A stretch of 64,000 nucleotides of DNA. Origin: Halomicrobium urmianum. GTDB taxonomy: Archaea > Halobacteriota > Halobacteria > Halobacteriales > Haloarculaceae. The translations under genes were made by a program, and so were the position numbers. Of the stretch, positions 1-64,000 are shown in pieces (positions within the stretch are counted from its first letter, which is position 1; each line of letters begins with the position of its first letter). The notes beneath the pieces are model-generated. The model ran no database searches, had not been told where the DNA came from, and worked only from the letters and a program-made list of their open reading frames with translations. The stretch spans positions 2,108,001 through 2,172,000 of the forward strand of contig NZ_CP084090.1 in assembly GCF_020217425.1 (NCBI RefSeq), given 5' to 3'.

Positions 1-1228
1 GCTCGGCGCTGCCGTACCCCTCCGCGAGGCGCTCCACGAGCGACCGCTGGGTGAACAGCGCCGGCCGGAGGAGCGCGACGGTCAGCGCCGACCGGCCGTC
101 CTCCTGCCCGGACCGTTCCTCCAGCGCGGCCTGGATGGCTTCGCGGGCGCGCTCGTCGGCAGCCCGGAGGCGGTCAGCGTCGACTTCGCCACCGTAGGCA
201 CCGTCCTGCACCGCGTCGACGACGGTCTCGAAGACATCGGTCGCGACCAGCGCCTGCGCCCCGTCCACGATGGCGGTGGCGTGAGCGCCGCGCTCCCGGG
301 CCTGCCGGGCGTCGTCCTGCCAGCGGTGTACGCGGGCTCCCGCCTCCGAGAACAGCCACCGGGCCGGCGCTCCCTCCATGTCGCGGTCGAACTCGCTCTC
401 GTCGGCGTCGAGCCACCAGTCGACCCGCTCGTCGGACGTCTCGGCCAGCGAGTGGCGAAGGGCCTCGGCACCGGACACCACGGCGCCCCACTGCGAGGGC
501 GGGTCGGCCCACTCCCCGAGCGCGGCCTCGCGGAGCCCCGTCGCGTCGGCCACGGCCGCGTCGGCCCGCTCGACGTCGCCGACGGCGTCTCCGGCCCGGA
601 ACGGCGCGGCCACCGGCTCGTCCGGGTAGGGCCTGCGGGGCTGGAGCCGCCTGCGGCAGTCCTCGACGACCGACTCGACGGGCACGTGCGCGAGCACGGC
701 CGCGACCGGGTCCGGTGCCTGGTACTCCCAGTCGGACGCGAACTCGCCAAGGGACGCGCGGACCGACCGCCGGCGCTCAGTCAGGTCCCCGTCGTCGTCC
801 TCGCCGGTGGCAGCGCGGTAGGCGCCGCGGATGGCCGCCGCCTCCCCGCGGCGACGTCGCCAGTCGTCGAGCGCCCGGATCGGCCACTCGTGGACGCCCT
901 CCTCGGACTCCAGATCGCTGGCGGCGCGTTCGCGCTCGTCGACCAGCCCCGACCGGACGGCCTCGTTGGGAATCGCCGGCGCCCGGGGGACGTCCGAGAG
1001 GAGTTCGCGGGCGCGCTCGCGGTGGGCCTCGGCCAGCGACTGCGGGACCGCCGCCGGGAACGCGCTCTCGGGGAGGGCGACCGGAGAGAGGTCCCCGGCG
1101 ACCGCGCGCACGTCGACGCGCTCGGGCGAGTCCTCGCCCATGCCCGGCAGGTCGGAGACGCCGGAACAGCCCGCCAGCCCGGCCAGCCCGGCAGCGCAGC
1201 CCACCAGCAGGCGACGCCGGCTCGTCAC
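1..1228 (-). CDS. Haloarchaeal lipoprotein of unknown function, 3' end outside the window
   Basis: The frame opens with GTG at 1228 and runs without a stop to the window edge (about 409 codons seen), so the C-terminus is missing. The N-terminus has an Arg-rich start, a hydrophobic stretch and a lipobox ending LAGLAGCSG, which predicts a membrane-anchored surface lipoprotein. The rest is Arg/Glu/Ala-rich and soluble, and I recognise no domain. The start codon overlaps the stop of the upstream gene as GTGA, so the two are probably co-translated. A GTG start was chosen because it places the lipobox about 20 residues in and makes this coupling. Confidence 0.75.
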   Translation of the reverse strand, partial: MTSRRRLLVGCAAGLAGLAGCSGVSDLPGMGEDSPERVDVRAVAGDLSPVALPESAFPAAVPQSLAEAHRERARELLSDVPRAPAIPNEAVRSGLVDERERAASDLESEEGVHEWPIRALDDWRRRRGEAAAIRGAYRAATGEDDDGDLTERRRSVRASLGEFASDWEYQAPDPVAAVLAHVPVESVVEDCRRRLQPRRPYPDEPVAAPFRAGDAVGDVERADAAVADATGLREAALGEWADPPSQWGAVVSGAEALRHSLAETSDERVDWWLDADESEFDRDMEGAPARWLFSEAGARVHRWQDDARQARERGAHATAIVDGAQALVATDVFETVVDAVQDGAYGGEVDADRLRAADERAREAIQAALEERSGQEDGRSALTVALLRPALFTQRSLVERLAEGYGSAE

Positions 1229-1878
1229 GAGCCGTCACCTCCTCCGGCGGGCGTCACCGTCGCCTCGAAGCCGACGCGTCCCGGCGGCCGGCGGCACGAA
1301 CTACTCGTCCCGGTACTGTGCCCCGAGACCGACTCCTGAGCGACCGGGAGCCGGATCGCGAGGCCGACGGTGTCGAAGTCGTCCGTGCCGCACTCGACGT
1401 CGGCGGGCAGGGTCGCCCGGCAGAAGTCGCCGTCCGGGTCGCCGTCAGGGTCCAGTGCGACCGACTGCACCCGGATCTCGTGGCACGCGGTGACCGGCGT
1501 CGAGAACAGGTACACCGACGCCGACTCGAAGTCGGTCGCGGCGACGAACTCGCGCAACTGGTCGGCCTCGGGGACGTCGCCGAACGTGAGGTCGGCCAGG
1601 TCGTCCGCCGAGACGACGTAGGTGGAGCCGTACGTGCCCGGCGGGCGGCCCGACCGGCGGTCGTCGATCTCGACCGGCGTGGGGAGTTCGTCGGCCTCGG
1701 TGAACAGCACCGCGGCGTCGGCGTTCCTGACCTGCTCCAGCTCGTAGTCCTCGACGGTGCGCTGTCGGTCGCGGTGGTCGGGGCTGGGCGGGCCGTCGTC
1801 GGACCCGGAACAGCCTGCGACGCTCGCCGCGAGGCCCCCGGCGAGGGCGGAGAGGGCACGTCTGCGGGACCAATTCAT
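1225..1878 (-). CDS. Haloarchaeal lipoprotein of unknown function
   Basis: This gene encodes 217 residues. The start MNWSRRRALSALAGG carries a twin-arginine-like signal followed by the lipobox SVAGCSG, so it is probably TAT-exported and lipid-anchored. The mature part is acidic, as expected for a haloarchaeal surface protein, with a single Cys pair (ACHE and DFCRA) that might form a disulfide. I see no recognisable catalytic motif. The ATG at 1878 is preferred over an in-frame start near 2034, because the upstream extension is basic and low-complexity. It is followed directly by another lipoprotein gene with a 4-nt overlap, so the two likely act together. Confidence 0.8.
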   Translation of the reverse strand: MNWSRRRALSALAGGLAASVAGCSGSDDGPPSPDHRDRQRTVEDYELEQVRNADAAVLFTEADELPTPVEIDDRRSGRPPGTYGSTYVVSADDLADLTFGDVPEADQLREFVAATDFESASVYLFSTPVTACHEIRVQSVALDPDGDPDGDFCRATLPADVECGTDDFDTVGLAIRLPVAQESVSGHSTGTSSSCRRPPGRVGFEATVTPAGGGDGS

Positions 1879-2036
1879 GTGCGGGGTGTTCCGAACACCC
1901 CGGCATACCTCTTGTGGAGCGTCAGCGGGCGACGCCCCGTTCGTTTTCCCTCGAAGGCGACGAGCGAAACGCGAGCGCGAGCGCCGCTGTCGCCCATCGA
2001 ACGGGTTTTGATGCTGGACGAAAAAGGCCGTCACCA

Positions 2037-3473
2037 GTGTCGTTCGACCGAATCAATCCCGTCCGCGGGCTCCTGCTCGCCGTCGGCACGGCCCTGGCCC
2101 GGGTCGGGCTCATCGACCACGAGCGGGTCGTCCGCGCGACGGACCTGGCCTGGCCCCGGATCGTCACCGGGCTGGCGCGGATGTCCAAGTCCACCGTCGA
2201 CGTGGCCATGGTCGGCGCGGCGCTGGGGTCGAGCGCCATCGCCGGCCTGGGGTACGCCGCCCCGTACTGGGGCCTGGCGTTCGCGCTGGGCGGCGGCGTC
2301 GCCGGCGGCACCATCGGCATGGTGTCCTAGCGCTTCGGCGCCGGCGCGCACGAGGAACTCGCCGCGACGGTCCGGGCCAGCGCCCTGCTCGCCGTGGTCA
2401 TCTCCGCGCCGCTGACCGCCGTCTTCTGGTTCGTCCCCGGCGTGCTCGTCGACCTGATCGGGTCCGGCGAGGCGGCGATCGGATACGGCACGGACTACCT
2501 CCGGGTCGTCGGGCTCGGCGTCCCCCTCGCGGCGCTGAGCCTGATCGGCAGCCGGACCCTCGTCGGAGTCGACGACGCCTGGACGCCGATGATCATCCGG
2601 GCCGGCGGCGCCGTCGCGAACGTCGCCCTCAACGCCGCGTTCATCTTCGGGCTGGACATGGGCGTCGTCGGCGCGGCGGTTGGCACCGTGCTGGCGAACC
2701 TGCTCGTCGTGGCCGCCTTCGGCGTCGGCCTCGCCCGCGGCGGCCTGCCGGGCATCGGCGAGTTCCCCGTCCGCGTGTCGCCCGGACGACCCTGGATCGA
2801 CCGCTCGCTGGCGCGTGACCTGCTGGACGTGGCGCTACCGCTCGTCGGCACCAACCTCGCAAACAACGGCGCCAAGTACCCCAGGCTGGCCATCATCAGC
2901 ACGTTCGGGTCGGACTTCGTCGCCGCCTACGTCGTCGCGATGCGCGTCCGGATGCTGATGGACACGCCCAACTGGGGGTTCAGCCTGGCCTCCTCCAGCC
3001 TCGTCGGGCAGGCACTGGGGACCGACGACGAGGCCGAGGCCGACGCCTGGGCGCGCGACGTGCTGCGGTTCTGCGTCGTCACGTACGTCGCCATCGCCGC
3101 CGGCGTGTTCGCCTTCGCCGAGCCCATCGGCCGCGTGTTCGTCGACGATCCGGCGATCCTCCCGACGGTGACGGTGTTCGTCTGGGTCGCCGCCGTCAGC
3201 GTCGTCTTCAACGGGATCTACGGCGGCGCAACGGGCCCGCTCCGGGCGAGCGGCGACACCCGCTGGCCCTTCTACGCGCAGCTCACCGGCCGGTACCTGG
3301 CCGCGCTCCCCGTGGCCTTCCTCGGAATCGTCACGCCGCTGGGGGCGACCGCGATCTACGCCGCTGTCGTCGTCGAGATGGCCGTGCCCGCCCTCGTCGC
3401 CTACTACCGGTACCGCAGCGGCACCTGGATGGTCGTCAGTCGCGACTACCGGCCCGACGCCGCGGCGACGTGA
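2037..3473 (+). pseudogene. MATE-family efflux transporter interrupted by an in-frame amber stop
   Basis: Read through, the frame encodes about 478 residues, the usual length of MATE (multidrug and toxin extrusion) cation antiporters, with about 12 hydrophobic segments. A TAG at 2328-2330 stops it at codon 98, right after GTIGMVS. The next residues, RFGAGAHEELA, match the MATE motif in which a Gln normally precedes RFGAG, so the stop is most simply a CAG to TAG change. No other stop or frameshift occurs over the remaining 380 codons, so the lesion looks recent, or is a sequencing error. Start GTG 2037 gives MSFDRINPVRG. The stub would contain only the first membrane segments. Confidence 0.85.
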
Positions 3474-3552
3474 TACGGACTGCCGTCGCCGCATTCTGGT
3501 CGACTGCCTGACGCCGGGCAGTCGTACCGGTACTGAACGACGGCAGTCCGTA
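3474..3552. repeat. Nested inverted repeat between the MATE pseudogene and the reductase gene
   Basis: A perfect 15-bp inverted repeat (3474-3488 with 3538-3552, TACGGACTGCCGTCG) encloses a second perfect 8-bp stem (3501-3508 with 3517-3524, CGACTGCC / GGCAGTCG) and the palindrome GTACCGGTAC (3524-3533). It begins on the last base of the MATE stop region and ends about 30 bp before the next start. It could be a terminator, a regulator site or a remnant of a small mobile element. Confidence 0.7.
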
Positions 3553-3581
3553 ATCGACGTTCGGTCACCGCCGACGCCAGT

Positions 3582-4457
3582 ATGAAGGTGCTTCCGGGAG
3601 AGCCTTCGGTGATGGTAGCCAACGAGAGCGACACCTTCGACATCGGCGGCGAACTCACGGTCCACCGGCTCGGTTTCGGCGCGATGCGGCTCACTGGCGA
3701 GGACATCATCGGGCCGCCCGACGACGAGGACGTGGCGCGCGACGTCCTCCGGCGGGCCGACGAGATCGGCGTCGACCTGATCGACACGGCCGACTCCTAC
3801 GGTCCGGGCGTCTCCGAGCGGTTGATCGGCGAGACGCTGGATGCCGACCGCGACGACCTCGTCGTGGCGAGCAAGGCCGGCCTCCTGCGCAACACCGACG
3901 GCGACTGGCCGACCCACGGCGACCCCGACTACCTCCGTAACGCCGTCCTCTGCAGCCTCGACCGGCTGCGGACGGACACCATCGATCTCTACCAGTACCA
4001 CCGGCCCGACCCGGACACCGACTTCGAGGAGGCCGTCTCGACGTTCGCCGAGATGAAGGACGAGGGCCTCGTCGAGCACGTCGGCCTCTCGAACGTCACC
4101 GTCGAGCAGCTGGAACTCGCCGAGGACATCGTAGACGTCGCGACCGTCCAGAACGAGTACAACGTCGCCAACCGCGAGGACGAGCGCGTCCTCGAGGCCT
4201 GCGAGGAGAAGGGCATCGGCTTCATCCCGTGGTTCCCGATGGGCGGCGGCGACCTCGACGAGCGGGCGGACACGGTCGAGGAGATCGCCGAGGCCCACGA
4301 CGCTACGTCCTACCAGGTCGCGCTGGCGTGGCTGCTCCAGCACTCCGACGTCATCCTGCCGATCCCGGGCACCGGAAGCGTCGAGCACTTGGAGGAGAAC
4401 GTCGCCGCCTCGCAACTGGAATTGACTGACGACGAGATGGCGCGGCTGTCCGAGTGA
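3582..4457 (+). CDS. Aldo/keto reductase
   Basis: This is a 291-residue NAD(P)H-dependent oxidoreductase with a TIM-barrel fold. The catalytic tetrad is visible: Asp and Tyr in LIDTADSYG, Lys in VVASKAGL and His in YQYHRPD. A C-terminal cofactor-binding segment IPGTGSVEHLEENVAA is also present. The N-terminal strand LGFGAMRLTG is typical of the family. The substrate cannot be told from sequence. The start at 3582 (MKVLPGE) and an internal ATG at 3612 (MVANESD) are both possible, and the second gives a more usual N-terminus. It stands alone between the MATE remnant and a small zinc-finger gene. Confidence 0.88.
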   Translation: MKVLPGEPSVMVANESDTFDIGGELTVHRLGFGAMRLTGEDIIGPPDDEDVARDVLRRADEIGVDLIDTADSYGPGVSERLIGETLDADRDDLVVASKAGLLRNTDGDWPTHGDPDYLRNAVLCSLDRLRTDTIDLYQYHRPDPDTDFEEAVSTFAEMKDEGLVEHVGLSNVTVEQLELAEDIVDVATVQNEYNVANREDERVLEACEEKGIGFIPWFPMGGGDLDERADTVEEIAEAHDATSYQVALAWLLQHSDVILPIPGTGSVEHLEENVAASQLELTDDEMARLSE

Positions 4458-4670
4458 ACCCGGGCGCGTGACGGGTGCTGGGAGTCGACGCCTCGCGATC
4501 CGCTCCCGTCACCGGGCTCCGTCGTTCCCACTGACGGGTACTGTCGTTCCCGCCGGCAGACACCTTGTACCCGCCGACGGACGCCGTCGCCCCGCCGGCG
4601 GGCGTTGCCGTGGTACGGCACAACGTATCACATAAACATTCATTATGTTGTAGATTCAAGGGATACGTGT

Positions 4671-4790
4671 ATGGCGACACGCCAGCAGCCCTCGACGACG
4701 TATCACACGTGCAGCTGTGGTGAGAAGTTCGACACCACGGACGCACTCCTCGAGCACGCGCGAGAGGAGCACGGACTCTCGGTATTCTGA
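4671..4790 (+). CDS. Small C2H2-type zinc-finger protein, 39 residues
   Basis: The protein contains one compact metal site, Cys-X-Cys followed by His-X4-His (CSCGEKFDTTDALLEHAREEH), which is the signature of the very small zinc-finger proteins frequent in haloarchaea. Such proteins are thought to bind nucleic acid or protein partners, but the role of this one is unknown. The ATG at 4671 is chosen because an AT-rich TATA-like segment (about 4640-4650, CATTATGTTG) lies roughly 26 bp upstream, fitting a leaderless transcript. It has no partner gene within 40 bp. Confidence 0.75.
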   Translation: MATRQQPSTTYHTCSCGEKFDTTDALLEHAREEHGLSVF

Positions 4791-4839
4791 GGCAACTGGC
4801 GCTGCTGGGCAGTCGGTCGCAGTCGCGTTTTTTCGGCGA

Positions 4840-5118
4840 TCACTCGACGACGTCGGGTCGGACGCGGAACCGCTCGTAGCCGCCGTGGGAGACGTCCAGC
4901 GATCCGATCCACCAGTTCCACCGCTCGACGAGCGCGTACTCGTCGGGCGCGTCGTCCAGGTTCGTGAGCACCTGTTCGACGCCCAGCGGGTAGCCGAAGT
5001 CCGAGGCGATCATGCCGGAGTCGGCCAGGTCGCGGGCCTGCCGCGCGACGACGCGGACCGCGCCCTCGTCCGCCCCGTACCGGTCAGCGAGCGCCGCTTC
5101 GAGTGCCTCTCTGTCCAC
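4840..5118 (-). CDS. Hypothetical haloarchaeal protein, 92 residues
   Basis: The product is a small acidic soluble protein with no signal peptide, no membrane segment and no motif I recognise. Trp-rich ERWNWWIGSLDVS near the C-terminus may form a core. I chose GTG at 5118 (VDREALEAALADRYG) because the region upstream in the same frame is Arg/Ala-rich and looks non-coding. It is convergent with the zinc-finger gene and lies just 3' of the RNase P RNA gene on the same strand. Confidence 0.55.
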   Translation of the reverse strand: MDREALEAALADRYGADEGAVRVVARQARDLADSGMIASDFGYPLGVEQVLTNLDDAPDEYALVERWNWWIGSLDVSHGGYERFRVRPDVVE

Positions 5119-5273
5119 GCTCGGGTCTCGGGGATGGACGGTATTAACGTGTGGGGCGGCTGGCGCGCTCGCCCGGGAACGACCGTCGGCACGAACGCGC
5201 GTCCGTACATACGCAGGGCTGCAAAGTAATACGACCGCGAAAATCGCCCGCGTCACCGCGAAGACGCGGCGGC

Positions 5274-5666
5274 TGAGGGGAGTAAGCCCCCTTCTGTTCG
5301 ATCCGGCATTCGGCTCAGCGTCCGCGCCCGCGGCCGGACTACCTGATGGCGCGGACTTGCACCGGTGAGGATTCGCCGTTCCATCCCTTCTCCGTCGTCT
5401 GGCTCACGGCCGAGGCCGCTCGCACGTTCCGGGACGACTACGTCGTCCCGCGACCCTCGGCGGGTTAACTCCCCGTTCCTTATCGGCTGACGCCGCGTCG
5501 GTCCGGGTTCGCGCGCCTCATCGGTCGGACGGAGGGGTCTCGTTTCTGTTCCAGAGCCGACGGTCTCCCGCCCCGGGCTTGCGCCCGGTCACCTGTCCGG
5601 CCGGTGGGGGGACTTTCCTCATGCCTCGCGGCACGGGGGCCGGACTCCCTCTGCCACTCTCCCCTA
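5274..5666 (-). ncRNA. rnpB: RNase P RNA (archaeal type A)
   Basis: On the minus strand the universal CR-I sequence GAGGAAAGUCC is at 5620-5610 and the CR-V sequence ACAGAA at 5297-5292. They are separated by about 315 nt, as in archaeal RNase P RNA. Helix P1 can be formed by AGGGGAG at 5665-5659 with CUCCCCU at 5282-5276, which sets the ends to within a few bases and gives about 393 nt. The RNA is the catalytic subunit of the ribonucleoprotein that removes tRNA 5' leaders. Open frames across this region are GC-rich artefacts. Confidence 0.93.
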
Positions 5667-5679
5667 GCAGACCGGTCAG

Positions 5680-5688
5680 GATTAAGGC
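5680..5688 (-). promoter_or_regulatory. Probable TATA element of rnpB
   Basis: On the minus strand CCTTAATCC lies about 20 bp upstream of the predicted 5' end of the RNase P RNA, close to the usual spacing of an archaeal TATA box. It sits in the 112-bp gap after pncB, so rnpB need not depend on the operon upstream. Confidence 0.45.
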
Positions 5689-5778
5689 TTCGCACCGGCC
5701 GTGCGTGGCGATACCGCGGGGCACGCGACCGAGCGTCTGCTCGCTCCCCCGAGGTCTCCCCCGTCGGTCGGACCCTCG

Positions 5779-6939
5779 CTACTCGTCGTCTCCCTGTCTG
5801 AACCCGACGAGTTCGGCGTCCTCGCGGGCGCGATCGGCGGCCTCGTCGATATCGAACTCGCGGACGACCTCGCCGTCGCGAAGCAGGGGCTCGAGCAGCG
5901 CCTCGCCCTCCTCGGGCGCCTCGCCGTCGGTGAGAGCGACGTGGTGGCCACCGTCCGGCGTCCGGTAGACTTCCTTCCGGCCGGGGAGTTTGCCCCGCTT
6001 GGAGACGGCCTCGCCGTCGATCTCGACGATGTCCAGCGCGAAGTCGACGGGGTCGGCGTTGCTAACGTGGCTGCCCACGCCGAAGCCGTCCGCGACGTCC
6101 CGCAGGTGCCGCAGTTCCTCGCGCCCGAGGCCGCCGCTGGCGAAGACGCCGACGTCCTCGTGGCCAGCGGCGTCGAGCGTCCAGCGGACCTCCCGGATGA
6201 TGTGCCGGAAGTCCCCGCGCCGCGAGGAGGTGGTGTCGATCCGGACGCTGTCGAGGTCGTCGACCGCCTCGGCCGCCCGCAGCGCCTCGTCGGCCTCGTC
6301 GGAGTAGGTGTCCGCGAGGGCGACGCGGGGGACGCTCTCGTCCACGGCCTCGTCGAAGGCCCGCCACGCGTCCTCCTGGTTGCCGCGTCCGAAGCACAGC
6401 ATGAGCGCGTGGGGCATGGTACCGCTGGCCTCCCTGCCGATCATCTCGCCGGCGGCGACGTTCGAGACGCCGTCGAGGCCGCCGATCAGGGCCGACCGCT
6501 CGATCATGGCGCCGATTGAGGGGTGGACGTGTCGGGAGCCGAAGCTCATCACGGTCGAGTCGGGCGCGGCCAGCCGGGCCTCCAGCGCGGCCGTGGCGAC
6601 GCCCGTGGGATGCGAGAGGAAGCCCAGCAGCGCGGTCTCCAGCCGGCAGAAATCGAGGTAGTCGCCCTCGATGCGCATCACCGGGCCGCCGTCGAACAGC
6701 CGACCCTCCCGGACCGCGTCGACGTCGAGGTCGTGTCCGGCCAGGAGGGTCGCCGCGTCCTTGACGCCGGCCAGGACCTCGAACTCGCCGGTGGGGAACT
6801 GGTCGGCGGTCACTTCCGCCACGACGCGGGGGTTCTTCCCCGCGTGCTCCAGCGTCTCGACCGTCCGGTCGAAGTAGGCGTCAGTCGCGCGCCCCGCCCT
6901 GATGGCCTCCGGGCCGACGACGTCGAACTCCTCGGTCAT
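5779..6939 (-). CDS. pncB: Nicotinate phosphoribosyltransferase
   Basis: This 386-residue enzyme couples nicotinate to PRPP to give nicotinate mononucleotide, the first committed step of NAD salvage. The family signature is seen in FGSRHVHPS, in the phosphate-binding stretch VGSHVSNADPVDFALDIVEI near residue 290, and in VRIDTTSSRRGDF. The length suits the archaeal form. ATG 6939 (MTEEFDVVGPEA) is used; the much longer open frame upstream is Arg-rich and lies antisense to nothing recognisable in its own frame. It lies 50 bp after phoU and may be read from the pst operon. A nicotinamidase-like gene lies 9 kb away. Confidence 0.92.
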   Translation of the reverse strand: MTEEFDVVGPEAIRAGRATDAYFDRTVETLEHAGKNPRVVAEVTADQFPTGEFEVLAGVKDAATLLAGHDLDVDAVREGRLFDGGPVMRIEGDYLDFCRLETALLGFLSHPTGVATAALEARLAAPDSTVMSFGSRHVHPSIGAMIERSALIGGLDGVSNVAAGEMIGREASGTMPHALMLCFGRGNQEDAWRAFDEAVDESVPRVALADTYSDEADEALRAAEAVDDLDSVRIDTTSSRRGDFRHIIREVRWTLDAAGHEDVGVFASGGLGREELRHLRDVADGFGVGSHVSNADPVDFALDIVEIDGEAVSKRGKLPGRKEVYRTPDGGHHVALTDGEAPEEGEALLEPLLRDGEVVREFDIDEAADRAREDAELVGFRQGDDE

Positions 6940-6989
6940 TACGGCCGGGTTTGCGGGCGCCGGGAAAAAAGCTACTCGTGTACGGCCGC

Positions 6990-8036
6990 TCACCCGCCGG
7001 CGTCGGCCGGCGAGTCGGCGGCCGCGTCGACCCCGCTCGCCTCGGCCAGGTCGCCCCGTCGGACCGCGGTCCGCAGCGCGCGCTCGGCGACGTTGCCGCC
7101 GTGCTCGGCCGTCCGGCGGAGGCGGTCGAGGACCCGGAGGTACCGGCCGTCGGCCTCCGAAGCCAGCAGCCGGCGGTCCAGCTCCCGGGCGCGCTCGCGG
7201 ACGTCGTCGCGCCGCGACAGGGCCTCGCTGGCGGCGTCGACGTCGTGGTCGCCGGCGGCGGCGGTCGTCGCGTCGTCGACGATCCGCCGGGCCGCCTCGG
7301 CGAGGTCGGCGAGGTCCTCGCGCAGCGTCGGGCCCGCTGGCTCGCCGATCTCCGCGGCGGTCGCCCGGATCCGCTCGGCGTGGTCGGCGACCCGCTCCAG
7401 TTCCCGGGCGGTGCCCCACAGGGCGAACAGCTCCGGCCGGGTCAGGCCGAGGGCGTCGACCTCGTCGAGCCGTCCGAGCGCCCGCTCGACGTGGCGCTCG
7501 ACCAGCCCGCAGAGCCGGTCGGCCTGGCGGTCGCGGTGGGCCGGCTCTGGCGTCCCCTCGCCGATCAGCGCCGCCGTCGCGTCGCGGTGCATCGACAGCG
7601 CGACGAACGACAGCTGGCGGACCGACTGGCGGACCGATACTTCAGAGGCGTCCAGCGGCGTCCGGACGACGATCCGGGCCCCCGACGCCTCGGCGACCGT
7701 GGCGCCCGCCAGGTCCCGGGCGACGCGTTCGATCCGCCGCCGCTGGTCGTCGGCCACTCCCTCCGGCGACTCGAACGCCACGGCGTCGGTGCCCGCGGCG
7801 TAGGCCGCGCGCAGCGCCTGCTCGACCCAGTCGGGGTCCTCGCCGCGGACCGGGACGCGGACCGGGTCGGCGGATCCCTGGTCCCGGTCGCGCGCCTGGA
7901 TCACGAGCAGCCCGCCGATGTGCGCGTGGAGGTCGACGACGCTGCCGGCCGCGACTCCCTCGCTCTCGGCCCACTCCTTGGGGAGCGAGACCGTGTAGGT
8001 GCCGCCGCCGACCTCCTGGACCTTGCGCGTCTCCAT
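6990..8036 (-). CDS. phoU: PhoU-domain regulator with N-terminal AbrB/SpoVT-like domain
   Basis: The product is 348 residues. Residues 1-45 (TRKVQEVGGGTYTVSLPKEW) form a swapped-hairpin AbrB-like DNA-binding module. The remainder is helical with PhoU-type repeats containing conserved Glu and Asp runs such as ELERVADHAERI and HGGNVAERAL. In phosphate systems PhoU dampens Pst transport and signalling; the archaeal version with an AbrB-like head probably also binds DNA. It is the last pst gene, 55 bp after pstB. Confidence 0.88.
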   Translation of the reverse strand: METRKVQEVGGGTYTVSLPKEWAESEGVAAGSVVDLHAHIGGLLVIQARDRDQGSADPVRVPVRGEDPDWVEQALRAAYAAGTDAVAFESPEGVADDQRRRIERVARDLAGATVAEASGARIVVRTPLDASEVSVRQSVRQLSFVALSMHRDATAALIGEGTPEPAHRDRQADRLCGLVERHVERALGRLDEVDALGLTRPELFALWGTARELERVADHAERIRATAAEIGEPAGPTLREDLADLAEAARRIVDDATTAAAGDHDVDAASEALSRRDDVRERARELDRRLLASEADGRYLRVLDRLRRTAEHGGNVAERALRTAVRRGDLAEASGVDAAADSPADAGG

Positions 8037-8091
8037 CAGTGACCCCGTCCGACGACGTCCGTCGTGTCCAGCGTTCGGTCCCCCACGTCGA

Positions 8092-8988
8092 TCACCCGAA
8101 CTTGCCGGTGATGTAGTCGTCGACGCGCTGGCTCTCGGGGTTCTCGAAGATCTGGTCGGTGTCGCCGTACTCGACGAGGTTGCCGCCGGTGAGGAACACG
8201 GCGGTCTGGTCGGAGATGCGCGCGGCCTGTTGCATGTTGTGGGTGACGACGACGACGGTGTAGTCCTCGGACAGTTCCTCGATGAGGTCCTCGACCTTCG
8301 CGGTGGCGATGGGGTCCAGCGCCGAGGCAGGCTCGTCCATCAGGAGCACGTCGGGGTCGGTCGCCAGCGCGCGGGCGATGCAGAGCCGCTGTTGCTGGCC
8401 GCCCGACAGGCCCAGCGCGTTGTCGTCCAGCCGGTCGCTCACCTCGTCCCACAGCGCGGCCCGCCTCAGGGCGTCCTCCACGAGTTCGTCCTCCGCCCCG
8501 CAGTCGTCGCGGCCGAGCAGTCGAGCGAGCAGGCCGGTGTCGATCTCGCCGTGCTTGCGCGGGCCGTAGGCGACGTTGTCCCGGATCGACTTGGGGAAGG
8601 GGTTGGGCGCCTGGAACACCATCCCCACGCGCTTGCGCAGTTCGACCAGGTCGACGCCGTCCTGGTAGAGCTCCCGCCCGTCGAGCGCGACCGACCCCTC
8701 CACGCGGGCGCTCCCGATGCGGTCGTTCATCCGGTTGAGAGAGCGCAAGAACGTCGACTTGCCACAACCCGACGGGCCGATCAGCGCCGTCACGCTCTCC
8801 TCGGGGATCTCCAGCGAGACCCCCTGCAGGGCCTGCTCGTCGCCGTAGTGGACGTCCAGGTCCTCGACGGCGAGCTTCGCGTCGCCGTCGAAGTCGTACT
8901 CGCGCCACTCCTGCCGAACCGTCTCCTCGCTCTCCCCGTCGGTCGTTCGCTGGCTGTTCTGCGTCGCGTCGATCGCAGCGTTACTCAT
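8092..8988 (-). CDS. pstB: Phosphate ABC transporter ATP-binding protein
   Basis: This 298-residue ABC ATPase powers phosphate import. It has Walker [10 protein letters not shown] (71-79), a Q-loop in [12 protein letters not shown], the signature LSGGQQQR, Walker [13 protein letters not shown] and the switch His in VTHNMQQA. An acidic extension of about 35 residues precedes the ABC core, as is common in haloarchaea. Its start overlaps the end of pstA by 8 nt. Confidence 0.96.
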
Positions 8989-10582
8989 GAAGTTTCCTCC
9001 GGAAGTACAGTCGACTCGCCACTCCGATGGCGTACAGTCCGATCACGACGAGCAGCAGGACGAGCGCCGTCCCCCAGCCGAACTCCTGGTTCGTGAAGAC
9101 CTCCTTGGGGAACACGCCGGCGGTGATCGTCGAGTACAGCTGGTAGGGCAGCGCGCTGGCCGGCGATAGCAGCGCCTCGTTGGTGACGAACGGCGGCTGG
9201 GCGGTCAGCTCGAACGATCCCAGTACGTCCGGCGTCGAGTTGGGGTAGGGCGCACCTCCGAACACGAGCAAGAGCGGCGCCGTCTCGCCGGCGATGCGGC
9301 CGACCCCGAGGATGGTCCCGGTGATGGTGCCCGGCATCGCCGCGGGCAGCACGGCGCTGCGGATCGTCTGCCACTTGCTCACGCCGAGCGCGGCGCTGGC
9401 GTCGCGGTACTCGTCGGGCACCGACTTGAGCGACTCCCGGCTCGTGATCAGCACGAGCGGGAGCAGCATGAACCCGAGGACGAGCTGGCCGACGAGGATG
9501 GAGTTGCCGCCGCTGATCCGCGGCACGAGGAAGGCCAGCCCGAACAGGCCGAACACGATGCTCGGCGTGCTCCAGAGACCGTTTGTGGCCACCTCGACGA
9601 CCTGCGTGAACCGGCCCCGCTCGGCGTACTCGGTGAGGAAGACGGCCGCGCCGACGCCCAGCGGGACGGCGAAGGCGACGGCGCCCGCCACCAGCCACAG
9701 GGTCCCGACGACCGCCGGGAGGACGCCGGGCACATCGACGAACAGCCCGCCGGTGACGTTCGTCAGGAACGGGACCTCGATCCACGGCAGCGCGACGCCG
9801 ATCACCGGCACCGTCAGTCGGCCGCCGTTCAGGCTGGCCCCGGTCAGCACCGCGCCCAGCCCGTTGACGACGATGAAGCCGATCAGCAGCGCCAGCACGC
9901 CGAGCGTGCCGAACACGACGGTCCCGACGAGCACCCGCGCGCCCGTCTCGCGGCCCCGTGCACCGAAGCCGTCGCGGGCCTTCGCGGCGACCCAGGCGCC
10001 CAGCACCGACCCGGCGACGACCAGGATCGGCGCCAGTTCGCTCCCGGGGAAGACGGCCGAGGACCAGGCCGGTTCCCACGTCCAGCCCGGTCCGATCGGG
10101 CCGGCGGCGACCGCGACGCCCGCCGGGACCAGCACGGCGGCCGCCGGTGCCGTCGCACCCAGGTCCTCCCGCGCGAACAGAGCGACGCCGGATCCGGCGG
10201 CGCCCGCCGCCAGCGCGAGCGGGAGCCAGATCGGGGCGGCCCCGAACAGGGCCACCCCGACGGAGCCCCCGCCGGCCGACCACAGAAGGCCGTAGACGAC
10301 GGCGACCGGGACGCCCGCCGACGGGGACGGCGTCGCGTCGACGTAGCCCAACCGCGCGGCGAGACCCACTGCGACGAGCCCGACTCCGAGGACGGCGAGC
10401 GCGCCGCCGAGCCAGTCGAAGAGGCCGACGCCGAGGGGAGCGCTGCCCTCGTCGAGCCACTGGAACAATGCCGCCCACCCGGCCAGGAAGCCGAGCGCGG
10501 CGACCGCCAGCAGCGCCGTCGCGAGCGACTCGCCGGCGGTACCTCGCTCGCGCACCAGCGCGGGTGCCTCGACGTCGCTCAT
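8981..10582 (-). CDS. pstA: Phosphate ABC transporter permease PstA with long N-terminal membrane extension
   Basis: The C-terminal 300 or so residues form the permease core, with segments such as [19 protein letters not shown] and the EAA loop [20 protein letters not shown]. The protein is 533 residues, much longer than the usual 280-300. The extra N-terminal 200 residues are almost entirely hydrophobic and Gly/Ala-rich, giving about five or six additional membrane spans. Extended PstA proteins occur in other haloarchaea, so this is probably genuine. It partners PstC in the channel. The start ATG overlaps the pstC stop by 4 nt. Confidence 0.93.
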
Positions 10583-11670
10583 CGGTCACCTCCCAGGGTC
10601 CGCCGCATCCGCCACTCGATCCACTGCGAGGCGACGCTCAGCGCCATCACCGTGACGAACAGGACGACGCCGGCCGCGAACAGGGCGCTCATGTGCAGCC
10701 CGCTCGCGTTGCCCCCCTCGAAGGCGATGACCGTCGTCAGCGTCTCGCCGAAGTTCGAGAAGGCGTCGAAGACGGGTGTCGGGAACCCCTTCGTGTGGGA
10801 CAGCATCACCGTCGCGGCCATGGTCTCGCCCATCGCGCGGCCGACGCCCAGTAGGACGCCCGCGGAGACCCCCGACAGCGCCGCCGGGACGGTGACGCTC
10901 CGCGTCGTCTGCCACTCGGTGGTCCCGACGGCGAGCGATCCCCGCTTCATCGAGTCGGGCACCGCCGAGAGGGCGTCCTCCGCCACGGTGACGACCGTGG
11001 GGAGCGCCATCACGCCGATCATCAGACCGGCGGCGAAGTGGTTGCCGATCGTCGGCGTCCGGAACTCCTCGTAGAAGTACTGGTTGAGGACGGTCAGGCC
11101 GACGAACCCGTACGTGATCGACGGGATGCCGGCCAGCAGTTCGATCCCGGGCTTGACCACCTCGCGGACGCGACCGGGCGCCATCTCGCTGACGAAGACC
11201 GCGCCGGCCACGCCCAGGGGCGCGGCGATCAGCGTCGCGATGACCGTGGTGACGGCGGTCCCGACGATCATCGGTGCCAGCGACCAGATCCGGCCGCCCT
11301 CGCCGCCCCACAGCGGCGCCTCGGTCCGCGTCACCAGGTCCAGCCCCATCGCCCGGACGGCGGGCACAGACCGCGCCAGCAGGAACGCGACGATCAGGCC
11401 GAGGACCGCGACCGTCGCCACCGTCGCCAGGAACGTCAGGGCCCTCGCGGTCGCGGCCTGTCGGCGGATCCAGCCGACGGCCACGGTCGCGACGAACGCG
11501 AGAAACGGGACCACGGTCCACCGGGAGCCGGCCATGAACAGGAGGACAGTGGCCAGCACCGAGAGGGCCATCGAGGCGTGTACCGCGGCGGCGCCGTCCT
11601 CCGCCCGGGAGTGGTAGCTCAGCGCCCGGTCAGTGGCTGCAGCCATCCCTCGCTTGACTCGCTGTAGCAT
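10579..11670 (-). CDS. pstC: Phosphate ABC transporter permease PstC
   Basis: This 363-residue membrane protein has an initial pair of helices and then a six-span permease domain. The family motif is seen in GIPSITYGFVGLTVL, and the EAA loop in EDALSAVPDSMKRGSLAVGTT. With PstA it forms the phosphate-conducting pore. It starts 24 bp after pstS and overlaps pstA by 4 nt, so all are read as one operon. The ATG at 11670 (MLQRVKRGM) puts a basic stretch in front of the first helix. Confidence 0.94.
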   Translation of the reverse strand: MLQRVKRGMAAATDRALSYHSRAEDGAAAVHASMALSVLATVLLFMAGSRWTVVPFLAFVATVAVGWIRRQAATARALTFLATVATVAVLGLIVAFLLARSVPAVRAMGLDLVTRTEAPLWGGEGGRIWSLAPMIVGTAVTTVIATLIAAPLGVAGAVFVSEMAPGRVREVVKPGIELLAGIPSITYGFVGLTVLNQYFYEEFRTPTIGNHFAAGLMIGVMALPTVVTVAEDALSAVPDSMKRGSLAVGTTEWQTTRSVTVPAALSGVSAGVLLGVGRAMGETMAATVMLSHTKGFPTPVFDAFSNFGETLTTVIAFEGGNASGLHMSALFAAGVVLFVTVMALSVASQWIEWRMRRTLGGDR

Positions 11671-11694
11671 GCAGTGTGTTGAGGGAGTCCGGCG

Positions 11695-12855
11695 TTACTC
11701 GTAGTTCGAGGGCGCGACCTTCTCGCGCTCGGTCTGGAGCCTGTCGTCGGGCAGTGCGAAGTAGTCGTTCCCGCGGACGAACGTCTCCTGGCCGAAGTCG
11801 CTCAGCAGGAAGTTGATGAACGCCGCCTCCTTGCGCGAGGTGTCCTGCCACGTGTAGGCGTGGAGGTCGCGGGACAGCGGGTACTCCTGGGCACCCAGGT
11901 TCTTCCCGTACTCGTAGAGCGTGCCGTCGATCTCCAGGCCGACCGGCGGAGTCGCGCCGTCGGGCTCGACGAACGCCAGCGCGATGTAGGAGATGGCGTT
12001 GTCGGCCTGGCCGATCGCCTGCTGGAGCTGCTGGTTCTGGCCGTAGCGCTGGTCCGGGCTGATCGAGGCGTCTGGATCGCCGTAGACGTTCTGCCGGAAC
12101 GCGGTGTCGGTCCCGGAGCCCTCGGCCCGCCCGAGCGCGAGGATCTCGCGGTCCGGGCCGCCGACCTCGCTCCAGTTGGTGATCTCCTGCCGGTAGATCC
12201 CCTCGAGTTCCGCCAGCGTGATCTGCTCGACGCCGGCGTCCCGGACTTCCCGGCTGACGACGATGGGCTGGCCGTCGACGCCGACGACGTGGTCGACGAA
12301 GTCATCGAGGGTGCTCTGGTCGGCGTCGGACAGCTCGGCGGCGGCACTGGCGGAGGCGTCGCCGATGTCGACTCGCCCCTCCATGACGCCCTCGATGCCG
12401 GTCCCGGAGTGCGAGAGGGCGACGCTCGCCCGCAACGGCGGGTTCGAGCGCTCGCCGGTCGGCTCGTAGCCGTACTGCTGGGCGAAGAAGTCCGCCAGGC
12501 GCATGTCGGTGTCGTACTCCTCGCTGGCCCACGACTCCGGCCAGTAGTCCCCGTCGCCGGCCTCGGGGTTGGAGTTCCAGTAGCTCGCGCCCGTGTTCGT
12601 GATTGGGAACACCGTCGACGAACCGTCGGCGGTCAGGACGCTCGTGTCCGTCCCGCCGGATCCACCGCTCTCGGTCCCGCCGCCGGCGTCACCGCCGTCG
12701 CCGGACGCCGTCGAACCGCCGTCCTCCGTTGCGTCGCTGCTCCCGTCGCTCTGTCCGGAACACCCCGCCACTGTGCCGGCGCCGAGAGCACCGGTCGTCG
12801 CGATGAACTTTCGCCGCGATACCAGGCCGGACGGCCGCTCGCTGTCGCGTGCCAT
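11695..12855 (-). CDS. pstS: Phosphate-binding lipoprotein PstS
   Basis: This 386-residue substrate-binding protein captures phosphate outside the cell. The N-terminus has a TAT-lipoprotein signal (SRRKFIATTG, lipobox ending AGCSG) followed by a Ser/Asp/Gly-rich linker. Binding motifs include LTADGSSTVFPIT and GRAEGSGTDTAFRQ, the usual phosphate-contact loops of the family. It is the first gene of the pst operon and has its own promoter with a palindrome just upstream. Confidence 0.95.
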   Translation of the reverse strand: MARDSERPSGLVSRRKFIATTGALGAGTVAGCSGQSDGSSDATEDGGSTASGDGGDAGGGTESGGSGGTDTSVLTADGSSTVFPITNTGASYWNSNPEAGDGDYWPESWASEEYDTDMRLADFFAQQYGYEPTGERSNPPLRASVALSHSGTGIEGVMEGRVDIGDASASAAAELSDADQSTLDDFVDHVVGVDGQPIVVSREVRDAGVEQITLAELEGIYRQEITNWSEVGGPDREILALGRAEGSGTDTAFRQNVYGDPDASISPDQRYGQNQQLQQAIGQADNAISYIALAFVEPDGATPPVGLEIDGTLYEYGKNLGAQEYPLSRDLHAYTWQDTSRKEAAFINFLLSDFGQETFVRGNDYFALPDDRLQTEREKVAPSNYE

Positions 12856-12889
12856 CGAGTGAAGAGGGGCAGGTGTAAACTAAACGGGT

Positions 12890-12909
12890 TTATAATAGGG
12901 GTATCCCCT
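12890..12909 (-). promoter_or_regulatory. pstS promoter: TATA box and adjacent 13-bp palindrome
   Basis: On the minus strand the TATA box TATTATAAA (12896-12888) lies about 38 bp before the pstS start. Touching its upstream edge is the perfect palindrome AGGGG-TAT-CCCCT (12897-12909), followed by GATACGTA. A site overlapping the BRE position is well placed for a repressor or activator of phosphate-responsive transcription; the protein that reads it is not known. Confidence 0.6.
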
Positions 12910-13042
12910 GATACGTACCACTCCGGTCCGACTGTAGGCCACCGTAGCCGACATAGCCGTACTTGTTACTATATAGCCTCTTTACGTGCGAAAAGATGGC
13001 ACGGGTCGGCTGCGGCGGACTGCGATGGACTGCGGCGGCCGG

Positions 13043-14365
13043 CTACCGCGCCCGATGCACGTCGTCCAGCCGGTCGACCGTCGGCGCGTTGACGATGGTC
13101 ACCGTCTGCCCGCTCCGGCGCACCCGGAAGGCGTCGCCGAAGGGGTCGGATTCAGGGAGCCGATAGATCCCGTCGCGGGGCTGACTGCTGGCCCGCTCCG
13201 CCAGAATCGAGGTGTACGCCTCGCGGAACTCGCGAGCGTCCCGTTCCGTGTCCCACTCGGTCCGCCAGACGTAGGCGCCGACGCCGGACTCGTTGCGGTA
13301 GGGCACCACGCTGTCTCCGGCCCAGCCGGCCGAGGCGTTTGCGCGGTACAGGAACCACTCCTCCGGGCTGACGGCCCCGTGGTCGTACAGCATGGCGAAG
13401 ATGGAGGCCTCGCCGACGGTGTCGGCCTCGGGGTCGTGGTCCAACCGCTCCCACGAATCGCCCGAGCGGTCGGGCACGGTGACGTTCACGGGGTCCTCCC
13501 CGGGATACTTCTCGGGGTGGATCACCTGCTCGGTGCTCTCCGGGACGTCCCCGTAGAGTCCGTCGACGGCCTCCCAGCCGCCGTCCTCGCGTGCCTGGTG
13601 GACGAACCGCGGTCCCGTGGCGTAGGGCTGGTAGATGGTGACGAAGACCCCGTCCTCGGGGCTGCCGCCGCTGGCGTTGCCGCCGTCGGCCGTGGGCCGA
13701 TCGACGCACGTCCAGCGGTCGCCACAGCGCTGCTCGTAGAGGATCCGGACGTAGTTGGCCTCGCCCTCGGTGACGCTCTGGCGGGCCAGCTGCTGGTCCT
13801 GAGTCTCGGGCGTGGCGTTGAGCCGGTCGCGCTGGTCCTGCAGCGCGTGGACCAGTTCGTGGGCCAGCGTCGCCCGGTCGATGGTCGGCGTCTCGCTGTC
13901 GGAGACGATGACAATGCTGTCGTTGGCGGGCGCGTAGTACCCCTGGACGGAGCTGTTGCGCGTCCCGCCCAGCGCCTCGCCGGACGTGCTGTTCTCGCCG
14001 ACGAGCAACAGCGCCTCCCAGACCTGGTCGTTCCAGGGGTTCTCCTGGCGGACGCCGCCCCCGCCCGCCGACCGGTTGCGGTACTCGGCGCGGGAGATTA
14101 CTTCGAGGGAGACGTTCCCCCGGAACTCCTGGTCGCGGACCTGCTCGACGCGGGCCTTGGTCCGGGCGAGCAGCGCCGCCTGCTCGCTCTCGTTGAGGCC
14201 GTCGCCCGGCGTGACGGCGATCGACTCGTCGTACCAGTAGCCGCCCTCCCAGCCGATCTGGTCCTCGCCGGGGTCCTCCATGAACGGATGGTCCGGCGCG
14301 GGGAGGCCCGAACAGCCGGCCAGCAGCGCCAGCACCGCCGCGGCCGCGAGCAGCGACTTACGCAT
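13043..14365 (-). CDS. HExxH-containing surface lipoprotein (Hvo_1808-like), downstream paralogue
   Basis: The 440-residue protein begins with a lipoprotein signal (MRKSLLAAAAVLALLAGCSG). Around residue 165 it contains HELVHALQDQ, a zinc-peptidase-like HExxH motif, preceded by GYYAPANDSIVIVSDSE. I associate this architecture with the Hvo_1808 family of haloarchaeal surface proteins; peptidase activity is not established. The C-terminus (VTIVNAPTVDRLDDVH) matches the end of the adjacent gene, showing tandem duplication. Its start overlaps the upstream gene by 8 nt. Confidence 0.82.
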   Translation of the reverse strand: MRKSLLAAAAVLALLAGCSGLPAPDHPFMEDPGEDQIGWEGGYWYDESIAVTPGDGLNESEQAALLARTKARVEQVRDQEFRGNVSLEVISRAEYRNRSAGGGGVRQENPWNDQVWEALLLVGENSTSGEALGGTRNSSVQGYYAPANDSIVIVSDSETPTIDRATLAHELVHALQDQRDRLNATPETQDQQLARQSVTEGEANYVRILYEQRCGDRWTCVDRPTADGGNASGGSPEDGVFVTIYQPYATGPRFVHQAREDGGWEAVDGLYGDVPESTEQVIHPEKYPGEDPVNVTVPDRSGDSWERLDHDPEADTVGEASIFAMLYDHGAVSPEEWFLYRANASAGWAGDSVVPYRNESGVGAYVWRTEWDTERDAREFREAYTSILAERASSQPRDGIYRLPESDPFGDAFRVRRSGQTVTIVNAPTVDRLDDVHRAR

Positions 14366-15770
14366 GGACCGCCTCCAGGTCGCTCCGGGTCGGCGCGTTG
14401 ACTACCGTCACCGCGTCGCCGTCCCGCCGTATCTCGATAGCGTCCTCGTACGGACCGTCCTCGATCACCCACACGCCGTCGTCGACCTGCGTCCCGCCCC
14501 AGTGTTCGACCACGTCCCCCCAGCCGGCGGCGAACTCGGCGGCCTCGGACTCGTTCGCCCAGGCCGTCCGCCAGACGTAGGCCGATTCGTCGCCGCGCTC
14601 GTAGACGCGCATCCGCCCGCCGGTCCAGCCGTCGGCCGCGGGCAGGTGGTAGTTGTACGGGTCCGCCCGGTCGACGGAGCCGTCGCCGCCGTAGTTGATG
14701 ATCTGCCGGGGCCCGACGACGCCGCTGTCGTCGTACTCGTCGGCCACCGTGTACGCCAGCCCGGCCGCGATGGCCGACTGACCCAGCACCGCGTGGTCGG
14801 GCCGGTCGGCGGGCCGGACGCGCTCCCAGCCGTCGCTCGCGCCGTCCTCGATCGTGACGTTCGCCGGTTCCCACTCGGGGTAGCGGTCCGGGTAGATCAC
14901 TTCGGTCGACCCGTCGGGGTGCTCGTCGTAGGCGTCGTTCACCCGCTCCCAGCCGCCCTCGTCGTGCAGCGCGGCGACGAACTGCCCGCCGTCGCCGTAG
15001 GGGAAGTACATGAGGAAGTTGATCCCGAAGTGGCTGTCGCCGCCGCCACCGCCGGCGTCCGACGCGGCCGGGAGGCACTCCCAGGACTCGCCGCAGCGCT
15101 CGGTGTAGCGCCGCTGGGTGAACGAGGCGTCCCCCTCGATCAGCCCGTTGCGCCCCTGATAGGCGTCCCGGGTCGCGACGTCGTCGTCCGAGAGGTTGTA
15201 GTGCTGGTCCTGCAGCGCGTGGACCAGTTCGTGGGCCAGCGTCCCCTCGCCGTCCAGCCGGGGCGTCTCGCTGTCGGAGACGATGACGATGGCCCCCTCG
15301 GCGGGGTCGTAGTACCCCAGGACGCTCTCACTCAGCGTCCGTTCCTGCGTGGCTACCGAGTCCTCGCCCTCGCCGACCAGGAACATGGCCTCGAACTTCG
15401 CGTTGTCGAAGCGCCGGAACGACTCCGTGCGGTCCCGGCTCGACTCGTTGCGGTACTCCTCGCGGGTGATCACCTCGACGGGTACCGACTCCCGAAACTC
15501 CAGCCCGCGGACGTGCTCTACCCGGGCCATCGCCCGGGCGACCACCGCCTCCCGCTCGCTCTCGTTGAGGCCGTCCGCGGTGGTGATCGAGAGGCTCTCG
15601 TCGTGCCGGTAGCCGTTCTCGTACCCCAGGGCGTCGTCGGAGGCCCCTGCGTCGCTCTCGGTCGTGCTCGCGTCGACCCCGGTCTCCGTCGCCGTCGGCT
15701 CCCCGCCCAGACCGGGTGCCTGACAGCCAGCGAGGACCAGTAGAACTGCGCACAGGGCGGCGCGGTACAT
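14358..15770 (-). CDS. HExxH-containing surface lipoprotein (Hvo_1808-like), upstream paralogue
   Basis: The 470-residue protein starts MYRAALCAVLLVLAGCQAPG, a lipoprotein signal, followed by a Thr/Ser/Asp-rich linker. It carries the same HELVHALQDQ motif as its downstream neighbour and the same flanking YYDP-EGAIVIVSDSETP block. The C-terminal VTVVNAPTRSDLEAVH also matches. ATG 15770 is chosen because it opens directly on the signal peptide; a longer in-frame start upstream adds a non-hydrophobic stretch. The two genes form a short operon of recent paralogues and probably act on the cell surface. Confidence 0.82.
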   Translation of the reverse strand: MYRAALCAVLLVLAGCQAPGLGGEPTATETGVDASTTESDAGASDDALGYENGYRHDESLSITTADGLNESEREAVVARAMARVEHVRGLEFRESVPVEVITREEYRNESSRDRTESFRRFDNAKFEAMFLVGEGEDSVATQERTLSESVLGYYDPAEGAIVIVSDSETPRLDGEGTLAHELVHALQDQHYNLSDDDVATRDAYQGRNGLIEGDASFTQRRYTERCGESWECLPAASDAGGGGGDSHFGINFLMYFPYGDGGQFVAALHDEGGWERVNDAYDEHPDGSTEVIYPDRYPEWEPANVTIEDGASDGWERVRPADRPDHAVLGQSAIAAGLAYTVADEYDDSGVVGPRQIINYGGDGSVDRADPYNYHLPAADGWTGGRMRVYERGDESAYVWRTAWANESEAAEFAAGWGDVVEHWGGTQVDDGVWVIEDGPYEDAIEIRRDGDAVTVVNAPTRSDLEAVHA

Positions 15771-15853
15771 GTCCGGTCCGTAGTCGTCCGCACTCAAAAA
15801 GGGCCCGCAGTGGGGCAACGCTGTTGTGAGTCGATAGCATAGCTCCGGACGCC

Positions 15854-16426
15854 ATGGAACTCGACCCCGACAGCACCGCTGTGGCGGTGGTGGACATGCA
15901 GAACGGCTTCTGTCACCCCGACGGGAGCCTCTACGCCCCCGGCAGCGAGGAGGCCATCGAGCCCTGCGTCGAACTCGTCGACCGGGCGCGCGAGGCCGGG
16001 GCCGTCGTCGTCTTCACCCGCGACGTCCACCCGCCCGAGCAGTTCGCGGACGCACACTACTACGACGAGTTCGAGCGCTGGGGCGAGCACGTCCTCGAGG
16101 GCTCCTGGGAGGCCGAACTCGTCGACGAACTGGCCCCCCGCGAGGAGGACCTGGTCGTCGTCAAGCACACCTACGACGCCTTCCACGAGACCCAGCTCGA
16201 GGGGTGGCTCGACGCCCACGGTATCGACGACCTCGTCTTCTGCGGCACGCTCGCGAACGTCTGCGTGCTCCACACCGCCGGCAGCGCCGGCCTCCGTGAC
16301 TACCGGCCCGTTCTCGTCGAGGACGCTATCGGCGCCATCGAGGACGACCACCGCGAGTACGCCCTGGACCACGCCGAGTGGCTGTTCGGCGAGGTGACGG
16401 CGCTCGACGACGTCGCGTTCGCCTGA
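15854..16426 (+). CDS. Isochorismatase-family cysteine hydrolase, nicotinamidase-like
   Basis: The 190-residue enzyme shows the family triad: Asp in VAVVDMQNGF, Lys in VVVKHTYDAF and the nucleophile Cys in GTLANVCVLHTA. A cis-peptide and metal-binding context (HPPEQFADAHYY) resembles nicotinamidase more than isochorismatase. Nicotinamidase would make nicotinate for PncB, also encoded in this window, but the substrate is inferred. The gene is divergent from the lipoprotein pair and stands alone. Confidence 0.85.
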   Translation: MELDPDSTAVAVVDMQNGFCHPDGSLYAPGSEEAIEPCVELVDRAREAGAVVVFTRDVHPPEQFADAHYYDEFERWGEHVLEGSWEAELVDELAPREEDLVVVKHTYDAFHETQLEGWLDAHGIDDLVFCGTLANVCVLHTAGSAGLRDYRPVLVEDAIGAIEDDHREYALDHAEWLFGEVTALDDVAFA

Positions 16427-16456
16427 CCGGATTCGCTCCGCCGGTCTCGCGTCGAA

Positions 16457-17281
16457 TCACCGCCGCTCGACCGTCACGGCCACGTCCTCGCCGACCGCGA
16501 GGTCCACGGCCTCGCCGACGACCTTGATCCCGAACCGGTCGCGAGCGCAGAACAGCGCCAGGCCCGTGACGGGGCCGCCGTTCGCGTACACCTGCACGTC
16601 CGACCAGGTCACGTTCCGACCGGTCGCTTCTCCCACCGTCGTCCCGGCGACGACCACCGGCCCGCTCTCACCGCCTACCAGCCCGCCGCCGTCGTAGTGC
16701 GGCAGTCCCCCGTCGACGACGCCCGGACCCGCGCCGTTGGCCAGCCCGACGAACCGCTCGCCCGCCGCGGGATGGGCCGGCGAGTCCAGGCGGGCCCACG
16801 TCTCGTCGGCCTCGACGACCGTCCCGCTACCGTCCCAGTCGAGCGCCTCGACGTCCGCGCCGACCGCCAGCGGCACCGACCCGGACGCGCGATAGGGGTC
16901 CGCGTCCGGGTCGCGGAACTCCAGGTGCAGGTGGTCCGGGACCCAGGGAGCGAAGAAGCCCGCCCTGATCGACGGCCCGAGCGGGTCGCCGACCGTCACA
17001 CGATCGCCGACGTCGACGGTCGGATCGACGTGCATGAGCCGCGCCGTCCACTCGCCGGCGTCCACCAGCACGAGGTAGTCGTGCTCCGGCGCGTAGGGTT
17101 TCGGCGGTGCCCGCACGCGCCGGACGTCCAGCACTTCCCCGGCGACCGGCGATGGCACCGGCTCGCCCGGTTCGTGGTAGAGGTCGATCGCCCGCCCCTC
17201 GTCGTGGGCGGCGAACGGCGAGTTGTACAGCGAGAACCGCCGGTACCGCGCCAGGACGTCGGCGGACAGCGTGACGGCCAT
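16457..17281 (-). CDS. M23/LytM-like domain protein
   Basis: The protein has 274 residues. A duplicated-hybrid-motif fold of the M23 (lysostaphin-like) type is suggested by HDEGRAIDLYHEPGEPVPSPVAGEV and by the HxH motif in DHLHLEFRD near residue 120. Archaea lack murein, so a peptidoglycan role is excluded; it may be a binding or non-canonical hydrolase domain. The C-terminal half is Gly/Val-rich and unrecognised. There is no signal peptide from ATG 17281. A start 27 bp further upstream is also possible. Confidence 0.7.
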   Translation of the reverse strand: MAVTLSADVLARYRRFSLYNSPFAAHDEGRAIDLYHEPGEPVPSPVAGEVLDVRRVRAPPKPYAPEHDYLVLVDAGEWTARLMHVDPTVDVGDRVTVGDPLGPSIRAGFFAPWVPDHLHLEFRDPDADPYRASGSVPLAVGADVEALDWDGSGTVVEADETWARLDSPAHPAAGERFVGLANGAGPGVVDGGLPHYDGGGLVGGESGPVVVAGTTVGEATGRNVTWSDVQVYANGGPVTGLALFCARDRFGIKVVGEAVDLAVGEDVAVTVERR

Positions 17282-17485
17282 CGCCGTTCCTTGGGCGGAC
17301 GCGGGCATGTGCCTGTCGTCCGAGGTTTCAAGGAGGGGGACGGGACCACCACCGCCGTGCTGTGAGGACCGCCGCGACGGGCTCCGCGGGAGCGCGACGC
17401 CGCCCGTCGCGGGACGACCGCTCTGCGACGGGAGCGCCGGCGTCGCCTGCTCGCCTTTTTGCCCGAGGAGCCCCATCGCCCGGCC

Positions 17486-18163
17486 ATGCGCGTCCTCCGC
17501 GGTCGGGCCGCCGATCCAGAGCGGGACTTCGAGCGGACCCGGGAGATGGCAGTCCGGACTGCCGAGACTGGCGAGCCCGCGCTGCGCGCCTGGCGACCCC
17601 ACCGGCAGGTCGCCTTCGGCCGCCGCGACGCCCGCAGCGACGGCTACGACCTCGCCCGCGGCATCGCACGCAACCGCGGCTACGTCCCGCTCGAACGCGA
17701 GGTCGGCGGGCGGGCCGTCGCGTACACCGGCTCGACGGTGGCGTTCGCGCTGGCCCGCCCCGCCGACGACCGCTCCGGCATCCGGGACCGCTACGCCGAC
17801 GCGACAGACCGCCTGCGGGCGGCGCTGGCCGACCTCGGCGTCGACGCCGACGAAGGAGAACCTCCCGACTCCTTCTGTCCGGGAACGCACTCGCTGCGGG
17901 CGGACGGGAAGATCGCCGGGCTGGCCCAGCGCGTTCGACAGGACGTGGCGCTCGTCGCCGGCGTCGTCGTGGTCGCGGACCGCGAGGAGATCGCCGCCGT
18001 CCTCGACCCCGTCTACGACGCCCTGGACGTCCCGTTCGATCCGGACAGCGTCGGGAGCGTCGCCGCGGCGGGCAGTCCCTCCGACCCCGACGCGATCATC
18101 GACGCCCTGATCCGCGCCTTCGTCCCGGACGACTACCGCGTCGAGCGCATTCGGGAGACTTAG
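17486..18163 (+). CDS. Lipoate--protein ligase-like (BPL/LplA/LipB fold) protein
   Basis: The 225-residue protein has the biotin/lipoate ligase fold: HRQVAFGRRDA, the Gly-rich strand EVGGRAVAYTGSTVAFAL (the place of the RRxSGGG motif), FCPGTHSLRADGKIAGLAQR with the catalytic Lys, and a C-terminal helix. It could transfer lipoate or octanoate to the H protein or to E2 subunits, or act on another acyl group. The altered GGR motif makes the substrate uncertain. It starts at ATG 17486 and is 24 bp upstream of the dihydroorotase gene. Confidence 0.78.
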   Translation: MRVLRGRAADPERDFERTREMAVRTAETGEPALRAWRPHRQVAFGRRDARSDGYDLARGIARNRGYVPLEREVGGRAVAYTGSTVAFALARPADDRSGIRDRYADATDRLRAALADLGVDADEGEPPDSFCPGTHSLRADGKIAGLAQRVRQDVALVAGVVVVADREEIAAVLDPVYDALDVPFDPDSVGSVAAAGSPSDPDAIIDALIRAFVPDDYRVERIRET

Positions 18164-18187
18164 GGCCACCGCCCGAGGAGCGCCTGT

Positions 18188-19477
18188 ATGCTCTTCCGGA
18201 ACGCGACCCTCGCGGACGGGCGCGAGCGCGACGTCCGCGTCGACGGCGAGACCGTCGCCGCCGTCGGCGAGGACCTCCAGGCCGACGGCGACGAGCGCGT
18301 GATCGACGCCGCGGGCAAGCGCCTCCTCCCGGGGATGATCGACGCGCACGTCCACTTCCGCCAGCCGGGCTTCCCGCACAAGGAGACCTGGGCCACCGGC
18401 TCCCGGTCCGCCGCCGCCGGCGGGGTCACCACGGTGGTCGACCAGCCCAACACCGACCCGCCGACGGTCGACCCCGCGGCCTTCGACGAGAAGGTCGACC
18501 TCGCCGGCGAGTCGCTGGTCGACTTCGGGATCAACGGCGGCGTCACGGCCGACTGGGACCCCGACCTTCTGGACCGCCCGCTCTTCGCGCTCGGCGAGGT
18601 GTTCCTCGCCGACTCGACCGGCGACATGGGCATCGAGGCCGACCTCTTCGAGTCCGCGCTGGAGGCGGCGACCGAGCGCGACGTGACCGTCACGGTCCAC
18701 GCCGAGGACGCCGACGAGTTCGATCAGGGCGCCACGTCCCGGGACGACGCCGACGCCTGGAGCGCCTACCGCACGGCGGAGGCCGAGTCGGTCGCCGTCG
18801 AGCGCGCCTGCGAGGTCGCTGCCGACCTCGGCGCGACGATCCACGTCGCTCACACCTCGACGCCGGAGGGGGTCGACCGCGCCGCCGACGCCGGGATGAC
18901 TTGCGAGGTCACCCCGCACCACCTCCTGCTCTCGCGCGAGGACCTGGACGAGCTAGGCACGTTCGGCCGGATGAACCCGCCGCTCCGGAGCGAGGAGCGT
19001 CGGGCGGCCGTCTACGAGCGGGTCGCCGACGGGACGGTCGACGTGATCGCCACCGATCACGCTCCCCACACGCGCGAGGAGAAGGACGCCTCCATCTGGG
19101 AGGCCCCGTCCGGCGTGCCGGGCGTCGAGACGGCGCTCCCCCTGTTGCTCGCCGAGGCGGTCGACGAGGACAGCCCGCTCACGTTCGAGCGCGTGCGCGA
19201 CCTCACCGCCGCGAACCCCGCCGACGTCTTCGACCTGCCGTCGAAGGGCCGGATCGAGGAAGGCCGGGACGCCGACCTCGTGCTCGTCGACCCCGACGAC
19301 GGCCGGAAGATACGCGGCGACACCCTCCACTCGAAGGTGGACTGGACGCCCTTCGAGGGATTCGACGGCGTCTTCCCCGAGCTGACGCTGGTCCGCGGGT
19401 CCGTCGCCTACTGGCGGGAGTCCGACGGCGAGGAGCGGTTCGGCGACGCGCGGGGCCGGAACGTCCGGCCGGAGTAG
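18188..19477 (+). CDS. pyrC: Dihydroorotase
   Basis: The 429-residue enzyme of the cyclic amidohydrolase superfamily closes carbamoyl-aspartate to dihydroorotate in pyrimidine synthesis. Metal ligands are visible as DAHVHFRQPG, HAEDADEF, HVAHTSTPEG and DVIATDHAPHT. The C-terminal composite domain (GRIEEGRDADLVLVDPDD) is typical. The start is ATG 18188, and it is preceded closely by the ligase-like gene, so the two may be co-transcribed. Confidence 0.93.
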   Translation: MLFRNATLADGRERDVRVDGETVAAVGEDLQADGDERVIDAAGKRLLPGMIDAHVHFRQPGFPHKETWATGSRSAAAGGVTTVVDQPNTDPPTVDPAAFDEKVDLAGESLVDFGINGGVTADWDPDLLDRPLFALGEVFLADSTGDMGIEADLFESALEAATERDVTVTVHAEDADEFDQGATSRDDADAWSAYRTAEAESVAVERACEVAADLGATIHVAHTSTPEGVDRAADAGMTCEVTPHHLLLSREDLDELGTFGRMNPPLRSEERRAAVYERVADGTVDVIATDHAPHTREEKDASIWEAPSGVPGVETALPLLLAEAVDEDSPLTFERVRDLTAANPADVFDLPSKGRIEEGRDADLVLVDPDDGRKIRGDTLHSKVDWTPFEGFDGVFPELTLVRGSVAYWRESDGEERFGDARGRNVRPE

Positions 19478-19555
19478 CCCTACGGGCGCTACACGGGACG
19501 CTGCGCCGGTTCACAGGCCCAACTGTTTTGACGGCTGAGTGTCACGTTACGCGTG

Positions 19556-20026
19556 ATGAGCGACGACTCCGGTCCCTTCGACGGCGACGGCTGGGAGCGT
19601 GTGATGGAGGACGTCCACGCGATGGCCGAGGACTACCGGGCGGACGGTCGGCTGGTCGTCGCCTGCCATCCCGACGCCGTGACCGCGGTCGTCGGCGAGG
19701 AGGACGACGAGCAGGGGCGAGCGGGGCTGGACGTGCTGGTGCCGGACGACGAGTACGAGGCGGTCCGCGACGTCCTCGGCGGACGCTCCATCGACCGGGT
19801 CGACGTCTACCGCGCACCGGACGACGAGCGGATCTACCTCCTGCTCGCCGCGGAGTGCGCCGACGGCTGTGCGGTGTTGCTTCCCGCGTACTACGACCGT
19901 GACGACCGCGACCGCCTCGAGCGCGCGGCAGCGGAGCGCGGCCTCGCCGCGTACGTCCGCCGACTGGCCGCGGACGAGGTCGTCGAGATCGACCTCGCCG
20001 ACCCCTCGCTGCTCTTTCCCGACTGA
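19556..20026 (+). CDS. Conserved haloarchaeal protein, about 156 residues (DUF7529-like)
   Basis: This acidic soluble protein has a predicted alternation of helices and strands (RLVVACHPDAVTAV, GLDVLVPDDEYEAV, RIYLLLAAECADG). It has no metal site and no signal peptide. I recognise it only as a type common in haloarchaea, and the family number is from memory. GTG 19553 and ATG 19556 are adjacent; the ATG is preferred. It follows dihydroorotase with a 78-bp gap. Confidence 0.65.
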   Translation: MSDDSGPFDGDGWERVMEDVHAMAEDYRADGRLVVACHPDAVTAVVGEEDDEQGRAGLDVLVPDDEYEAVRDVLGGRSIDRVDVYRAPDDERIYLLLAAECADGCAVLLPAYYDRDDRDRLERAAAERGLAAYVRRLAADEVVEIDLADPSLLFPD

Positions 20027-20122
20027 CGCCGGGCCGGCCCCTGGCGCGCTCCCGGCGGTGCTGCTCCCAGTCCCGGGCGACGTGACCAGCGACCGGTTCG
20101 GCGGCGAGGAGACCGCCGTCGT

Positions 20123-20893
20123 CTACGCCTCGCCGTCCAGGTCGTGCCCGCAGTGGGGGCACTCGTCGTGGCGCAGCTCCGCGGAGTGCTCGCGGACCTC
20201 CCGCATGACCTCGGAGATGCGGTCCTCGGCGTCCAGCTCCTCCTCGACGCTGAGCTCGACGCCCTCGACCTCCAGGAGGAACTTGGCGACCTCCGTGGAC
20301 TCGTACATCACGTCGTCGAGCTCCTCGGCGGTGAAGAAGTCGCACATCGCACCGTAGAGGAAGGTCGCGCCGGCCTTGCGGACCTTCTCCTCGAAGGCGG
20401 CCCGCGCCTGGTTGACGGCCTGGGGCGTGTACGTGTCGGTCATGAACGGGACCAGCTCCGGCAGGTTCTCGCCGATCTTGGTCATCTCGACGCCGGTCTC
20501 TGTCCGGAAGTCCGCACAGAGGCGCGCGATGGCCCACTCGCGGGCGGTGACGTAGGTGCGCTCGCGGAGGAACTCGTTGGCGCGGTCGTAGGTCCCGCCC
20601 TCGATCTTCTTGAAGCGGTCGTACTTCCGGACGTCAGCAGGCACAGCCTGCTGTGACTCGTCGTCTTGCGACGACTCACCGTCGCCAGGCACAGCCTGAC
20701 GGGCAGACGAATCCGCATCGGCGGATTCGTCGACGTCTGCCGGAACGTCCCTCTCGGCCGCCTCGTCCTCGGTGGGGGTGACCTCGTCGTCGGAGAGTTC
20801 GTCACCGCCGACGCCCGCTCCGGTACTCTCGTCGCCCGCGTCGGATCGCTCTTCGTCTGTCCCGTCCGTCTCCGGCGACGCGCCGTCGGTCAT
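20123..20893 (-). CDS. Conserved haloarchaeal protein with C-terminal zinc-ribbon half (DUF5806-like)
   Basis: The 256-residue protein has a disordered acidic N-terminal 90 residues, then a conserved basic-helical domain (RKYDRFKKIEGGTYDRANEF) and a C-terminal CPHCGHDL knuckle. The domain is highly conserved among haloarchaea as I remember it, but its function is unknown. The disordered part is encoded by DNA full of small palindromes and repeats the sequence QAVP twice. It is convergent with the preceding gene. Confidence 0.72.
   Translation of the reverse strand: MTDGASPETDGTDEERSDAGDESTGAGVGGDELSDDEVTPTEDEAAERDVPADVDESADADSSARQAVPGDGESSQDDESQQAVPADVRKYDRFKKIEGGTYDRANEFLRERTYVTAREWAIARLCADFRTETGVEMTKIGENLPELVPFMTDTYTPQAVNQARAAFEEKVRKAGATFLYGAMCDFFTAEELDDVMYESTEVAKFLLEVEGVELSVEEELDAEDRISEVMREVREHSAELRHDECPHCGHDLDGEA
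20635..20740. repeat. Cluster of four small palindromes inside the disordered N-terminus of the 20123-20893 gene
   Basis: Stems in order: 20635-20642 with 20646-20653 (8 bp, triloop ACA); 20658-20663 with 20669-20674; 20686-20690 with 20694-20698 (again loop ACA); and 20706-20716 with 20721-20731 (11 bp perfect, loop ATCG), itself framed by GCAGAC and GTCTGC. The sequence AGGCACAGCCTG occurs twice. They sit in low-complexity coding DNA, so the protein evidently tolerates them. Confidence 0.7.
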
Positions 20894-21013
20894 GGCCGTC
20901 CCTGCGTTCTGGGGGCGAAAAAGCGTGTCGGCACGCTCGGGCGTGGCGAGCACGGATTCGGGGCGAACGGCGTGAATTTCGCTCGGTCCGGTCGAGTTGT
21001 GCGAGGTAAGGCT

Positions 21014-21040
21014 CGACGGACAAACGAAGTGAGTCCGTCG
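21014..21040. repeat. Hairpin of the 11-nt-loop family
   Basis: A perfect 8-bp stem CGACGGAC / GTCCGTCG (21014-21021 with 21033-21040) encloses the 11-nt loop AAACGAAGTGA. It lies 42 bp before the stress-protein gene at 21083 in a 189-bp intergenic gap. The loop agrees with the GARYGNARYGA pattern seen elsewhere in the window. Confidence 0.7.
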
Positions 21041-21082
21041 GCGGTGAGTGGCTTTTTGACGGCCGCCCTCTTTGGCTCGCTC

Positions 21083-21451
21083 ATGAAGGTGTTACTCGGC
21101 GTCGGGGGCAGTCGTCTCTCCTACGAGGCCCTCGAGACGTCGATCGACCGTGCGCGCGAGGCCGGCGACGACCTCACTGTGGCGGTGTTCGCCAACGAGG
21201 AGGTCGACGCCGACGACGACGAGGTCGAACAGCGAGTCCGGGAGATCCTCGACGAGGCCGACTTCGAGGCGACGATCCGTCACCTCGACGGCGAGCCGGG
21301 CCCGCAGCTCGTTGAGATCGCCGGTCGCGAGGACTACGACCGCATCGTGCTGGGGAGCGGCCAGCGCAGCACGCTCGGCAAGATCCAGCTGGGATCGATC
21401 GCCGAGTTCGTGCTGCTGAACGCGCAGACCCCGGTGACGCTCGTGCGATGA
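21083..21451 (+). CDS. Universal stress protein family
   Basis: The 122-residue UspA-fold protein starts MKVLLGVGGSRLSYEALE and ends with a nucleotide-binding-like loop (IVLGSGQRSTLGKIQLGSIAEFVL), then the family strand TPVTLVR. The glycine pattern is close to G-2x-G-9x-G-S, so ATP or AMP binding is plausible. It overlaps the GNAT gene as ATGA, suggesting co-translation. It is the first of three stress-protein genes within 2 kb. Confidence 0.85.
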   Translation: MKVLLGVGGSRLSYEALETSIDRAREAGDDLTVAVFANEEVDADDDEVEQRVREILDEADFEATIRHLDGEPGPQLVEIAGREDYDRIVLGSGQRSTLGKIQLGSIAEFVLLNAQTPVTLVR

Positions 21452-21972
21452 TGCGCGACTACCCCGACGAGCCGGCGGGCTCGTTCCCCGAGCCCCCGCG
21501 GACGTTCACCGACCGCGAGAGTCGGACCGTCCGCGTCGAGGTGTCCGGCGAGGACGACCGGGAGGCGCTCGTCGACATGTACGTCGACTTCGCCCCCGAG
21601 GACCGCGCCCAGGGTATCCCGCCGAGCCGCGAGTCCGCCATCCGGCGCTGGCTGGACGACATCCTCGCCGAGGGGTGCCTGAACGTGATCGCCTGGCACG
21701 GCGACGACGCCGTCGGCCACGCCACGCTCGTCCCGGACGAGCACGACGCCTACGAGCTGGCCATCTTCGTCCTCGCGGAGTACCAGGGCGCCTCCATCGG
21801 CACGGAGCTGGTCGAGACGCTGCTGGGCCACGGCGCGGCCGAGGGCATCGAGCGCGTCTGGCTCACCGTCGAGCGCTGGAACGACCCCGCTATCGCCCTC
21901 TACAAGAAAGTGGGATTCGAGACGACCGACAGCGAGCGCTTCGAGCTGGAGATGGCGATCCGCCTACACTGA
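21448..21972 (+). CDS. GNAT-family N-acetyltransferase
   Basis: The 174-residue acetyl-CoA-dependent acetyltransferase has motif A as LAIFVLAEYQGASIGTELVETLL (about residues 108-130) and a C-terminal WNDPAIALYKKVGFE strand that closes the fold. The acceptor is unknown. It is coupled to the upstream stress protein by a 4-nt overlap and collides with the convergent gene on the other strand, sharing 9 bp. Confidence 0.87.
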   Translation: MMRDYPDEPAGSFPEPPRTFTDRESRTVRVEVSGEDDREALVDMYVDFAPEDRAQGIPPSRESAIRRWLDDILAEGCLNVIAWHGDDAVGHATLVPDEHDAYELAIFVLAEYQGASIGTELVETLLGHGAAEGIERVWLTVERWNDPAIALYKKVGFETTDSERFELEMAIRLH

Positions 21973-22404
21973 GAGCACCGGCTGGCTGGCGTACTCGATG
22001 ACGTACAGCGCGGCCTTGCCGATGGCCTCGTCCGGGTCCGTGCTGGGCGACTCGCGCGGGACCACCACGAAATCGGCGTCGATCTCCTCGGCCACGTCGA
22101 GGATCACACTCCCCGGCGACTGCGCCAGCCGCCGCTGCGAGAACCCGGCGGCAGTGGAGTACGTCAGCCCTGTCCCGTTGCCGTCGATCCGTTCCCGGAC
22201 GCCGTCGGCGAAGCCTCTGTGTTCGCTGGCGACCGACTCGGCGTCGACGTTCCCCGCGTCGATCGCCTCCACCAGCGTCTCGTCCAGCACGAACAGCAGG
22301 TGCATGTCCGCCCCGTAGGCGTCCGCGACCGCGAGCGCGTACTCCACCGCCCGCTCCGACCGGTCGCTGCCGTCCACGGGCGCGAGCACGAGGTCGACCT
22401 CCAT
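21964..22404 (-). CDS. Universal stress protein family
   Basis: The 146-residue UspA domain protein has the typical start VDLVLAPVDGSDRSERAVEYAL and a central DADFVVVPRE strand. The canonical Gly-rich ATP loop is replaced by ESPSTDPDEAIGKAALYVIEYA, so nucleotide binding is doubtful. It runs divergently from the third stress-protein gene and convergently into the GNAT gene. Confidence 0.85.
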   Translation of the reverse strand: MEVDLVLAPVDGSDRSERAVEYALAVADAYGADMHLLFVLDETLVEAIDAGNVDAESVASEHRGFADGVRERIDGNGTGLTYSTAAGFSQRRLAQSPGSVILDVAEEIDADFVVVPRESPSTDPDEAIGKAALYVIEYASQPVLSV

Positions 22405-22494
22405 CGACCGTGACTGGGTTCGGCCCCCGCAAAAATCCTCCGGGCCGAGCGGCGGTGCCGCGGCTTTATTGCGCGGGCCCGGATAGTACCACGC

Positions 22495-22962
22495 ATGTTC
22501 GAGACGGTACTCATCGCCACGGACGGCTCGGCGAGCGCGGAGCGCGCCGTCCGGGCCGCCGTGGACCTGGCGGAGCGGTTCGAGGCGACGGTCCACGCGC
22601 TGTACGTCGTCGACTCGGGCGACGTCGCGGCGACGCCGGACGACGTCCGCGAGGACTTCGAGCGCGCGCTGGCGACGGAGGGCGGCAAGGCGCTGACCTT
22701 CGTCCGCGAGGCCGCCGCCGACGATCCGGACCCGGCGTCCGAGACGGTGGTCACGGCGATCAGAGAGGGCGATCCGACCAGCGAGATCTGCGCCTACGCC
22801 GAGGGGATCGACGCGGACGTGATCGTCACGGGGACCCGCGGCCGCCACGGCGAGCACGGCTACCTCCTGGGCAGCGTCGCCGAGGGCGTCGTCCGGCGGG
22901 CGGAGCCGCCGGTGCTGACCGTCCGGCAACTGGAGGGCGCAGCGGCGGACGGCGAGGCGTAG
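22495..22962 (+). CDS. Universal stress protein family, ATP-binding type
   Basis: The 155-residue protein begins MFETVLIATDGSASAERAV and carries an intact nucleotide loop, VTGTRGRHGEHGYLLGSVAEGV (G-2x-G-9x-G-S), near residues 118-138, so it should bind ATP. It lies 90 bp from the divergent stress-protein gene and 66 bp before the DHH gene. Confidence 0.9.
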   Translation: MFETVLIATDGSASAERAVRAAVDLAERFEATVHALYVVDSGDVAATPDDVREDFERALATEGGKALTFVREAAADDPDPASETVVTAIREGDPTSEICAYAEGIDADVIVTGTRGRHGEHGYLLGSVAEGVVRRAEPPVLTVRQLEGAAADGEA

Positions 22963-23028
22963 CGACCAGCGACCGCGGTGGCGCACCCGGACCGCGACGT
23001 TCTTTGACCGCGGGGTTCAGGTCCGGGT

Positions 23029-24129
23029 ATGGACGACTGGCTCATCGACGACGACCGCCTCTCGCTGGAACGGAAGTCGATTCTGCCCGGCGAGGGCTTC
23101 TTCGTCCCCGACTCGCTGGAGGAGGACCGACAGGAACAGGAGGTCGCCGAGGAACTCGACGGTGCCGGCACCGTGGTGGTCGCCGACCCCGACGCCGACG
23201 GCCTGGCCTGCACCGCGCTGGTGCGGGAGGCCTACGGCGAGGGCGCGCTCGTCCCCGCCGGCCCCCACGAACTCGAAGAGACCCTCGAGTGGGTCGCAGA
23301 GTACGCCGAGACGGGCGCGACGGTCGTCGTCTGCGACCTCGCGCCCGACAGCGAAGACGACGTCGCGGCGCTGCCCGACCTGGTCGCCCGGGTCGAGGAC
23401 GTCCGCTGGTACGACCACCACCAGTGGGAGGACGACCTCGCCGCGCTGGTCGACGAGGCCGGCGTCGAGCGCGTCGTCGGCGACAGCGACGAGGTCTGCA
23501 CCGCCGACGTCGTCCACGGGGAACTCGACTACGACTTCCCCGACCGCTTCCGGGAACTGGCCGAAGTCACCCGCGACCACGATCTCTGGATCCGCGAGGA
23601 CGAGCGCAGCGACGACCTGGCGGACTTCTCCTACTGGTCGGAGCCCGAGGAGTACATCGAGGCCGTTCTCGAACACGGGCCCGACCTCTCGGCTGAGATC
23701 CACGAGTACCTCGCCGAGAAGCGCGTCGAGAAGGAGGCCCTCATCGAGAAGGCCGTCGAGCGCGCCGAGCTGCGCGAGGTCGGCCCCTGGACGGTCGGGG
23801 TCACCTACGGCCGCTGCTCGCAGAACGAGGTCGCCGAGGAACTCCGCAAGCAGGGCGCCGACGCCGCCGTCATCGTCAAGCCCGCCGGCTCCGCGTCCAT
23901 CCGCGGCACCGAGACCTTCGAGCGCTGCCACGAGGTCGCCCGGCAAGTCTCCGGCGGCGGTCACCCCCGCGCCGCCGGGTGCAAGCCCGACGTCTACGAC
24001 GACATGCTCGACTACGCCCACCACTGGAGCACGCGGGGGGCGGTGGCCAAGCAGGCCATCGTGGACGCGTTCCGGCGGCTGGAGGTCGAGGGAGAGGATG
24101 AAGGCGGGGCGGGCGACAAAACAGAGTAG
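23029..24129 (+). CDS. DHH-family phosphoesterase (RecJ/NrnA-like)
   Basis: The 366-residue protein has metal motifs of the DHH superfamily: ADPDADGLACTAL (about 50), VVCDLAPD, the signature WYDHHQWED (about 125) and the DHHA1 motif SGGGHPRAAGCK near 310. It should hydrolyse phosphodiesters in short nucleic acids or nucleotides; the substrate is not clear. Its 3' end is repeated in degenerate form at 24853-24930, with a toxin-like cassette between the two copies, so the present C-terminus (VEGEDEGGAGDKTE) may not be the original one. Confidence 0.88.
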   Translation: MDDWLIDDDRLSLERKSILPGEGFFVPDSLEEDRQEQEVAEELDGAGTVVVADPDADGLACTALVREAYGEGALVPAGPHELEETLEWVAEYAETGATVVVCDLAPDSEDDVAALPDLVARVEDVRWYDHHQWEDDLAALVDEAGVERVVGDSDEVCTADVVHGELDYDFPDRFRELAEVTRDHDLWIREDERSDDLADFSYWSEPEEYIEAVLEHGPDLSAEIHEYLAEKRVEKEALIEKAVERAELREVGPWTVGVTYGRCSQNEVAEELRKQGADAAVIVKPAGSASIRGTETFERCHEVARQVSGGGHPRAAGCKPDVYDDMLDYAHHWSTRGAVAKQAIVDAFRRLEVEGEDEGGAGDKTE

Positions 24130-24198
24130 CGTTCTCCGCGGGATTTCTCAGATACAGACGGGAACTGTTACACCAGTTCGGTGTGAGACAGCAGACGA

Positions 24199-24686
24199 AT
24201 GGCCACTCCGCTCTGGTACCCGTCCGTCGAGGACGTCCTCGACATCCACGAGGACATCGTCTCGGAGTATCCAGATACGAGTCCGGGCGTTCGGAACCGC
24301 GGAGACATCGAGTTGCATTGGGCTACGTCGAGGAGGGTAGTTTCGGGTCCGTTCCCGAAACGATCCACGAGAAGGCCTTCCACTTGCTTCGATTCCTCGT
24401 TGCCGACCATCCATTCGTGGACGGGAACAAACGCACCGCTCTCAACACTGTGTCCGTCTTCTACCGCCTCAACGGATATCAGCTCGAGTACGACGACGAG
24501 ATCATAGATATTCTGAAGCAGTTCGGGACGGACGAGGCGACCGTAGACGAGGAGCGGATCCTCGCATATCTCCGATCGAACTCGCGACCGATAGACCTGA
24601 ACGACGAGATCTCGAACTATCGCGAGGAACTGATCCATTACGGACTCGAGGAAATGACCGACGAGACGTCCGACCCGAACGATTAA
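24199..24686 (+). pseudogene. Fic/Doc-family toxin gene broken by a single-base deletion
   Basis: The first frame gives MATPLWYPSVEDVLDIHEDI and continues to GVRNRGDIE at 24312. The second frame continues ALGYVEEGSFGSVPETIHEK and contains the Fic/Doc motif HPFVDGNKRTALN. Joined, they make a protein of about 162 residues typical of haloarchaeal death-on-curing-like toxins, which modify a target by transferring AMP or phosphate. One base is missing at about 24313-24314 (GAG-TT-GCA), so no full-length toxin can be made without frameshifting. Codons are more AT-rich than in neighbours, suggesting transfer. Confidence 0.85.
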
Positions 24687-24711
24687 CGGGTCTCAGGGCC
24701 AAGGGACACCC

Positions 24712-24852
24712 ATGGCGACCGAAGGGGGGACGAGCGACGGGACACCGCTCGACGACGTGATGGAGGACATACGGCAGGAAATCGTTTCCCGAGTGGCCGA
24801 GACAGACCGGGAGGAGCACCGCGACATCTACGACGCTCTCGCAGACGAGTAA
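24712..24852 (+). CDS. Small protein downstream of the toxin remnant, 46 residues
   Basis: ATG 24712 opens MATEGGTSDGTPLDDVMEDI and ends EEHRDIYDALADE. It is short, acidic and helical, 25 bp after the Fic/Doc frame. It may be the antitoxin or a regulator of the cassette, but I know no matching family, and antitoxins of this type usually precede the toxin. It ends exactly where the copy of the DHH 3' end begins. Confidence 0.5.
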   Translation: MATEGGTSDGTPLDDVMEDIRQEIVSRVAETDREEHRDIYDALADE

Positions 24853-24930
24853 CCCATCGTCGACGCCTTCCGGCGGCTGGACTTCGAGGAAGACGAGGGA
24901 GTCGAGGGCGAGGACGGCGACGCCGCCTGA
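24853..24930 (+). pseudogene. Duplicated 3' end of the DHH phosphoesterase gene
   Basis: Directly after the stop of the 46-residue gene an open 26-codon tail begins (PIVDAFRRLDFEEDEG, ending in TGA at 24928). It matches AIVDAFRRLEVEGEDEG at the end of the DHH gene (24055-24100), at DNA level mostly identical over about 40 bp. This is the pattern left when DNA inserts into the 3' end of a gene and leaves two copies of that end at its borders. Confidence 0.75.
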
Positions 24931-24991
24931 CGTGACCGTTATCTAGGACAAGATTCATCCTCACCGCATTCGATCCTCCCGACAGATTGCG

Positions 24992-25438
24992 ATGCCGCTG
25001 CTCGCCCTCCACTCGCCTCTCCCCTCGCGGAACCGCGTCGTGTCGCGCTTGCTTCAGGCCGCCGCGGTCGCCGCGACGCTGGCGGTCCTCTCTGACTCGC
25101 TGCGCTCCGCTGCCCTCTCCGCCGCCGGCTTCCTCGCCCTGCTGCTAGCTGGAGACGTCGCCGAGGCGGTCGTCGGCGACTACGCGGACCACGTCCTGCT
25201 GGGCGCGCTCACCCTCGGATTCATCGGATTCGTGGCGGCCGGTGCGGGGGCGGTCTGGTTCGTCGCCGGGGGCGGCTTCGTCGGCGGCTGGCTCCTACTC
25301 GACGGCGTCCAGCACCTCCGACACGGCGTGACCCGCGACGAGGTGACCGTCGCCTACGAGCACGAGGGCGGCGTTCTCACCGGCATCGCTCGCGCGCTAG
25401 TCGAGCGGCTGCTGGCGCCGATCAGACTCGAATCGTAG
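24992..25438 (+). CDS. Small integral membrane protein of unknown function
   Basis: The 148-residue protein has four hydrophobic segments, at about residues 20-36, 43-60, 68-88 and 90-103, and a polar C-terminal tail with YEHEGGVLTGIARAL. No motif gives a function. It is a single gene with a short promoter gap and faces the convergent gene at 25460. Confidence 0.7.
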   Translation: MPLLALHSPLPSRNRVVSRLLQAAAVAATLAVLSDSLRSAALSAAGFLALLLAGDVAEAVVGDYADHVLLGALTLGFIGFVAAGAGAVWFVAGGGFVGGWLLLDGVQHLRHGVTRDEVTVAYEHEGGVLTGIARALVERLLAPIRLES

Positions 25439-25459
25439 AACGCGCGTGCGCGACGGCCG

Positions 25460-25894
25460 CTACTCGTCGCCGACGACCCACTTCTCGGAGTAGCGCTCGC
25501 CGCAGGTGCAGACGCCGTAGGCGTGGATCACGTCGCCCTCGGCGTAGACGCCGCCGACCTCCTCGTTTCGCTCCTCGGCGAACGCGAAGACGAACTTCGC
25601 AGCGTGGTCGCCGTCGGGGTCGTCCTCGCTCGCCGGGCAGACGCCGCCGGTGAGGTCCCGGCTGATCTCGCCGTCGGTCTGCATCGCCTCGCGGGCGAGT
25701 CCCATCGGGTCGATGCCGGTCGCCGACTGGAACGCGCTGCGGCCGGAGTCGCCCTCGACGACGAGGACGACGCCGTCCTCGACCTGCTCGGCGTAGTCGT
25801 CCAGCGCCGAGAGGTTGCCGACCGCGTCCTCGTGGAGGAAGAAGGCGACGTCATCGACGCGCTCGCCGGCCAGGAACTCCTCGCGCTTGCTCAT
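25460..25894 (-). CDS. Conserved haloarchaeal protein (DUF5807-like), Cys-containing C-terminus
   Basis: The 144-residue soluble acidic protein begins MSKREEFLAGERVDDVAFFL and ends AYGVCTCGERYSEKW. The CxC plus the earlier GGVCPAS could make a metal or redox site. I associate it with a haloarchaea-only family; the function is unknown. It is divergent from the pyrophosphohydrolase gene. Confidence 0.68.
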   Translation of the reverse strand: MSKREEFLAGERVDDVAFFLHEDAVGNLSALDDYAEQVEDGVVLVVEGDSGRSAFQSATGIDPMGLAREAMQTDGEISRDLTGGVCPASEDDPDGDHAAKFVFAFAEERNEEVGGVYAEGDVIHAYGVCTCGERYSEKWVVGDE

Positions 25895-25984
25895 ACCTGC
25901 GGAGAAGCGGTCGCTCCGGATAAGCCCCCCGATGGCCGGCGAGCGACCGTCGGAACTACGTCCGCGGCCGTCGACGCCGTGCCC

Positions 25985-26299
25985 GTGCCCAGGGAGCACG
26001 ACAAACTGGTCCGGGACGGGATTCCCGAGATGATCAGAGAGGACGGGGAGGAACCGGTGACACACGCCGTCGAGGGCGGGGCCTACCGAGAGCGCCTCCG
26101 GGAGAAACTCGACGAGGAGGTCGCGGAGTACCACGAGAGCGAGGATCCCGAGGAACTGGCCGACGTGCTGGAAGTCGTCGCGGCGCTCGCGGGGGCGCAT
26201 GACCTCGCAGAGGACGAACTGGAAGCGATGCGGGAAGCGAAGGCCGACGAGCGGGGCCGCTTCGAGGACGGAATCGTCCTCGAGGCCGTCCGCGAGTGA
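25985..26299 (+). CDS. MazG-like nucleotide pyrophosphohydrolase
   Basis: The 104-residue all-alpha protein has HDKLVRDGIPEMI at the start and EKLDEEVAEYHESEDPEELADVLE, the EExxE...ExxD pattern that binds Mg and the triphosphate in the MazG/HisE-like family. It probably clears non-canonical NTPs. GTG 25985 is preferred over GTG 25979 because homologues start just before the DKLVRD motif. Confidence 0.82.
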   Translation: MPREHDKLVRDGIPEMIREDGEEPVTHAVEGGAYRERLREKLDEEVAEYHESEDPEELADVLEVVAALAGAHDLAEDELEAMREAKADERGRFEDGIVLEAVRE

Positions 26300-26415
26300 T
26301 CGGCCCGGCCGCCGAAACAGCGCGCGAGCGGTCGCTCCGGATACGTTCCACTCCCGGTCCAGAATAGTAGGATATCCAACAGTACTTGCCCGTCGCCGCC
26401 CTACCTCCGGACGCA

Positions 26416-26643
26416 ATGAGCACGAGAGACAACGGCTTCGGCCCGTTCGGACAGTTCTCGCTGGCCGGGTTCCTGATCATGGGACTGCTGGCCATCATCG
26501 ACGCGGCGGCGATCGCCCCGTGGCCGCTGTCGCCGTCACTGACTGCGATAATCGCGCTCCTCGCGGGGATCGGCGCGGCCGCGCTGTGGTTCGGCCACGA
26601 CCCCACCGCGAGCGAACGAGCGCGGGCAGACGTGGAGCGGTAA
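26416..26643 (+). CDS. Small membrane protein, 75 residues
   Basis: Two hydrophobic helices (about 16-34 and 43-58) follow a short polar start, MSTRDNGFGPFGQF, and a charged tail follows them. There is no family I can name. It precedes the convergent archaellum operon and is separated from arlJ by paired hairpins. Confidence 0.6.
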   Translation: MSTRDNGFGPFGQFSLAGFLIMGLLAIIDAAAIAPWPLSPSLTAIIALLAGIGAAALWFGHDPTASERARADVER

Positions 26644-26657
26644 ACGGAAGCCGGCAT

Positions 26658-26708
26658 CCGCGAGCGCGGAGCACTCGCGGTTCGCTTCTCGCGAGCGAAG
26701 CGAGCGAG
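26658..26708. repeat. Two adjacent hairpins with 11-nt loops
   Basis: Stem CCGCGA / TCGCGG (26658-26663 with 26675-26680) has an 11-nt loop. Stem CTCGC / GCGAG (26688-26692 with 26704-26708) encloses GAGCGAAGCGA, again 11 nt. They lie between two convergent genes and could terminate transcription from either side. Confidence 0.6.
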
Positions 26709-26729
26709 GACACCTCCCGAAGTAACAAT

Positions 26730-28484
26730 TCAGACCGCCAGGAACTGGGTGACCAGGTACTTCGTGGCGACGGCGGTGAGTGCGCCGATCCACGACAGCA
26801 GGACGAAGTGCATGTAGGTGTTGGCCTTGTGGCCGCCGTCGGTCGTCCGGATCATCAGAGCGGAGAGCATCGCGCCGAACATGATGATGACGACCAGCAG
26901 GAACTCGATGAGGGGGATGTCGTAGACCTCGGTGTGGATCAGCGAGCCGGCGTCGAAACCGGGGTTGTTGCTCGTGTTGAGGTCCAGCGACAGCGACGAG
27001 AGGATGTTGACGACCTGAAGGCCGATGAAGAAGGCGAAGGTGGAGGCGGCGGTGATGCCGTACAGGAGGCCGATCAGCGTCGTGGTGGCCTGGTTGCGCT
27101 GCTGGCGCAGCTGTAGCACCTCGTTCATGTTCTCGGCGACCAGCTCGCCGAGTTGCTTCGGCGACCCCCCCATCTCGCGGCCGACCAGGTACATCTCGGA
27201 GAAGGTCTGGATGAGGTACGAGCGGCAGTCGGCCGTGAAGTAGTGCCAGGCCTCCGCCGGCTCGATGCGCATGTTCAGCCGCTTGTAGAGGTCGTCGATG
27301 TTCGGGGTCAGCGGCCCGAAGTCCTTCTTCCGGAGGGTGCGCAACACCATGGAGGTGGTCGACTGCTTCGCGCCCTCGGTAGCGCCGAGGGCGCGGATGA
27401 AGCTGGGGAACTCCTCGTCGCGGGCCTTGATCAGTTTCTCCTGCCGGCGGAGGACGATGCCGGGGAGCAGCAGTGGCGTGATCGGCGTCGCGGCGTAGAA
27501 CGCCAGCGGGACGCCGTCGAGGAAGAAGTAGACGTCGTTCAGCGTCACGGGCGAGAGGCCGAGCATCCCCCCGAAGGAGACGAACAGGAGCAGGCCGGCG
27601 AGGCCGACGCCGACGTAGGTGGCGCGGTCGACGCGCCGCTCGACGTCGGAGGGGTACTCCTCCGGGTGGAACCAGACGGGGTCGTACGGCGCCATCGACC
27701 GGATGGCCAGGTAGAACCCCGACTGGACGAAGACGTACATGACGATGACCGCGCTGACGGTCATGGTAGGGTCGGTCCCGGTCAGGACGGGCAGGACCGT
27801 CGCGAACACCAGCGCGAACGTCATCGAGAGGATCATCGACAGGTAGAGGTCCTTCATGACCTCCAGGTTGTCCAGCGTGCCCTGGTAGACGGTCTTGTAG
27901 TTCTGGATGATCTGCTGTTGCTCGCTGACGAGGTAGTCCTCGAGCGACTGCCCGGCGCCGAGCGTGTAGGCCAGCCGGTCGAGGAAGTCGGAGACGGCGT
28001 CGCTGGGGACCGCCTTGGCGCGGCGGCGGCAGGCGTCGTCGAGGCTCTGGTTCCACGTGTCGACCAGTTCGACGATCCGGCGCATCTCGTTGGCGAGTTC
28101 GCCGTACTCCTCTTCCTCCGCCAGCGTGCGGAACACCTCCATGCGGTCGATCTTCGTCGTCGCCAGCACCGTCATGTGGGTCACGAGCAGGTGAAAGCGA
28201 TCGTTGAGCTGCTGGCGGCGCTGGCTGACGAGGATCTTCGGGTAGAAGACTGCCGCGAGCAGCGCAAGCAGGCCGAGCATGGGGACCGGCACCGTGACCG
28301 CCGTCGGCAGGTCCAGCACGACGACCGCCGCGATCGACAGCACGAAGAAGGCCCCCGAGGGGAGCAGGATGAAGAGGACGTACCGCTCCAGCGGGATGTG
28401 CATCCGCTGGTAGGCCTCGACGAGCGACTCGACGAACTCCGAGGCGGTCAGGTTCAGGCGGTTCTCGGCGTCGTTCGAGGCCAT
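26730..28484 (-). CDS. arlJ: Archaellum membrane platform protein ArlJ (FlaJ)
   Basis: The 584-residue polytopic protein is homologous to type IV pilus and type II secretion platform proteins. Two T2SS-F-like regions are separated by membrane spans; conserved charged loops include FGPLTPNIDDLYKRLN and REMGGSPKQLGELVAENM. It anchors the motor ATPase ArlI in the membrane and is the last gene of the arl operon. Its start overlaps the arlI stop by one base (TGATG). Confidence 0.95.
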   Translation of the reverse strand: MASNDAENRLNLTASEFVESLVEAYQRMHIPLERYVLFILLPSGAFFVLSIAAVVVLDLPTAVTVPVPMLGLLALLAAVFYPKILVSQRRQQLNDRFHLLVTHMTVLATTKIDRMEVFRTLAEEEEYGELANEMRRIVELVDTWNQSLDDACRRRAKAVPSDAVSDFLDRLAYTLGAGQSLEDYLVSEQQQIIQNYKTVYQGTLDNLEVMKDLYLSMILSMTFALVFATVLPVLTGTDPTMTVSAVIVMYVFVQSGFYLAIRSMAPYDPVWFHPEEYPSDVERRVDRATYVGVGLAGLLLFVSFGGMLGLSPVTLNDVYFFLDGVPLAFYAATPITPLLLPGIVLRRQEKLIKARDEEFPSFIRALGATEGAKQSTTSMVLRTLRKKDFGPLTPNIDDLYKRLNMRIEPAEAWHYFTADCRSYLIQTFSEMYLVGREMGGSPKQLGELVAENMNEVLQLRQQRNQATTTLIGLLYGITAASTFAFFIGLQVVNILSSLSLDLNTSNNPGFDAGSLIHTEVYDIPLIEFLLVVIIMFGAMLSALMIRTTDGGHKANTYMHFVLLSWIGALTAVATKYLVTQFLAV

Positions 28485-30157
28485 CAGTCGGGCCGGGAGA
28501 TGGTGAAGGGGACCCCCTCGATGCCGTCGCGCTGGAAGTTCTGGATGAACTCGTTGACCTCGTGGTAGCCCGTGATGTTCTCCTGGATCGCGCGCCGGAT
28601 GATGTCGGCCCGGTACTCGAGGTCGTTGTAGATGTCGCGCGTGTCCTCGTACCCGAGCAGCGTCGCGATCTGCTCCTCGAGGACGTAGGAGTTGTTCATG
28701 CCCTGGAAGACGATCTCGTCCTCGACGGGGTCCCAGTAGAAGGCCTGGCGGGTGACGACCCCGTCCATCTCCTTGGAGTAGCCCTCGATCTCCTGGACCG
28801 ACGTCACGCGACGCAGGACCCGGTCGCCCTGCTTGACGCGGTTCTGGAACAGCGCGACGTCTGCGTTGTCCATGAACGTCTCGGGGACGTTGATCGGGTC
28901 CCCGGTGAACCGCTGGATCATCGAGACGATGTCGCTGGCGTGGAACGTCAGCATGACCGGGTGACCGGTCTGGGCCGCCTGGAAGGCCATCCGACCCTCC
29001 TCGCCACGGACCTCACCCACGATGATGTAGTCCGGACGGGAACGGAGGGCGGCCGCCACGAGGTCGAACATGTCGACGCTCGTGCCTTCGTCCTCGCCCT
29101 CGCGGGTGAGCAGTTGCTGCCAGGTGTTGTGCGGCGGCAGCACCTCTGCGGTGTCCTCGGCGGTGTATATCTTCGAGTCCCGCGGGATGAACGAGGTGAT
29201 GGCGTTCAGCGTCGTCGTCTTCCCCGACGCGGTCTCCCCGACGACGAACACCGTCTGCTCGTTCTCCAGGCACAGCCAGAGGTAGGCCGCCAGTTCGGGG
29301 CTGAGCGTGCCCCACTTGGTGATCTGGAAGATCGACAGGGGGACCTCGTCGCCCTGGCGGATGGTCAGGGAGGGGCCCTTGACGGAGATGTCGTCGGAGT
29401 AGATCAGGTTCAGACGCGACCCGTCCGGCAGCGTCGAGTCGACGATGGGGTCGGAGTCGGAGACTGGGTCGCCGATCCGCTCGCCCATGTTGCGCAGCCA
29501 CTGGTCGAAGGCCTGCTCGCTGGGCCACTCGACGGTGGTCTCGAGCATGCCGTAGACCGAGTGGTCGACGTGGCACTCGTCGCGGCCGATGACGTGGATG
29601 TCCTCGTTGGCCGGGTCGCGCATCACCGGCTCCAGCGGTCCGAGGCCGACGATGTCGCGGTTGAGCCGGTAAAGGATGTTCTCGTAGGTGCTCTCGGTGA
29701 CCTCGACCCTGCCGACGCTGCCCATGTTGGCCAGCCGGGTCAGCACGCCCCGGTCCGCGTCGCGATCGCGGACCCGGGTGGACTCCTGGAGGAGCTCCTC
29801 GATGCGGTCGTCGTACTCGGTCTCGCTCTGGGGTGCGGGCTTGTTGACCGACTTCTGCAGGAGCTTGTCGCGGACCTTCCCGAAGACGACCTGTTCCTCC
29901 TGATCCAGGTCGGGCTCGATGGCGTAGTAGCGCATGTCCTGGCCCACATCGCCGTAGACGTGACAGAAGATGGGGCCGCCGACCGGGTAGAGGACGTTCG
30001 GCCGTTCGGACTCGTAGTCGTCCTTGGCCTCCTCGATGAAGGTGGGGAACTCCCCGGTGATCTGCTTGAACTTCTTGAGGTGGTCCCGCAGGTGGGGACG
30101 CCGGGCGGCCACCTGCCGCAGTTCGTCCGACGGTCTGGGTCGTCCGTGCTCGGTCAT
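28484..30157 (-). CDS. arlI: Archaellum motor ATPase ArlI (FlaI)
   Basis: The 557-residue GspE/VirB11-type ATPase drives assembly and rotation of the archaellum. Walker A is VVGETASGKTTTLN (about 310), the Asp box is IYTAEDTAEVLPP, and Walker B is DYIIVGEVRGEEGRM. The N-terminal 200 residues include the archaellum-specific domain (YPVGGPIFCHVYGDVGQDMR). It sits 2 bp after arlH, as in other haloarchaea. Confidence 0.97.
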   Translation of the reverse strand: MTEHGRPRPSDELRQVAARRPHLRDHLKKFKQITGEFPTFIEEAKDDYESERPNVLYPVGGPIFCHVYGDVGQDMRYYAIEPDLDQEEQVVFGKVRDKLLQKSVNKPAPQSETEYDDRIEELLQESTRVRDRDADRGVLTRLANMGSVGRVEVTESTYENILYRLNRDIVGLGPLEPVMRDPANEDIHVIGRDECHVDHSVYGMLETTVEWPSEQAFDQWLRNMGERIGDPVSDSDPIVDSTLPDGSRLNLIYSDDISVKGPSLTIRQGDEVPLSIFQITKWGTLSPELAAYLWLCLENEQTVFVVGETASGKTTTLNAITSFIPRDSKIYTAEDTAEVLPPHNTWQQLLTREGEDEGTSVDMFDLVAAALRSRPDYIIVGEVRGEEGRMAFQAAQTGHPVMLTFHASDIVSMIQRFTGDPINVPETFMDNADVALFQNRVKQGDRVLRRVTSVQEIEGYSKEMDGVVTRQAFYWDPVEDEIVFQGMNNSYVLEEQIATLLGYEDTRDIYNDLEYRADIIRRAIQENITGYHEVNEFIQNFQRDGIEGVPFTISRPD

Positions 30158-30159
30158 GG

Positions 30160-30921
30160 TTACGCGACGCTCCTGGACTCGATGACGACGCCGGTGCCCG
30201 ACCGCACCGAGTACCCGATGGTGTCACCGACCTGTTCGCCCATGCCCGCGAACCGCTTGACGGCGATCTGGCGGCGGACGTCGTTGCCGACCTCGATCAT
30301 CTCGAGCTCGAGGAACACGTCGGCGATCGACCGGAAGGGACCGATCGCCTCCTCGTCCAGCGTCGAGGGGTCGACGGTCAACATCACGCACTTCCCCTGG
30401 GCGATGATGTCCCGGAAGAAGGAGATGATCTCCAGGGCGGCCTGGCGCTCCTCGTTCTGCCGGACCAGCGCCTCGAACTTGGGGTCGTTCCGGAGGATCG
30501 AGTCGAACGTGTCGATGACGATCACGTCCGCGTCCCACATCACCTCCGCCTCCATGAGCCGCTTGAGCAGCTGCTTGCGGTCGCTCTCCTCCTCGCCCCC
30601 GGAGAAGGTGTTCCCGTCGCCGATGTCGGCGTGCAGGAACAGCATGTTCTCGTCGAGGAGGTGATCGACCGCGTCGTAGGACAGCGAGTGCATCTGGTCG
30701 AGGAAGCTCCCGACGGTGAGCTCCGTCGACAGCATCGTCACGTCGTGGCCCTCCTCGCAGAGGCCGTAGGAGAACCGCTGGCTCATCACCGACTTGCCGG
30801 CCCCGTAGTCGCCCTCGACGAGGATGATGCTCCCGGGCGGGATGCCCCCGCCGAGTTCGGCGTTCAGTCGGTCGTGGTCCTCCATCCCGAGCGAGAAGAG
30901 GTCCTGCGATGCGAGGCTCAT
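30160..30921 (-). CDS. arlH: Archaellum protein ArlH (FlaH), KaiC-like ATP-binding
   Basis: The 253-residue RecA-fold protein forms a ring beneath the motor. Walker A is [15 protein letters not shown] near residue 40 and Walker B is [11 protein letters not shown]. The family lacks some catalytic residues and is thought to regulate ArlI by nucleotide binding. It overlaps the arlG stop by 4 nt (ATGA). Confidence 0.95.
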
Positions 30922-31364
30922 GTGCGGAACTCGAACACCTCCTCGTCGCCGTTCACGACGATCTTGACGCGGTGGTCGCCCGATCCGAGCGTCGCCGATA
31001 TCTCGAGCTGCACGACCTCGCCCGGCCCCCAGGAGTCGGCGCCGCCCAGCAGCGTCGGGGTGACGGCCGTCGTGTACCGCCCGTCGACGAACACGTCGAT
31101 CAGGTCGGGGCCGAGCCGCTCGGAGCCGGTGTTCTTCACGTGCAGCGTGACGTTCCCGTTGCCGTCGCTGTCGTAGACTGCGTCGCTGCCCGCGTCCGAG
31201 ATGATCTCGACGTCGCTGCGGACCTCGGAGCTGACGTCCAGTCCCTGGTCGCTGATCGCGTTGCTGAGCCGGTTGACCGAGTCCGTGAACACGCCGACGA
31301 CGCTGGCCGCGACGACCATGCTCGCGATGAAGATGATGAGGTGCGAGACGGAGGCGCTGGCCAT
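30918..31364 (-). CDS. arlG: Archaellum stator-type protein ArlG (FlaG)
   Basis: The 148-residue protein has a type III-like hydrophobic N-terminus ([20 protein letters not shown]) followed by an immunoglobulin-like beta domain with [19 protein letters not shown]. With ArlF it is believed to link the motor to the S-layer in the pseudoperiplasm. The gene follows arlF immediately. Confidence 0.93.
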
Positions 31365-31808
31365 CTAGCTCACCACCTCGGTCCGTGCCGTCTCGGCCAC
31401 GCCGGGCCCGGTGACGAGCTTCACGCGGCCCGGATCACTGTCGAGCGACGCGACCGTGATCGTCAGCCGCTCCTGGGGGAGCCACAGGTCGGTGTCGTCG
31501 TCGCCGCCGACCTCGGTGACGTACCCCGAGAGGTACGTGTTGTCCGCCAGCAGGTCGACGTCGCCGACGGTCAGTTCTGCCGCGCCGGTGTTGTTGGCGC
31601 GGACGGTCAGCTCGCCGGCCGTACTGTTCCACTCGGCGATGGTCAACTCGACCGCGGTGTTCTGGGCGACGAGCGTTCGGTCCGTGCGCTCGTCCTGGGC
31701 CTCGTGGACGTTCTCGAACCCGTTGGCCGTCGCGGTGTAGAACATCCCGAAGGCGACGAACAGCCCGACGAAGACGATCGCCGCGGAGCCGCTAACGCTG
31801 AAGCCCAT
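31365..31808 (-). CDS. arlF: Archaellum stator-type protein ArlF (FlaF)
   Basis: The 147-residue protein has an archaellin-like hydrophobic N-terminus ([20 protein letters not shown]) and a beta-rich S-layer-binding domain ([20 protein letters not shown]). ATG 31808 is chosen over GTG 31817 because GGAGGTG sits at a good ribosome-binding distance in front of it. The start region overlaps the 3' end of arlCE by 17 bp. Confidence 0.92.
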
Positions 31809-33249
31809 CGGAACCACCTCCGACGAGCTTCGAGAGCGCGACCGCCTCGCCGCCGCCGTCGAGCTGGCTGACGTATCGCAGGCTCTGCGTGTGGTGGTCG
31901 ATAGTCAGTCCGCCCGACCCGCCCTCGACGTCGTCGAACCCGCGCAGGACGTCCTGGAGCTGGTCGGCGACGGCCTCGTCGATCCAGTCGATGGTCTCGT
32001 AGTAGTCGACGGCGCGCGCGGCCTCGCGGTAGCCGGCCTGCTCGACGAGGTACTCGAGCCACTCGGCGACGATCAGGTCGCCGGCGAACCCGTCGGGCAG
32101 CTCTGCGAGGTAGGGTTTGCCGTCGTCGTCCTCGGTCGCTCCGTCCGCCTCGCCGGCCTCCGCGGTCGCGGGCTCCGGTTCGGGTGCCGGTTCTGGCTGG
32201 GGCTCGGGGTCCGCGTCGGCCACGGGGTCCGGTTCGGGCTCCGCCGCGGGCTCCGGATTCACACCCGAGCCCGCGTCGTCCTCCTCGATGACCTCGTCGA
32301 ACAGGTCGTCGTCCGCGAGGTCGTCCATCTCGCCGTCCTCCTCGTCGCCGCCGTCGAAGTCCTCGTCGAACGTCCCGTCCGAGTCGAGGCCGTCGTCGCC
32401 CTCGCCGTCCTCCTCCTCCTCGGCCCACTCGGCGTCCCCGGACTCGTACTCGTCTTTCAGCTCCTGGAAGGACTTGCCGCTCTCGTCGTCGTCGCCGTCG
32501 CCGCCCTCCAGGTCGTCGCCGAACGGGTCGTCACCGCCGTCGTCGAACCCGTCGTCGAAGGGGTCGCCGCCGTCGTCCTCCTCGACGAGGTCGTCGTCGA
32601 AGAAGCCCTCGGCGTCGGCGCTGGCGATGTCCTCGTCGATCTCCTCGTCGTCCTCCTCTTCGCCGTCGCCGTCGAACAGGCCGAACGAGCTGTCCTGGCC
32701 CATCCCGCCGCCCATACCGGCGTCGATGTCGTCGGCGAAGGGGTTGACCCCGCGCGTGACCATCTCGTAGATGTCCAGCAGCTTCCGGACGTTCTCCTCG
32801 ACCTCCTCGACGGACTCGCTGATCTGTTCGTTCTCCGTGCGCACGGTGCTGACCGTCGAGGACAGCGATCCGACCTCGTTCTCCAGCTCGTCGAGGCGGT
32901 GCTCGAGCTCGTCGGTCGCGGCGCCCCCTGCGTCGTCCATGTCGCCGAACCCGTCGTCGCCGAACCCGTCGTCATCGAGGCCACCGAGGTCGCCGTCGTC
33001 CATCCCGCCCAGTCCACCGAGGTCGTCTCCGCCGTCCTCTTCGGCCATCAGACCGCCGCCGTCGGCCAGCTCTTCGCTGCCGCCACCGCCCTCCTCGTCG
33101 TCCGGGAGGATGGAGTCGAAGACGTTCCTGATGCTCATCCCGGCCGCGCCGCTCGCGAGCAGCACGGCGAGCGGGATTCCCCCGTCTGGGAGCGTTACCT
33201 GCGCAGTCGGGACGAGCCCGATACCACTCATTGGCAGGGTAGTTGCCAT
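31792..33249 (-). CDS. arlCE: Archaellum cytosolic ring protein, FlaC/E (D) fusion
   Basis: The 485-residue protein has an N-terminal hydrophobic stretch, a coiled-coil FlaC-like part (LEHRLDELENEVGSLSSTVS, then EVEENVRKLLDIYEMVTRGV), a very acidic Asp/Glu/Gly-rich linker of about 200 residues, and a C-terminal FlaE-like domain (KPYLAELPDGFAGDLIVAEW). The FlaC and FlaD/E proteins form the ring that receives the CheF signal and switches rotation. It opens the arlCE-F-G-H-I-J operon, and its promoter carries the palindrome at 33277. Confidence 0.93.
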   Translation of the reverse strand: MATTLPMSGIGLVPTAQVTLPDGGIPLAVLLASGAAGMSIRNVFDSILPDDEEGGGGSEELADGGGLMAEEDGGDDLGGLGGMDDGDLGGLDDDGFGDDGFGDMDDAGGAATDELEHRLDELENEVGSLSSTVSTVRTENEQISESVEEVEENVRKLLDIYEMVTRGVNPFADDIDAGMGGGMGQDSSFGLFDGDGEEEDDEEIDEDIASADAEGFFDDDLVEEDDGGDPFDDGFDDGGDDPFGDDLEGGDGDDDESGKSFQELKDEYESGDAEWAEEEEDGEGDDGLDSDGTFDEDFDGGDEEDGEMDDLADDDLFDEVIEEDDAGSGVNPEPAAEPEPDPVADADPEPQPEPAPEPEPATAEAGEADGATEDDDGKPYLAELPDGFAGDLIVAEWLEYLVEQAGYREAARAVDYYETIDWIDEAVADQLQDVLRGFDDVEGGSGGLTIDHHTQSLRYVSQLDGGGEAVALSKLVGGGSDGLQR

Positions 33250-33276
33250 TCACACTCTTGAAGATTCTGGCTATGA

Positions 33277-33290
33277 TATCGAATGTGATA
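33277..33290. promoter_or_regulatory. TATC-N6-GATA palindrome upstream of arlCE
   Basis: TATC-GAATGT-GATA lies 28-41 bp before the arlCE start, overlapping where a TATA box should be. It is one of four perfect copies of this site, all upstream of motility genes. Rest of the 244-bp gap to cheD: a (TC)n run near 33407-33421 and nothing else I recognise. Confidence 0.6.
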
Positions 33291-33493
33291 ACAATCCCCC
33301 GGTTTCGGGAATTCAGAGTTGAACCAACCCGACCGGCGCTGTAACGAGGGATGATGCAGTCCGTGAAACGGCTGATATCGAAATTCACTGGAATTCTCCG
33401 CCGGGTACTCTCTCTCTCTCTACGGCCATACTGGTGTTCTACCCGGCACGTTTCCCGGGAATCCCCTGCCGTCCGGCCCTCTGTTCTCAATCT

Positions 33494-34012
33494 CTATAAC
33501 GTCGTGGCGTCCTGGTCTGCGCTCTTGACCACCAGGTCTCCGGTCGTCCCCTCGAGGCGCAGCGACCGACCGTGCCGGCCGCCGACGTCCTCGGCGACGA
33601 TCGGGACGCCGTGCTCGCCGAGGGCCTCGCGGACGGCGTCGACGTTCCGGGTCCCGATCGAGGAACCGTCGCCCGAGAGGTCGAGCATGTCGCTGCCGCC
33701 GGCGATCTTGGCCTCGACGCCGTCGGGGTCGGCGCCCGCATCGGCCATCGCCTCCAGCAGGACCGCGACGCCGGTGTCGGCGAACTTCGCGTGGGCCCCC
33801 TCGCCCTCCGCCGCGGCGGGCAACATCACGTGGACCAGCCCGGCCACGCCGGCCGTCGGATCGTACAGCGCGACGCCCACGCACGACCCCAGCCCGCTGG
33901 TCGTCAGAACGGCCCCGTCGGTCGCGACCTCGTACTCGGCGATGCCGACCTTCCGCCGCTCGGGCGTCGGTTCGACGCTCTCGTCGGCCGAACTCCCGTC
34001 GTAGACCTTCAT
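33494..34012 (-). CDS. cheD: Chemoreceptor glutamine deamidase CheD
   Basis: The 172-residue enzyme deamidates glutamines in chemoreceptors and is regulated by CheC. The catalytic Cys lies in TTSGLGSCVGVALYDP and the His in GLVHVMLP, with the GGSDML and IGTRNVDAVR loops of the family. It starts 1 bp after cheC ends, within the cheY-cheC-cheD operon. Confidence 0.95.
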   Translation of the reverse strand: MKVYDGSSADESVEPTPERRKVGIAEYEVATDGAVLTTSGLGSCVGVALYDPTAGVAGLVHVMLPAAAEGEGAHAKFADTGVAVLLEAMADAGADPDGVEAKIAGGSDMLDLSGDGSSIGTRNVDAVREALGEHGVPIVAEDVGGRHGRSLRLEGTTGDLVVKSADQDATTL

Positions 34013-34013
34013 G

Positions 34014-35330
34014 TCAGAACAGTGCGTCCGCGTCGGCCTCGGTCTGGTCGGCTCGCTCGACGTCCAGCGCCTCCAGCGCCTCGCGGAGCCCGCGCCCGTC
34101 CGGGAGCGCGTGGATCTCGCTGGCGAACTCCACGTCGTCGGTCCGCATCGTCGCGTCGACGACGAAGGCGTGCTCCCGGTTCCGTCCGACCTGAGCGGCC
34201 AGCGGATCGACGATGGCCTGGCCCATGTCGTGGACGAGCTCCGGCGGGCTGTGGTCGATGGTCGTCTGCAACACGTTCGCCCAGCCGTCGACGAACCCGC
34301 TGGTGACGACGTTGCCCAGCTCCTCGATGGCCGCCCTGTGCCGGTCGGTCACGCCTTCGCCGTCGGGCGCGGTCGGCATCAGCGCTTCGGCGACAGTCAG
34401 CGCCGAGGCCTCGTCGAACAGCACCAGCAGGAAGCCACTGGGCGTGCCCGACAGTTCCACGACAGTGCCCACGTAGGTGTCCGACCCGATCCGCCGGGGG
34501 ACGTCCTCGACGGGCGCGAAGCTGATCCCGGTCACCTCGGCCTCCGTGGGGATGCCGGTCATCATCTCGACGTTGTCCGCCGCCGTGGCCGTCCCCGCCC
34601 GGGTCATCTCGTTGAACACCTCCAGCTTGTCGACCGGGACGGCCTCGCTCTCGCCGTCTCCGATGTCGGTCATCAGGTCGGTCAGCGCGCCCTGCTCCGG
34701 GAGCACGTAGATGTAGAAGTTCACCGGCTGGCCGACCCACTCAATCTCCGAGGCGAACACGAAGACCTGCTCACGTGTCGCTCTCTGCGGTCGCTCCCGT
34801 TCGCGTTTCCGAGGATCTCCGCTGCGCTCAGATCCTCGCTGCTCGCGTGTCGCCTCACTTCGTTCGGAGTCCCGCTGCTCCCGCTCGCTGCCCGTCGGGT
34901 CCGGGAGGACGGCCGGCCCGTCGGCCGCGACGTACTCGGGCGGGCTGTGTTCGATGGTCGTCTCGAGGTAGTCGGCCCAGCCGTCGACGAACCCGCTCAT
35001 CATGACGTTTCCGAGCTCCTCGACGCAGCTCTGCACCATGGCCGGGGTCGCCGCTCCGGGGAGCATCTCGCCCGCGACGGTCTCGGCTGAGTCGGCGTCG
35101 AACGCCAGGACCGCGTCGCCCTCGAGCCCGCCGGTGAGGTCGAACCTGACGCCGACTGCCTCCGTGCCGCGCAGTTCCCCGCCGACGTCTCCCCGGTTCA
35201 TCAGCGTGATCCGAGTGACGTCGACGGCTGCGTCGATCCCGGTCAACTGCGACAGCGACGCCGTGGCCGCCTCGCTGCCCTCGCGGGCCAGCCGATTGAC
35301 CGTCCCGAACGACTGGACGTCGACGCGCAT
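34014..35330 (-). CDS. cheC: CheC-type chemotaxis protein with two CheC halves joined by a repeat-derived linker
   Basis: The 438-residue protein contains two CheC-like modules, each with the conserved helix ending ELGN-MSGFVDGWA (residues about 105-120) or ELGNVVTSGFVDGWANVL (about 350). In the paired arrangement one half may bind CheD and the other CheY-P. Residues 147-188 are an Arg/Glu/Ser-rich segment (EREQRDSERSEATREQRGSE and onwards) encoded by a DNA hairpin repeat. A two-module CheC of about 400 residues is normal for haloarchaea; this linker is not. Confidence 0.92.
   Translation of the reverse strand: MRVDVQSFGTVNRLAREGSEAATASLSQLTGIDAAVDVTRITLMNRGDVGGELRGTEAVGVRFDLTGGLEGDAVLAFDADSAETVAGEMLPGAATPAMVQSCVEELGNVMMSGFVDGWADYLETTIEHSPPEYVAADGPAVLPDPTGSEREQRDSERSEATREQRGSERSGDPRKRERERPQRATREQVFVFASEIEWVGQPVNFYIYVLPEQGALTDLMTDIGDGESEAVPVDKLEVFNEMTRAGTATAADNVEMMTGIPTEAEVTGISFAPVEDVPRRIGSDTYVGTVVELSGTPSGFLLVLFDEASALTVAEALMPTAPDGEGVTDRHRAAIEELGNVVTSGFVDGWANVLQTTIDHSPPELVHDMGQAIVDPLAAQVGRNREHAFVVDATMRTDDVEFASEIHALPDGRGLREALEALDVERADQTEADADALF
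34768..34890 (-). repeat. Intergenic-type hairpin repeat embedded in frame in cheC
   Basis: A segment of about 123 bp (41 codons). Its core is a perfect 9-bp stem CGAGGATCT / AGATCCTCG (34810-34818 with 34830-34838) around an 11-nt loop reading GAGCGCAGCGG on the cheC strand. The flanks (AGCGAGCGGGAGC, GCGACACGC) match the intergenic repeat at 48572-48685, whose core is a 9-bp stem with an 11-nt loop. Stem bases differ but pairing is kept (TT/AA against AT/AT). Confidence 0.75.
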
Positions 35331-35690
35331 CTACGAGGGGACGACGTCCTCGATGGCTTCTATGACGCTGGGCTTCTGGAAGGGCTTGGTGATGTAGCCG
35401 TCCGCGCCGGCCTTGACCGCCTCCTTCATCTTCTCCTCCTGGCCGACGCTCGTACACATGATGACGTTCGCGTCGGGGTCGGCGCTCTTGATCTCGTCGG
35501 TCGCCTCGATGCCGTCCCTGATGGGCATCACGATGTCCATCATCACGAGGTCGGGCCGCTCCTCGTCGTAGACCTCGACGGCCTCGACCCCGTTCTCGAC
35601 CTCTCCCACGATGGTGTGATCCTCCTCCAGGATCTCGCGCAGGAGGTTGCGCATGAACTCCGAGTCGTCCGCGATCAGTACGTCCGGCAT
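35331..35690 (-). CDS. cheY: Chemotaxis response regulator CheY
   Basis: The 119-residue receiver domain has the acidic pocket IADDSEF, the phospho-acceptor Asp52 in VMMDIVMP, the Thr/Ser switch in IMCTSVG and Lys in GYITKPF. It is phosphorylated by CheA and signals through CheF to the archaellum. It is the first gene of cheY-cheC-cheD; its promoter has a TATA element (35721-35727) and a palindrome at 35740. Confidence 0.97.
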   Translation of the reverse strand: MPDVLIADDSEFMRNLLREILEEDHTIVGEVENGVEAVEVYDEERPDLVMMDIVMPIRDGIEATDEIKSADPDANVIMCTSVGQEEKMKEAVKAGADGYITKPFQKPSVIEAIEDVVPS

Positions 35691-35739
35691 TCTTGCCGGA
35701 TAGGTCTCGGGAACTCCCAGTTAAATCCTCGCTCGAAAT

Positions 35740-35753
35740 TATCGCCTGTGATA
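35740..35753. promoter_or_regulatory. TATC-N6-GATA palindrome upstream of cheY
   Basis: TATC-GCCTGT-GATA is perfect and lies 12 bp upstream of the likely TATA box (TTAAATC on the plus strand, 35721-35727). The spacer sequence is nearly the same as that at 40876. Confidence 0.65.
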
Positions 35754-35788
35754 CCGCCGAGGGGCCGTTTTCTCCCGGTTTCGGCCCG

Positions 35789-37939
35789 TCAGAGGGCCGG
35801 CAGCAGCGCCTCGAACGCTCGCGCGAGTCCGACGGCCGCCGGCCCGTACTGGACGTACTCGACGCCCGCCAGCAGGTAGAAGGCGGTCGTCGCCCCCGCA
35901 GTCGTGCCGACGGCTGCGGCGACGACGCGGTGGCTCACCCGACCGGGGCGGATGGTCCGACCCGCGACGACGGCGCCCGCCAGCGCGGCCGCGCCCAGAC
36001 CGACCAGCGCGTGGAACTGGAACGCCTCGCCGACGGCCGCGTCGAGCGCAGTCAGCGTTCCGGCCAGCAGCGCGCCGCCGCCCAGCACCGCCAGCCCGTA
36101 CGCGACCACTGCGACGCGGGTCCGAGCCGATACGGCGGCGGCCACCGGCGGCAGGCGAGCGACCAGGTAGACGCCCAAGGGCATCACCGGCAGCACGTAC
36201 CGGGCGGTGATCTGGCTGAACAGTGGCAGCCGCGAGGCGTAGATCACGAGGAACGTGCCGAGCCACGCGACCGCCAGGAGGTCCGTCTGCGCCGCCGGCG
36301 ACAGTCGCCGGACGCTCGACACCGCCGACTTGACCGCTCCGGTCCGTCCCGATCGCAACGCTCCCATCCGTCGTCGGAGCCTCCGCGCCGCGACGACCGG
36401 TGCCGCCAGCAGCGCGCCCAGCAGCGGGGCCGCCTCCAGCACGGCCAGTTCGACCGCTTCGTGTCCGTTCTCGGCGTACCGGAGGCCCGGGATTCGGCCG
36501 CTCCGGACGAGGACGTGCCAGAGCCACTCCCCCTTCTGGATGGCCGCCACTCCCTCCGCGACCGTCGTCCACACGAAGCCCGCGATGTACAGCATCTCGT
36601 CGGTGACGACCGACGGGGGTTCGAAGTCGACGCCGTCGAGTAGACCGCCGCCGGTGGATCCGCCGTCGGTCGATCCGCCGCTACCGCCGTCCCCGCCATC
36701 TGTCCCACCACTGCCCGTGGAATCGCCGTCCCCGCCAGGGCCGGCCCCGTCGGAGGCGTCGCTTCCCGACCCCTCCCCGCCCATCGGGTCGCCGGTCCCG
36801 CCCGCGTCGCCGGACCCTCCCTCTGTCGTCGGGACGAGGCCGTCCTCGCCGACGCTGGGCGTGAGTTCGACGTCGCCCACGCCGACGCCCGGCAGCAGCC
36901 GCGGAGGCCTGATCGGGTTCCCGCTGATCAGGACGTTGGTCACGAGCACGGGCAACAGTCCGAGGGTCAGCCCGACGACACTGGTCGCAAGCCGCCGTCG
37001 CGTGGCCCGTTCGGTCAGCCGGTCGACCGCGGCGAGGCCGACGAACAGGAAGAACCCCTCGAAGGCGTGGACCCACGCGACGAGTCCGGTGGCGCAGTAG
37101 GCACCGGCCAGCGCCAGGTCGCCCCGCCGGCCGTCGGCCCGCCGGCTCGTCGCGAAGCACAGCAGGCCGGCGAAGAGCAGCGCCGTGACGACGACGTGCC
37201 GCTTGGGAATCGTCGCCCAGAACGCGACCGGGCTGGCCAGCGCCGTCGCGACCCCTGCCGCGACGGCCAGCCGCCGCCCCGTCGGTACCAGGATCCGGTA
37301 CGTGAACAGCCCGACGCCGGCCGCCGCGAACAGGCTGGTCCCCTGCAGCGCCACCAGCGGGAGCAGTTCTCGCTCGACGGGTGCCCCCACCGCGACGTGG
37401 ACTGCGAACGCGACGAGCCCGAGCGCCGCGCCGCCGGCGCGAACGGACGGGCGTCCGAACGCGTCCCCGAACAGTCGCGCCAGCCAGACCACCGCCAGGC
37501 TCCACGCGCCGGCCAGCAGGAGGCCCGGCTGGGCGACGACTGCCCCCGCCTCCAGCGCGAGCAACAGGGGTAGCGACAGGACGGCCTGGCCGTAGTTGCG
37601 CCCGTACAGCGTCCCGTCGACCTCGTGGAGGCCGGGCATCGTCCCCATCGTCAGCGAGTACCGGACCTCGTGGATCGCCAGGTGGCCGTCGCCGACCGCC
37701 ACCATCGCGTTCGCCACGGTGTAGGTGTCCGTGACGAAGACGCCGACCCGCCAGGTCAGCGCGAGGACGACGGTCAGTCCGAGCCACAGCGCCAGCCCCG
37801 CCCGGTCGCCGAAGACGAGACGCCCACCGCGACGCGCCCAGTCGCCGACTGGGGATCGGCGCATCTGTTCCCGGATCGTCGCTGCCGACAGGCCCGGGCC
37901 GTCTCTGCCGTCGCTGCCGGATTCGGTCCGCTCGCTCAC
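35789..37939 (-). CDS. Large polytopic membrane protein of the archaellum cluster, GT-C glycosyltransferase-like
   Basis: The 716-residue protein has 11-13 hydrophobic spans and one large Gly/Ser/Asp-rich extracellular loop (about residues 360-450). Early conserved residues DTYTVANAMVAVGDG and the later TARYVLPVMPLGVYL resemble lipid-linked-sugar glycosyltransferases of GT-C type, but no DxD motif is clear, so this is tentative. Its place next to archaellin suggests surface-protein modification. It overlaps the upstream gene by 4 nt (ATGA). Confidence 0.6.
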   Translation of the reverse strand: MSERTESGSDGRDGPGLSAATIREQMRRSPVGDWARRGGRLVFGDRAGLALWLGLTVVLALTWRVGVFVTDTYTVANAMVAVGDGHLAIHEVRYSLTMGTMPGLHEVDGTLYGRNYGQAVLSLPLLLALEAGAVVAQPGLLLAGAWSLAVVWLARLFGDAFGRPSVRAGGAALGLVAFAVHVAVGAPVERELLPLVALQGTSLFAAAGVGLFTYRILVPTGRRLAVAAGVATALASPVAFWATIPKRHVVVTALLFAGLLCFATSRRADGRRGDLALAGAYCATGLVAWVHAFEGFFLFVGLAAVDRLTERATRRRLATSVVGLTLGLLPVLVTNVLISGNPIRPPRLLPGVGVGDVELTPSVGEDGLVPTTEGGSGDAGGTGDPMGGEGSGSDASDGAGPGGDGDSTGSGGTDGGDGGSGGSTDGGSTGGGLLDGVDFEPPSVVTDEMLYIAGFVWTTVAEGVAAIQKGEWLWHVLVRSGRIPGLRYAENGHEAVELAVLEAAPLLGALLAAPVVAARRLRRRMGALRSGRTGAVKSAVSSVRRLSPAAQTDLLAVAWLGTFLVIYASRLPLFSQITARYVLPVMPLGVYLVARLPPVAAAVSARTRVAVVAYGLAVLGGGALLAGTLTALDAAVGEAFQFHALVGLGAAALAGAVVAGRTIRPGRVSHRVVAAAVGTTAGATTAFYLLAGVEYVQYGPAAVGLARAFEALLPAL

Positions 37940-38415
37940 TGCGCCACCTCCACCGTTACGTTCCGTTCATGGATCGTCTGATGGTCCTCGAAGCTCTGGA
38001 CGGCCACGGTCACCTGCGCCTCGACCGGGCCGTCAGGCGCGTCCGGCCCGATACCGACGTCGTCGGGCGCCAGTCGAACGGTCCGCTCGTCGCCGGGCTC
38101 TATCAACCGCTTGGCCTCGGCGGTGAGATCGAGCGCGGGCACCTCCACTCGGTAGATCAACCGCGGCGTCCCCTCGACGGCGTTCACTGCGACGGTCGCC
38201 GCGGGCACCCGGAGGTACCACGTGCCGGTCCCGAATCGGCCGGGGTCGATTCGGAGGTCGTCGGCGGGCAGCGACGCCACCTCGGCGTCGGCCGTCCCGT
38301 CGCCCAGCGCCGTCGGCCGGTGGGTCGGCGCGTCGAGCAGCCCCGCCGGACCGCTCGCAGCGAGCGTCGTGAGGACGATCCCGACGACGGCGACTTCGAG
38401 TGCCCGCACGGACAT
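37936..38415 (-). CDS. Secreted or membrane-anchored protein of the archaellum cluster
   Basis: The 159-residue protein begins with a hydrophobic segment (LEVAVVGIVLTTLAASGPAG) and continues as a beta-rich domain (GTWYLRVPAATVAVN, VTVAVQSFEDHQTIH) likely outside the cell. There is no family I can name. The 4-nt overlap with the downstream membrane-protein gene implies that the two products act together. Confidence 0.65.
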   Translation of the reverse strand: MSVRALEVAVVGIVLTTLAASGPAGLLDAPTHRPTALGDGTADAEVASLPADDLRIDPGRFGTGTWYLRVPAATVAVNAVEGTPRLIYRVEVPALDLTAEAKRLIEPGDERTVRLAPDDVGIGPDAPDGPVEAQVTVAVQSFEDHQTIHERNVTVEVAQ

Positions 38416-38455
38416 GCCCCTACCAAGAGCGATAGGGGCTGATAAAAGGTTCGGG

Positions 38456-39040
38456 CTACAGGCGCACGCCGTCGTCGTCGCCGACGGCGACCAGCAGGTC
38501 CGCGATGGTGTCGTCCGGCGAGAGGTCCGTCGTCCGGACGAGCCGCTTCAGGCTCCCCGGCGGGTACCTGACCGGCACGCTGGACTCGCTCAGCAGGATG
38601 CCCAGCACCTCCTCGACTGGCGTCTCGCTGTCGACCTGCCGCGCGTACCACAGCAGCAGGCTCTCGAAGACGGTGACGATGTCGTTCGAGACCAACTGCT
38701 GCTGGCTGACCGATCCGTCGAACTTCGCCGTCACGTCGAAGCCGTACCGCGAGTTGTTCTCCGCGAACCGCTGCTCTAACCACTCGTGGACCGACGCGTC
38801 GGTCAGCTCCGGCGTCGGGTCGGGCTCCCGCTCCGGCGTCGGGTCGGGCTCCCGCTCCAGCGTCGGGTCCGGATCGGGAGTCCGCGCTCGCTGCCGACCC
38901 GTGTCGGTCCTGACGTCCGGCGAGACCACGTAGCGCCCGTCGTCGATCTCCGTGACGTGCTCGTCGTCGGCGATGTCGAGCTCCTCGGGGGAGAGGATCT
39001 TGCCCTCCTCGGGGTTGACGTCGTCGGGCCCCGGATCCAT
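38456..39040 (-). CDS. Conserved acidic protein of the archaellum cluster (DUF7500-like)
   Basis: The 194-residue cytosolic protein has a conserved N-terminal stretch (PEEGKILSPEELDIADDEHV), a Pro/Asp/Glu repeat (EREPDPTP repeated) encoded by a 24-bp tandem repeat (38811-38858 plus a partial unit), and a conserved helical C-terminal domain (LVSNDIVTVFESLLLWYARQ). I know it only as a companion of haloarchaeal arl genes. ATG 39040 is used; GTG 39049 is possible. Confidence 0.62.
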   Translation of the reverse strand: MDPGPDDVNPEEGKILSPEELDIADDEHVTEIDDGRYVVSPDVRTDTGRQRARTPDPDPTLEREPDPTPEREPDPTPELTDASVHEWLEQRFAENNSRYGFDVTAKFDGSVSQQQLVSNDIVTVFESLLLWYARQVDSETPVEEVLGILLSESSVPVRYPPGSLKRLVRTTDLSPDDTIADLLVAVGDDDGVRL

Positions 39041-39190
39041 GCCAACCACTGTATCGACCAGCCGTATAACTCCGTCGGCGGTTGCGCGAGTGAAGCGGGG
39101 TAGAACACGGAGGGCGAACAGCGTGAGTCGACCGGAGGTCAGTGTTGTGGCTGGGGCGTGGAGAAAGCGAAAATGGAGGTGACGCGTAGT

Positions 39191-39811
39191 TTAGAGGTTG
39201 GTCGCGCTGGTGCCGCTCAGTGATTCGGGCACCACGAGCCGTTCGGTAGTCGCTGTACCGGACGACGTAGTAATTCTCAGAGTCGCGGTTTCACCCTCTT
39301 CAAGATATCCTGGCGCACCACCGGTGGCATCGTCTCCAAGGTTAATTATCATATCGATGCGATCGTCGGGACTGTTGATGACAGGCGACGAGTCATCGTT
39401 GTCCTTGAACGGCTGGGTACTGAAGGTACCGTCAGCGCTGTCAGGGACCGATCCGTCGTCGCTATAAACTAGATTGTATGTCTCGGAGCTGTCGACCCAC
39501 TGCACCGTTACCTCCTCGAGGTCGATGTCGTCTGCACCGGGTGCCTTGGTCGTTGTCAGTGCGACGCGCCCAATCTCGTTGTCGGCGGAGAGATCCGTCT
39601 TCTCGCCAGTCGACGAGAGAACCTGCAACCTATTCGTCACCTGCTCCTGACTCTCCTGGCCGGTCTGTTCCGCCGAGCTCTGGAGGAACCCGGCCGTGTT
39701 GATCAGCACGCCCGCGGCGATCGCCGCGACCAGGACCATCGCGATGAACACGATGAGGGTCCCGATCCCGACCTGACCGCGGTCGTCGTCGTTCGTGAGT
39801 TGCTCGATCAT
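39191..39811 (-). CDS. arlA: Archaellin
   Basis: The 206-residue preprotein has a class III signal peptide cleaved by the prepilin peptidase after DDDRG, then the hydrophobic assembly helix [20 protein letters not shown]. The beta-domain is acidic. It contains no N-X-S/T sequon, so N-glycosylation, usual in haloarchaeal archaellins, seems absent. It is the only archaellin in the window, a single gene with its own promoter (TATA at 39874-39880) and a near-perfect palindrome at 39896. Confidence 0.95.
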
Positions 39812-39895
39812 GGTTGTGTCCCGCCCAGAGTGGCGTTCACTCCGGACTCTACCACCCAAGTGGAAACTAACCAGTAATAAGGATGACCCGCTAAA

Positions 39896-39909
39896 TATCA
39901 CGGCTGAAA
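39896..39909. promoter_or_regulatory. TATC-N6-GATA-like site upstream of the archaellin gene
   Basis: TATC-ACGGCT-GAAA has one mismatch in the half-site away from the gene. It lies about 15 bp upstream of the TATA box at 39874-39880, the same placement as the perfect sites. The rest of the 275-bp gap holds no other feature I recognise. Confidence 0.5.
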
Positions 39910-40086
39910 ACAGACTCTCGCCGCCGATTCCCCGGGATTCAGCGATGAAAACACGACGCTCGACGGTCGAATCTGGTGGTCTACGACGAGCCGCTCACAG
40001 CCGGTTGCGTCGAGTATCGGATTCGATTCCGATCGATGCGGAGTCGTCGGCGCGCCTGCCCGAGGCAGCCGCGGTCGACTGTCGGC

Positions 40087-40362
40087 TCACTCGTAGGTGA
40101 CGAGGCTGTACATCACCAGCAGGAACCCGCAGGTCGTCAGCACGCTGTTGACCAGCAGGAGCGACTTCACGCCGTCGAAGTCAGTGATGAAGGCGCTGAT
40201 CATCGTCGCGGCCGCCCCGGCGACGGCCAGGGAGAATCCCAGCGACAGGTGCAGCATCGCCCGGCGAGACGTCTGGACGTAGGCCCGCACGGCCATCCCG
40301 GCCATCGTCAGGCCGGCGACGACGAACACGAGGGTAGAGGTCGCGTAGAGCAGTTCTATCAT
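40087..40362 (-). CDS. Small membrane protein (DUF7521-like)
   Basis: The 91-residue protein has three hydrophobic helices (ELLYATSTLVFVVAGLTMAG, HLSLGFSLAVAGAAATMISA, LLVNSVLTTCGFLLVMYSL). In haloarchaea such proteins commonly sit beside winged-helix regulator genes, as here, and may sense the membrane or ion state for them. ATG 40362 follows a TATA element (about 40393-40400) by 30 bp, fitting a leaderless mRNA. Confidence 0.68.
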   Translation of the reverse strand: MIELLYATSTLVFVVAGLTMAGMAVRAYVQTSRRAMLHLSLGFSLAVAGAAATMISAFITDFDGVKSLLLVNSVLTTCGFLLVMYSLVTYE

Positions 40363-40413
40363 CGACACCGGTTGCGGGTTTTCGGTTACTCCTAATAAAT
40401 CCACGCACGAAAA

Positions 40414-40427
40414 TATCTCTCGTGATA
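40414..40427. promoter_or_regulatory. TATC-N6-GATA palindrome upstream of the 40087-40362 gene
   Basis: TATC-TCTCGT-GATA is perfect and 13 bp upstream of the TATA element at 40393-40400. It lies in the gap between the winged-helix gene and the small membrane protein. Confidence 0.65.
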
Positions 40428-40503
40428 ACGGTTCTCGATACCGCGATAGTCGTTTTCACGGACGGAAACGGCCGGCGCGCTTGTCGGTCGGCTCCGGCGG
40501 GTC

Positions 40504-40839
40504 TCAGCCCTCGGAGAGCGTCCGCCAGGCCTCGTCGAGCTTGTTGGTCACTTCCGTCCGCTCCTCGACGTGGACCGACAGCTCGTCCTCGAACTCGACC
40601 GTGACCTCCTCGACGTTGCGCCGGTAGACCTTGATGCGGCGCCGGTCGTCGGAGAGGATGTTGTCGTGGAGCTCGAGGAGCCCGTGTTCGGTCAGCTCGT
40701 CGATGCGCCGATAGCACGTCGCGATGGGAATCCCGAGCTCGTCGCTGAGTTCCTGAGCCGATGCCGGTTCCTCCGTCGCGTCGAGGATCTCCGCGCTGTA
40801 TTTGTTCCCCAGCGTCTGCAGGATCTCCGCGGAAGCCAT
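40504..40839 (-). CDS. Winged-helix transcriptional regulator of the motility cluster
   Basis: The 111-residue protein has an ArsR-like winged helix: SAEILDATEEPASAQELSDE, recognition helix IPIATCYRRIDELTEHGLLE and the wing DDRRRIKVYRRN. The C-terminal part is a Glu-rich helix suited to dimerisation. Its place between archaellin and the che genes, and a perfect TATC-N6-GATA site in its own promoter, make it a candidate regulator of motility, comparable in principle to EarA of methanogens. This is inference. Confidence 0.85.
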   Translation of the reverse strand: MASAEILQTLGNKYSAEILDATEEPASAQELSDELGIPIATCYRRIDELTEHGLLELHDNILSDDRRRIKVYRRNVEEVTVEFEDELSVHVEERTEVTNKLDEAWRTLSEG

Positions 40840-40875
40840 CGGTTATCAAGTGGTTAATTCTGTTTACCATAAAGC

Positions 40876-40889
40876 TATCGCCTATGATA
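40876..40889. promoter_or_regulatory. TATC-N6-GATA palindrome upstream of the winged-helix gene
   Basis: TATC-GCCTAT-GATA is perfect, 37-50 bp before the start and directly upstream of the TATA element (CTTTATGG on the minus strand, 40873-40866), that is, over the BRE position. This suits autoregulation by occlusion. Confidence 0.65.
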
Positions 40890-41086
40890 CTGGCCGATAT
40901 CGGGCTACGTACGGGATGCGTACCAGATGAGATACGCGTTCTGATACCGCCACCGTACTGCGATTTCGAGAGTGATAATTCGATTCGTCCGGCGTAGGCG
41001 GTGGTTTCCAGTGGGGGGTTCCGCCGGAGGTATGAGCTGACTGATTGATAGGGAACGGCGAGTCGAGAGCGAACCGATCGCCGGCC

Positions 41087-41812
41087 TCAGAGCGGCGACT
41101 CGTCCTCGCTCATCATCGAGAAGGCGCTGGCGTTCTCGTGGACCTTGATCCCGCCCCAGGAGATCTCCATCGGGTAGATGTCGGTCTCGATGTCCTGCTT
41201 GCGCATCTTCGCGACCCAGACGTAGCGGTTCACGCCGGAGTCGGTCGGCGTCTGGATGAGGTAGATGTTGCCGTCGGTGAGGTAGTTCTCCAGCCCGATG
41301 TCGGTGTCCGGGAAGACCGCTCCCTGCTCGTTGGTCATCAGGGTCGTCAGCTCGTTCTCCCGGAGGATGTCGGTGAACTTCAGGAGGTAGGTCCGCTTCT
41401 CCTTCTCGGTCTCGAAGAACAGCTCGAACATCGCGAGCGAATCGAGCACGAGGCGGTCGTACTCCTCGTCCTCGAGGTCGGAAAGCAGGAGGTCCAGCGA
41501 CGAGGAGAAGTCGTTCTCGCGCAGGAGTACCTGCTTGTCGTACACCTTGATGTCGCCGTTCTCGACGTACTCCGGCCACTTGTCGAAGCCGATCGACTCC
41601 GCGGCCTCGCGGAGGTCCCGCTCGTTCTCCTCGAAGGAGAGGTAGATGCCCTTCTCGTCGAACTGCTCGACGCCGTTGTAGATGTACTGGAGTCCGAGGA
41701 TCGACTTCCCGGCGCCCGGGTTGCCGCTGACCAGGGTCGTCGAGTTCGTCACGATGCCGCCGTTGAGAATCTCGTCGAGGCCGTCGATACCGGTTTTGGT
41801 GAGTTCGATCAT
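41087..41812 (-). CDS. KaiC-like RecA-superfamily ATPase of the motility cluster (CirA-like)
   Basis: The 241-residue single-domain KaiC homologue has Walker A GNPGAGKS (30-37), catalytic Glu pair in SFEENERDL and Walker B YDRLVLDSLAMFE. Haloarchaeal KaiC-like proteins encoded near arl genes (I recall CirA in Haloferax) affect the motile/sessile decision, so a regulatory role with ArlH is plausible. It has its own promoter (GACTTTTTTACTC on the minus strand near 41852-41864) and a half-site TATC at 41879. Confidence 0.85.
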   Translation of the reverse strand: MIELTKTGIDGLDEILNGGIVTNSTTLVSGNPGAGKSILGLQYIYNGVEQFDEKGIYLSFEENERDLREAAESIGFDKWPEYVENGDIKVYDKQVLLRENDFSSSLDLLLSDLEDEEYDRLVLDSLAMFELFFETEKEKRTYLLKFTDILRENELTTLMTNEQGAVFPDTDIGLENYLTDGNIYLIQTPTDSGVNRYVWVAKMRKQDIETDIYPMEISWGGIKVHENASAFSMMSEDESPL

Positions 41813-41917
41813 CGTAGGGCGTTTCGGTATGGGGTGGCTGTCGAACTGCTGAGTAAAAAAGTCTTGTTCACGGCTCACTATCAGGAATCTCGGAAGAATC
41901 GGGCAGCAATCCCGACG

Positions 41918-42349
41918 TCACTCCGCGTGTACGGTGGCCGGGTCCACCCAGACGACGAAGCCGTCGTCCCGCTTGACGACGCCGGTGACCGCGCCGTCGC
42001 CGCCGTCGCCGGGCGGATCGTCGACCCGCTCGTCGTCGACTCCGACGACCTGTTCGACCTCGTCTACCAGCCAGCCGACCGCGTCCCCCTCGGCCGCGAT
42101 GGACGGGTCGAAGACGACGACCCGGCGCTCGGCACCGTCCTCGCCGATGCCGAACACGTCCTTGGGGTTCACGATGGCGGTCGTCCGGCCGCGCAGATCC
42201 ATCACGCCCTCGACGTACGGCGGGGCGTTCGGCACGGTCGTCAGGTCGCCGACGTCGACGATCTCCGTGACGTAGTCGATGCTGACGCAGTACGTCTCGT
42301 CGCCCAGTCGGAACTCCAGTACCTGATCGCTCGCCGCCGTGGTCGCCAT
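41918..42349 (-). CDS. cheW: Chemotaxis coupling protein CheW
   Basis: The 143-residue SH3-like adaptor joins receptors to CheA. It starts at ATG 42349 and contains VLEFRLGDETYCVSIDYVTE, YVEGVMDLRGRTTAIVNPKD and the C-terminal strand GFVVWVDPATV, all family signatures. It is divergent from cheB, and the 152-bp region between them holds both promoters and a palindrome. Confidence 0.95.
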   Translation of the reverse strand: MATTAASDQVLEFRLGDETYCVSIDYVTEIVDVGDLTTVPNAPPYVEGVMDLRGRTTAIVNPKDVFGIGEDGAERRVVVFDPSIAAEGDAVGWLVDEVEQVVGVDDERVDDPPGDGGDGAVTGVVKRDDGFVVWVDPATVHAE

Positions 42350-42392
42350 GACGGACAGTCCCGGAGCGCCGACTTAAGGTTGATCGCCGGGC

Positions 42393-42406
42393 TATCAAAG
42401 TTGATG
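42393..42406. promoter_or_regulatory. TATC-N6-GATA-like site between cheW and cheB
   Basis: TATC-AAAGTT-GATG has one mismatch. It is 13 bp upstream of the probable cheW TATA (CTTAAGG, 42373-42379) and also precedes a TTTATT element (42420-42426) that may serve the cheB-cheA-cheR operon, so it could control both directions. Confidence 0.45.
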
Positions 42407-42501
42407 ACGGGGGCGGTGTCTTTATTTCCGTGCTCGCCACGTTACGGGACAGGAATGGCCAGCGGTTCGAATCGCCGTGGGCGGCGCCCGCGGGGTGACC
42501 G

Positions 42502-43566
42502 ATGACGGGCGTGCGGGCAGTCGTCGCCGACGACTCCCACTTCATGCGGAGCGTCATCTCGGACATCCTCGAGGAGGGCGGCGTCGACGTCGTCGCGGAG
42601 GCCCGGAACGGCCGCGAGGCCGCGGCCCTCGTCGACGAACACCGGCCCGACGTCGTCACCATGGACGTCGAGATGCCCGAGATGGACGGCATCGCGGCCG
42701 TCGAGCGGATCATGGCCGACTGTCCGACGCCGGTGTTGATGCTGTCGGCCCACACCGACGAGAACGCCGACGTCACCTTCGAGGCGCTGGAGGTGGGCGC
42801 GGTCGACTTCTTCACCAAGCCCGGCGGCGAGGTGTCGATGGAGATGTCCCGGCTGAAGGACCAGCTCGTGGACATGGTCCGGTCCGTCGCGGGGGCCGAC
42901 GTGGGCGCGGGCGACGGAGCGTCGCCGACCGGGAGTGGCGACCGGTCGGGAACGGCCACGGCGGCGGAGTCGTACGTCGAGAACCCGACGCTCGTGATCG
43001 GCTCCTCGACCGGCGGTCCGAAGATGGTCGAGCGCGTCCTCTCGGAGCTCCCGCTGGCCGCGGACCTGCGGATCCTGATCGTCCAGCACATGCCCGAGGG
43101 CTTCACCGGGCGCTTCGCCGAGCGGATCGACGCCCGCAGCGACTACGACGTCGACGAGGCGCGCCACGGCGCCCGGATCGGCGGCGGCGAAGCGCTCGTC
43201 GCCGCCGGCGACCGGCACATGCGCGTGACCAACTACGGGAGCGGACGCCTGCGCGTGAAGCTGACGGACGACGACCCGGTCAACAGCGTCCGGCCCGCCG
43301 TCGACGTGACGATGGAGACGGCGGCCGACGTCGTCGACGACCCGCTCGTGGGCGTCGTGCTCACGGGCATGGGCGGGGACGGCGCCGACGGCGTCCGGCG
43401 GATCAGGCAGGCCGGCGGCCACACGATAGCCCAGGACGAGGCGACCTCGGCCGTCTACGGCATGCCCCGGCGCGCGGCCGAGACCGGCTGCGTCGACGAC
43501 GTGCTGCCGATCGAGGAGATCTCCCGGGGCGTCCTCGATGCGATCACACGCGAGGTGACACGATGA
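42502..43566 (+). CDS. cheB: Chemotaxis response regulator protein-glutamate methylesterase CheB
   Basis: The 354-residue protein has a receiver domain (phospho-acceptor Asp55 in VVTMDVEMPEMDG) and a C-terminal methylesterase with the triad Ser in GSSTGGP, His in LIVQHMPEGF and Asp in TGMGGDGADG. It removes methyl groups from receptors when phosphorylated by CheA. Its stop overlaps the cheA start as ATGA. Confidence 0.97.
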   Translation: MTGVRAVVADDSHFMRSVISDILEEGGVDVVAEARNGREAAALVDEHRPDVVTMDVEMPEMDGIAAVERIMADCPTPVLMLSAHTDENADVTFEALEVGAVDFFTKPGGEVSMEMSRLKDQLVDMVRSVAGADVGAGDGASPTGSGDRSGTATAAESYVENPTLVIGSSTGGPKMVERVLSELPLAADLRILIVQHMPEGFTGRFAERIDARSDYDVDEARHGARIGGGEALVAAGDRHMRVTNYGSGRLRVKLTDDDPVNSVRPAVDVTMETAADVVDDPLVGVVLTGMGGDGADGVRRIRQAGGHTIAQDEATSAVYGMPRRAAETGCVDDVLPIEEISRGVLDAITREVTR

Positions 43567-45620
43567 ACGACGAGTATCTCGACGCGTTCGTTCGCGAGAG
43601 CGAGGAGGCGATCACGCAACTGAACAACTCCCTGCTGGCCCTGGAGTCGGACCCGGAGGACACCGAGGCGATGGACTCGATCTTCCGGACGGCCCACACG
43701 CTGAAGGGCAACTTCGGCGCGATGGGGTTCGACGACGCCTCGAACCTGGCACACGCCGTCGAGGACCTCCTCGACGAGATGCGCCAGGGCGAGATGGCCG
43801 TCACGCCCGACGTGATGGACCTCGTCTTCGCCGGCGTCGACGACATCGAGGCCATCGTCCGGGAGATCGAAGAGCACGGCGAGGCCCGGACCGACACCGA
43901 CGAGACCGTCGACCGGCTCCGGACCGTCCTCGAAGAGGGGGCCGAAGCGGCCGGCGGTGGCGCCGCGGCGGCCGCTGGCGGTGGTGGTGCCACAGTAGCG
44001 GCAGCGGGCGGTGGCGACGTCGCGACGAGCGACGGCGACGCCGAGGCCGCGACCGGAGGCGTCGCTGCTGCGGTGGCAGAGACGCCAGAGCTCGACACTG
44101 ACCTCTCGTCCGGGGCGGCCGACGACCGGGTGATCCGGGCGACGGTGGACGTCGGGGACGCGGAGATGCCCGGCGTCGACGCGCTGCTGGCCGTCGACGG
44201 CATCGAGGAGTCGTTCCCGGTGCTCGACGCGACGCCGGATCGCGACGCGGTCGAGGACGGCGAGTTCGAGGACGACTTCGCGCTGTATCTCGACGCGCCC
44301 GACGCCGACGCCGTCGAGGCGGCGCTGGCCGACGTCGGGACGGTCGACGCGGCCGAGGCGGCCGACGTGACCGACGCCCTCGACGGCGGCGCAACCGGGA
44401 GCGACGACGGTGGAGCGCACGACGGCGACGAGTCGGCCGCCGACGGGGCGGACGACGGCGGTTCCGCAGCCGACGCCGGCGTCGACGAGATCAAATCGGT
44501 CCGGGTCGACGTCGATCAGCTCGACGACCTCCACGGGCTGGTCGAACAGCTCGTCACCAGCCGGATCAAGCTCCGCCGGGCCGTCGAGGACGACGAGGTC
44601 GGCGGCGCCGGCGAGACGCTCGACGAGCTCGACAAGATCACCGCGGACCTCCAGAACACGGTGATGGACATGCGGCTCGTCCCGCTGAAGAAGATCGTCG
44701 GGAAGTTCCCCCGGCTGGTGCGGGACCTCTCGCGGGAACTGGGCAAGGACGTCGAGTTCACCATCGAGGGCGAGGACATCGAGCTCGACCGGACGATCCT
44801 GACCGAGATCTCGGACCCGCTGATGCACATCCTGCGGAACTCGGTGGACCACGGCATCGAGGCGCCCGACGTCCGCGAGGAGAAAGGCAAGCCCCGAACG
44901 GGTCACGTCACGTTGCGGGCCTCCCGCGAGCGGGACCACGTGATCGTCGAGGTCGAGGACGACGGGGCCGGACTGGACGTCGACGGGATCCGGAGCAAGG
45001 CCGCCGAGAAGGGCGTCCGCTCGCCGGAGGAACTGGAGGCGATGGACGACTCGGCCATCTACGACCTGGTCTTCCACCCCGGCTTCTCGACGGCCGACGA
45101 GGTGACCGACACCAGCGGCCGCGGCGTCGGGATGGACGTCGTCCACGACACCGTCACGCAGCTCGACGGCTCCGTCAGCGTCGACTCGGCGCCCGGCGAG
45201 GGGACCACGGTGTCGCTGCGCCTGCCGGTGACGATGGCCATCGTCAAGGTGCTGTTCGTCGAGGTCGGCGACGAGGAGTACGGCGTGCCCCTGAAGAACG
45301 TCGACGAGATAACCCGCGCCGACGACGTCAAGCGGGTCGACGGGAGCGAGGTGATCAAGCACGACGGCGAGATCTACCCGGTCGTCGACCTCGGGTCGAC
45401 CTTCGACGTGCCCGGGGAGACGAAGAACGGCGACGGGATGCTCGTGCGCGTCCGCGAGTCCGAGCGCCAGGTGGCGCTGCGCTGTGACTCCGTCGAGCGC
45501 CAGGAGGAGGTCGTCGTCAAGCCCCTGGAGGGCATCCTCAGCGGGACGCCGGGGCTCTCGGGGACGGCCGTGCTCGGCGACGGAAACATCGTCCACATCC
45601 TCGACGTGGTGACGCTGTGA
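43563..45620 (+). CDS. cheA: Chemotaxis histidine kinase CheA
   Basis: The 685-residue kinase has an HPt domain (phospho-His45 in RTAHTLKGNFG), a CheY-binding region with a long Ala/Gly/Asp-rich linker (about 120-300), a dimerisation helix pair (DQLDDLHGLVEQLVTSRIKL), a catalytic domain (N box HILRNSVDHGIE, G1 DDGAGLD, G2 GRGVGMDVV) and a C-terminal CheW-like domain. The start ATG 43563 overlaps the cheB stop; the end overlaps the cheR start (GTGA). Confidence 0.97.
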   Translation: MNDEYLDAFVRESEEAITQLNNSLLALESDPEDTEAMDSIFRTAHTLKGNFGAMGFDDASNLAHAVEDLLDEMRQGEMAVTPDVMDLVFAGVDDIEAIVREIEEHGEARTDTDETVDRLRTVLEEGAEAAGGGAAAAAGGGGATVAAAGGGDVATSDGDAEAATGGVAAAVAETPELDTDLSSGAADDRVIRATVDVGDAEMPGVDALLAVDGIEESFPVLDATPDRDAVEDGEFEDDFALYLDAPDADAVEAALADVGTVDAAEAADVTDALDGGATGSDDGGAHDGDESAADGADDGGSAADAGVDEIKSVRVDVDQLDDLHGLVEQLVTSRIKLRRAVEDDEVGGAGETLDELDKITADLQNTVMDMRLVPLKKIVGKFPRLVRDLSRELGKDVEFTIEGEDIELDRTILTEISDPLMHILRNSVDHGIEAPDVREEKGKPRTGHVTLRASRERDHVIVEVEDDGAGLDVDGIRSKAAEKGVRSPEELEAMDDSAIYDLVFHPGFSTADEVTDTSGRGVGMDVVHDTVTQLDGSVSVDSAPGEGTTVSLRLPVTMAIVKVLFVEVGDEEYGVPLKNVDEITRADDVKRVDGSEVIKHDGEIYPVVDLGSTFDVPGETKNGDGMLVRVRESERQVALRCDSVERQEEVVVKPLEGILSGTPGLSGTAVLGDGNIVHILDVVTL

Positions 45621-46438
45621 GCGACATGAGCAAGGGTAGCCAGCGCGAGTTCGACCAGTTGCTCGCCCTCATCGAGAAGCGGATGGACTTCGAGTCCGGC
45701 TTCTACAACGACGCCTACCTCGACCGCCGGATCACCGCCCGCATGCGGCGGACGGACACCGACTCCTACGCCGAGTACAAGCGCCTCCTCCAGCGGGACG
45801 ACGGGGGGGAACGCCAGGCGCTGCTCGATTCGCTGTCGATCAACGTCACCGGCTTCTTCCGGAACCCGGAGGCCTGGGAGCACCTCCGTCCGGTCCTGCG
45901 GGAACTGACCGAGCAGAAGCGCCGCGTCGACGTCTGGAGCGCCCCCTGCGCGGACGGCCGCGAGCCCTACTCGGCCGCGATGCTGGCGCTGGACGACGAC
46001 GAGGTCGTCGACCGGCGCGTCTCGATCCTGGGGACCGACATCAACCGCGACGTCCTCCGGCGGGCCCGTCGGGCAACCTACCAGACCTCGCAGACGACGG
46101 ACATCGAGGGGGAACTGGCACCCCTCGACGAGTACGAGCCCTACGTCGACCGCGACGGCGACGAGTTCACCGTCCGACCGCCCGTCCGGGACATGGTCTC
46201 CTTCGAGCAGCACGACCTCATCCGCGGCGAGGCCAAGCGGAACTTCGACCTCGTCTTCTGCCGGAACCTCCTCATCTACATCGACAGCGAGTACAAGGTC
46301 CCCATCTTCGAGACGATCCGTAACTCGCTGCGCCCGGGCGGATATCTCATGATCGGGATGACGGAGACGCTGCCCGCGGAGTGCCGGGACGCCTTCGAGC
46401 CCGTCGACAAGCAACACCGCATCTACCGACGCGTATGA
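45617..46438 (+). CDS. cheR: Chemoreceptor methyltransferase CheR
   Basis: The 273-residue SAM-dependent enzyme methylates receptor glutamates. It has the N-terminal helical domain (MDFESGFYNDAYLDRRITAR), the SAM motif WSAPCADGREPYSAAM, the loop DLVFCRNLLIYID and the end MIGMTETL. GTG 45617 overlaps the cheA stop. The SAM motif reads CADGREPYS where many homologues have CSTGEEPYS, a mild variation. Confidence 0.95.
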   Translation: MSDMSKGSQREFDQLLALIEKRMDFESGFYNDAYLDRRITARMRRTDTDSYAEYKRLLQRDDGGERQALLDSLSINVTGFFRNPEAWEHLRPVLRELTEQKRRVDVWSAPCADGREPYSAAMLALDDDEVVDRRVSILGTDINRDVLRRARRATYQTSQTTDIEGELAPLDEYEPYVDRDGDEFTVRPPVRDMVSFEQHDLIRGEAKRNFDLVFCRNLLIYIDSEYKVPIFETIRNSLRPGGYLMIGMTETLPAECRDAFEPVDKQHRIYRRV

Positions 46439-47658
46439 GCCTCTACCAGCTGGAACGGGACGGCGAAGTCCAGGAACTCATCCGGGTGCTCAGGGAGAGC
46501 GACAACGAGCGCGTCCGAGCCCGCGCCGCCGAGTTGCTCGGGAACTTCCCCGACCACGACGACCGCAGGGACGTGGTCAACGCCTTGATCCGGTCCGCGC
46601 AGTCGGAGGGCGGCGCGGTCGCAGCGAACGCGGTCGACTCGCTTTCCGACCTCGGCGGGGACGCCATCGAGCAACTGATCGCCGACGCCGCCGGCGTCGA
46701 CCTCGACGAGGGCGCCGACTGGGTCCGCGCGAAGGCCTTCGCGAGGGCGCTGTCGGCCGACGTCCCCGAACTCCGGATGGCCGCGGCCAACGCCCTGGGC
46801 CGGCTGGATCAGGCCGACGCGGTCGGGCCGCTGGCCGGGCGCTTCGACGATCCCGACCCCCGCGTCCGGGCGCGGGCGGCGCGGGCCTGCGGGTCCATCG
46901 GCGACCCGCGGGCCGCCGAACCGCTGACGAAACTGCTCGACGACGGTCACGCGACCGTCCGCCAGGAGGCCGCCCGCGCGCTGGGCGACGTTGGCAACCG
47001 GCGGGCCCTGCAGGCCCTGCTCCCGCTGTACCAGGATGACGACGAGCGCGTCCGCCGGGTCGCCGTCGACGCGTTCGGCAACTTCGGCAACGACCGGCCC
47101 GTCGACTACCTCGTCGAGTCGCTGACGGACGAGTCGGCCGTCGTCCGCCGGACCGCCGTCTACTCGTTGATCGAACTGCTGTCGAACGTCCCGACCGAGC
47201 GCAGCCACGAGATCCGCGAGACCGTCGTCGAGAAGCTCTCCGCGACCGACGACCGCAGCGTCGTCGTGCCGCTGGTGGAGATTCTCGAGGAGAGCACCCA
47301 GCCGGCCCAGCGTCGCAACACGGCGTGGCTGCTGGGCCGGGTGACCGGCGACGAGGAGCGCGGGCGCGTCCTCGACGCCCTGGTCGCGGCGCTGGACGAG
47401 GACGACGGGATGCTCCAGCAGTTCGCCGCGACCAGCCTCGCCCGGCTCGGCGGGAGCGACGTCGAGCGGCGCCTGCTTTCAGTCGTCGAGGATGACGACC
47501 GCGACCCGCAGGTGCGGGCCCAGGCCATCTTCGCGCTCGGCAAGGTCGGCGGCGAGCGTTCCCGGAAGACGCTCGACCGGCTGATCGACCAGACCGACAA
47601 CGAGACCGTCCGTAAGCGGGCCTTCTCGGCCGTCTCGAAGCTGGGTGGTCGCGTGTGA
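46435..47658 (+). CDS. HEAT-repeat protein of the chemotaxis operon (partner of CheF)
   Basis: The 407-residue protein consists of repeated helical pairs of HEAT/PBS-lyase type (RVRARAARACGSIGDPRAAEP, TVRQEAARALGDVGNRRALQ, RVRRVAVDAFGNFGNDRPVD). In Halobacterium a HEAT-like protein (OE2401F) was shown to interact with the CheF proteins and Che machinery, and this gene has the same place, between cheR and cheF1. ATG 46435 overlaps the cheR stop by 4 nt. Confidence 0.9.
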   Translation: MSLYQLERDGEVQELIRVLRESDNERVRARAAELLGNFPDHDDRRDVVNALIRSAQSEGGAVAANAVDSLSDLGGDAIEQLIADAAGVDLDEGADWVRAKAFARALSADVPELRMAAANALGRLDQADAVGPLAGRFDDPDPRVRARAARACGSIGDPRAAEPLTKLLDDGHATVRQEAARALGDVGNRRALQALLPLYQDDDERVRRVAVDAFGNFGNDRPVDYLVESLTDESAVVRRTAVYSLIELLSNVPTERSHEIRETVVEKLSATDDRSVVVPLVEILEESTQPAQRRNTAWLLGRVTGDEERGRVLDALVAALDEDDGMLQQFAATSLARLGGSDVERRLLSVVEDDDRDPQVRAQAIFALGKVGGERSRKTLDRLIDQTDNETVRKRAFSAVSKLGGRV

Positions 47659-47671
47659 CGGGTGACAGCGC

Positions 47672-48538
47672 ATGAGCGACGAGCGGAAGCTCGCGGACGC
47701 GAAGGGCAAGTTCGTCCAGGTCGTCGCCGACGGTCGCAAGCGCAACGACATCGACTGGGCGCTCGGCCGGATCCTCCTCTCGAACAGACGCCTGCTGCTC
47801 GTGAGCAACGACGGCAAGCGGACGATCCCGCTCTCGGAGATCACCCGGGTCACCGGCCGGGACGACGCGACTCAGGCCATCGCGAAGGTGTCGGGGTACC
47901 TCTCCGTCCAGGCCGGGGCCGACGTGTTCCTCGTCGCCCCGCAGGACGTCGACGCCTTCGAGGGCGAACTGTTCGACGCCCTGCTGGACCAGACGACGGT
48001 CGTCGTCAAACACCCCGCCGTCGAGGGCGGCGTCGTCCGCGACAGCGAGTGGGAGAAGGGCCGCCTGACCGTCGAGACGGGCGACGACCCCTCGGCCGAC
48101 CTCGCCACCGCCGCGGGGACCTTCGTCGAACTCCCCGTCGACGACGTCGGCCGGGTCGAGCGGACGACGAAGACCGTGAAGGGGTCCGACCGGCCCGTCC
48201 TCGAGGTCGAACACGCCGTCGATGGGACCAGCGTCGAGACCCACGTCGCCGGGGCCGCACAGGACGTCGCCGTCCTCGGCTGCTTCCTGCGCCGCGGCGA
48301 CGCCGACGCCGACGACGTCGATCTCACCAGGGAGGAGCACGAGGTGCTGATGGCGCTCTACACCGGCGTCTCCCCGTTCCAGATCCCCGACTTCGTCGGC
48401 ATGGACGTCGACCAGGTCGAGGCGGTCTTCGACGACCTCGTCGAGCAGGGCGTCCTCGAAGCGGTCCGCACCCGCCGCGAGGTCCAGCTGGAGGCCCGCG
48501 GGCGCTCTATCGCCGGCGACGCGATGTCGGAGCAGTAG
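47672..48538 (+). CDS. cheF1: Archaellum-chemotaxis adaptor CheF (first copy)
   Basis: The 288-residue archaea-specific adaptor links CheY-P to the archaellum ring proteins. Family features are the N-terminal WALGRILLSNRRLLLVSNDG, the middle AAGTFVELPVDDVGRVERTT and a C-terminal winged-helix-like end (HEVLMALYTGVSPFQIPDFV). It corresponds in context to OE2402F of Halobacterium. It follows the HEAT gene by 13 bp and is the last gene of the cheB operon before hairpins. Confidence 0.92.
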   Translation: MSDERKLADAKGKFVQVVADGRKRNDIDWALGRILLSNRRLLLVSNDGKRTIPLSEITRVTGRDDATQAIAKVSGYLSVQAGADVFLVAPQDVDAFEGELFDALLDQTTVVVKHPAVEGGVVRDSEWEKGRLTVETGDDPSADLATAAGTFVELPVDDVGRVERTTKTVKGSDRPVLEVEHAVDGTSVETHVAGAAQDVAVLGCFLRRGDADADDVDLTREEHEVLMALYTGVSPFQIPDFVGMDVDQVEAVFDDLVEQGVLEAVRTRREVQLEARGRSIAGDAMSEQ

Positions 48539-48566
48539 GCGGTTCCGAGTGCAACGAGGAACCGCC
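48538..48566. repeat. Hairpin with 9-bp stem and 11-nt loop after cheF1
   Basis: Perfect stem GGCGGTTCC / GGAACCGCC (48538-48546 with 48558-48566), loop GAGTGCAACGA. It begins on the last base of the cheF1 stop codon. A second GGCGGTTCC copy with a bulged partner lies at 48685-48718. Confidence 0.7.
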
Positions 48567-48612
48567 GGACAAGCGAGCGGGAGCGACGATAGGAGCGACA
48601 CGCAAACAGTAG

Positions 48613-48645
48613 CGAGGTTCTGACCGTAGGGAAGAACCTCGTTTT
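48613..48645 (+). terminator. Hairpin followed by T-run, candidate terminator of the che operon
   Basis: Perfect 9-bp stem CGAGGTTCT / AGAACCTCG (48613-48621 with 48633-48641), 11-nt loop, then TTTT (48642-48645). It lies 75 bp after cheF1. It is also the closest relative of the repeat inside cheC, so its role as a terminator may be secondary to its being a repeated element. Confidence 0.5.
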
Positions 48646-48783
48646 AGCGAGCGGGAATGAGCGAAGCGCACGACACGCAAGCATGGCGGTTCCTCGTTCA
48701 CGGGAGCGGGAAACCGCCGCTCGGATGCTCCCCGTCTAGCACACCGTCGAAATCGGTTTGTCGTGCCCCGGCGACGACACCAC

Positions 48784-49539
48784 ATGGCTCGCGACGGCTA
48801 CCGGGGTACCGCAGCGCGTTTCTACGACGTCCACGCCCGCGAGTTCGACCGCGACGGCGCGGCCTTCTATCGGCGGCTGGCGTCCGACGCGGACGGTCCC
48901 GCCCTCGAACTCGCCTGCGGGACCGGTCGGGTGTACCTCGACCTGCTCCGGTCCGGGGTCGACGTCGACGGACTCGATCGGTCCGCGGACGCCCTCTCGG
49001 TTCTCCGCGAGAACGTGGACGCCGACGGCCGCTCGCCGACCGTCTGGCAGGCAGACATGACGGACTTCGCCGTCGACCGCGAGTACGCGCTGGTCTACTG
49101 TCCGTTCAACGCCGTCCAGCACGCGCTCACCGTTGGGGACCAGCTCGCTCTCTTCCGATGCGTCTCCGACGCGCTGGCTCCCGGCGGCCGGTTCGTCTTC
49201 GACGTGTTCGTCCCCTCCTTCGAGGTCATCTGCGAAGAGTACGGCGACTGGGAGACCAAGTCGGTTCGATTCGACGGCGAACCCCACGAGTTCCGCACGC
49301 GCACCCGCATCGTCGACGAGGTCGAACAGCGCTTCGAGGTGACGAACGAACTCCGCGACGCCGACGGTAACCACCTCTTCGAGGAGTCGTTCCCGCTGGC
49401 GCTGCTCCCCAAACCCCACGTCGGACTGCTCGCCCGCCTGTCCCCCTTCGACGACTGGCACGTGGACGGCGGCTTCGGCGGCGAACCGATCGCCGACGGC
49501 GACGAGACGCAGGTGTGGACGTTGGAGACTGCGGAGTAG
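48784..49539 (+). CDS. Class I SAM-dependent methyltransferase
   Basis: The 251-residue protein has a Rossmann-type methyltransferase fold: motif I LELACGTGRVYLDLL, acidic end of strand 2 VDGLDRSADAL, DMTDFAV, and motif IV region YCPFNAVQHAL. The substrate is unknown. It lies between cheF1 and cheF2, with palindromic DNA on each side, so it may have been inserted into an older che arrangement rather than serve chemotaxis. Confidence 0.87.
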   Translation: MARDGYRGTAARFYDVHAREFDRDGAAFYRRLASDADGPALELACGTGRVYLDLLRSGVDVDGLDRSADALSVLRENVDADGRSPTVWQADMTDFAVDREYALVYCPFNAVQHALTVGDQLALFRCVSDALAPGGRFVFDVFVPSFEVICEEYGDWETKSVRFDGEPHEFRTRTRIVDEVEQRFEVTNELRDADGNHLFEESFPLALLPKPHVGLLARLSPFDDWHVDGGFGGEPIADGDETQVWTLETAE

Positions 49540-49553
49540 TGTGGCACGAGCAT

Positions 49554-49615
49554 CCGCGGCGCTTCGCGCCGCGGTTCACTCCGAGCGCGCTGAAGGCGCG
49601 TCTCGGAGCTGTTTT
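49554..49615 (+). terminator. Two hairpins and T-run after the methyltransferase gene
   Basis: Stem CCGCGGC / GCCGCGG (49554-49560 with 49568-49574), then CTCCGAG-CGCGC / GCGCG-CTCGGAG (49579-49590 with 49596-49608, one bulged T), then TTTTT at 49611-49615. The arrangement suits an intrinsic terminator. A smaller palindrome (GAGCC-GAA-GGCTC) follows near 49651-49663. Confidence 0.5.
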
Positions 49616-49697
49616 TCGCCCACGTTTTTCCGAGGAGTGGTGCCCGCAGCGAGCCGAAGGCTCGCGAGGACACCCGACGCCGGAAAAAGGTGGTCGG

Positions 49698-50576
49698 CTA
49701 GTGATTGACGTCTTCCAGGTGCTTGCTGGCGACGACCTCGCCCTTGGGCGTGAGCGCGGGGCCGTCGGGGGAGTCCTGGACGAGGCCGTCCTCCTGCAGG
49801 TCGCGCAGGAGCATGGTGACCTCGGAGCCGTCCTTGCCGACGACGCTGGCCAGTGGCATCCCCTCCGAGTCGCCGGTGGAGTACATCGCGACCAGCAGCT
49901 CCGTCTTGTCGTCGGTGAGCTCGACGTCCTCCAGTTCTTGGACGAGGTCGGTGTACTCAAGGCGGAGGTAGCGACCGAGGATGGACAGCTTCCGCGAGGA
50001 GGGGACGGCGGCGACGGTGGTGACGGCGCGGCCCGCCTTCATGTGCCGGAAGGTCAGTACGGGGCGCTCCTCGCCGCCGATCTCGCGGCGGCCGCGCTCG
50101 AAGTCGGTCACGGTCTCCAGCGAGACCGCGAAGGAGCCGTCGGGCCGGCGGAACTCGACGGTGCCGGCCTCGACGTACAGCTTGGCGCTCTCGAACCCCT
50201 CGTCGGTGACGCGACCGCCCACGCGGGCCCGCTCCGTGACGGAGGTGTCGGTGCCGTTGATGATGGCCTTGAACAGCACCGTCGAGAACTTCTCGACCTT
50301 CTCGTCGTCGGCCTCGACGACGGCGACCGACCGCTGGCCGCCGCGCTCGAAGGCGACGGTGACCGTCGACTGGAAGAAGTCGCCCAGATCCGGCGGGACG
50401 TGACCGACGGCGACGTCGAAGACGGCGGAGAGCGGAATCGTCAGCTTGTCGTCCTCGTTGGCGGCCAGCACCAGGCGCTTCTGGCTGAGGAGGACCCGCC
50501 CCTGCACCGGCTCGGCCCGGGTCATCACCTCCGCGTTGAACTGCCCCACGAAATCGGCGATGACGGACTCCGACAT
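49698..50576 (-). CDS. cheF2: Archaellum-chemotaxis adaptor CheF (second copy)
   Basis: The 292-residue paralogue of CheF1 has the same GRVLLSQKRLVLAANEDDKL strand pair, SVTERARVGGRVTDEGFESA and C-terminal winged-helix-like segment (TELLVAMYSTGDSEGMPLAS). It corresponds in context to OE2404R of Halobacterium, encoded opposite to cheF1. It probably competes or cooperates with CheF1 at the CheY-archaellum interface. The promoter has a TATA-like GATATT (50605-50610) and a near-perfect palindrome at 50627. Confidence 0.92.
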   Translation of the reverse strand: MSESVIADFVGQFNAEVMTRAEPVQGRVLLSQKRLVLAANEDDKLTIPLSAVFDVAVGHVPPDLGDFFQSTVTVAFERGGQRSVAVVEADDEKVEKFSTVLFKAIINGTDTSVTERARVGGRVTDEGFESAKLYVEAGTVEFRRPDGSFAVSLETVTDFERGRREIGGEERPVLTFRHMKAGRAVTTVAAVPSSRKLSILGRYLRLEYTDLVQELEDVELTDDKTELLVAMYSTGDSEGMPLASVVGKDGSEVTMLLRDLQEDGLVQDSPDGPALTPKGEVVASKHLEDVNH

Positions 50577-50626
50577 GTGACTCGCCGGCGGCTACCACGG
50601 CGGCGATATTGAGGGTTTCGCGCCAG

Positions 50627-50640
50627 TATCAATCGAGAGA
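50627..50640. promoter_or_regulatory. TATC-N6-GATA-like site upstream of cheF2
   Basis: TATC-AATCGA-GAGA has one mismatch in the gene-distal half-site, about 16 bp upstream of the probable TATA element at 50605-50610. Confidence 0.45.
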
Positions 50641-50673
50641 ACGCGTAGGGGCGAGAAGCCCGCCGGCGGCCGT

Positions 50674-51102
50674 CTATCCGTCGAGGTCGCGCGCGATGTC
50701 CGCCAGCGACGAGTCGGGGGCGTCCGTCGCGCTGTAGACGACGCGCTTGCCCGGCTCGCGGAGGCCGTACTTGTAGCCGGCCGTGATAACGTCGAGGTGG
50801 GCCGAGCCGCCGAGCGCGACGCCGCTGGCGTCGACCCACTCGGCGAGGCGGTTGTCCCCGTCGCCCTCGCGGGCCAGGCGCGCGTTGTCGGCGACGTGGC
50901 TCACCACGAGGCTGCCGTCGAGCGCGCCGTCGACGCGGGCGTGGTACTCCTCGCCGTCCAGCACCAGGCGGACCACGTCGCCCTCGTCGGCGTCGATCCC
51001 GTCGGGGAGTTCGACCTTCGGGCGGTCGGTCCGGCCGACGCTGGCGACCGTCACGCGATGCGTCTCGACGGCGTCGTGGTCGCTCGGCAGCCGGTCTGCC
51101 AC
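50674..51102 (-). CDS. Conserved haloarchaeal protein (DUF7112-like)
   Basis: The 142-residue soluble protein is predicted to be mostly beta (HRVTVASVGRTDRPKVELPD, EGDVVRLVLDGEEYHARVDG), which looks like an OB or AbrB-like barrel, with a C-terminal YKYGLREPGKRVVYSATD. The function is not known to me. It starts 1 bp after S6e ends, so it is co-transcribed with a ribosomal gene. Confidence 0.7.
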   Translation of the reverse strand: MADRLPSDHDAVETHRVTVASVGRTDRPKVELPDGIDADEGDVVRLVLDGEEYHARVDGALDGSLVVSHVADNARLAREGDGDNRLAEWVDASGVALGGSAHLDVITAGYKYGLREPGKRVVYSATDAPDSSLADIARDLDG

Positions 51103-51103
51103 G

Positions 51104-51490
51104 CTACTCCTCGTCGCCCAGGAGGTCGTCGACGTCGTCGCTGCCGCGCTCGGTGATCTTCGCGTTGACCTGCGCCGTCGCGTCGGAGACCTCGCGGCCG
51201 CGGACGGTGATGCGCTTGCGCTCGCCGTCGCGGGTCGGGTTGAAGCCGACGCCGCCGTCGGTGAGGATCGACTTGAGGTCGTCGCCGCGGACGTCCGGTC
51301 GCATCGGCCGGCCGGCGTCGTCGGAGCCGCCGGTCAGCTCGAGCGTGTAGCCGTCGAGGCCGACGGCGCCGCCGTCGACATCCTCGCCGATCTCGCGACC
51401 GATGAAGCGGTTTGCGTCCTGTCCGTCCACGTCGATCTGGTACGTGGTGCCGTCCTCCGGGTCGGAGACGGCGACCGTGAATTCAGCCAT
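51104..51490 (-). CDS. rps6e: 30S ribosomal protein S6e
   Basis: The 128-residue small-subunit protein has [20 protein letters not shown], the conserved [20 protein letters not shown], the [16 protein letters not shown] loop characteristic of S6e, and [12 protein letters not shown]. The length matches archaeal S6e. A TATA-like TTTTTAA (51519-51513) lies about 25 bp before the start, so the mRNA is probably leaderless. Confidence 0.96.
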
Positions 51491-51530
51491 ACGGGACAGC
51501 TATCGGTCAGGCTTAAAAAGTACGTCGGAA

Positions 51531-51702
51531 CCATCTTTTTACTGCGGGGGGTTCGCACACGTTCGAACCCCCCTTGCAAAAACATGGTCCTCCTGAGCGC
51601 AGCGAAGGAGGGCTCGGGAGAGCGTAGCTCTCCCGGCGGTGAAAAACACCCGGAAGCGGCGAAGCCGCTTCCGGTGAAACCACGGCGCGTAGCGCCGCGG
51701 TA
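51531..51702. repeat. Array of hairpins upstream of S6e
   Basis: In order: GGGGGGTTCG / CGAACCCCCC (51546-51555 with 51564-51573), extended imperfectly to CCAT / ATGG at both ends; CCTCCT / AGGAGG (51589-51594 with 51606-51611) around GAGCGCAGCGA; CGGGAGAGC / GCTCTCCCG (51615-51623 with 51627-51635); CCGGAAGCGGC / GCCGCTTCCGG (51650-51660 with 51664-51674); and an imperfect CGCGTAGCG palindrome near 51681-51701. Part of a 383-bp gene-free stretch. Confidence 0.7.
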
Positions 51703-51715
51703 TGCTGGCGACTGC

Positions 51716-51760
51716 TCACTCCTCGGCGTCGACGACGGTACTCACTCTGGCGTTCTCGGC
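51716..51760 (-). pseudogene. Duplicated C-terminal end of the 51874-52290 gene
   Basis: On the minus strand this reads ENARVSTVVDAEE then a stop, against ENARVSTIVHAEE and stop at the true gene end; stop codons are 158 bp apart (51716 and 51874). DNA identity is about 80 percent over 40 bp. Between the copies lie hairpin-forming DNA (CTCGCCGC / GCGGCGAG near 51846-51864) and a T5/A5-flanked imperfect palindrome (about 51768-51826). Confidence 0.65.
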
Positions 51761-51873
51761 TACCACCTTTTTCGCCGTGAGGTTTCCTCGTTCACTTCGT
51801 TCACTGCGGGAACTCCACGGCGAAAAACGTGGGCGAAAAAGCGGACTCGCCGCCCTGCGGCGAGTTCGTAGTG

Positions 51874-52290
51874 CTACTCCTCGGCGTGCACGATCGTACT
51901 CACCCGCGCGTTCTCCTTGATCCGTATTCCGGCACCGCCGACCGACAGCGGGACGCGGGGCAGTTCGTCGACGCGCAGCGTCGGGTGCGAGACGCCCCGC
52001 TCCAGCAGTTCCGTCCGGGGCTGGACCGTGACGGCGGCGTCGCCCGTCAGCGACTCGTTGTACTCCAGCAGGTACTGGCCCTCGCTGAGGTGCCACCACT
52101 CGTAGTCGTCGTCGGGGTTCCGCTTCTCGCTGTCGTGGGGCGCGGTCCCGGCGGGTTCGAGTTCGCCGCCCCCGAAGTCGACACGTCCGGGTTCGACCAC
52201 CTCGTACACCTCGGCGACGGTGAGGTCGAACCCCTCGTCCTCTGTCTGGGTCGGTTCGTGGACGACGTCCGTGACGTACTGCTCGTACAT
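51874..52290 (-). CDS. dUTPase/dCTP deaminase-like protein
   Basis: The 138-residue protein has the trimeric dUTPase-like beta fold: EWWHLSEGQYLLEYNESLTG, then TVQPRTELLERGVSHPTLRV resembling the substrate loop, and GGAGIRIKENARVS at the end. It probably acts on deoxynucleotides to keep dUTP low, but catalytic residues are not all identifiable. ATG 52290 is chosen as the first good start after a TATA-poor gap. Its last 14 codons recur downstream. Confidence 0.7.
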   Translation of the reverse strand: MYEQYVTDVVHEPTQTEDEGFDLTVAEVYEVVEPGRVDFGGGELEPAGTAPHDSEKRNPDDDYEWWHLSEGQYLLEYNESLTGDAAVTVQPRTELLERGVSHPTLRVDELPRVPLSVGGAGIRIKENARVSTIVHAEE

Positions 52291-52345
52291 GCGCGGGGCC
52301 ACGGACGGAACGTTGAAAAAGCCGGTCGCCGGGCGCGGGCGGTCG

Positions 52346-53428
52346 CTACTCCCAGGCGAACGCGCCGGCCTCCAGCACCGCCTCGCCGTCGACGAGCAGG
52401 CGACCCTCCTCGCGGAGGTCGGTGATCAGGTCGACGTGGACGGCGCTGTCGTTGCCGGCCTCGCCCCCGGACAGACAGGCGTCGTAGGCCCGGCCCAGTG
52501 CGAGGTGGACGGTGCCCCCCATCTTCTCGTCGAAGAGGATGTTGTCGGTGATCCGGTCGACGCCGCGGTTCGCCCCGACGCCGAGTTCGCCCAGGCGCCG
52601 CGCGCCGTCGTCCGTCTCCAGCACCTCCGCGATGGTCGCCTCGCCCTGTGCGGCCGCGTAGTCGACGACCTCGCCGTCCTCGAAGGTCAGGCGGACGTCC
52701 CGGACCCGCGTGCCGTGGACGGTCATGGGCACGTCGAAGGTCACCTCGCCCGCCGTCGCTTCGGGCGCGGTGAACACCTCGCCGGAGGGGAGGTTGTGGG
52801 AGTCGTAGGCCACGCTCGCGGCGCTGTTGACGGCGGTCCGGTTCTCGATCGCCATCGTCAGATCGGTCCCCGCACCCTCGATGCGGACCTCGCTGCCGTC
52901 GTCGAGGGTCTCCTTCAGCCGGCCCATCTCCTCGGCCAGCGACTCCCAGTCCCGCAGCGTGGCGTCGTAGACGAAGTCGCGGTAGGCCTCGTAGCTCATG
53001 CCGGCCTGCTGGGCCATCGCCCGCGTGGGGTGCTGGGTCGACACCCAGTCCGTGTCCAGGCGGGCCTCGCGGATGGCCTGCCGCGAACGGTTGTACGCCT
53101 GCCGGCGCTCGCTCGGCACGTCGCTGGTCCCGGCGGTGTTGTTCGAGCCCTTCAGGATCAGGACGGAGTCCGCGCGCTCGTACAGTTCGCGCTCGTAGGC
53201 GGGGTCCTCGCCGAAGTCGCCGTCGTGGGCGCGCAGGTACGCCCGGGTGAGCTCGTCGGAGCCGTACGTCGCCAGGAGGTTCGCGCCGCGGTCGCCGAGC
53301 GCCTCGGCGACGGCCACCGCGAGGTCGTGGGCGCCCTCGTCGACGTGGACGACCACGTCGTCGCCCGCCTCGACGCGGGCGCTCCAGTCGACGAGCGTCT
53401 CGGCGTGTTCCCGGATGCGCTGGTCCAT
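52346..53428 (-). CDS. M29-family aminopeptidase
   Basis: The 360-residue protein belongs to the AmpS/PepS type of metallo-aminopeptidases. Metal ligands are likely the Glu residues in LPSGEVFTAPE and LGELGVGANRG and the His/Asp in GTVHLALGRAYDA and SAVHVDLITD, all in the C-terminal half. The length suits the family. It acts in cytoplasmic peptide turnover and is a stand-alone gene. Confidence 0.92.
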   Translation of the reverse strand: MDQRIREHAETLVDWSARVEAGDDVVVHVDEGAHDLAVAVAEALGDRGANLLATYGSDELTRAYLRAHDGDFGEDPAYERELYERADSVLILKGSNNTAGTSDVPSERRQAYNRSRQAIREARLDTDWVSTQHPTRAMAQQAGMSYEAYRDFVYDATLRDWESLAEEMGRLKETLDDGSEVRIEGAGTDLTMAIENRTAVNSAASVAYDSHNLPSGEVFTAPEATAGEVTFDVPMTVHGTRVRDVRLTFEDGEVVDYAAAQGEATIAEVLETDDGARRLGELGVGANRGVDRITDNILFDEKMGGTVHLALGRAYDACLSGGEAGNDSAVHVDLITDLREEGRLLVDGEAVLEAGAFAWE

Positions 53429-53489
53429 ACTTCGACTGTGCCGGCGGGCGACAAAACGGCGGCGACCCGTCGCGCAGGTCGGCGGCTCC

Positions 53490-54473
53490 CTACTCGGCGT
53501 CGACGGCCACCGACTCCCCGCGCTCGGCGCTCTCGTACAGCGCGTCGATGGCCGCCGCGTTGCCGACCGTCTCGGCGCGGTCGACGCGCGGCGTCCGGCC
53601 CGAGTCGACCGCGTCGGCGAAGGCCTCGGCCTGCAGGCGGTAGTGATCCACGGCGTCGAACGTCTCCGTGTGCTCCTCGCCGTCTTTGACCCAGGTCAGC
53701 GACACCGGCTGGTCGGGCTCGGGGCCGAAGGGGTCCGCGGCCTCAACCCGCCCGTCCTCGGTCAGCACGCGGTAGCGCTCGGTGTGGGGCGCGTCGAAGC
53801 TCCCCACGACGTGGGCGGTGGGACCGTCGCCGTACTCCAGGGTGCCGGCGAGGTGGGAGTCGACCCCGGAGTCGTAGCGGTCCACGGCCGTGGCGTATGC
53901 GCGGTCGGGCTCGCCGAGGAAGTTCCGAGCCGCGCTGACGGCGTAGCAGCCCACGTCCATCAGCGCCCCGCCGTCGAGGTCCGGGTCCAGACGGAAGTTG
54001 TCCGTTCGGTCGCCCATCTGGAAGGTGAACGTGGCCTCGACGTGGCGGACCGCGCCCAGTTCCTCCCGGACGATCTCCAGCGCTCGCTCGGTTCGCGGGT
54101 GGAACCTGTACATGAACGCCTCCATCAGCGTCACCCCGCGCTCCTCGCAGTAGTCGAACAGATCGTTGGCCGCTCCCGGGTCGCGGGTCAGCGGCTTCTC
54201 GCAGAGGACGTGCCGGCCCGCGTCGGCGGCCTTCCGGGTCCACTCCGCGTGGAGGGCGTTGGGCAGCGGATTGTAGACGGCGTCGATCCCGTCGTCGGAG
54301 AGCAGCGCCTCGTAGCTCCCGTACGAGCGGTCGATGCCCGTCTCCGCCGCGACATCGTCGGCGCGGTCGGCGTCCCGCGAGGCGATAGCCGCCACGCGGT
54401 GCTCGCTGGCCTGGATCGCCGGGATCACGTAGTCGATGCCGATGTGGGCCGTGCTGAGAACGCCGAAGTCCAT
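53490..54473 (-). CDS. Gfo/Idh/MocA-family oxidoreductase
   Basis: The 327-residue NAD(P)-dependent dehydrogenase has a Rossmann start (MDFGVLSTAHIGIDYVIPAI), the family motif HVLCEKPLTRDPG with the catalytic-site Lys, and the C-terminal sheet domain (MEAFMYRFHPRTERALEIV, DLDGGALMDVGCYAVSAARN). It resembles haloarchaeal sugar dehydrogenases such as D-xylose dehydrogenase, but the substrate is not proven. Confidence 0.92.
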   Translation of the reverse strand: MDFGVLSTAHIGIDYVIPAIQASEHRVAAIASRDADRADDVAAETGIDRSYGSYEALLSDDGIDAVYNPLPNALHAEWTRKAADAGRHVLCEKPLTRDPGAANDLFDYCEERGVTLMEAFMYRFHPRTERALEIVREELGAVRHVEATFTFQMGDRTDNFRLDPDLDGGALMDVGCYAVSAARNFLGEPDRAYATAVDRYDSGVDSHLAGTLEYGDGPTAHVVGSFDAPHTERYRVLTEDGRVEAADPFGPEPDQPVSLTWVKDGEEHTETFDAVDHYRLQAEAFADAVDSGRTPRVDRAETVGNAAAIDALYESAERGESVAVDAE

Positions 54474-54521
54474 GCCGGAGAAGCGGCGCTGCAGCTATTA
54501 AAGCCGCCGCCGGGTCGGCGT

Positions 54522-54630
54522 CCGGCCGAGCGTAGCGAGGCCGGGCTCGGAAGGCGAGTGGAACGAGCCGTTCGGCGTCCTGGCGAGCGAAGCGAGCCAG
54601 GGCTCGCGGGACGAACGCAGTGAGTCCCGC
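54522..54630. repeat. Row of hairpins with 11-nt loops after the exported-protein operon
   Basis: CCGGCC / GGCCGG (54522-54527 with 54539-54544) around GAGCGTAGCGA; CCTGGC / GCCAGG (54579-54584 with 54596-54601) around GAGCGAAGCGA; GCGGGAC / GTCCCGC (54606-54612 with 54624-54630) around GAACGCAGTGA. Degenerate versions lie between and after them (loops GAGTGGAACGA and GAACGCAGTGA). All loops are 11 nt and in the same orientation. Confidence 0.75.
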
Positions 54631-54705
54631 GGCGTCTCTGCGAACGCAGTGAGCGCGGGCTCGGGAGTCGACCAGCGGGAGCCTCCCGACGTCGGGCCGA
54701 TCGCG

Positions 54706-56514
54706 TCAGTTAGACACGCGGTTCCGCAGGTCGAACGCCTCGATGATGCTCTGGTTGCGGTCCAGGTTCGTCTCCAGTTCGACGTGGAGCGTGTCGAGCA
54801 TGGTGTCGACCAGCTCCTGGCGCTCCTCGTCGGAGGTGAACCGCTCGTCGCCGGTGTTCGGATCGGTCGAGGGCAGGCCCTGCTCCAGGGCCCACTCCTG
54901 GTTCGGGTAGGCGGTCCGCATGTTGTACGGCTCGTCGTGCTGGGCGATCCGGACCGCGTACGCCGAGAGGCTCCGCTCCTCGTCGTAGACGACCTCGATG
55001 ATGTCCCGCTGCGGGTGGCCCTTGCCGGGGTTGGGCCGGTGCGGGTTGTTGTAGTGGCCGTTGCGCAGGTCCGACAGGCCCATCAGGCCGACCCACCAGA
55101 TGACGGCGGCGTCGACGTAGTAGGGCACCGCCTGCGTGTTCTTGAACTTCAGGACCTGATACCAGTAGTTGGAGTTCTCGGCGTGCATCCGGACGGTGGC
55201 TTCCATCGGCGCGTTGGCCGTGAAGCCCTCGTCGAGGTCCTCGCCGGTCACCGGGTGCTCGTTGTTCCGGATGGTCTGGAGCAGCGGGTGGTCCTCGTCG
55301 TAGTAGACGTCGTCGCTCAGCAGCGACGAGAACGTCCAGTCCGCGTCCTCGTGGTCCGGCTGGTCGTGGGCCCGGTCGCGCTCGTACTTCTCCTCGGGCT
55401 GGTAGGTCCGCGCGTCCGTGGGCCACTCCTGTTGAATCAGCTGGTCGGGGTCGTTGCCCGCCGTCGCCGGTCCGGCCGTCTGGTCCCACGGGTCGTTCGT
55501 CTTGTGGTACGTCAGCTGCTCCGTCTCGTCGGGCAGCAGCATGAGCCGCGGCAGCAGCTTCGCCGTCGCGTGGTACGGGAAGCCCTCCTCGACGTAGGTC
55601 TGGACGTGATCCAGCGCCTGCGTGCCGAGCTCGCCCATCGTCAGCTCGCCGCTGTTGACCTTGTCCTGGATGGCCTGGACGTCGACGTCGTACATCCCGG
55701 CCTTCGTGCTGTCGTCGACGGACTCCTCGGTGACGTCGATCTCGCCGTCGACGCTGCCCTTGTCGGGCAGGTAATCGAGGAAGTCCCGCGGGACGTGCAT
55801 GTGCGCGTCGTCGGAGTCGAACGTGGGGCACAGCTCCGCCAGCGTCGTGTCGGCGGTGATCTCCGAGGCCGGCAGCACGTCCTCGGGCTCCTTCTCGTTG
55901 CCTGCCTCGACCTCCCAGGGCCAGGCCTCGGGGTCGGTTTCGGTCGGCGGCGGCGTCGACTCGCCGTCGTCGTCACCGATCGACGGGAACGGCGTGGCGG
56001 CGAAGGCGATCCAGTCGACCTCGACCCTCCCGCTCTCGCCCTGCCAGAAGTTCAGGCGCACGTCGTCGACGGCCGATCGGTCGACGCCCATCGCGTCGAT
56101 GTCGACGGCGACCTCCGCGAACTCGGTCGCGATCGGTTCCTCGGTCAGGTCGGCGAGCCGTCCCTCGGTACCGCCGACCTCCACCTGGATGCCGCTCTGC
56201 TCGTCACCGGAGACGCCCCGCATCGACAGCACCAGGTACTGATAGTCGGAGACGTCCTCGTGGACGCGGGTCGCGAAGAAGCCCGACTCGTCGTACGCCA
56301 GGCTGAGGGCGCCGTCCTCGACCTCGGCGCTCTCCAGCGCGGCCGTCGTCCAGTCGCGGTCGAGGCTGTTCTGGTCGCCGGATTCCTCGAAGTCCTGTAC
56401 CACGAGCGGGTCGGGCGACGAGTCTTGGGCGCCAGCCAGCGACGAGCCGGCCACGCCAGCGAGACCGCCCGTCCCGAGCGCGAAGCCGCCCTTGATGATG
56501 GTTCTGCGTCGCAT
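54706..56514 (-). CDS. TAT-exported protein with N-terminal carbohydrate-binding-like module, unknown C-terminal domain
   Basis: The 602-residue protein begins MRRRTIIKGGFALGTGGLAG, a twin-arginine signal. Residues about 35-175 form a beta-sandwich module (LVVQDFEESG, DVSDYQYLVLSMRG, VDRSAVDDVRLNFWQGESGR) homologous to the N-terminal part of its neighbour. The C-terminal 390 residues are unrecognised; they contain DAHMHVPRDFLDYLPDKG, WWVGLMGLSDLRNGHYNNPH and DIIEVVYDEERSLSAYAVRI. It may bind or degrade a polysaccharide, which is inference. It is read 2 bp after the dockerin gene. Confidence 0.75.
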   Translation of the reverse strand: MRRRTIIKGGFALGTGGLAGVAGSSLAGAQDSSPDPLVVQDFEESGDQNSLDRDWTTAALESAEVEDGALSLAYDESGFFATRVHEDVSDYQYLVLSMRGVSGDEQSGIQVEVGGTEGRLADLTEEPIATEFAEVAVDIDAMGVDRSAVDDVRLNFWQGESGRVEVDWIAFAATPFPSIGDDDGESTPPPTETDPEAWPWEVEAGNEKEPEDVLPASEITADTTLAELCPTFDSDDAHMHVPRDFLDYLPDKGSVDGEIDVTEESVDDSTKAGMYDVDVQAIQDKVNSGELTMGELGTQALDHVQTYVEEGFPYHATAKLLPRLMLLPDETEQLTYHKTNDPWDQTAGPATAGNDPDQLIQQEWPTDARTYQPEEKYERDRAHDQPDHEDADWTFSSLLSDDVYYDEDHPLLQTIRNNEHPVTGEDLDEGFTANAPMEATVRMHAENSNYWYQVLKFKNTQAVPYYVDAAVIWWVGLMGLSDLRNGHYNNPHRPNPGKGHPQRDIIEVVYDEERSLSAYAVRIAQHDEPYNMRTAYPNQEWALEQGLPSTDPNTGDERFTSDEERQELVDTMLDTLHVELETNLDRNQSIIEAFDLRNRVSN

Positions 56515-56516
56515 AG

Positions 56517-57284
56517 TTACACCTCCCCGAACAGGTCGACGAGGTCGGCGTAGTCGACGTCGCCGTTGCCGTTGTAGTCGTAGTACTCGACGTTGTCGGT
56601 CATCGCGTCGCTCTCCATGTTGTCGAAGTAGGTGACCACGTCGTCGTAGTCGACCTCGCCGTTGCCGTTGAGGTCCTCGTACTCGCCGTCGCCGTCCGGG
56701 TCGGTCGGGCTTGCGTCGTTCCTGCCGACCGGCGGCGGACCGTCGCCCCCGTCGCCGTCACCGCCGGCGAACCGGACGGCGGCCAGGTCGACCCGGCCGT
56801 TGGCCTCGGGTCCGAAGGTGAGCCAGACGTCGTCGACGGCCGTCCGGTCGACGCCCGCGGCTTCGAGGTCGACGGCGACCGTCGACAGCGAGGTGCCGAC
56901 GTCGTCGCCGGTCAGTTCGGACAGGGCGTCCTCGACGCTGCCGACCTCGAGGCGGACGTCGCCCTCCTCGCCGCCGTCAGCGCCGCGGACGTCCAGTTCC
57001 AGCCGCTGGTACGCAGACACGTCGCGGCCGACGTTGGTCCCGTACCAGCCGCCGCCGTCGTACGACAGGCGCAGCGCGCCGTCGGTGACGGTCGCCTCCT
57101 CGGCCAGGTCGCCGGCGTCGGTCCACTCCCCGAGGTCGTTCTCCCCGGGCCAGCCCGGGTCGCCGTCGAAGTCGTCGACGACCAGCGCCGATTCGCCGGA
57201 CTGTCCGCTCGCCGTCGTCGCGAGAATCGCCGTTCCGGCGACCCCCGTCGATACCCCCTTGATGAATGTGCGGCGTCGTATCAC
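56517..57284 (-). CDS. TAT-exported protein with dockerin-like C-terminus
   Basis: The 255-residue protein starts VIRRRTFIKGVSTGVAG (GTG 57284), a twin-arginine signal, followed by a beta-sandwich module (VDDFDGDPGW, DVSAYQRLELDVRG, VDRTAVDDVWLTFGPEANGR) and a C-terminal pair of calcium-loop repeats, DLNGNGEVDYDDVVTYF and DYNGNGDVDYADLVDLF, the pattern of dockerin type I. Dockerins usually bind cohesins; no cohesin is encoded here. Native expression is doubtful because an insertion sequence lies directly before the start codon. Confidence 0.85.
   Translation of the reverse strand: MIRRRTFIKGVSTGVAGTAILATTASGQSGESALVVDDFDGDPGWPGENDLGEWTDAGDLAEEATVTDGALRLSYDGGGWYGTNVGRDVSAYQRLELDVRGADGGEEGDVRLEVGSVEDALSELTGDDVGTSLSTVAVDLEAAGVDRTAVDDVWLTFGPEANGRVDLAAVRFAGGDGDGGDGPPPVGRNDASPTDPDGDGEYEDLNGNGEVDYDDVVTYFDNMESDAMTDNVEYYDYNGNGDVDYADLVDLFGEV
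57277..57284. repeat. Target-site duplication, left copy
   Basis: CGTATCAC next to the left inverted repeat is identical to the right copy at 57982-57989. It includes the GTG start codon of the dockerin gene (read on the minus strand). Confidence 0.9.
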
Positions 57285-57981
57285 GGTCGTGTTTAGTTAA
57301 GCGTGAAAAGTGAGGCGGGAGAATTTCTTGCTGGTTCATGGCAGAAATCGCCCGCCTCAACGGCAGTAGCGACTGGATAGATTTGGGTTTTGTGGAGCGC
57401 GAGCGGACACCCGAGCCGGCGATGATGCTGGGTATTCGATCGCACGTTGCGGGGCTATCGCTGTCGAATACCGTCGATTTGCTCGAGGACCTGGGTGTCG
57501 ATCGGTCGCGGAAAGCGATCCACGATTGGGTGCAGAAAGCCGATTTACAGCCAGAACTAGGGAAATCGCCGAATCAGATCGCGATCGACGAAACGGTGAT
57601 TCGGATCAACGATCAGCAATTCTGGCTGTACGCCGCCGGTGATCCTGCTAGAAACGAGCTGCTGCACATCCGGCTTTTTTCGACGACGACCACCGCTCTC
57701 ACCGAAATATTTCTCCGCGAACTCCAGCAGAAACACGACATCGAAACAGCCGAATTTCTCGTTGATGGTGCCCAACACCTCCAAACCGCATTGCAACGAG
57801 CAGGCCTCCGATTTCAGATATCTCGCCACGGAAATCGGAATACTATCGAACGGATTTTTCGAGAACTCAAGCGCCGAACCTCGTCGTTCTCGAATTGCTT
57901 CAGCCACGTTGAGCCGGTAACAGCCGAAAATTGGCTCCAGAGTTTCGCTCGCTGGCACAATGCTTCTAACTAAACACGACC
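57285..57981. mobile_element. IS6-type insertion sequence, complete
   Basis: A 697-bp element bounded by a perfect 15-bp terminal inverted repeat (57285-57299 GGTCGTGTTTAGTTA with 57967-57981) and an 8-bp target duplication CGTATCAC (57277-57284 and 57982-57989), as expected for the IS6 family. It has one complete transposase gene and lower GC content than its surroundings. The perfect duplication shows that the insertion is recent. Confidence 0.95.
57338..57973 (+). CDS. IS6-family transposase
   Basis: The 211-residue DDE transposase has the acidic triad in NQIAIDETVIRIND, EFLVDGAQHLQTAL and RNTIERIFRELKRR, the spacing of the IS6 group common in haloarchaea. The frame is intact, so the element may be active. 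It is transcribed away from the dockerin gene. Its 3' end overlaps the right inverted repeat. Confidence 0.95.
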   Translation: MAEIARLNGSSDWIDLGFVERERTPEPAMMLGIRSHVAGLSLSNTVDLLEDLGVDRSRKAIHDWVQKADLQPELGKSPNQIAIDETVIRINDQQFWLYAAGDPARNELLHIRLFSTTTTALTEIFLRELQQKHDIETAEFLVDGAQHLQTALQRAGLRFQISRHGNRNTIERIFRELKRRTSSFSNCFSHVEPVTAENWLQSFARWHNASN

Positions 57982-57989
57982 CGTATCAC
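57982..57989. repeat. Target-site duplication, right copy
   Basis: CGTATCAC, identical to the left copy. On the minus strand it follows GAGGGGGAGACA, the original ribosome-binding region of the dockerin gene. Confidence 0.9.
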
Positions 57990-57994
57990 TGTCT

Positions 57995-58057
57995 CCCCCT
58001 CGTCAGTTCACATTTGGAACAAAGACGATAAATTTTGCTATGAGATGCGATATATAA
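57995..58057 (-). promoter_or_regulatory. Orphaned promoter and ribosome-binding site of the dockerin operon
   Basis: On the minus strand TTATATA (58057-58051) is a good TATA box, and GAGGGGG (58001-57995) lies 5 nt before the GTG retained in the right duplication. Removing the insertion sequence joins these elements to the start codon at 57284, so they are the native control region, now about 700 bp away. Confidence 0.8.
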
Positions 58058-58148
58058 CGGCGTTCGTCAGGGGAACAGCGGGCTCGGTGAGTATCGGAAC
58101 ACGCCCGCAGTCGACGGTCGAACCGGAAGCCAGCGGCGACAGTCCGCG

Positions 58149-58472
58149 TCAGTTCGGCTGCGTTCGGCCCGTCGGCCCGTCCATCCGCGGCCGGCCGCCG
58201 GGCAGCTCCGCGACGCACTGCTTGCAGAAGCGGTACCCCGACTCGTTGGACGTCCCGCACTCGGGGCAGCGGCAGACTCCCGCCTCGTCGTCGCCGACCT
58301 CGGTGCGGGCCTCGCCGTCGCCCAGATCGGTGCGGGCCTCGCCGTCGGCGTCGTCCTCCGCCTCGCCGACCGCCGCCGGATCGCCGCGCATCCGGTAGGC
58401 GTACAGCAGGGTCAGCAGGTGTGCACCGAGGAGCACCGCGATAGCGGTGTACACCCACTCGTTCCCCAACAT
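58149..58472 (-). CDS. Small membrane protein with zinc ribbon (DUF7577-like)
   Basis: The 107-residue protein has one N-terminal transmembrane helix (WVYTAIAVLLGAHLLTLLYA), an acidic linker with a repeated GEART(D/E) unit, and a zinc ribbon CRCPECGTSNESGYRFCKQC. The role is unknown; similar small zinc-ribbon membrane proteins are frequent in haloarchaea. Divergent from the gene at 58547. Confidence 0.75.
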   Translation of the reverse strand: MLGNEWVYTAIAVLLGAHLLTLLYAYRMRGDPAAVGEAEDDADGEARTDLGDGEARTEVGDDEAGVCRCPECGTSNESGYRFCKQCVAELPGGRPRMDGPTGRTQPN

Positions 58473-58546
58473 GTCTAATGATAGGCATAGTCGTCACTTC
58501 AGCGTTGCGTCCAGATACTTTAGGGCGATGACGGGCCAGGCCCGCC

Positions 58547-59110
58547 ATGGCTCACCGCGCCCTCGTCGCCTATCGCCGACTGCCGGACGCGTACGCGCTG
58601 CACTACGCTCACTGGGGGACGGGACTGGCCGACGCAATCGGCCCCGACGCGCCCTTCGGCGGGGTCCGCGAGTTGGCTGACCCGGCCCGCGGCGTCGCCG
58701 AGCGCCTCGGTCTCGACGCGTCCGGCGGGTACGATCCGCCACCGACGCGGGTCGATCCCCGGCCGCTGCGCCGCCGGGCGACGCCCGAGGCCGTCCTCTC
58801 CGCTGTCGATCCGAGCGTCGAGTCGCTGGTGGTCGTCGACCGCGACTACCGGGCACAGACGTACGTCGTCTGCCCGGTCGGGTTCGGGCCGGCGGACGCG
58901 CCCGGCGACCCCGGCATCGTTCTCGCCCACCCCGACGGGGACCCGGCGGCCCTCCGCGAGCTGGTCGTCGAGACGCGGTCGGCGCTGGACGCGGCGGTCG
59001 CCCGCGTCGCCCTGACGCCGGACGCGGCGCGGGCGGCGTTCCGACGTGCGCTGGCCGCGCGTGCGACGGTGTATCCGGCTGACGACGCGTCCTTTTTACG
59101 CGCCGACTGA
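58547..59110 (+). CDS. Conserved haloarchaeal protein (DUF6735-like)
   Basis: The 187-residue soluble protein starts MAHRALVAYRRLPDAYALHY and contains AHWGTGLADAIGPDAPFGGV and SLVVVDRDYRAQTYVVCPVG. It is rich in Ala and Arg at the C-terminus. I know it only as a haloarchaeal family without assigned function. It is 12 bp upstream of nucS and probably co-transcribed. Confidence 0.7.
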   Translation: MAHRALVAYRRLPDAYALHYAHWGTGLADAIGPDAPFGGVRELADPARGVAERLGLDASGGYDPPPTRVDPRPLRRRATPEAVLSAVDPSVESLVVVDRDYRAQTYVVCPVGFGPADAPGDPGIVLAHPDGDPAALRELVVETRSALDAAVARVALTPDAARAAFRRALAARATVYPADDASFLRAD

Positions 59111-59122
59111 CTACACAACCGC

Positions 59123-59851
59123 GTGACGACCGTCGAGCGCGACCCGCAGTCGCTGTCGGACCCGACTCCCGACGAGGCCCGGTCCCTGATCGAGCGCGGC
59201 CTGGACGCAGACGCCCTCGTGACCGTCTTCGGCCGCTGTACCGTCGAGTACGAGGGCCGAGCGGCCAGCACGCTCGGGCCGGGCGACCGCCACGTCATGC
59301 TCAAACCCGACGGGGCCGCCCTGGTCCACACCGACGAGGGCCAGCAGCCGGTCAACTGGCAGCCGCCGGGCTGCGAGCACGCCGTCGACGTCGCGGACGG
59401 CGAACTGATCGTCGAGAGCGACCGCGAGTCACCCGACGAGCACCTCTTCGTGACCTTCGAGCGGGTGGCCCACGCAGCCGCCTTCGACGTGGTCGACCCC
59501 GAGGACCTCGCGCTGACCGGGACCGAGGAGGATCTCCGACAGCGCATCCTCGACGAACCGGCGCTCGTCGAACCGGGGTTCGCACCGCTGTCGACCGAGC
59601 GAGGAACGCCCGCCGGCGCGGTCGACATCTACGGCGAGGACGCCGACGGCCGGACCGTGGTGGTCGAGCTGAAGCGACGACGGGTCGGCCCCGACGCGGT
59701 CGGCCAGCTCGGCCGGTACGTCGACGCCCTCGAGCGCGACCTCCACGACGACGCCGAGGTACGGGGGATTCTGGTGGCACCCTCAGTCACCGACCGGGCG
59801 CGCGACCTGCTCGCGGAGCGCGGGCTGGAGTTCGTCTCGCTGGAGCCCTGA
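59123..59851 (+). CDS. nucS: Mismatch endonuclease NucS (EndoMS)
   Basis: The 242-residue protein has the N-terminal DNA-binding half (ADALVTVFGRCTVEYEGRAA, HVMLKPDGAALVHTDEGQQP) and the C-terminal nuclease with GAVDIYGEDADGRTVVVELK followed by AVGQLGRYVDAL, that is, the D-x(n)-ExK and QLxRY motifs of the PD-(D/E)XK family. NucS cuts mismatched duplexes on both strands with PCNA. GTG 59123 is the likely start. Confidence 0.94.
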   Translation: MTTVERDPQSLSDPTPDEARSLIERGLDADALVTVFGRCTVEYEGRAASTLGPGDRHVMLKPDGAALVHTDEGQQPVNWQPPGCEHAVDVADGELIVESDRESPDEHLFVTFERVAHAAAFDVVDPEDLALTGTEEDLRQRILDEPALVEPGFAPLSTERGTPAGAVDIYGEDADGRTVVVELKRRRVGPDAVGQLGRYVDALERDLHDDAEVRGILVAPSVTDRARDLLAERGLEFVSLEP

Positions 59852-59853
59852 GG

Positions 59854-60189
59854 TCAGTCTCCGGGGTCGACGTCCGAGTGGACGCTGACGACCCCCGACG
59901 CGGTCACGACGACCCCGAAATCGCAGTATCTGAAGGCGACGAGTCCCTGTCCCGCCTCACCGAACAACTCCCCCAGCGCGTCCGGATCGCCGGCCTCGTA
60001 CAGCGGCGGAAGCCTGTCACGCGGGACGCCGCGGACCGAGGCGATCGACCGCGTGACGACCGCGGCGACCGACTCGCTGTCTCCGATCGTCGTCTGGACC
60101 AGCGGCGTCGTCTTCCAGGGGCGCTCGCGAACCAGATCCATGGGTCTAATGACTGGGTCGTCGCCATCAAAGGCGATTGGGCTAGACAT
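59854..60189 (-). CDS. HalOD1 output-domain protein
   Basis: The 111-residue protein begins MSSPIAFDGDD and contains ESVAAVVTRSIASVRGVPRD, LPPLYEAGDPDALGELFGEA and the strand VAFRYCDFGVVVTASGVVSV, the HalOD1 pattern. Such domains are thought to be outputs of haloarchaeal signalling. It is convergent with nucS and only 54 bp from the divergent HTH-10 gene. Confidence 0.85.
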   Translation of the reverse strand: MSSPIAFDGDDPVIRPMDLVRERPWKTTPLVQTTIGDSESVAAVVTRSIASVRGVPRDRLPPLYEAGDPDALGELFGEAGQGLVAFRYCDFGVVVTASGVVSVHSDVDPGD

Positions 60190-60243
60190 CTAGCCACCTC
60201 TCGACGGGAAGGTACATGTTCTCCTGGTAATACTGGTGATCTA

Positions 60244-60951
60244 ATGGGTGTGAACGACGGTCACGCCGATGCGTCCGCCACGAGAGTCGAGTTCACCTTC
60301 GACGCGTCCGACAGCGGCCTGCCGTTCGTCGAGGTCGCCGCACGCGAGTCCTGTTCGGTCCGTTTCGAGGAACTCGTCCCGCGCGGAGCCGACCGCTACG
60401 CGGAGTTCTTCAGCGTCCGCGACGCCGATCCCGACCGGGTGCTCGCCCACCTCGAATCGGTCGACGGCCTGGACGCGGAACTGATCACGGGCGGCTCTGA
60501 CGGCGGGCTGTTCGAGTTCCTCCTGACCGGCCGGGACTGCCCGGTGGTGACCCTCGCCGAGGCGGGCGCACTTCCGCGGGGCGTCCGGAGCGTCGACGGT
60601 GGCGCCCGGATCGTCGCCGAGGTACCCGGCTCCGGCGACGTCGGGGCCGCCGTCGACGCGTTCGCCGACGCCTACCCCTCCGCAGAACTGGTGTCCAAGC
60701 GCGAGGGTGAGGGGCCGACGACGATCTTCGCCGAGCGGGACCTGCTGAGCGCGCTGGACCGACGGCTGACTGATCGCCAGCGGGTGGCCATCGAGGCCGC
60801 ACACGAGTCCGGCTACTACGAGTGGCCCCGCGAAGCCACCGCCGAGGAGGTGGCCGACGAACTGGGCGTCGCCGGCGCCACCTTCCACAAGCACCTCCGG
60901 GCCGCCGAGCGCAAACTCATCGCCGCGCTGGCCGAGTACGCCGGCGAATAG
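60244..60951 (+). CDS. HTH-10 (bacterio-opsin activator-like) transcriptional regulator
   Basis: The 235-residue protein has an N-terminal sensory-type region (about 10-155) and a C-terminal HTH-10 domain with the signature LTDRQRVAIEAAHESGYYEW, ATAEEVADELGVAGATFHKH and LRAAERKLIAAL. It probably regulates transcription in response to an unknown cue. The divergent HalOD1 gene 54 bp away suggests a joint system. Confidence 0.9.
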   Translation: MGVNDGHADASATRVEFTFDASDSGLPFVEVAARESCSVRFEELVPRGADRYAEFFSVRDADPDRVLAHLESVDGLDAELITGGSDGGLFEFLLTGRDCPVVTLAEAGALPRGVRSVDGGARIVAEVPGSGDVGAAVDAFADAYPSAELVSKREGEGPTTIFAERDLLSALDRRLTDRQRVAIEAAHESGYYEWPREATAEEVADELGVAGATFHKHLRAAERKLIAALAEYAGE

Positions 60952-60965
60952 TCGTCCGTCCTCTC

Positions 60966-63716
60966 TCAGTCGTCCGTCCGCTCTTTCAGTTCCGCGAGCG
61001 CGTTCATCGCCTCCAGCGGCGTCATCGTCGCCACGTCCAGCTCTCGCAGTCGCTCGCGAACTGGACCGTCCGCCGTCGCCCGCTCGCCGTCGTCGGCCCC
61101 GGCGTCCGTCCACCGCTCCAGCGAGGGCGCGGTCGCGTCGGCGCCGTTCGCCACGTCGGCAGCGGGCGCGTGGCCGTTCGACGTCGCGCCGGTCCCGTCC
61201 GACCCGTCGGCCCCGGCGTCCGCGCCGTTCGCCCGGGCCGCGGCGTCGTCCGTCTCGGCGTTGGCGGCCTCGCCGTCCAGCAGGTCCCGGGAGCGCTCGA
61301 CGACGGCGTCGGGAACGCCGGCCATGCTGGCCACCTCGACGCCGTAGGAGGCCGCGGCGGCCCCCTCGGCGACGGAGTGCTCGAAGACCACGTCGCCGTC
61401 CACCCGCCGGGTCTCGAAGTGGAGGTTGAACGCCCCCGGCAGGTCCGCGGCCGTCTCCGTGAGGTCGTGGTGGTGGGTCGCGAAGAGAGCGTACGCGCCG
61501 ACCTCGTCGTGGACGTACTCGGTGACGGCGCGGGCGATGGCCAGCCCGTCCGCGGTGGAGGTCCCGCGGCCCACTTCGTCCAGCAGGATCAGCGAGTCAC
61601 TGGTGGCGCCGCGGAGGATGTCCGACAGTTCGTCCATCTCGATCATGAAGGTCGACCGGCCGCCGGCGATGTCGTCGCTGGCGCCGACGCGAGTGAACAC
61701 CCGGTCGACGACCGGCAGCGTCGCGCTCTCTGCGGGCACGAAGCTCCCGGCCTGCGCGAGCACACAGAGTAGCGCCACCTGGCGCATGTACGTGGACTTC
61801 CCGCTCATGTTGGGGCCGGTGATCACCGCGAGGAAGCGCTCGCGGTCCAGCTCGGTCCCGTTGGGGACGAACGACTCGTCGGTCCGCTCGACGACGGGGT
61901 GGCGCGCCGCGTCCACGTCGAACGCGTCGGCGCCGACCGTCGGCCGGCAGTAGTCGTGGTTGGCGGCCACCTCGGCGAAGGCCACCAGCGCGTCCAGCGT
62001 CGCCAGCCGGTCGGCCAGCGCCTGCACGCGCTCGGACTCGCCGGCGACGGCGTCGCGCACCTCGCAGAACAGCTCGTACTCCAGGTCGTCGGCGGCCGAC
62101 TCCGCCCGGAGGATCTCCTCCTCGCGCTCCTTCAGTTCGGGCGTGTAGAAGCGCTCGGAGTTCTTCAGGGTCTGGCGGCGCTGGTAGTCGTCGGGCACCC
62201 GGTCGAGGTTCGGGTCGGTCACCTCGATGTAGTAGCCGTGGACGGAGTTGTGCCCCACCTTCAGCGAGTCGATGCCCGTCCGCTCGCGCTCCTGGGCCTC
62301 GAGGTCCTCGATCCAGGACTTGCCCGACCGCTCGGTCTCCCGGAAGCCGTCCAGCGTCTCGTCGTAGCCCTGCCTGATCACGTCGCCCTCGGTCACCTCC
62401 TGGGGCGGGTCCTCGCGGATGGCGGCCTCGATCTCCTCGCGCACCGCGGTCAGCGGGTCGATCGACCCGTGGAGGTCGGCCAGCAGGTCGCTCTCCGCGC
62501 CGGACAGCGCCTCGCGGACGTCCGGGACGACCGACAGCGACGCCGCCAGCGAGCGGAGGTCGCGGGCGTTGGCCCGCCCCCTGGCGACACGAGAGATCAG
62601 CCGCTCGAGGTCGTAGACGTCCGCCAGTCGCTCGTGGAGCCGCTCTCGCGTCCGGACGTCGCGGACCAGTTCTTCGACCGCGCCGTGGCGGCGATCGATG
62701 CGCTCCCCGTCCAAGAGCGGCCGGCGGAGCCAGTCGCTCAGCTGTCGCCGGCCCAGCGCGCAGGCGGTCTCGTCGACGGTGTCCACGAGCGTCCGGCCCT
62801 CGTGGCCCCGAACCGACCGTCGCTCGAAGACCTCCAGGCCGTCGAGCGCCACCGCGTCCAGCAGCATGTACTCGCGGGGGTCGTACCGCGTCAGGTGGTT
62901 CAGGTACTCCAGGCGGCCGTCCTCGCCCCCGGAGATCTCGTCGCTGGTGCCGGCCCCGCCGCCGCGGGTGTACTCGGCGTACTCCAGCAGGGCCCCGCAG
63001 GCCCGCACCTCGACGTCGCCGGCCAGTAGCGTCTCCGGCTCCCCGAAGTACGCCCGCACGCGCTCGCCGGCGACCTCGCGGTCGAACACCCCCTCGTCGT
63101 AGGGCGAGACCTGACACGCCGGGCCGAACACGCCGGCGTCGTCCACGTTCGGGCCGACGATGGCCTCCGCCGGGGCGAACCGGTCGGCCTCGTCGGCCAC
63201 GGTGTCGACGTCACTCGCGCTCGTGGCGTAGAAGTCGCCCGTCGAGACGTCCAGCATCGCCAGCCCGTAGCGGCGGCCGTCCGTGGCCAGCGCCGCCGCG
63301 TAGTTGTTGTCCGGGCTCTTCAGCAGTTCGTCCTCGGTGAGGGTCCCGGGCGTGATGACCCGCGTGACCGCGCGCTCGACGACGCCGCTGACCTCGTCGG
63401 GGTCCTCCACCTGGTCGGCGACGGCGACGCGGTAGCCCGCGTCCAGCAGCGTCTCGACGTAGCTCTCGGCGTTGTCGATCGGGACGCCCGCCATCGCGTA
63501 CTCCCCGGTGGAGTCCTCCCGTTTCGTCAGCGTAATCTCGCAGAGCCGCGCCACCCGCTCCGCCGCCTCGCAGAAGGCCTCGTAGAAATCTCCGACCTGA
63601 AAGAGCACCAGCGAGTCGTCGTAGCGCCGACAGAGCTCGTAGTACTGGCTCATCATCGGCGTCAGATCGTCGGCGTGCTCGGCCATCTGCTCCGGCGGCC
63701 CCAGCACCGCGTCCAT
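60966..63716 (-). CDS. mutS: DNA mismatch repair protein MutS (MutS1)
   Basis: The 916-residue protein has the mismatch-reading motif [17 protein letters not shown], with the F-x-E pattern, near residue 40, the clamp and lever region, Walker [17 protein letters not shown] (about 630), Walker [17 protein letters not shown] (about 710) and a low-complexity Ala/Gly/Asp tail region before a C-terminal helix ([20 protein letters not shown]). It recognises mismatches and signals to MutL. ATG 63716 is used; a tandem repeat lies about 40 bp upstream. Confidence 0.96.
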
Positions 63717-63755
63717 GTGCGACCCCGGGCGTTCGCGGTAGATAACCCCTGGGAT

Positions 63756-63960
63756 CGACCACTGTCGGAGCTTCGCTCCGACAAGGTTCGCCTCGTGTCT
63801 CTCGGCTCACCACCGTCAGAGAGAACTCCGACGAGGTTCGCGATTCGCTGGTCGCTCACCACCGTCAGAGAGAACTCCGACGAGGTTCGCGATTCGCTGG
63901 TCGCTCACCACCGTCAGAGAGAACTCCGACGTGGCTCGCCTCGCGTTGCTCGGCTCACCG
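63756..63960. repeat. 49-bp tandem repeat upstream of mutS
   Basis: Unit starts at 63805, 63854, 63903 and 63953 (period 49, 49, 50), with a degenerate unit before them from about 63756. Units two and three are nearly identical: GCTCACCACCGTCAGAGAGA followed by ACTCCGACGAGGTTCGCGAT and TCGCTGGTC. There are no spacers, so it is not CRISPR. It occupies most of the 284-bp stretch between mutS and the window end. Confidence 0.85.
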
Positions 63961-64000
63961 CCGTCCTCGGGGCCGTCGGGCGAACTGGTTTCCCGACGCC

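Follow-up and report, generated by a model that had tools for sequence, protein, structure and literature searches.

A hairpin repeat inside a protein gene

Does part of a protein-coding gene derive from an intergenic repeat and, if so, what kind of repeat is it? The question is raised by a cheC gene of Halomicrobium urmianum lying in the window analysed here (64 000 nucleotides of contig NZ_CP084090.1, positions 2 108 001–2 172 000), in which a first-pass annotation had seen an in-frame hairpin repeat of the type present between genes at 48.6 kb. From sequence comparison, we consider it very probable that the cheC segment consists of two copies, the first partial and the other complete, of a dispersed hairpin repeat of haloarchaea, and that the insertion took place in frame in this lineage (Table 1). 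The held-out HMM used for this comparison was made from 35 copies, all from outside the window, to avoid circularity; the covariance model was built with the cheC copy included.

Table 1. Features of the cheC locus and of the intergenic units at 48.6 kb (window coordinates)
Feature	Position	Strand	Support
cheC, host gene, 438 aa, two CheC-fold domains	34014–35330	-	Pfam CheC 2.7e-20 (2 stretches), CheX 3.6e-16; PDB CheC 3qta 3e-24
Repeat-derived stretch, CheC residues 147–187	34770–34892	-	Protein alignment with 13 relatives
Complete repeat unit in cheC	34769–34837	-	Held-out HMM E 2.6e-10; covariance model 76.2 bits, E 5.7e-12
Partial unit (spacer half) preceding the complete one in cheC	34841–34889	-	Held-out HMM E 5.3e-5
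Main hairpin of cheC, perfect 9-bp stem, 11-nt loop GAGCGCAGCGG	34810–34838	-	DNA fold
Gene with intergenic copies directly after its stop codon	47672–48538	+	Gene call
First intergenic unit	48539–48607	+	Held-out HMM E 9.3e-8
Second intergenic unit, compared with cheC in the first-pass annotation	48614–48682	+	Held-out HMM E 6e-13

The shared flanks and the stem and loop first described for cheC (...VLPDPTGSEREQRDSERSEATREQRGSERSGDPRKRERERPQRATREQVFVF... on the minus strand at the insert) were found again, and the DNA fold of the hairpin (-9.6 kcal/mol, z -3.2) was equalled by none of 200 shuffles. The stems of the cheC and 48.6 kb copies have indeed changed while remaining paired (GAGGATCT/AGATCCTC against GAGGTTCT/AGAACCTC), and this compensation holds across copies. 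The CheC orthologues of the genus are 414–415 residues long; their alignment runs to residue ~146–152 and resumes at 181–184, with contiguous DNA, and the same break is seen in most relatives of the family. The span from the VLP to the FVF anchor is 17 residues in 11 of the 13 aligned relatives and 52 in this CheC. The insert length of 41 residues originally given is therefore that of the stretch 147–187, whereas the net gain relative to the relatives is 35 codons. A search for the segment as a conserved part of distant CheC proteins encoded by different DNA left the insertion unrefuted. The stretch is rich in Arg, Glu and Ser, with 13 K/R and 11 D/E compared with 19 K/R and 71 D/E in the remainder of the protein.

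The position of the insert within the fold differs from that first suggested, namely a linker between the two CheC domains. The solved CheC structures align to residues 230–435, and residues 188 onward (QVFVFASEIEW...VNFYIYVLPE) match the strands that end the C-terminal CheC domain; these residues thus still belong to the first domain, and the insert lies inside it. The single-sequence AlphaFold model (mean pLDDT 39.6) is unusable, its strand order being at most consistent with this assignment. Beyond the active-site helix of the first domain, the inserted residues are probably disordered and form a loop. In two other genomes (G023 and G032; loci L059 and L060), CheC carries unrelated acidic extensions at this position, and the site therefore tolerates insertions.

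Architecture of the repeat unit

The unit is about 70 nt long. Its stem is variable in sequence but base-paired, its loop is fixed, and its spacer is conserved and contains another mini-hairpin. In the alignment of 37 copies (A1), a stem of ~8 bp (GAGGNNNN and its complement) encloses a GA-N-CGNAG-N'-GA loop. Next come a linker and GAGCGAGCGGGAG, and after them another short hairpin, whose loop is of the same type, and CGACACGCGAGC. The consensus begins with (C)GAGG. The ends of the unit, GCGAGG and CACGCGAGC, are direct and not inverted.

Pairing is maintained in spite of the sequence variation of the stem: pair changes on both sides occupy 76 cells across copies, compared with 24 after shuffling and no more than 21 when the partners are slid. 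The 83 parsed hairpins have 51 distinct 5' arms and an inner-stem complementarity of 0.90 (0.445 when shuffled), and the loop pair N-N' is Watson–Crick in 70 of 75 hairpins. Departures from pairing are divided roughly evenly between G-U (20) and A-C (14), a balance that offers no hint of selection acting on the stems as RNA. Either selection for structure or correction of one arm by the other may keep the stems paired. Pairing is equally good in intragenic and intergenic copies, and compensatory changes are also present in the non-coding ones. In five units (L151, L163, L167, L174 and L193; loop of the TCGCTTCGCTC type) the main hairpin is flipped with respect to the spacer.

Copy number and taxonomic range

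The cheC insert had been presented as a rare single event involving two copies. This does not hold: the cheC segment finds 46 places in its own 4.25-Mb genome by BLAST, the covariance model retrieves ~75 copies at E<1e-4 and about ten genes besides cheC contain copies. Within the family, 63 of 77 genomes and 20 of 22 genera have matches to the model. Across the phylum, matches at E<=1e-5 occur in 13 of 148 sampled genomes, every one within the same order, and none was found outside it in this sample. An exact-pattern scan of 84 980 species yielded 19 loci, all 19 haloarchaeal, among them loci in Halomicrobium katesii, Salinarchaeum, Halorarius, Halarchaeum and Halospeciosus. No relevant family was returned by an Rfam search of the window and six repeat loci, and the phages and haloviruses searched did not match the repeat. 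In the collections searched, the repeat family is restricted to haloarchaea. A search confined to the open literature turned up no account of the family or of its sequence in haloarchaea; this is apparently a separate, undescribed haloarchaeal repeat family.

Placement of the copies between and inside genes

Genes around 85 copies were called from codon usage with our own script, which placed 63 copies between genes, seven across a gene end and 15 wholly inside genes. Intergenic copies mostly lie close to gene edges. In 25 of the 34 gaps that have a same-strand upstream gene, no more than 6 nt separate the stop codon of that gene from the start of the first unit (2.5 expected). Of 16 other gaps, nine have a start codon on the opposite strand 38–55 nt beyond the beginning of the unit (1.7 expected), a distance that would place the unit immediately outside the promoter if the haloarchaeal gene is leaderless. 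Each of the two units at 48.5–48.7 kb has its own paired stem, and relatives of the gene in front of them have the same native stop with no repeat unit behind it. At G000:C1:795537–797719, two paralogues of this gene both have the repeat directly behind them. Counted by gap, tandem gene gaps of H. urmianum hold 26 sense and one antisense arrangements; counted by unit, those of the other species sampled hold 16 sense and 13 antisense copies, and many antisense copies in these species are found ~42 nt ahead of a start codon. Given this mixture of orientations in the other genomes, we abandoned the idea that intergenic copies generally follow the sense strand.

All 15 wholly intragenic copies lie on the sense strand, the weakest four (E 3e-4 to 9e-4) being less certain, as do all three found in other species. 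The antisense frames of the repeat are open more often than its sense frames, so that stop codons do not explain this pattern. The Pfam-supported hosts include YcaO, DUF7097, a DUF1537-type kinase, a polysaccharide deacetylase, ThiC, CobN, ScpA and methyltransferases. Predicted translations of the intragenic copies give a hydrophilic peptide rich in Ser, Glu, Arg and Ala; 13 of the 15 share one reading frame and the recurring peptide ERSEASERASGSERSERHAS, and cheC reads another frame. The site is empty in relatives for five genes, namely those encoding CheC, YcaO, the deacetylase, an Rsm22-like methyltransferase (insert of 30 residues) and the DUF1537-type kinase, the last as judged from tblastn coordinates. 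In YcaO, a clean insert of 23–24 residues (VHREG[ERSEPSERASGSEQGERHASREG]DWPRF) lies inside the Pfam domain, and its flanks are joined directly in relatives. A further copy, from the public record, is located in the HAD part of a P-type ATPase of Halomontanus rarus.

Two loci contain several units close together. At L147 (G000:C1:227107–238013) several units occur within 5 kb, two of which make up a ~40-residue C-terminal extension of ThiC. At L265 (genome G002), translation of tandem units gives a series of SEADQREASTDANGSERRERHVG blocks close to the N-terminus of a 291-residue membrane protein.

How the repeat may spread

We propose a non-autonomous and probably selfish element. Its copies would persist at the least harmful sites, namely those immediately following a stop codon, those a short way ahead of a promoter and the surface loops of proteins. 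What is recognized or copied is quite possibly the hairpin in its DNA form. We infer this step because the loop fits the GNA rule, some hairpins are flipped and the stems show no preference for G-U. GNA mini-hairpins of single-stranded DNA are very stable, with any base at N and closing G-C pairs (PMC4686876), although the fit of the repeat loop to this rule may partly reflect common descent. The arms would stay complementary through template switching at the DNA level or through a mobilizing enzyme. The evidence as a whole leans weakly towards action as a DNA hairpin. The complete picture, in which an element moving via a single-stranded DNA hairpin settles at gene edges and on the sense strand inside genes, and so would repeatedly supply many species with new protein loops, enzyme domains included, is more than we would expect to hold in its entirety, and we offer it tentatively.

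The placement data are also those that a functional RNA of transcript 3' ends would produce. Such a leaky terminator or 3'-end protector would be selected behind stop codons and be tolerated, or act as a partial terminator, inside genes. The accumulation of units within 6 nt of stop codons, the 26:1 sense bias in the tandem gaps of this genome and the sense orientation of every intragenic copy all agree with it, and in Haloferax volcanii transcription can end at hairpins: they are found upstream of 503 termination sites, and one coding-region hairpin terminated 59% of transcripts (PMC7237163). Against it, the stems show no preference for G-U over A-C, an observation that is not decisive, and this explanation also sits badly with the antisense copies upstream of start codons in other species, with the five flipped hairpins and with the lack of an Rfam match. 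We regard it as possible, if rather unlikely. A MITE or PATE, which would lack a transposase and be moved in trans by that of a related DNA transposon (classical or IS605 type), seems improbable. Such elements abound in Haloquadratum (PMC3119063), the size and copy number of the repeat are compatible with one and the genome has five Y1 transposases; yet the unit has no terminal inverted repeats and no target duplication (the bases beyond the shared CGAG match at 0.357, compared with 0.351 when shuffled), and the hairpin and spacer are absent within ~1.5 kb on each side of all five Y1 (TnpA) loci, the only transposase genes that this search covered. No mobilizing gene could be linked to the repeat at these loci, and a link to IS200/IS605 TnpA was accordingly dropped.

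The frame and peptide shared by 13 of the intragenic copies could suggest a protein module copied between genes under selection at the protein level, with the palindrome a by-product of its codons. This is very improbable when 63 of 85 copies are intergenic and untranslated, when cheC is read in another frame and when non-coding copies show compensatory changes as well. That the cheC segment is an ordinary arginine- and glutamate-rich linker resembling the repeat by chance, in a high-GC genome with many short palindromes, can practically be dismissed: the held-out HMM score of the complete unit and the gap in the relatives refute it. A target-copy or target-duplication model, suggested by the YcaO insert, in which the stem arm would be the target, was rejected, as the inner stem matches the downstream flank no better than shuffles do.

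Comparison with known repeat systems

The closest parallel in behaviour is provided by the Rickettsia palindromic elements (RPEs), which are dispersed palindromic repeats lying in frame in unrelated protein genes and encoding a recurrent peptide (PMC10969869, PMC3733652). The haloarchaeal repeat is likewise dispersed, palindromic and in frame in several unrelated genes (15 intragenic copies), with empty sites in the orthologues of five. It differs in its restriction to haloarchaea, in the variable stem with a fixed loop, in the 70-nt unit with two hairpins and in the location of most copies flush behind stop codons. By analogy the repeat may work like an RPE; the likeness meant here is one of behaviour, and falls short of showing that it is one. 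REP elements, which carry GTAG or CGTC tags, are also short high-copy hairpins, mostly extragenic near gene ends with some intragenic (PMC3733652), a distribution shared by the haloarchaeal repeat. However, the consensus of the latter contains neither tag, its unit is larger and has a conserved spacer, and no link to a Y1 (RAYT-like) transposase was found.

Among haloarchaeal elements, the PATEs, SMRs and MITEs of Haloquadratum are short transposase-free repeats (PMC3119063). According to published descriptions they are larger or have terminal inverted repeats, and their targets are other mobile elements, whereas the present repeat lies in and beside ordinary genes; it is by these descriptions that we set them apart. 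The terminator-like hairpins of H. volcanii resemble it in lying near transcript 3' ends, with some in coding regions, but are not reported as a dispersed family with a conserved loop and spacer (PMC7237163). In-frame palindromic repeats are known mainly from Rickettsia, and also as intragenic REPs; as far as we could find no archaeal case is described in the open literature. The question debated for Rickettsia, whether such repeats are only selfish DNA or also a source of protein novelty, becomes testable in separate, cultivable archaea thanks to the dozens of copies per genome, the empty sites in sister species and the insertions within enzyme domains. The design with a variable stem and a fixed loop is, in addition, a starting point for studying the copying of such elements.

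Other structured elements in the window

The GA-N-CGNAG-N'-GA loop is not a dominant type among the hairpins of the genome, an idea that found no support with four of 241 long-stem hairpins in 224 kb. The same loop occurs in four consecutive hairpins at 54520–54690 (plus strand), associated with a different spacer (CGGCGTC...GGGCTCGG); this row fills the gap between two minus-strand genes and probably represents another family of repeats built in the same way. The window also contains an archaeal RNase P RNA at 5271–5655 on the minus strand (Rfam RF00373, 163.6 bits).
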